Assembly (NCBI GenBank): GCA_900320815.1
Contig: ONTY01000013.1
Location: forward strand, 1-13,745
Length of the DNA: 13,745 nucleotides
Direction of reading: 5' to 3'
DNA from: an uncultured Pseudomonadota bacterium
Lineage (GTDB): Bacteria; Pseudomonadota; Gammaproteobacteria; Burkholderiales; Burkholderiaceae_C
Below the pieces are notes generated by a model, which worked only from the letters and a program-made list of their open reading frames with translations, was not told the DNA's origin and searched no databases. The number at the start of each line of letters is the position of its first letter. Within the stretch, counting starts at the first letter, position 1. This document shows, in pieces, positions 1 to 13,745 of the stretch. Made by a program: the position numbers and the translations under genes.

Positions 1-500
1 ACTCCTTCGCCGAAGAAAACGATGTAGGGTCTGAGCAGTGAGCCGTCGGGATGGCGGTCTCCGTAGTGTTGCTCCCATCCCTCGAGGGGCACGGTAGCGG
101 TCTCGTTCTTCTCCGAGCGGCAGATGCGGTCGGCGTCTTCATAGCTGAGCACGGCGCCCAAACGGTTGGGGACGATGATGCCGAATACCCGCGCCTTGCC
201 CTCCACGGCGGCGGCGCCGGCGGCGATCTTCTCCGCAGTGTTCTGGGCGTAGGTGGGGAGGAAGCCGAACAGCTCATAGCCCGCGTCGCCGATCAGCGCC
301 ACGGAGTTGTAAAAGCGGACGGGCTGGCCGCTGATGTCGATGCCCTGGGGCAGGCGGAGCGTATTGTAGAACGCCGTGACGTTTTCCGCATAGGCGGCTT
401 CGCCTGTGCGGAGATTTTTTTGCCGCGCCCAGCGTTCGACGGCGGAGAACAGTTCGTACCCCACAGTCACATCCAGGCGGCGAAGGGTGACGCGCCTTGC
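1..500 (-). CDS. Partial protein, possibly DHHW-family-like, unlike its neighbours
   Basis: The minus strand is open from about 500 down to the window edge and reads as a plausible protein rather than a shadow. It has mixed hydrophobic and polar composition, GC-rich third positions and segments such as [31 protein letters not shown] and [14 protein letters not shown]. The order of a Tyr-Asn strand, a helical stretch and then a 'V.G.IVPN' strand faintly recalls DHHW-motif proteins of Firmicutes, which are thought to act in cell-envelope polymer modification, but I see no DHHW motif here. No start or stop is visible. The right boundary is set by the point where ABC-F-like plus-strand coding begins and is good to about 10 bp only. 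The orientation opposes the following genes, and no betaproteobacterial neighbour is expected here, so it may be joined artificially. Function unproven. Confidence 0.35.
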
Positions 501-623
501 CAGCGTCGCCGCGTCGATTTGGCGCGCCTTCTCGTAGGCGATTACGACGTGATCATGCTCGATGAGCCGACTAACCATTTGGATGTCCGCTCGATTAATT
601 GGTTGGCGCAGCACCTGAAGACC
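501..623 (+). pseudogene. Slice of an ABC-F family ATPase (Walker B region)
   Basis: About 41 codons read [17 protein letters not shown], then [11 protein letters not shown], then [13 protein letters not shown]. This is the stretch just after the ABC signature, followed by the Walker B motif with the LDEPTNHLD box diagnostic of ABC-F (EttA/Uup/Vga-like) translation-associated ATPases. The wording is closest, from memory, to actinobacterial members. Nothing of Walker A, the first ABC domain, the linker or the switch histidine region is present. The frame is open straight into the RNB ribonuclease downstream, but no known protein family joins these two. The piece is the size of one sequencing read and begins and ends abruptly. 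It is best read as a foreign fragment, probably an assembly chimera. Confidence 0.75.
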
Positions 624-626
624 GGG

Positions 627-1469
627 CGCGAAAAAGTGCGTGGCAGGGCGGAGCAGTTCCGCGCTGACTATTCCTTTCGCCTTGAAAAACCGGACGGCGC
701 GCCGCCCACGGGGGAGGAGCGCGTGCGCATTACACAGCGCACAAGGGGTGCGGTGCTGGACACCATCGTCTCCGAGCTGATGATTCTGGCGAATACCACC
801 TGGGGGCAGTGGCTGCACGAAAAGGGAACCGCCGCCATCTACCGCAGCCAGGCCAGTCTGGCGCCCGGGGTGAAGGTGCGCATGGGGGTGCGTGCGTTAC
901 CTCATGCGGGTATGGGTGTACCGTGCTATGCTTGGGTCACCTCGCCGCTGCGCCGCTATGTGGATTTGCTCAACCAGTGGCAGCTCATCGCCTGTGTGCG
1001 CGGCGAGGCGCCGCCTTTCGCGCCCAAAGATACGGCGCTGCTGGCGACGGTGAGCGCCTTTGACGCGGCGTATACCGCCTACGGCGCGCATCAGGCGGCG
1101 ATGGAACGCTTCTGGACGCTGCGCTGGCTGCAGCAGGAGGGCTGCACCGAGTTGGATGCCACGCTGCTGCGCGAGCAGGCACAAGGCGTGTGGCTGGCGC
1201 GCGCGCAAGGTTTGCCGCTGGTATTCACGGCGCTGGGCGCAGCCAGCGCGGCGGCAGGCGCGCAGGTGCGCGTGCGGCTGGGTGCGCCCGACGAGATTGC
1301 GCTGGACGTGCGTGCCACCGTGCTTGGCGTGCTGCGTGGTGGCGACGCAGCACCGGCTGCCCCAGAAGATGAGGTGCAAGAGGCCGCCGGCCCGCTGACG
1401 ATTGCCGTGGATGTGGATGAGCCGCCGCCGCCAGAAGGCGCGGCGGGCACAGATAATCCGGTGCTGTGA
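627..1469 (+). CDS. RNB-domain ribonuclease (RNase II/R family), C-terminal part
   Basis: This is the C-terminal 280 codons of a 3'-5' exoribonuclease of the RNB (RNase II/R) family, which degrades RNA in the cytoplasm. The diagnostic signature is clear at about 924-986: [18 protein letters not shown], the [13 protein letters not shown] box. Upstream lies [14 protein letters not shown], the helix usual before it. The catalytic aspartate cluster and the N-terminal cold-shock/OB part are absent, so the protein is truncated at the junction near 627. The long open frame back to 51 is not trustworthy, because it passes through an ABC-F slice and a shadow region. The C-terminus is acidic and Pro/Ala rich. 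The stop codon TGA shares one base with the ATG of the next gene, which implies translational coupling. In Burkholderiales this RNase typically precedes a TonB-like gene, as here. Confidence 0.85.
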
Positions 1470-2437
1470 TGCAACAAGTGCTGCGCTTTCCCCGTTCCGT
1501 GTCCACGCTGCAATGGGCGTTGGGCTTTTCTGTTTTGCTGCATGCGGCGCTGCTGACGGTGCGTTTTGTGGATCCTGAGGGTCTGCAGCACCTGTTTCGC
1601 AGCAGCTCGCTGGAAATCGTGCTGGTGAACGCCTTCTCGGATGAAAAACCACCTGAGAAGCCGCAAGCCATCGCGCAAGCCACGCTCGCCGGCGGTGGCG
1701 AAGCGCCCGAAGAAGGGCGCATGGCCGCCACGCCGCTGCCCGCCACTGGGCAAGAGAGCGAGGGCGACTCACTCATTGAAGAACACCAGCGCAGCCTGGA
1801 CGCGCTCATTGAGCAGCAGGAAGAAATCCTGGCCGCTGTGCGCCGCCAGGTGGCCGCGCTGCCCATACCTGACCCAGAGCGCCTGGCCGAGGGCGATCCC
1901 GAGGCGCTGGCGCAGCAAGAGCGCCTGCAGGCCATGCTCAACACGCTGGGGCTTATTGAAAAGCGCATTGAGGAAGAAAACTCGCGCCCGCGCAAGCGTT
2001 ACCTCAGCCCAGCTACGCTGGGCACCACGTACGCCGAGTACTACGACGCCATGCGCCGCGCCATTGAGGCGCGCGGCACTGAACGCTTTCCCGAAGTGGG
2101 CGGGCGCAAGCTCTATGGCGAACTCGTCATGGCGCTGCTTGTCAACCACGATGGCAGCGTGCTGGAAGCGCGCGTGGAGCGCAGCTCTGGCGACCGCCAG
2201 CTTGACCGCATGGCCGAGACCATCGTTGCCTCCGCCGGCCCGTTTGGCCCCTTCACGCCCGCCATGCGCAAAGACACCGACCAGTTTGATGTGACGGCGC
2301 TTTTTAAATTCACCCGCCAAGGCACGCTGGAGACCACGCTGCAGGCCGACGAGGTCACGGAAATGCGCGAGCAGCTGCTGGGGAGCAGCCACGGCGAAAG
2401 TGCCGAAGGCGCCGCTGCTCCCGCTCCCGCTCCCTGA
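1469..2437 (+). CDS. TonB-like energy transducer / TonB C-terminal domain protein
   Basis: A 322-residue inner-membrane-anchored periplasmic protein. Residues about 14-34 form one transmembrane segment after a short basic N-terminus, giving a signal-anchor topology. Then comes a Pro/Glu-rich spacer, a Glu/Gln/Leu-rich stretch (about 95-170) with heptad character that suggests a coiled coil, and a TonB-C-like domain at about 185-285 with the pattern GELVMALLVNHDGSVLEARV and DRMAETIVASAGPFGPF. Classical TonB couples the proton-motive force to outer-membrane receptors through ExbB/ExbD. No exbBD is present here, and in this genomic position the protein may serve another envelope role. ATG 1469 overlaps the TGA of the RNase gene. 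A GTG three bases earlier is possible but less likely. mtgA follows six bases after the stop, so the three genes probably form one transcript. Confidence 0.8.
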   Translation: MQQVLRFPRSVSTLQWALGFSVLLHAALLTVRFVDPEGLQHLFRSSSLEIVLVNAFSDEKPPEKPQAIAQATLAGGGEAPEEGRMAATPLPATGQESEGDSLIEEHQRSLDALIEQQEEILAAVRRQVAALPIPDPERLAEGDPEALAQQERLQAMLNTLGLIEKRIEEENSRPRKRYLSPATLGTTYAEYYDAMRRAIEARGTERFPEVGGRKLYGELVMALLVNHDGSVLEARVERSSGDRQLDRMAETIVASAGPFGPFTPAMRKDTDQFDVTALFKFTRQGTLETTLQADEVTEMREQLLGSSHGESAEGAAAPAPAP

Positions 2438-2443
2438 GAGCTG

Positions 2444-3142
2444 ATGCGGCGCACCATTTGGCGGCTGGCGGCACTCATCTTCATGGCCGCGCTGGGGCTG
2501 CAGGCGGGCTTTGCTGCCCGCATTGCCCTCATGGCGCGCTTTGCCCCACACACCAGCGCCATGCAGCGCAGCGAAATGTGGCGGCAGGCGCACAGCGGGC
2601 AGGGCAACTGGGCGGCGCGCTGGCAGCAGCAGTGGGTGGATGAGGGCGGCATCTCCCCGCACTTGATGCGTGCCGTGCTTGCTGCCGAAGATGACGGCTT
2701 CATCCACCACAGCGGCGTGGACTGGGATGCCATCCGCCGCGCCCGCTTGCGCAACGCGCGCCGCAGCAGCGCGCGTCCGCACGGCGGCTCCACCATCACG
2801 CAGCAGCTGGCGAAAAACCTCTTTCTTTCTGGCGAGCGCACCCTTGCGCGCAAAGCGCAGGAACTCGTGCTGGCGCTGGCGCTGGAAGCCCTGCTGGACA
2901 AGCGCCGCATCCTCACGCTGTATCTGAACACCGTGGAGTGGGGCGAAGGCATCTGGGGCGCCGAAGCCGCTGCGCGCCACTACTTTGGCTGCAGCGCCGC
3001 TGAGTTGAGCGCGCCGCAAGCCGCGCAGCTTGCCGTGCTGCTGCCCGCGCCGCGCCGCTACGGCGCGCACATCAACACTGGCGCGCTACGCACCAAGGCG
3101 CGGCGCATTGCCGCGCGCATGAGCGCGACGCCACTGCCCTGA
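2444..3142 (+). CDS. mtgA: Monofunctional biosynthetic peptidoglycan transglycosylase
   Basis: A 232-residue GT51 enzyme that polymerises lipid II into glycan strands at the outer face of the inner membrane. A hydrophobic N-terminal anchor spans about residues 7-30. All GT51 motifs are present: [10 protein letters not shown] (82-91, E82 being the expected catalytic base), [14 protein letters not shown] (114-127), RKAQE (136-140, E140 the second conserved acid), [13 protein letters not shown] (160-172) and the AAxxYF box (176-181), then LLPAPRRY. Length is normal for MtgA, and no transpeptidase domain follows. The start is ATG 2444, with a weak GAGAG Shine-Dalgarno just upstream inside the previous stop region. 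In many Burkholderiales aroE lies between the TonB-like gene and mtgA; here they are adjacent. Confidence 0.95.
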
Positions 3143-3155
3143 CGCCGCCGCTGCC

Positions 3156-3716
3156 ATGTCCGCTGCTGCCGCTGCTCCCACGCGCATCCTTGGCATTGAC
3201 CCCGGTTTGCGCACCACCGGCTTTGGCGTCATTGAGCTGCACGGCGCGCAGCCCGTGTATGTGGCCAGCGGCACCATCCGCACCGCCAGCGCCGCGCAGG
3301 GCAATTTGCCCGAGCGGCTGAAACTCATCTTTGACGGCATCTGCGAGCTGCACGCGCGCTACGCGCCGCAGGAAGCGGCCATAGAAATCGTCTTCTCCAA
3401 CGTCAACGCCCAGTCCACCCTGCTGCTTGGGCAAGCGAGGGGCGCGTGCCTTGTGGCGCTGGCTGCCAGCAGTTTGCACGTGGCCGAATACACCGCGCTG
3501 CAAATGAAAAAAGCCATTGCCGGCCACGGCAAAGCTGCCAAGCGCGAAGTGCAGGCGATGGTGCAGCGCCTGCTGGCGCTGCCTGCCGCGCCCGGGCCAG
3601 ACGCAGCGGACGCGCTGGGGCTGGCCATCACGCATGCGCACGCGCGCCGTGCCCTTGCACTGCTCACCGATGCGGGGCTGCAACGTCGCGCCAGCAGCAT
3701 GTACCGGCGGCGTTAG
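3156..3716 (+). CDS. ruvC: Crossover junction endodeoxyribonuclease RuvC
   Basis: A 186-residue Holliday-junction resolvase that cuts four-way DNA junctions symmetrically, together with RuvAB, in recombinational repair. The four acidic active-site residues are all visible: D15 in GIDPG, E77 in AAIEIVFSN, and D149 and D152 in GPDAADALG. Other family marks are LLLGQARGA (89-97) and [13 protein letters not shown] (120-132). Length is slightly above the usual 170-180 because of an Ala-rich N-terminus. ATG 3156 lies 13 bp after the mtgA stop and has no clear Shine-Dalgarno, so it probably depends on translation of the upstream gene. ruvA and ruvB do not follow. This is unlike the common ruvC-ruvA-ruvB cluster, so RuvAB must be encoded elsewhere. 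The transcript likely ends at the hairpin at 3893-3918. Confidence 0.95.
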
Positions 3717-3750
3717 GCAGCATAAAGATACTCAATAAGTTAAATTGTGG

Positions 3751-3773
3751 TTGCCAGCATAATATGCCGGTAA
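3751..3773. repeat. 23-bp dyad repeat, copy 1
   Basis: Imperfect inverted repeat with arms TTGCCAGCAT and ATGCCGGTAA around a 3-nt spacer AAT. It is the first of three look-alike 23-bp elements in the window (others at 3823 and 6618), all starting TTRCC and ending GGYAA. The motif ATACC begins exactly 7 nt after its right end, as in copy 2. It lies in the non-coding gap after ruvC. There is no T-run, so it is not a classic terminator. Role unknown: an operator, a small palindromic intergenic repeat or a transcript-end structure are all possible. Confidence 0.6.
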
Positions 3774-3780
3774 GTAATGG

Positions 3781-3807
3781 ATACCCATAAATATAAAAAA
3801 TACCCAT
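3781..3807. repeat. Direct repeat ATACCCAT x2 in AT-rich spacer
   Basis: ATACCCAT occurs at 3781-3788 and again at 3800-3807, separated by an A/T-only 11-bp spacer. It lies between dyad copies 1 and 2. A related ATACC plus ATAAATAT string sits next to dyad copy 3 (6641-6653), so this may be part of a larger degenerate element. Role unknown. Confidence 0.45.
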
Positions 3808-3822
3808 GATGTTTGTGCTCTA

Positions 3823-3845
3823 TTACCCGCATAAGACGCGGGCAA
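3823..3845. repeat. 23-bp dyad repeat, copy 2
   Basis: Arms TTACCCGC and GCGGGCAA around the 7-nt centre ATAAGAC, 23 bp in all. One arm position is mismatched, and it would be a G-U pair in the minus-strand RNA. It starts exactly 72 bp after copy 1 and is likewise followed after 7 nt by ATACC, here inside the 8-bp palindrome GGTATACC (3850-3857). The shared ends and inner GCAT identify it with copies 1 and 3. Confidence 0.5.
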
Positions 3846-3892
3846 TCAAGGTATACCAAAGCAAGCCTGTCTTCCCAACCGGCTTTTTTCTT

Positions 3893-3918
3893 GGCTCTGT
3901 TTTAGCGCAGAGTCTTTT
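3893..3918 (+). terminator. Probable rho-independent terminator after ruvC
   Basis: GGCTCTG (3893-3899) pairs with CAGAGTC (3908-3914), seven pairs including one G-U, with an 8-nt loop, followed by TTTT and two C. A weaker candidate, AAGCC/GGCTT with a 13-nt loop and a T-run, lies just upstream at 3863-3889. Both would end the RNB-TonB-mtgA-ruvC transcript before the convergent oxidase gene, whose stop is at 3923. Confidence 0.55.
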
Positions 3919-3922
3919 CCTT

Positions 3923-5359
3923 TCACGCTTCGTGCGTCGCCAGCACGCGCCCCGGGTTCATGATGCCCTGCGGATCCAGCGCGCGCTTGATGGCGCGCAT
4001 GAGCTGCAGCGCCACGGGCGACTTGTAGCGCGGCAGGATGCCCGCTTTCAGGCTGCCCACGCCGTGCTCGGCGCTAATCGAGCCGCCGCAGCGCGCCACT
4101 TCGTCATAGATGATGCTGGCGATGCGCTCTTCGTGCGTGGCGATGAAGGCGGCGGCGTTTGCCTCGCCTTCGGGCGCCTGCGCGTTGTAGTGCAGGTTGC
4201 CGTCGCCCCAGTGCCCGAAGTTCACAAGCCGCAGCGTGGGGAAGGCGGCGCGCAGCGCGGCGTCGGCTTTTTCCACAAATTCGGGAATGCGTGAAATGGG
4301 CACGCTCACGTCGTGCTTGAGGTTGGCGCCTTCCTCGGCTTGCGCCAGCGGGATGCTCTCGCGCACGTGCCAGAGCGCGGCGGCCTGCGCCAGGCTTTCG
4401 GCGACGATGGCGTCCGTCACGATGCCCGCCTCCAGCGCCTCTTCCAGCGCGCTTTCAAGCTGCGCGCGGGCGTGCTCTTCGCCCTCGGCGTCGGAGTTTT
4501 CCAGCAGCACGCACCAGGGTGTTTCGTCCCAGAGCGGCACGCGCTGCTGCGGAAAGTGCCTGGCCACCAGCCCCAGCGCCGCCTGCCCCATGACTTCAAA
4601 GCCAGTGAGCGAGGCCGCCAGCCGCCGGCGCGCGAGTGCGAGCAACTGCACCGCTGCCTGCGCCGACGGCACCGCCGCCCACGCCGTGAGCTGCGCGGCG
4701 GGCTGCGGGTGCAGCTTCACGCAGGCGGCGGTAATCACGCCCAGCGTGCCTTCGCTGCCGATGAACAGGTCGCGCAGGCTGTAGCCCGTGTTGTCCTTGC
4801 GCAGGCCGCTCAGACCGTCCCAGATGTCGCCCTGCGGTGTCACCACTTCCAGCCCCAGGCACAGTTCCCGCGCATTTCCATAGCGCAACACCTGCGTGCC
4901 GCCGGCGTTTGCCGCCAGACAGCCGCCGATGGTGCAACTGCCCTCTGCCGCCATGCTGAGCGGAAAGAGCGCGCCTGCTTTCTCGGCGGCCTGCTGCACG
5001 TTTTGCAGCACGCAGCCCGCTTCCAGCGTCATCGTCATGTTGTCCGTGTCGATGGCGCGCACGGCGGCCAGCCGCGCCGTGGAGAGCACCACCTGCCGCC
5101 CCGAGGCGTCGGGCGTGGAGCCGACCACCAGCCCGGTGTTGCCGCCCTGCGTGACGATGGCAACGCCTGCCGCCGCGCACGCGCGCACGCACGCGGCCAC
5201 CTGCGCCGTGCTGCCCGGGCGCAGCACGGCGAGTGCGCGCCCGCGTTCGCGCTGGCGCCAGTCCTGCTCCCAGGCGCCGAGGTCGCCGTCGGTGAGCACG
5301 TGTTCTGCGCCGATGGCCTCGCGCAGCGTGGCAAAAAGTTGTTCAAATTGTTCAGGCAT
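3923..5359 (-). CDS. FAD-linked oxidase, D-2-hydroxyacid dehydrogenase type
   Basis: A 478-residue flavoprotein of the VAO/PCMH superfamily (FAD_binding_4 followed by the FAD-oxidase C-terminal domain). Family members oxidise D-2-hydroxy acids such as D-lactate, D-2-hydroxyglutarate or glycolate, passing electrons to quinone, cytochrome c or electron-transfer flavoprotein. Visible marks: QGGNTGLVVGS (71-81) and FIGSEGTLGVIT (199-210) for FAD binding; GHWGDGNLHYN (382-392), the His-rich metal/substrate motif; SAEHGVG (429-435); and MNPGRVL (467-473) at the C-terminus. There is no Fe-S domain, so it is not the fused Dld2/YdiJ type. Without kinetics the exact substrate cannot be told. ATG 5359 has no good Shine-Dalgarno. 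The gene lies 54 bp downstream of the DUF2069 gene on the same strand, with a possible weak terminator between. It converges on ruvC. Confidence 0.88.
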   Translation of the reverse strand: MPEQFEQLFATLREAIGAEHVLTDGDLGAWEQDWRQRERGRALAVLRPGSTAQVAACVRACAAAGVAIVTQGGNTGLVVGSTPDASGRQVVLSTARLAAVRAIDTDNMTMTLEAGCVLQNVQQAAEKAGALFPLSMAAEGSCTIGGCLAANAGGTQVLRYGNARELCLGLEVVTPQGDIWDGLSGLRKDNTGYSLRDLFIGSEGTLGVITAACVKLHPQPAAQLTAWAAVPSAQAAVQLLALARRRLAASLTGFEVMGQAALGLVARHFPQQRVPLWDETPWCVLLENSDAEGEEHARAQLESALEEALEAGIVTDAIVAESLAQAAALWHVRESIPLAQAEEGANLKHDVSVPISRIPEFVEKADAALRAAFPTLRLVNFGHWGDGNLHYNAQAPEGEANAAAFIATHEERIASIIYDEVARCGGSISAEHGVGSLKAGILPRYKSPVALQLMRAIKRALDPQGIMNPGRVLATHEA

Positions 5360-5381
5360 TTTTCAAAACATCCATATACAG

Positions 5382-5410
5382 AAAAACAAAAAAAGCCGCG
5401 CCGCCTCGCG
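5382..5410 (-). terminator. Possible terminator between DUF2069 gene and oxidase
   Basis: On the minus strand a short CGCG/CGCG stem (5407-5410 with 5397-5400, 6-nt loop) is followed by GC, then seven T, G, and five T. The T-run is excellent but the stem is only four pairs, so it would at best attenuate transcription into the oxidase. Confidence 0.35.
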
Positions 5411-5413
5411 CTC

Positions 5414-5815
5414 TCAACTGCCGCGCGCCGCCCGCAGCCGCAGCCGCACATGCGCTGCGCACGCGGCAAACAGCACCGCGCACAGCAGCACTTGGATGAG
5501 CGCCAGCGCGTTGCTGGGCGGCGTATCGCCCCAGGCACGCACTGCGCCCTCGGCCACATACAGCCACACAAACAGGCACACCCAGCGGAAGGTGTAGAGC
5601 CGCCAGCGCAGCAGCCCGGGCAGCGGCGCAGCCAGTGGCAGCGCTTTCAGCGCCAGCCACGAGCCGCCCGGGCGCAGCGGCGCCAGCCACAGCTCCCACG
5701 CCACGATGAGCGCCGCAAGCGCCAGCAGACACGCCAGCGCCGCCGCGCGCGTGGCGCGCACAGCGGGGGGAATAGACGGGACAGGAGAGGGTAGGGAGGC
5801 AGTGGCATCAGTCAT
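5414..5815 (-). CDS. DUF2069 family small membrane protein
   Basis: A 133-residue integral inner-membrane protein of unknown function. It has about four hydrophobic segments: 24-45, a shorter one around 53-69, 75-94 and 103-123. The motif RLYTFRWVCLFVWLYVAEG (72-90) is the most recognisable part of the DUF2069 family, which is widespread in beta- and gammaproteobacteria. The N-terminus is a Pro/Ser-rich cytoplasmic or extracellular tail. I chose ATG 5815. A longer open frame to 5914 adds 33 residues that look unlike the family and run into a GC-rich hairpin region. No strong Shine-Dalgarno is seen (AGGCAG lies 14 nt upstream). It may be co-transcribed with the oxidase downstream. Confidence 0.75.
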   Translation of the reverse strand: MTDATASLPSPVPSIPPAVRATRAAALACLLALAALIVAWELWLAPLRPGGSWLALKALPLAAPLPGLLRWRLYTFRWVCLFVWLYVAEGAVRAWGDTPPSNALALIQVLLCAVLFAACAAHVRLRLRAARGS

Positions 5816-5930
5816 TGGGCGATTGTCTGCTGCCTGTGCCTGCAGCAGTGCGCTTTGCTCAGGGAGCCGCTTCAAAATTGCGAGGAGCGAGGGCGTCCCG
5901 CCCGCGGGGCACACCCCAGCCCGTCAGCGA

Positions 5931-5965
5931 GTGGATACGGAAAGGCACAAAGACACGGTATCCAC
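5931..5965. repeat. 8-bp perfect inverted repeat upstream of DUF2069 gene
   Basis: GTGGATAC (5931-5938) and GTATCCAC (5958-5965) are exact reverse complements, 19 nt apart. They lie in the 165-bp spacer between the tRNA terminator and the DUF2069 start. The same spacer also holds small GC hairpins such as GGGG/CCCC near 5907-5918. It could be an operator or a leader structure for the DUF2069 transcript. I see no convincing promoter boxes. Confidence 0.4.
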
Positions 5966-5980
5966 CGCTTTACCGATGGC

Positions 5981-6016
5981 AAAAAAAGACCGCCGGATAC
6001 AACAGTATGCGGCGGT
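5981..6016 (-). terminator. Strong rho-independent terminator after tRNA-Pro
   Basis: On the minus strand ACCGCCG (6016-6010) pairs with CGGCGGT (5995-5989). The pairing continues after one C-C mismatch with ATAC/GTAT around a TGTT loop, and is followed by C and seven T (5987-5981). It begins 11 bp after the CCA end of the tRNA gene and clearly ends that transcript. Confidence 0.9.
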
Positions 6017-6027
6017 ATATCAAAAAC

Positions 6028-6104
6028 TGGTCGGCGTGGCGGGATTCGAACTCGCGACCCCTTGCACCCCATGCAAGTGCGCTACCAGGCTGCGCTACAC
6101 GCCG
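6028..6104 (-). tRNA. tRNA-Pro(GGG)
   Basis: A complete 77-nt cloverleaf with encoded CCA. The acceptor stem is CGGCGTG with CACGCCG and discriminator A. The D-arm is GCGCAGCCTGGTAGCGC, and the anticodon stem CTTGC/GCAAG holds the loop ATGGGGT, giving anticodon GGG (6068-6070), which reads proline CCC/CCU codons. The T-arm has the invariant GTTCGAATC. It sits downstream of the MerR-type gene, where betaproteobacteria commonly keep a proline tRNA, and has its own -10 box and terminator, so it is an independent unit. Confidence 0.97.
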
Positions 6105-6114
6105 AAAGGAGCAG

Positions 6115-6120
6115 ATTATA
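6115..6120 (-). promoter_or_regulatory. -10 box of the tRNA-Pro promoter
   Basis: A perfect TATAAT on the minus strand lies 10 bp ahead of the tRNA 5' end, ideal for initiation just before the mature end. No good -35 box is seen at 16-18 bp. The region further upstream instead holds three copies of CATGAAC (6141-6163). Confidence 0.7.
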
Positions 6121-6140
6121 GCGCAAGCATGGCAGCGGCA

Positions 6141-6163
6141 GTTCATGGTTCATGTGGTTCATG
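6141..6163. repeat. Three copies of GTTCATG overlapping the MerR gene stop
   Basis: GTTCATG occurs at 6141-6147, 6148-6154 and 6157-6163: two abutting copies, then a third after 2 nt. The last copy contains the stop codon of the regulator gene. The cluster sits just upstream of the tRNA-Pro promoter. It may be chance, slippage or an upstream activating site. Confidence 0.4.
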
Positions 6164-6569
6164 CGCCGCTGTTGGTGGTGAGCAGGGCACGGATGTCGCG
6201 CAGCTCGCCGAGCAGTTGCGCGGCCCAGGGAGGGAGAGCGGCGTCAGCGGTATCGGCACTGGCGCGGCGCGGGGGGCGGCGGCGCTGGCCTTCTTGCAGC
6301 TTGGCGCGGGCGTCGCTGATGCTCAGCCCCTGCTCGTAGAGCAACTCGCGGATGCGGCGCACCATGAGCACTTCGTGGTGCTGGTAAAAGCGCCGGTTGC
6401 CGCTGCGTTTGCTGGGGTGAAGCTGGCGAGTGAACTCTTGCTCCCAATAGCGCAGCACGTAGGGCTTGACGCTGCACAACTCGGCAACTTCGCTGATGCT
6501 GAAGTAGCGTTTGGCAGGGATGGGGGGCAGGGTCTGACTGGCGGGGGCAGCAGCAGGGGCGTCTGGCAT
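6159..6569 (-). CDS. MerR-family transcriptional regulator (ihfA-linked type)
   Basis: A 136-residue DNA-binding protein. After a Pro/Ala-rich tail of about 20 residues, the MerR winged-helix domain is clear: RYFSISEVAELCSVKPYVLR (21-40) then YWEQEF (41-46), then RRFYQHHEVLMVRRIREL (59-76) and GLSISDARAKL (81-91), the recognition helix, wing and start of the dimer helix. The C-terminus is short and has no metal-binding cysteine cluster (C32 is the only Cys), so its effector is unknown and mercury or copper sensing is not supported. Members of this subgroup sit directly after ihfA in many proteobacteria and are simply named MerR-family. The start ATG 6569 lacks a Shine-Dalgarno. The 84-bp gap to ihfA holds dyad copy 3. 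Confidence 0.88.
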   Translation of the reverse strand: MPDAPAAAPASQTLPPIPAKRYFSISEVAELCSVKPYVLRYWEQEFTRQLHPSKRSGNRRFYQHHEVLMVRRIRELLYEQGLSISDARAKLQEGQRRRPPRRASADTADAALPPWAAQLLGELRDIRALLTTNSGA

Positions 6570-6617
6570 AGTGATGGCGCGTGTGTATGTCTGTTATTTA
6601 GACAGAGTATGCTTTGT

Positions 6618-6640
6618 TTGCCGGCATGTTATGCCGGCAA
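6618..6640. repeat. 23-bp dyad repeat, copy 3 (perfect)
   Basis: A perfect inverted repeat: arms TTGCCGGCAT and ATGCCGGCAA around the spacer GTT. It matches copies 1 and 2 in the ruvC downstream gap in length, ends and core. On its right is a second, AT-only dyad, CCTAATA/TATTAGG (6643-6658), which contains the ihfA stop codon. There is no T-run on either strand, so it is not a standard terminator. It sits 14 bp beyond the ihfA coding end and about 50 bp upstream of the MerR gene start. It could be an operator for the MerR gene or a mobile or REP-like palindrome. Confidence 0.65.
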
Positions 6641-6653
6641 TACCTAATAAATA

Positions 6654-7031
6654 TTAGGGGTATGTGAGTTGTGAGGGGTTCTCTTTTTCACTGCTGCCTT
6701 GGAGCAAGTCTTTGAGTTTGGGGCTGGGGTGGAAGGTGACGACGCGGCGCGCGGCAATGGGGATGGCTTCGCCAGTGCGCGGGTTGCGCCCGGGGCGCGG
6801 CGCTTTGGTGCGAAGCTGGAAGTTGCCAAAGCCGGTGAGCTTGATGTCGTCACCGGCGATGAGGCGCTCGCTGAGGATGTCAAAAAAGGCGTCCACCATG
6901 TCTTTGGCTTCGCGCTTGTTGAAGCCGATGTGCTCGAACAGATACTCGGTGAGGCCGGCTTTGGTGAGCGCGGGGGTTTCCAGCGTGTCAAAGGTAAACG
7001 GCGCCTCGGGCGGCGGTGTGTCGGCGGGCAT
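6654..7031 (-). CDS. ihfA: Integration host factor subunit alpha
   Basis: A 125-residue HU/IHF-family nucleoid protein. With IHF-beta it forms a heterodimer that binds specific sites and bends DNA sharply, acting in recombination, replication and transcription. The family body starts at [20 protein letters not shown] (22-41). The beta-arm region has [11 protein letters not shown] (64-74) and the arm tip [12 protein letters not shown] (81-92) with the DNA-intercalating proline at 84, followed by [11 protein letters not shown]. The protein is about 25 residues longer than E. coli IHF-alpha, mostly an acidic/Pro-rich N-terminal tail. The start is well supported: GGAGT lies 8 nt before ATG 7031. 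It follows pheT by 30 bp, the usual order, and is probably co-transcribed with it. Confidence 0.95.
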
Positions 7032-7061
7032 GGTGGCGACTCCTTTCTTTTTGTGGCGCTC

Positions 7062-9494
7062 TTAGCTGCGCAGGCGCGCGCCGAGGTTGGTGGCAAGGCT
7101 GTGCAGCACGGCGTGTACGGCGGCGTCAATGGCATCGTCGGCCAGCGGCTGGTCGCTGCCCAGTTGCAGGCGGCAGGCGAGGCTTTTTTCGCCCGCCTGC
7201 ATGCCGGCGTCGCCGGGTTTGGGGCGGTAGATGTCAAAGAGCGTGGCGCCGCGCAGCAATCCCTGCGTTTTGGCAGCATGGATGATGGCCATGACCTGCG
7301 CGTGCGTGACGGCCTCCGGAACGATGACGGCGATGTCGCGCCAGACGGCGTGTTGCCGTGGCACAGGGGCGGCGTGGGGCAGGGGGCGCGCGAGGGCGGC
7401 AGCAAGCTCTAGTTCAAAGAGCACGGGGGCGTGCGGCAGCTCCCACACCTGGCGCCAGCGCGGGTGCAGCTCACCGATGAAGCCGACGGGTTTGCCACCG
7501 AGCACGATGCGCGCGCTGCGCCCTGGGTGCAGGGCGGGGTGGGTGGCGGCTTCAAAGACGGGGGTGAGGGGCGCGAGCAGGCTTTCCACGTCGCCTTTCA
7601 TGTCGTAGAAGTCCACGGGCGGCTGGCGGCCTTCCCAGCCTTGGGCGCTGGCGCTGCCCCAGGCGAGGGCGGCGAGGCGCTCGGGCTGATGGATGCCGCG
7701 CACGCTGGCGTCGCCGGTGGGCACGCTGGCGTCGCGGCAAAAGGCGCGCCCCAGTTCAAAGACACGCACGCGCGCGGCGCGCCGGTCAAGGTTGTATTTC
7801 AGCACTTGCAGCAACGAGGCCATGAGCGAGGAGCGCATGACGCCCATCTGGCTGGCGATGGGGTTGAGCAGGCGGATGGGGTTTTGGTTGTTGGCAAGGT
7901 CGCGTTCCCACGCCTCGTCCACAAAGCTGAAGTTGATGGTTTCCAGATAGCCCAGCGCGGCCATGCTGCGGCGCACGGCAAAGCGGCTGCGCTGCGTGGC
8001 AGGCGGGGTGCGCGGCGCAATGGGCGCCAGCGGGGTGGTGTCGGGCAGTTTGTCGTAGCCGATGAGGCGGGCGATTTCCTCGATGAGGTCGGCCTCGATG
8101 CGCACGTCAAAGCGGTGGCTGGGCGGCTGCACGCTGAACACACCTTCGGCGCTGCCGCTGTATTCCATGCCAAGGCGCCGCAGCACGTCCTCGCACTGCG
8201 CGGCGCTGATGGGCATGCCGATGACTTTGGCGGCGCGTGCGGCGCGCAGGGTGATGGGCGCGGGCTGCGGAAGGCGCGGCGCCTGGTCGTCGATGGGGCC
8301 GACGCGCGTCTCAGGCGTGCCGCAGATGTCAAGGATGAGGCGCGTGATGCGCTCAATGGCGCGCACGGTGTTGGCTGGGTCTACGCCGCGCTCGAAGCGG
8401 TGGCCGGCGTCAGTGGCAAAGTTGAAGCGGCGCGGGCGCCCGGCGATGGCGTCTGGCCACCAGAAGGCGGCTTCCACATACACGGCCTGCGTGCTGTCAG
8501 ACACGGCAGTGGCCTCGCCGCCCATGATGCCGGCCATTGATTCGACGGCGCGCTCGTCGGCGATGATGCCGACGCTCTCGTCCAGCGTGACTTCGTCGCC
8601 GTTGAGCAGCGTGAGCTTTTCGCCCTTGCGCGCCCAGCGCACATGCAGGCCGCCGTGGATTTTGTCCAGGTCAAAGATGTGCGAGGGCTGGCCCGTCTCG
8701 AACATGACGTAGTTGGAAATGTCCACGAGTGCAGAGACGCTGCGCTGCCCGCAGCGCGCAAGGCGCTGCACCATCCACTCGGGCGTGGCGGCATGCAGGT
8801 TCAGCCCACGGATGACGCGGCCAGAAAAGCGCCCGCACAGGTCGGTGGCCTCGACGGTCACGGGCAGGCGTTCGTCGCTGTTGGCGGGCACGGGCGGCGC
8901 GTCCCAGCCCGTGAGCGGCGCGCCGGTGAGGGCGGCGAGTTCGCGCGCCGTGCCGTGCACGCTGAGCGCATGCCCGAGGTTGGGGGTGAGCTTGATGTCC
9001 AGCAGCGCGTCGTCCAGCGTCAAACAGTCGCGCACGTTTTGCCCGATGGGGGCGTCGGCGGGCAGTTCCAGCAGACCGGCGTGTTCATCGGAAATGCCGA
9101 GTTCGCGCGCCGAGCACAACATGCCGTGGCTTTCCACGCCGCGCAGCTTGCCGACCTTGATTTTGAAGGGCTTGCCGCTTTCGTCCGGCGGCAGTTCCGC
9201 GCCCACCAGCGCGCAGGGCACGCGGATGCCGGCACGCGCATTGGGGGCGCCGCAGACGATTTGCAGCGGCGCACCGCCTTGCCCGGCGTCCACCTGGCAC
9301 ACGCGCAGGCGGTCGGCGTTGGGGTGCTGTTCGGCGGACTTGATTTCAGCCACGACGATGCCGGTGAAAGGCGGGGCGGCGGGGCGCACGCTTTCCACTT
9401 CCAGCCCACCACCCATCGTCAGGGCGTCGGCCAGTTGCTCGGTGGACAGCGGCGGGTTGCAGAAGTCGCGCAGCCAGGATTCAGGAAGTTGCAT
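7062..9494 (-). CDS. pheT: Phenylalanine--tRNA ligase beta subunit
   Basis: An 810-residue beta subunit of the cytoplasmic alpha2-beta2 PheRS, which charges tRNA-Phe. The domains appear in order: N-terminal segment LPESWLRDFC; OB-fold tRNA-binding domain (about 39-155) with HPNADRLRVCQVD and HGMLCSARELG; B3/B4 editing region (about 210-390) with SALVDISNYVMFETGQPSHIFD and GIMGGEATAV; B5 domain (about 400-490); catalytic-like core with FVDEAWERDL and LLNPIASQMGVMRSSLM; and the C-terminal FDX-ACB anticodon-binding domain (about 715-808) with WRDIAVIVPEAVTHAQV. Length is normal and no frame break is seen. ATG 9494 has no evident Shine-Dalgarno. It lies 47 bp after pheS. Confidence 0.97.
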   Translation of the reverse strand: MQLPESWLRDFCNPPLSTEQLADALTMGGGLEVESVRPAAPPFTGIVVAEIKSAEQHPNADRLRVCQVDAGQGGAPLQIVCGAPNARAGIRVPCALVGAELPPDESGKPFKIKVGKLRGVESHGMLCSARELGISDEHAGLLELPADAPIGQNVRDCLTLDDALLDIKLTPNLGHALSVHGTARELAALTGAPLTGWDAPPVPANSDERLPVTVEATDLCGRFSGRVIRGLNLHAATPEWMVQRLARCGQRSVSALVDISNYVMFETGQPSHIFDLDKIHGGLHVRWARKGEKLTLLNGDEVTLDESVGIIADERAVESMAGIMGGEATAVSDSTQAVYVEAAFWWPDAIAGRPRRFNFATDAGHRFERGVDPANTVRAIERITRLILDICGTPETRVGPIDDQAPRLPQPAPITLRAARAAKVIGMPISAAQCEDVLRRLGMEYSGSAEGVFSVQPPSHRFDVRIEADLIEEIARLIGYDKLPDTTPLAPIAPRTPPATQRSRFAVRRSMAALGYLETINFSFVDEAWERDLANNQNPIRLLNPIASQMGVMRSSLMASLLQVLKYNLDRRAARVRVFELGRAFCRDASVPTGDASVRGIHQPERLAALAWGSASAQGWEGRQPPVDFYDMKGDVESLLAPLTPVFEAATHPALHPGRSARIVLGGKPVGFIGELHPRWRQVWELPHAPVLFELELAAALARPLPHAAPVPRQHAVWRDIAVIVPEAVTHAQVMAIIHAAKTQGLLRGATLFDIYRPKPGDAGMQAGEKSLACRLQLGSDQPLADDAIDAAVHAVLHSLATNLGARLRS

Positions 9495-9541
9495 GGTTGT
9501 ACTCGGGCGGCAAATGTTTTATAGCAATATCAGACGAATTA

Positions 9542-10618
9542 TCAGGAGAATTGTTCGAGGAAACGCACGTCGCCCTCAAAAAATTGGCGCAAGTCGCTCA
9601 CGCCATAACGCAGCATGGCGAGGCGGTCAATACCCGAACCAAAGGCAAAGCCGATATATCGCTCCGGATCCAGCCCCATATTGGTGACGACATTCGGGTG
9701 CACCTGCCCGCAGCCGGACACTTCCAGCCATTTGCCTGCGTTTTTGCCTTCCTGAAACTGAATGTCAATTTCCGCACTTGGTTCGGTGAAGGGAAAATAG
9801 CTTGGACGAAAGCGCAGCTGCAGCTTGTCCGTTTCAAAAAAAGCGCGGCAGAAATTGAGGTACGTCACCTTCAAATCCTTGAAGCTGACGTTTTCGCCCA
9901 GCCACAGCCCTTCCACCTGGTGAAACATGGGCGAGTGCGTGGCGTCATTATCTACGCGGTAGGTGCGCCCCGGGGCAATCACGCGCACCTCTGGGGTTTC
10001 GCCGCGCGCCAGCTCGGCAGCATATTTGCGCGCGCGTGCCGAGGCGTAGCGGATTTGCATGGGGCTGGTGTGCGGGCGCAGGCAGTAGGGCTGCCCGTCT
10101 TCGCCCTGCATGTCCACGTAGAACGTGTCCTGCATGGAGCGCGCCGGATGGTTGGGTGGATTATTGAGTGCGGTAAAGCTGAACCAGTCGCTTTCAATTT
10201 CCGGTCCGTTGGCCACGTCAAAACCCATGCTGGCAAAAATGTGCTCAATACGCTCCCATACCAGGCTGATGGGGTGCAACGCACCTGCGCCGCGCTGGCG
10301 TCCGGGCAGCGTCACGTCCAGCGCCTCGGCTTGAAGTTGGCGTTCCAGTTCAGCGTCTTTGAGTGCCTGACGGCGTGCAGTCAGTGCCGCTTCAATGGCC
10401 TGCTTGGCGCGGTTGATGGCGGCGCCGCGCGTTTTCTTTTCCTCGGGCGCAAGCTGCGCCATGCCGCGCATCAGGGCGGTGACGCTGCCCGATTTCCCCA
10501 GAAACTGCGCCTTGGCATTTTCCAGTTCAGCAGGGGTGGTGGTGGTGGCAAAAGCGCTCGCAGCGTTTTGCACAATCGCTTCTAGGTCAGTGTCTAAATT
10601 GACGGCAGGAGCAGTCAT
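9542..10618 (-). CDS. pheS: Phenylalanine--tRNA ligase alpha subunit
   Basis: A 358-residue catalytic subunit of PheRS, a class II synthetase forming phenylalanyl-adenylate. The N-terminal coiled coil (about 1-100) contacts tRNA. Motif 1 lies near 136-165 ([17 protein letters not shown] and [11 protein letters not shown]). Next come HTSPMQIRY (183-191) and [12 protein letters not shown] (227-238), then motif 2 [15 protein letters not shown] (270-284), and motif 3 [13 protein letters not shown] (327-339), with GFAFG (323-327) carrying the alanine that normally sets substrate specificity. Start: ATG 10618. The frame is open back to a GTG at 10684, but that extension runs through the upstream terminator hairpin and is unlike the family. 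No clear Shine-Dalgarno precedes the ATG. Readthrough of the 10636-10676 hairpin probably controls its expression. Confidence 0.96.
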
Positions 10619-10635
10619 AATAATAAGGTATAGAG

Positions 10636-10676
10636 AAAACAAAAAAGGGGATTGAAGCCGCGCAGCTCCAATCCCC
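10636..10676 (-). terminator. Terminator/attenuator between rplT and pheS
   Basis: On the minus strand GGGGATTGGAGC (10676-10665) pairs with GCTTCAATCCCC (10658-10647), twelve pairs including one G-U, with the loop TGCGCG, followed by six T, G and four T (10646-10636). It starts about 20 bp after the rplT stop and ends 17 bp before the pheS ATG, with no room for a second promoter. It must therefore be partly read through. An alternative 9-bp pairing exists: GCCGCGCAG just after the rplT stop (10692-10684) with CTGCGCGGC in the terminator top (10665-10657). E. coli pheST is attenuated through the pheM leader peptide, but no separate Phe-rich leader with a stop is seen here. Confidence 0.85.
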
Positions 10677-10696
10677 GGCGGCACTGCGCGGCGGCG

Positions 10697-10972
10697 TCAG
10701 GCCAGCTTGGCTTTGGCCTGATCGACGATGGCAGCAAACGCCTCTTTGTCGTGCACGGCAATATCGGCCAGCACTTTTCGGTCCAGACCGATGCCGGCGC
10801 GCGCCATGGCCTCGAGGTCGGCGGTCACCGTCTCCTCGTCGACGTTCCCGTTCACCCAGTACCAGTAGCACCAGGGGTAGACGTTTTTGCGCCGTCCGCG
10901 GAAGCCTTTGGCCAGCGCGAGGATTTTTTTGTGCCGCGCACGTGCGGTCACGCCACGTTTGACTCGGGGCAT
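10697..10972 (-). CDS. rplT: 50S ribosomal protein L20, core replaced by foreign sequence
   Basis: L20 binds 23S rRNA early in 50S assembly and represses its own operon. Residues 1-32 ([20 protein letters not shown] then [11 protein letters not shown]) and 63-91 ([20 protein letters not shown] and the Lys/Ala-rich end) are clear L20. Residues 33-62 are not: [17 protein letters not shown] and [13 protein letters not shown] replace the usual very basic run around QYAYRDRR...LWIARINAAAR...NGLKKAG. The protein is 91 residues against about 118 in the family, so roughly 57 native residues were exchanged for 30, in frame. As written it should not work as L20, yet the gene is needed in its operon, so I suspect the sequence rather than the organism. 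ATG 10972 has the Shine-Dalgarno AAGGAGAG, 24 bp after rpmI. Confidence 0.85.
10787..10876 (-). other. Foreign 90-bp patch in rplT, GH106-like N-terminal motif
   Basis: Thirty codons encoding [17 protein letters not shown] plus [13 protein letters not shown]. From family knowledge, the pattern of aromatic run, W-x-N-G-N-V, then DLEAM..AGIGG is that of the first strand-helix of the catalytic barrel in GH106 alpha-L-rhamnosidase-type enzymes, abundant in gut Bacteroidales. The codons (GAC GAG GAG ACG, GTG ACC GCC GAC CTC GAG) fit a GC-rich Bacteroidales such as Alistipes, which is inference. The right junction lies in GCCGGCATCG (Ala-Gly-Ile), a string both L20 and GH106 genes could share, as expected of a short-overlap mis-join. 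Confidence 0.75.
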
Positions 10973-10996
10973 TTTTGACTCTCCTTCATTGCTGGT

Positions 10997-11200
10997 TTAC
11001 AGGCCGGCAAACGGCAGCATTTGTGCCATTTGTGCCATGCTGGTTTCATGCACGTTGACCATGCCGCGCAGTTTGCGCTTGGTCTTGGTGCTTTTCTTGG
11101 TGAGGATATGGCGCTTGTACGCCTGGGCACGTTTGACGGTACCGCCAGGACGCACGCGGAAGCGCTTTTTGGCGCCGCTTTTGGTTTTCATCTTGGGCAT
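10997..11200 (-). CDS. rpmI: 50S ribosomal protein L35
   Basis: A 67-residue, strongly basic protein of the large ribosomal subunit. The family reads almost throughout: [17 protein letters not shown] (1-17), [19 protein letters not shown] (19-37), [14 protein letters not shown] and the C-terminus AQMLPFAGL. The start is ATG 11200, with AAGGAG 8 nt upstream. An in-frame TTG two codons earlier is not needed. rplT follows after 24 bp, the usual order. Where studied, rpmI and rplT are repressed together by L20 binding upstream of rpmI. The leader here is 138 bp and structured (see 11236-11254). Confidence 0.96.
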
Positions 11201-11235
11201 GTGCAATGCTCCTTTTCATTTGTGCCTGCGAGGCG

Positions 11236-11254
11236 GGCGCGAAACCCTCGCGCC
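11236..11254 (-). promoter_or_regulatory. Strong hairpin in the infC-rpmI leader
   Basis: In the 138-bp gap between infC (stop 11339) and rpmI (start 11200), the minus strand has GGCGCGA/TCGCGCC, seven perfect pairs around GGGTT, extendable by three pairs beyond a bulged C. No T-run follows, so it is not a terminator. Just after infC a weaker GACAT/ATGTC hairpin (11314-11331) precedes a TTCTTTTTT run and might attenuate. In E. coli, L20 represses rpmI through structures in this interval. An equivalent role here is inference. Confidence 0.45.
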
Positions 11255-11338
11255 GCTTGCCACAGCCTTGCAGCCACTTGTGTATGCCAGCGACTTCCAA
11301 AAAAGAAGGCCGTGACATGGATTTTTATGTCTCGCTTT

Positions 11339-11959
11339 TTATGTTGCCACAGGTGGTGCGTTATCGCTTTCTGATTGTGGTGTGGCAGGTTTGGTGGCGC
11401 TGCCGCCAGATTTTTTTCGTGCCGGCGCCAACATCATCGTCATCTGGCGGCCTTCGAGCTTGGGATGCTGCTCGATGGTAATGGTGTCGCCGAGCGCGTC
11501 ACGCACGCGGTAGATGAGTGCCAGGCCAAGTTCCTGATGCGTGATTTCACGCCCACGAAAGCGCAGCGTGACTTTGACCTTATTGCCTGCTTCCAAAAAG
11601 CGCCGGATATTGCGCACCTTGATATTGAAGTCGCCCTCGTCAGTGCCCGGGCGGAATTTGACTTCCTTGGTTTCAATAACGGTTTGCCTGGCCTTGGCTT
11701 CGGCGGCTTTTTTCTGCTCCTGATAGCGGAATTTGCCGTAATCTACCAAGCGGCAGACAGGGGGCGTGGCGTGGGCGGCGATTTCCACCAAGTCTACATC
11801 GCGCTCTCCGGCCATGCGCAGAGCTTCTTGCAGGGGGACGATACCCAGAGGTTCATTGTCCGGGCCGTTCAGGCGCACCTCAGGAGCGGTGATTTCTCGA
11901 TTCAGGCGGTGTGCACGCTCCTCGCGCTGGCGGCGGCGGTCACGGAAATTGGTAGCGAT
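11339..11959 (-). CDS. infC: Translation initiation factor IF-3, AUC start
   Basis: A 206-residue IF3 that binds the 30S subunit, prevents premature 50S joining and checks start-codon and initiator-tRNA fit. The N-domain runs from about residue 18 (HRLNREITAPEVRLNG) through DLVEIAAHATPPVCRLVDYG. A Lys-rich linker (FRYQEQKKAAEAKARQ) leads to the C-domain with KEVKFRPGTDEGDFNIKV, RRFLEAGNKVKVTLRFRGRE and LEGRQMTMMLAP. A Ser/Pro-rich tail of about 28 residues extends past the usual end. No ATG, GTG or TTG start fits. The in-frame ATG at 12052 lies inside thrS. The sequence GAGG, 8 nt, then ATC (11959) gives an AUC start. Rare starts let IF3 repress its own synthesis in E. coli (AUU). thrS ends 50 bp upstream. 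Confidence 0.95.
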   Translation of the reverse strand: MATNFRDRRRQREERAHRLNREITAPEVRLNGPDNEPLGIVPLQEALRMAGERDVDLVEIAAHATPPVCRLVDYGKFRYQEQKKAAEAKARQTVIETKEVKFRPGTDEGDFNIKVRNIRRFLEAGNKVKVTLRFRGREITHQELGLALIYRVRDALGDTITIEQHPKLEGRQMTMMLAPARKKSGGSATKPATPQSESDNAPPVAT

Positions 11960-12009
11960 GGTTTGTGCCTCTTGAAAAAAACGGGTAAATGGAAAGGAAA
12001 AATGCAGTG

Positions 12010-13745
12010 TCAGGTTTTGGCAGCAATGTCTGAGCGGATGCGTTCGATACACGCCGACAGCGGCATGACGCCCAGATCAGTATTGCCACGACCACGCACG
12101 GAAACAGTGCCAGCCTGCTTTTCCAGCTCGCCCGCCACCAGGATATAGGGCGGTTTTTGCAGAGAATGTTCACGGATTTTATATGTAATTTTTTCCGGGC
12201 GCAGGTCAAAGATGGTGCGGATACCGTGGTTTTGCAGCGTTTGCGCCACGCTTTGCACGTAGTCGTCCTGCGCGCTGGTGATGCCGGCAACCACGGCCTG
12301 CACAGGCGCCAGCCAGACGGGCATGGCGCCGGCGTGTTGCTCGATGAGGATGCCGATGAAACGTTCCATGCTGCCGACGATGGCGCGGTGCAGCATGACG
12401 GGGTAGTGGCGCGCGCCGTCTTCGCCGACATATTCAGCGCCCAAACGCTGCGGCAGGGAAAAATCCACCTGGATGGTGCCGCACTGCCATTCGCGCCCGA
12501 TGGCGTCTTTGAGTGTATATTCAATCTTGGGACCGTAAAAGGCGCCTTCACCCGGAGAAATCTGATATTCACAGCCGGAGGCGCGCAGACTGTCCATGAG
12601 GGCGTGCTCGGCCTTGTCCCAGATTTCGTCCGCGCCGATGCGTTTTTCCGGTCGCGTGGACACCTTGTAAATGATGTCGGTGAAGCCGAAATCCTTGTAG
12701 ACTTTTTGCAGCAGCGCGGTGTAGGCGGTGCATTCGGGCAAAATCTGCTCTTCGGTGCAGAAAATGTGCCCGTCGTCTTGTGTGAAGGCGCGCACGCGCA
12801 TGACGCCGTGCAGGCTGCCCGAGGGTTCGTTGCGATGGCAGGCGCCAAATTCGCCGTAGCGCAGTGGCAGGTCGCGGTAGCTTTTCACGCCCTGCTTGAA
12901 AATGAGGATGTGGCCGGGGCAGTTCATCGGCTTGAGAGCGTAGTCGCGCTTTTCGCTCTCGGTGGTGAACATGTTTTCGCGGTATTTGTCCCAGTGGCCA
13001 GTTTTTTCCCACAGGCTTTTGTCCAGGATTTGCGGGCCGCGCACTTCCTGGTAGCCATTGTCGCGGTAGACGCGGCGCATGTACTGCTCCAGCTCTTGCC
13101 ACAGCGTCCAGCCTTTGGGATGCCAGAAAACAGTGCCGGGCGAGTGTTCGTCAATATGGAACAAATCCAGTTCGCGTCCGAGGCGGCGGTGGTCGCGCCG
13201 CTCGGCTTCTTCCAGCATGGTGAGGTAGCTGGCGAGTTCTTCTTTTGTCGCCCAAGCGGTGCCATAAATGCGCTGGAGCATTTCATTGCGGTGGTCGCCG
13301 CGCCAGTAGGCGCCGGCAACTTTCATCAGTTTGAAATGTTTGAGGTGCCCGGTGGAGGGAATATGCGGGCCGCGGCACAGGTCTTCAAAGGCGCCTTCAC
13401 GATACAGGCTGATGTTTTCCTCTTCGGGAATGGAAGAAATGATTTCCGCCTTGTAATGCTCACCCAATTCCTTGAAATACGCGATGGCCTCATTGCGCGG
13501 CAGGGTGCGGCGCACGACGGGTTCGTTGAGCGCCGCCAGTTCGTGCATTTTCTTTTCAATGGCAGCAAGGTCGTCCGGGGTGAAGGGGCGCGAATAGCTG
13601 AAATCGTAATAAAAGCCGTTTTCTATGACCGGGCCAATCGTTACTTGCGCATCCGGAAACAGCGTTTTGACGGCGTAGGCCATGAGGTGCGCGCAGGAGT
13701 GGCGCAGCATGGCGAGGCCGTCCTTGTCGCGTGCGGTGACGATGG
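12010..13745 (-). CDS. thrS: Threonine--tRNA ligase, N-terminus off the window
   Basis: A class II synthetase charging tRNA-Thr in the cytoplasm. The frame is open to the right edge; the ATG at 13710 is internal, as [11 protein letters not shown] precedes it. About 577 codons are present, so roughly the first 60 residues (TGS domain) are missing. Visible parts: editing domain with [11 protein letters not shown] (the His-rich entry helix) and [16 protein letters not shown]; catalytic core with the zinc ligands expected in MNCPGH, the VFTQDDGH-type segment [10 protein letters not shown], and [14 protein letters not shown]; motif 2 [16 protein letters not shown]; and the C-terminal anticodon-binding domain starting near [10 protein letters not shown]. 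No breaks are seen. It begins the operon leading into infC. Confidence 0.97.

Follow-up and report, generated by a model that had tools for sequence, protein, structure and literature searches.

The rplT frame of the window encodes a 91-residue ribosomal protein L20 that, judging from sequence comparisons, is almost certainly a product of metagenome assembly that no living cell encodes. By the window we mean the entire stretch of DNA analysed; it is 13,745 nucleotides long and corresponds to one complete contig of a draft genome (339 contigs, 2.10 Mb, 81.39% complete, 0.5% contaminated). In our best explanation, the contig would come from a bacterium similar to Ottowia that itself has an L20 of normal length (118 residues), and the assembly would have put 68 bases of a Kiritimatiellae GH106 gene in the place of about 148 bases from the central part of rplT. 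This reading is supported by the presence of the chimaera on one contig only, the existence of an intact allele, the unbroken L20 genes of relatives, the collinearity of the flanks, the GH106 nature of the insert, a 21-mer at one of its junctions and another patchwork elsewhere in the contig (Table 1).

Table 1. Coordinates of the chimaeric rplT frame, of its parts and of the patchwork at the left end of the contig (positions in the window).
Feature	Positions	Strand	Evidence
rplT reading frame, chimaeric, 91 aa	10697..10972	-	ORF, Pfam, NCBIfam
Native L20 residues 1-32	10877..10972	-	Identity to P0002; G044 alignment resumes from 10876
Foreign 68-nt segment, GH106 N-terminus, 23 residues	10809..10876	-	65/68 bases as in L045; Pfam Glyco_hydro_106
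Native L20 residues 83-118 and stop codon	10697..10808	-	Identity to P0002; G044 alignment up to 10808
21-nt string at right junction	10788..10808	-	One place in donor MAG at 0-1 mismatch, in a GH106 paralogue
SIR2 deacylase scrap	1..119	-	Best SIR2 entries 95-97% identical, 14% of query covered
DHHW-family scrap	120..389	-	P0189 51% identical, 64% of query covered; Pfam DHHW at 15.1 bits (cut-off of 25 not reached)
YigZ C-terminal scrap	375..518	-	P0191 100% identical, 18% of query covered; Pfam DUF1949 at 20.0 bits (cut-off of 23.7 not reached)
ABC-F ATPase scrap	516..620	+	NCBIfam EttA 48.5 bits over 40 residues, partial; Pfam ABC_tran below cut-off
Host RNase II, C-terminal part	601..1469	+	G044 similarity begins; Pfam RNB

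Architecture of the chimaeric L20

The frame encodes, in this order, residues 1-32 of bL20, 23 residues from the N-terminus of a GH106 protein, and bL20 from residue 83 to its end. Both L20 parts (residues 1-32 and 56-91 of the chimaera) are identical to the corresponding residues, 1-32 and 83-118, of an intact allele of 118 residues (P0002, see below), in agreement with the earlier note, made from the sequence alone, which had described the ends of the protein as normal and its length as about 27 residues short. Residues 33-55 of the chimaera take the place of 50 residues of the intact protein, with the frame kept and no stop codon.

The chimaera resembles genuine bL20 proteins in its termini, in its match to Pfam Ribosomal_L20 (PF00453; E-value 1.3e-16, 61.1 bits over two stretches for a cut-off of 30.8, the best stretch being residues 3-32) and in its genetic position between rpmI/infC and pheS/pheT, which is that of collinear relatives. 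The rpmI and thrS genes are presumed to be such. Unlike full-length bL20, it is devoid of the 50 central residues and scores 61.9 bits with the NCBIfam model TIGR01032, below the cut-off of 65.65, whereas the intact allele reaches 161.6 bits. The same frame matches Pfam Glyco_hydro_106 (PF17132) over residues 31-64, with 31.3 bits for a curated cut-off of 29. That match is restricted to positions 7-40 of a profile of 743 positions, and the barrel and catalytic residues of a full-length enzyme are absent. The lost segment, bL20 residues 33-82, was said in the earlier note to hold the basic helices of L20, and it contains 13 basic and 2 acidic residues among 50; the 23 residues that replace it include no basic and 5 acidic residues, and the basic rRNA-binding stretch is missing from the chimaera.

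Origin of the inserted segment

The earlier note had placed a GH106-like core at 10787-10876. The GH106 piece is real, and its borders are tighter (Table 1), the bases 10788-10808 being native L20. We searched for the donor using a degenerate nucleotide pattern for 18 residues of the insert, with all codons allowed except for leucine, for which CTN only was considered. In the genome_contigs collection, a search of which may omit records very near the window's own genome, the single match was a GH106 gene (L045) of Kiritimatiellae bacterium RGIG2765, a 6.3-Mb MAG from goat omasum. Identity over the foreign segment amounts to 65 of 68 bases, which together with the Pfam match confirms the GH106 assignment and places the source in another phylum. 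The next-best matches among the compared loci were two other GH106 genes of the same MAG (54 and 47 bases), followed by loci with at most 38. Shuffled versions of the insert (n=30) matched the donor contig at no more than 37 of 68 bases, and chance is therefore excluded.

The donor gene codes for a protein of 835 residues, of which the insert represents approximately 3%, without the catalytic part. The donor MAG is rich in alpha-L-rhamnosidase-like genes: GH106 matches were obtained on 16 of its contigs, in 27 stretches, some of these stretches (several) being parts of one gene. A source within the window's own genome was considered and rejected, as the only GH106 match in that genome is the insert itself.

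Intact allele and relatives

We searched 5.8 billion proteins for relatives of the chimaera; the 8,000 candidates sharing most words with it were scored, and 120 were listed. The search returned the window's own protein (P0001, present on one contig), followed by P0002, a 118-residue L20 with 5 members on 19 contigs. The latter is identical to the chimaera in all 68 flanking residues (32 + 36), and from this identity we infer that it belongs to the same species. Apart from the window's own protein, none of the 120 proteins listed, out of 8,000 scored, harbours the GH106 domain. Among the matches listed, the relatives named to genus are mostly Ottowia.

In 24 of the 28 other genomes of the genus, L20 is unbroken in one frame (one copy, located where its contig starts, is seen from residue 7 onwards), and the remaining 4 yielded no match. 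A wider sample of 40 relatives, which overlaps with the genus set, gave 37 matches, in frames of 112 to 148 residues, and 3 genomes without a match. The earlier note had proposed a comparison with the L20 of isolates of the same species; among the relatives compared here, the 91-residue form was found in none of those that matched. The note's proposal that the protein is a sequence chimaera and not a result of evolution is supported by this absence, which extends to the listed proteins, and by the cross-phylum origin of the insert.

The relative closest by L20 (G044, 96% of residues) is collinear with the window (86.7% over 6709-10808, 84.6% over 10876-13745), indicating that both flanks derive from a single genome and are correctly ordered, and that only the middle is wrong. 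Between the aligned flanks, 148 bases of this relative are missing, and 67 unrelated bases are found in the window instead; the difference of 81 bases corresponds to 27 codons. As in assembly chimaeras, native collinear flanks thus enclose a segment whose DNA is highly identical to that of another organism, and no independent sequence of the gene was found to carry it, whether in the relatives that matched or among the others of the 120 listed proteins.

These comparisons bear on two biological explanations. Recombination of the Kiritimatiellae GH106 piece into the rplT gene of one living lineage, whose ribosome would tolerate a 91-residue L20, would fit the conservation of the frame at both ends without a stop codon and the fact that no second L20 was found in the window's 81%-complete genome. 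We nevertheless regard it as very improbable, given that the chimaera is on one contig only among the 120 proteins listed, that an allele with identical flanks is intact, and that 13 basic residues are exchanged for none. The residues absent from the chimaera, 33-82, hold much of the rRNA contact region of L20, and in E. coli, truncations of the L20 N-terminal domain are reported to cause 50S precursors to accumulate (PMC6962249). The same contig also harbours a second patchwork that makes no biological sense (see below), and the restriction of the chimaera to one contig, with this patchwork beside it, makes a living lineage very unlikely.

It is barely conceivable that the frame represents a pseudogene copy, with an intact rplT elsewhere in the same cell. 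Such a second copy could be missing from a genome that is only 81% complete, but the frame occupies the position of rplT in collinear relatives, between rpmI/infC and pheS/pheT, its flanks are undecayed (68 of 68 residues as in the intact allele), and each of the 24 other genomes of the genus in which L20 was matched gave a single match.

Of another short L20, encoded by a 957-base metagenome contig (P0051), we note that it has 94 residues, with an internal gap of 25 alignment columns after residue 31; it is possibly another assembly error.

Junctions of the insert

After the right junction, the native L20 sequence starts with CATGGCGCGCGCCGGCATCGG. The 21-mer at this junction was found in one place of the donor MAG at zero or one mismatch (both strands, 6.3 Mb), and the reversed control pattern in none. 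Its counterpart is in another GH106 gene, with one mismatch and in homologous codons (DLEAMARVGIGG). We propose that the assembly path switched genes there via about 21 bases shared between L20 (GMARAGIG) and a GH106 (EAMAR.GIGG), which is what a k=21 graph would allow. A short peptide present in both proteins and read in the same frame would give rise to such strings, which would explain the conservation of the frame. The default starting k of MEGAHIT is 21, and the RGIG name of the donor MAG suggests that it belongs to a ruminant catalogue. The assemblies of that catalogue are attributed to MEGAHIT 1.1.1 and IDBA-UD (PMC8199421), and a mock-community study states that k-mer assembly graphs can include paths with no counterpart in a real genome (PMC8172020).

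The 21-mer is absent from the GH106 gene that matches the insert best, and only a paralogue has it, with one mismatch. The true donor would therefore be a third GH106 gene combining the best match to the insert with the 21-mer; no such gene was found. At the left junction, L20 reads TACC and the insert CCCTGG, and only one or two bases are common to both. We examined the 55 GH106 N-termini that fitted our search pattern, out of 68 hits: all 55 have Arg or Lys before the PW motif, and none displays the left context of the window (YPW) or AMARAGIG after the part found in the insert. With so few shared bases and no matching GH106 context, a k-mer join does not explain the left side; there, the path may have been completed through gap filling or a spurious short overlap. 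Of the short shared string suggested in the earlier note, a candidate is seen on the right, where the 21 bases recur with one mismatch in a GH106 paralogue, and none on the left. A paralogue of the donor MAG with TACCGG before CCCTGG was also considered and set aside, since it yields the window sequence only if one codon is lost.

The left junction, the absence of the 21-mer from the best-matching gene and the lack of further scraps in the other contigs inspected (see below) all weigh against the assembly explanation. The main alternative, likewise an artefact, is that chimaeric library molecules, generated by template switching or mis-ligation, were sequenced and then faithfully assembled. 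Scraps of approximately 70 to 270 bases and a junction of one or two shared bases would suit such molecules better than a k-mer graph. Chance ligation, on the other hand, would not make the insert return to the same L20 gene, collinearly and at the right distance within 81 bases, and a chimaeric molecule would need to outnumber the native path, so that we consider this origin unlikely.

Returning to the assembly explanation, the conservation of the frame at both junctions, which the earlier note had found striking, is confirmed and is less puzzling in the context of the whole contig. The frame is kept at all five same-strand junctions, the sixth (YigZ to ABC-F) switching strand, and three of the five lie on strings or peptides apparently common to both sides. 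Were the junctions random, with a chance of one third at each, all five would be in frame in about 1 case in 240, a post hoc figure that serves as a guide only. Because joins at strings derived from a common peptide keep the frame, the puzzle posed by the two in-frame junctions in rplT is lessened.

Second patchwork at the left end of the contig

Bases 1-600 of the window have no counterpart in the closest relative, with which similarity, at 77%, extends over 601-2381. In this region, the SIR2, DHHW and YigZ scraps share one minus-strand frame, in the reading order YigZ, DHHW, SIR2. The YigZ and DHHW scraps overlap at AENVT (375-389), a peptide present in the relatives of both. The ABC-F scrap runs in frame into RNase II, the two overlapping at WLAQHLK (600-620), where the ABC-F model still aligns and where the RNase II of the closest relative reads RLAQHLK. 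Paludibacteraceae are the bacteria named among the listed SIR2 matches, and a Schwartzia YigZ is in the same match list as P0191. The donor DNA of the four scraps was not found.

One of the SIR2-related proteins, P0190, has 386 residues and contains an incomplete SIR2 deacylase, after which the sequence is repeated almost in full; this protein looks like another assembly duplication.

As in chimaeric contigs from k-mer metagenome assemblies, pieces of unrelated organisms are joined here in one contig; unlike in those, the main piece is very short, confined to a single gene and joined in frame on either side. The position of the second patchwork is that of the chimaeric stretches of a mock community, which are reported to be always at contig ends (PMC8172020). 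We compared 42 of the other 338 contigs of the draft genome (257,785 bases) with 44 stretches of the closest relative (372,372 bases), with approximately 10.9 kb of matches outside the window. Inspection by eye of the breaks in three contigs (L099, L095, L102) revealed no further scrap inside a gene. This comparison over about 10.9 kb sets no scrap rate and lends no support to scraps being common in the genome.

Implications and gene content

No question about the ribosome hangs on the 91-residue L20, as its biology is very probably nonexistent; were the fusion real, most of the rRNA-binding core of L20 would be dispensable. The case is informative as a quality signal, namely a 68-base cross-phylum scrap, in frame, in a housekeeping gene of a genome rated as 0.5% contaminated. 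Such a scrap is probably too small to shift the contamination score, but it introduces a false fusion into protein databases. A possible flag for similar cases would be two partial family matches in one frame that is too short for either family.

Finally, the window and its closest relative differ in the region next to ruvC. A transglycosylase gene (2444-3142, Pfam Transgly) lies between a TonB-like gene and ruvC in the window (2381-3175), whereas these two genes are only 17 bases apart in the relative in the alignment (9465 to 9483), making this difference a candidate gene gain or loss.
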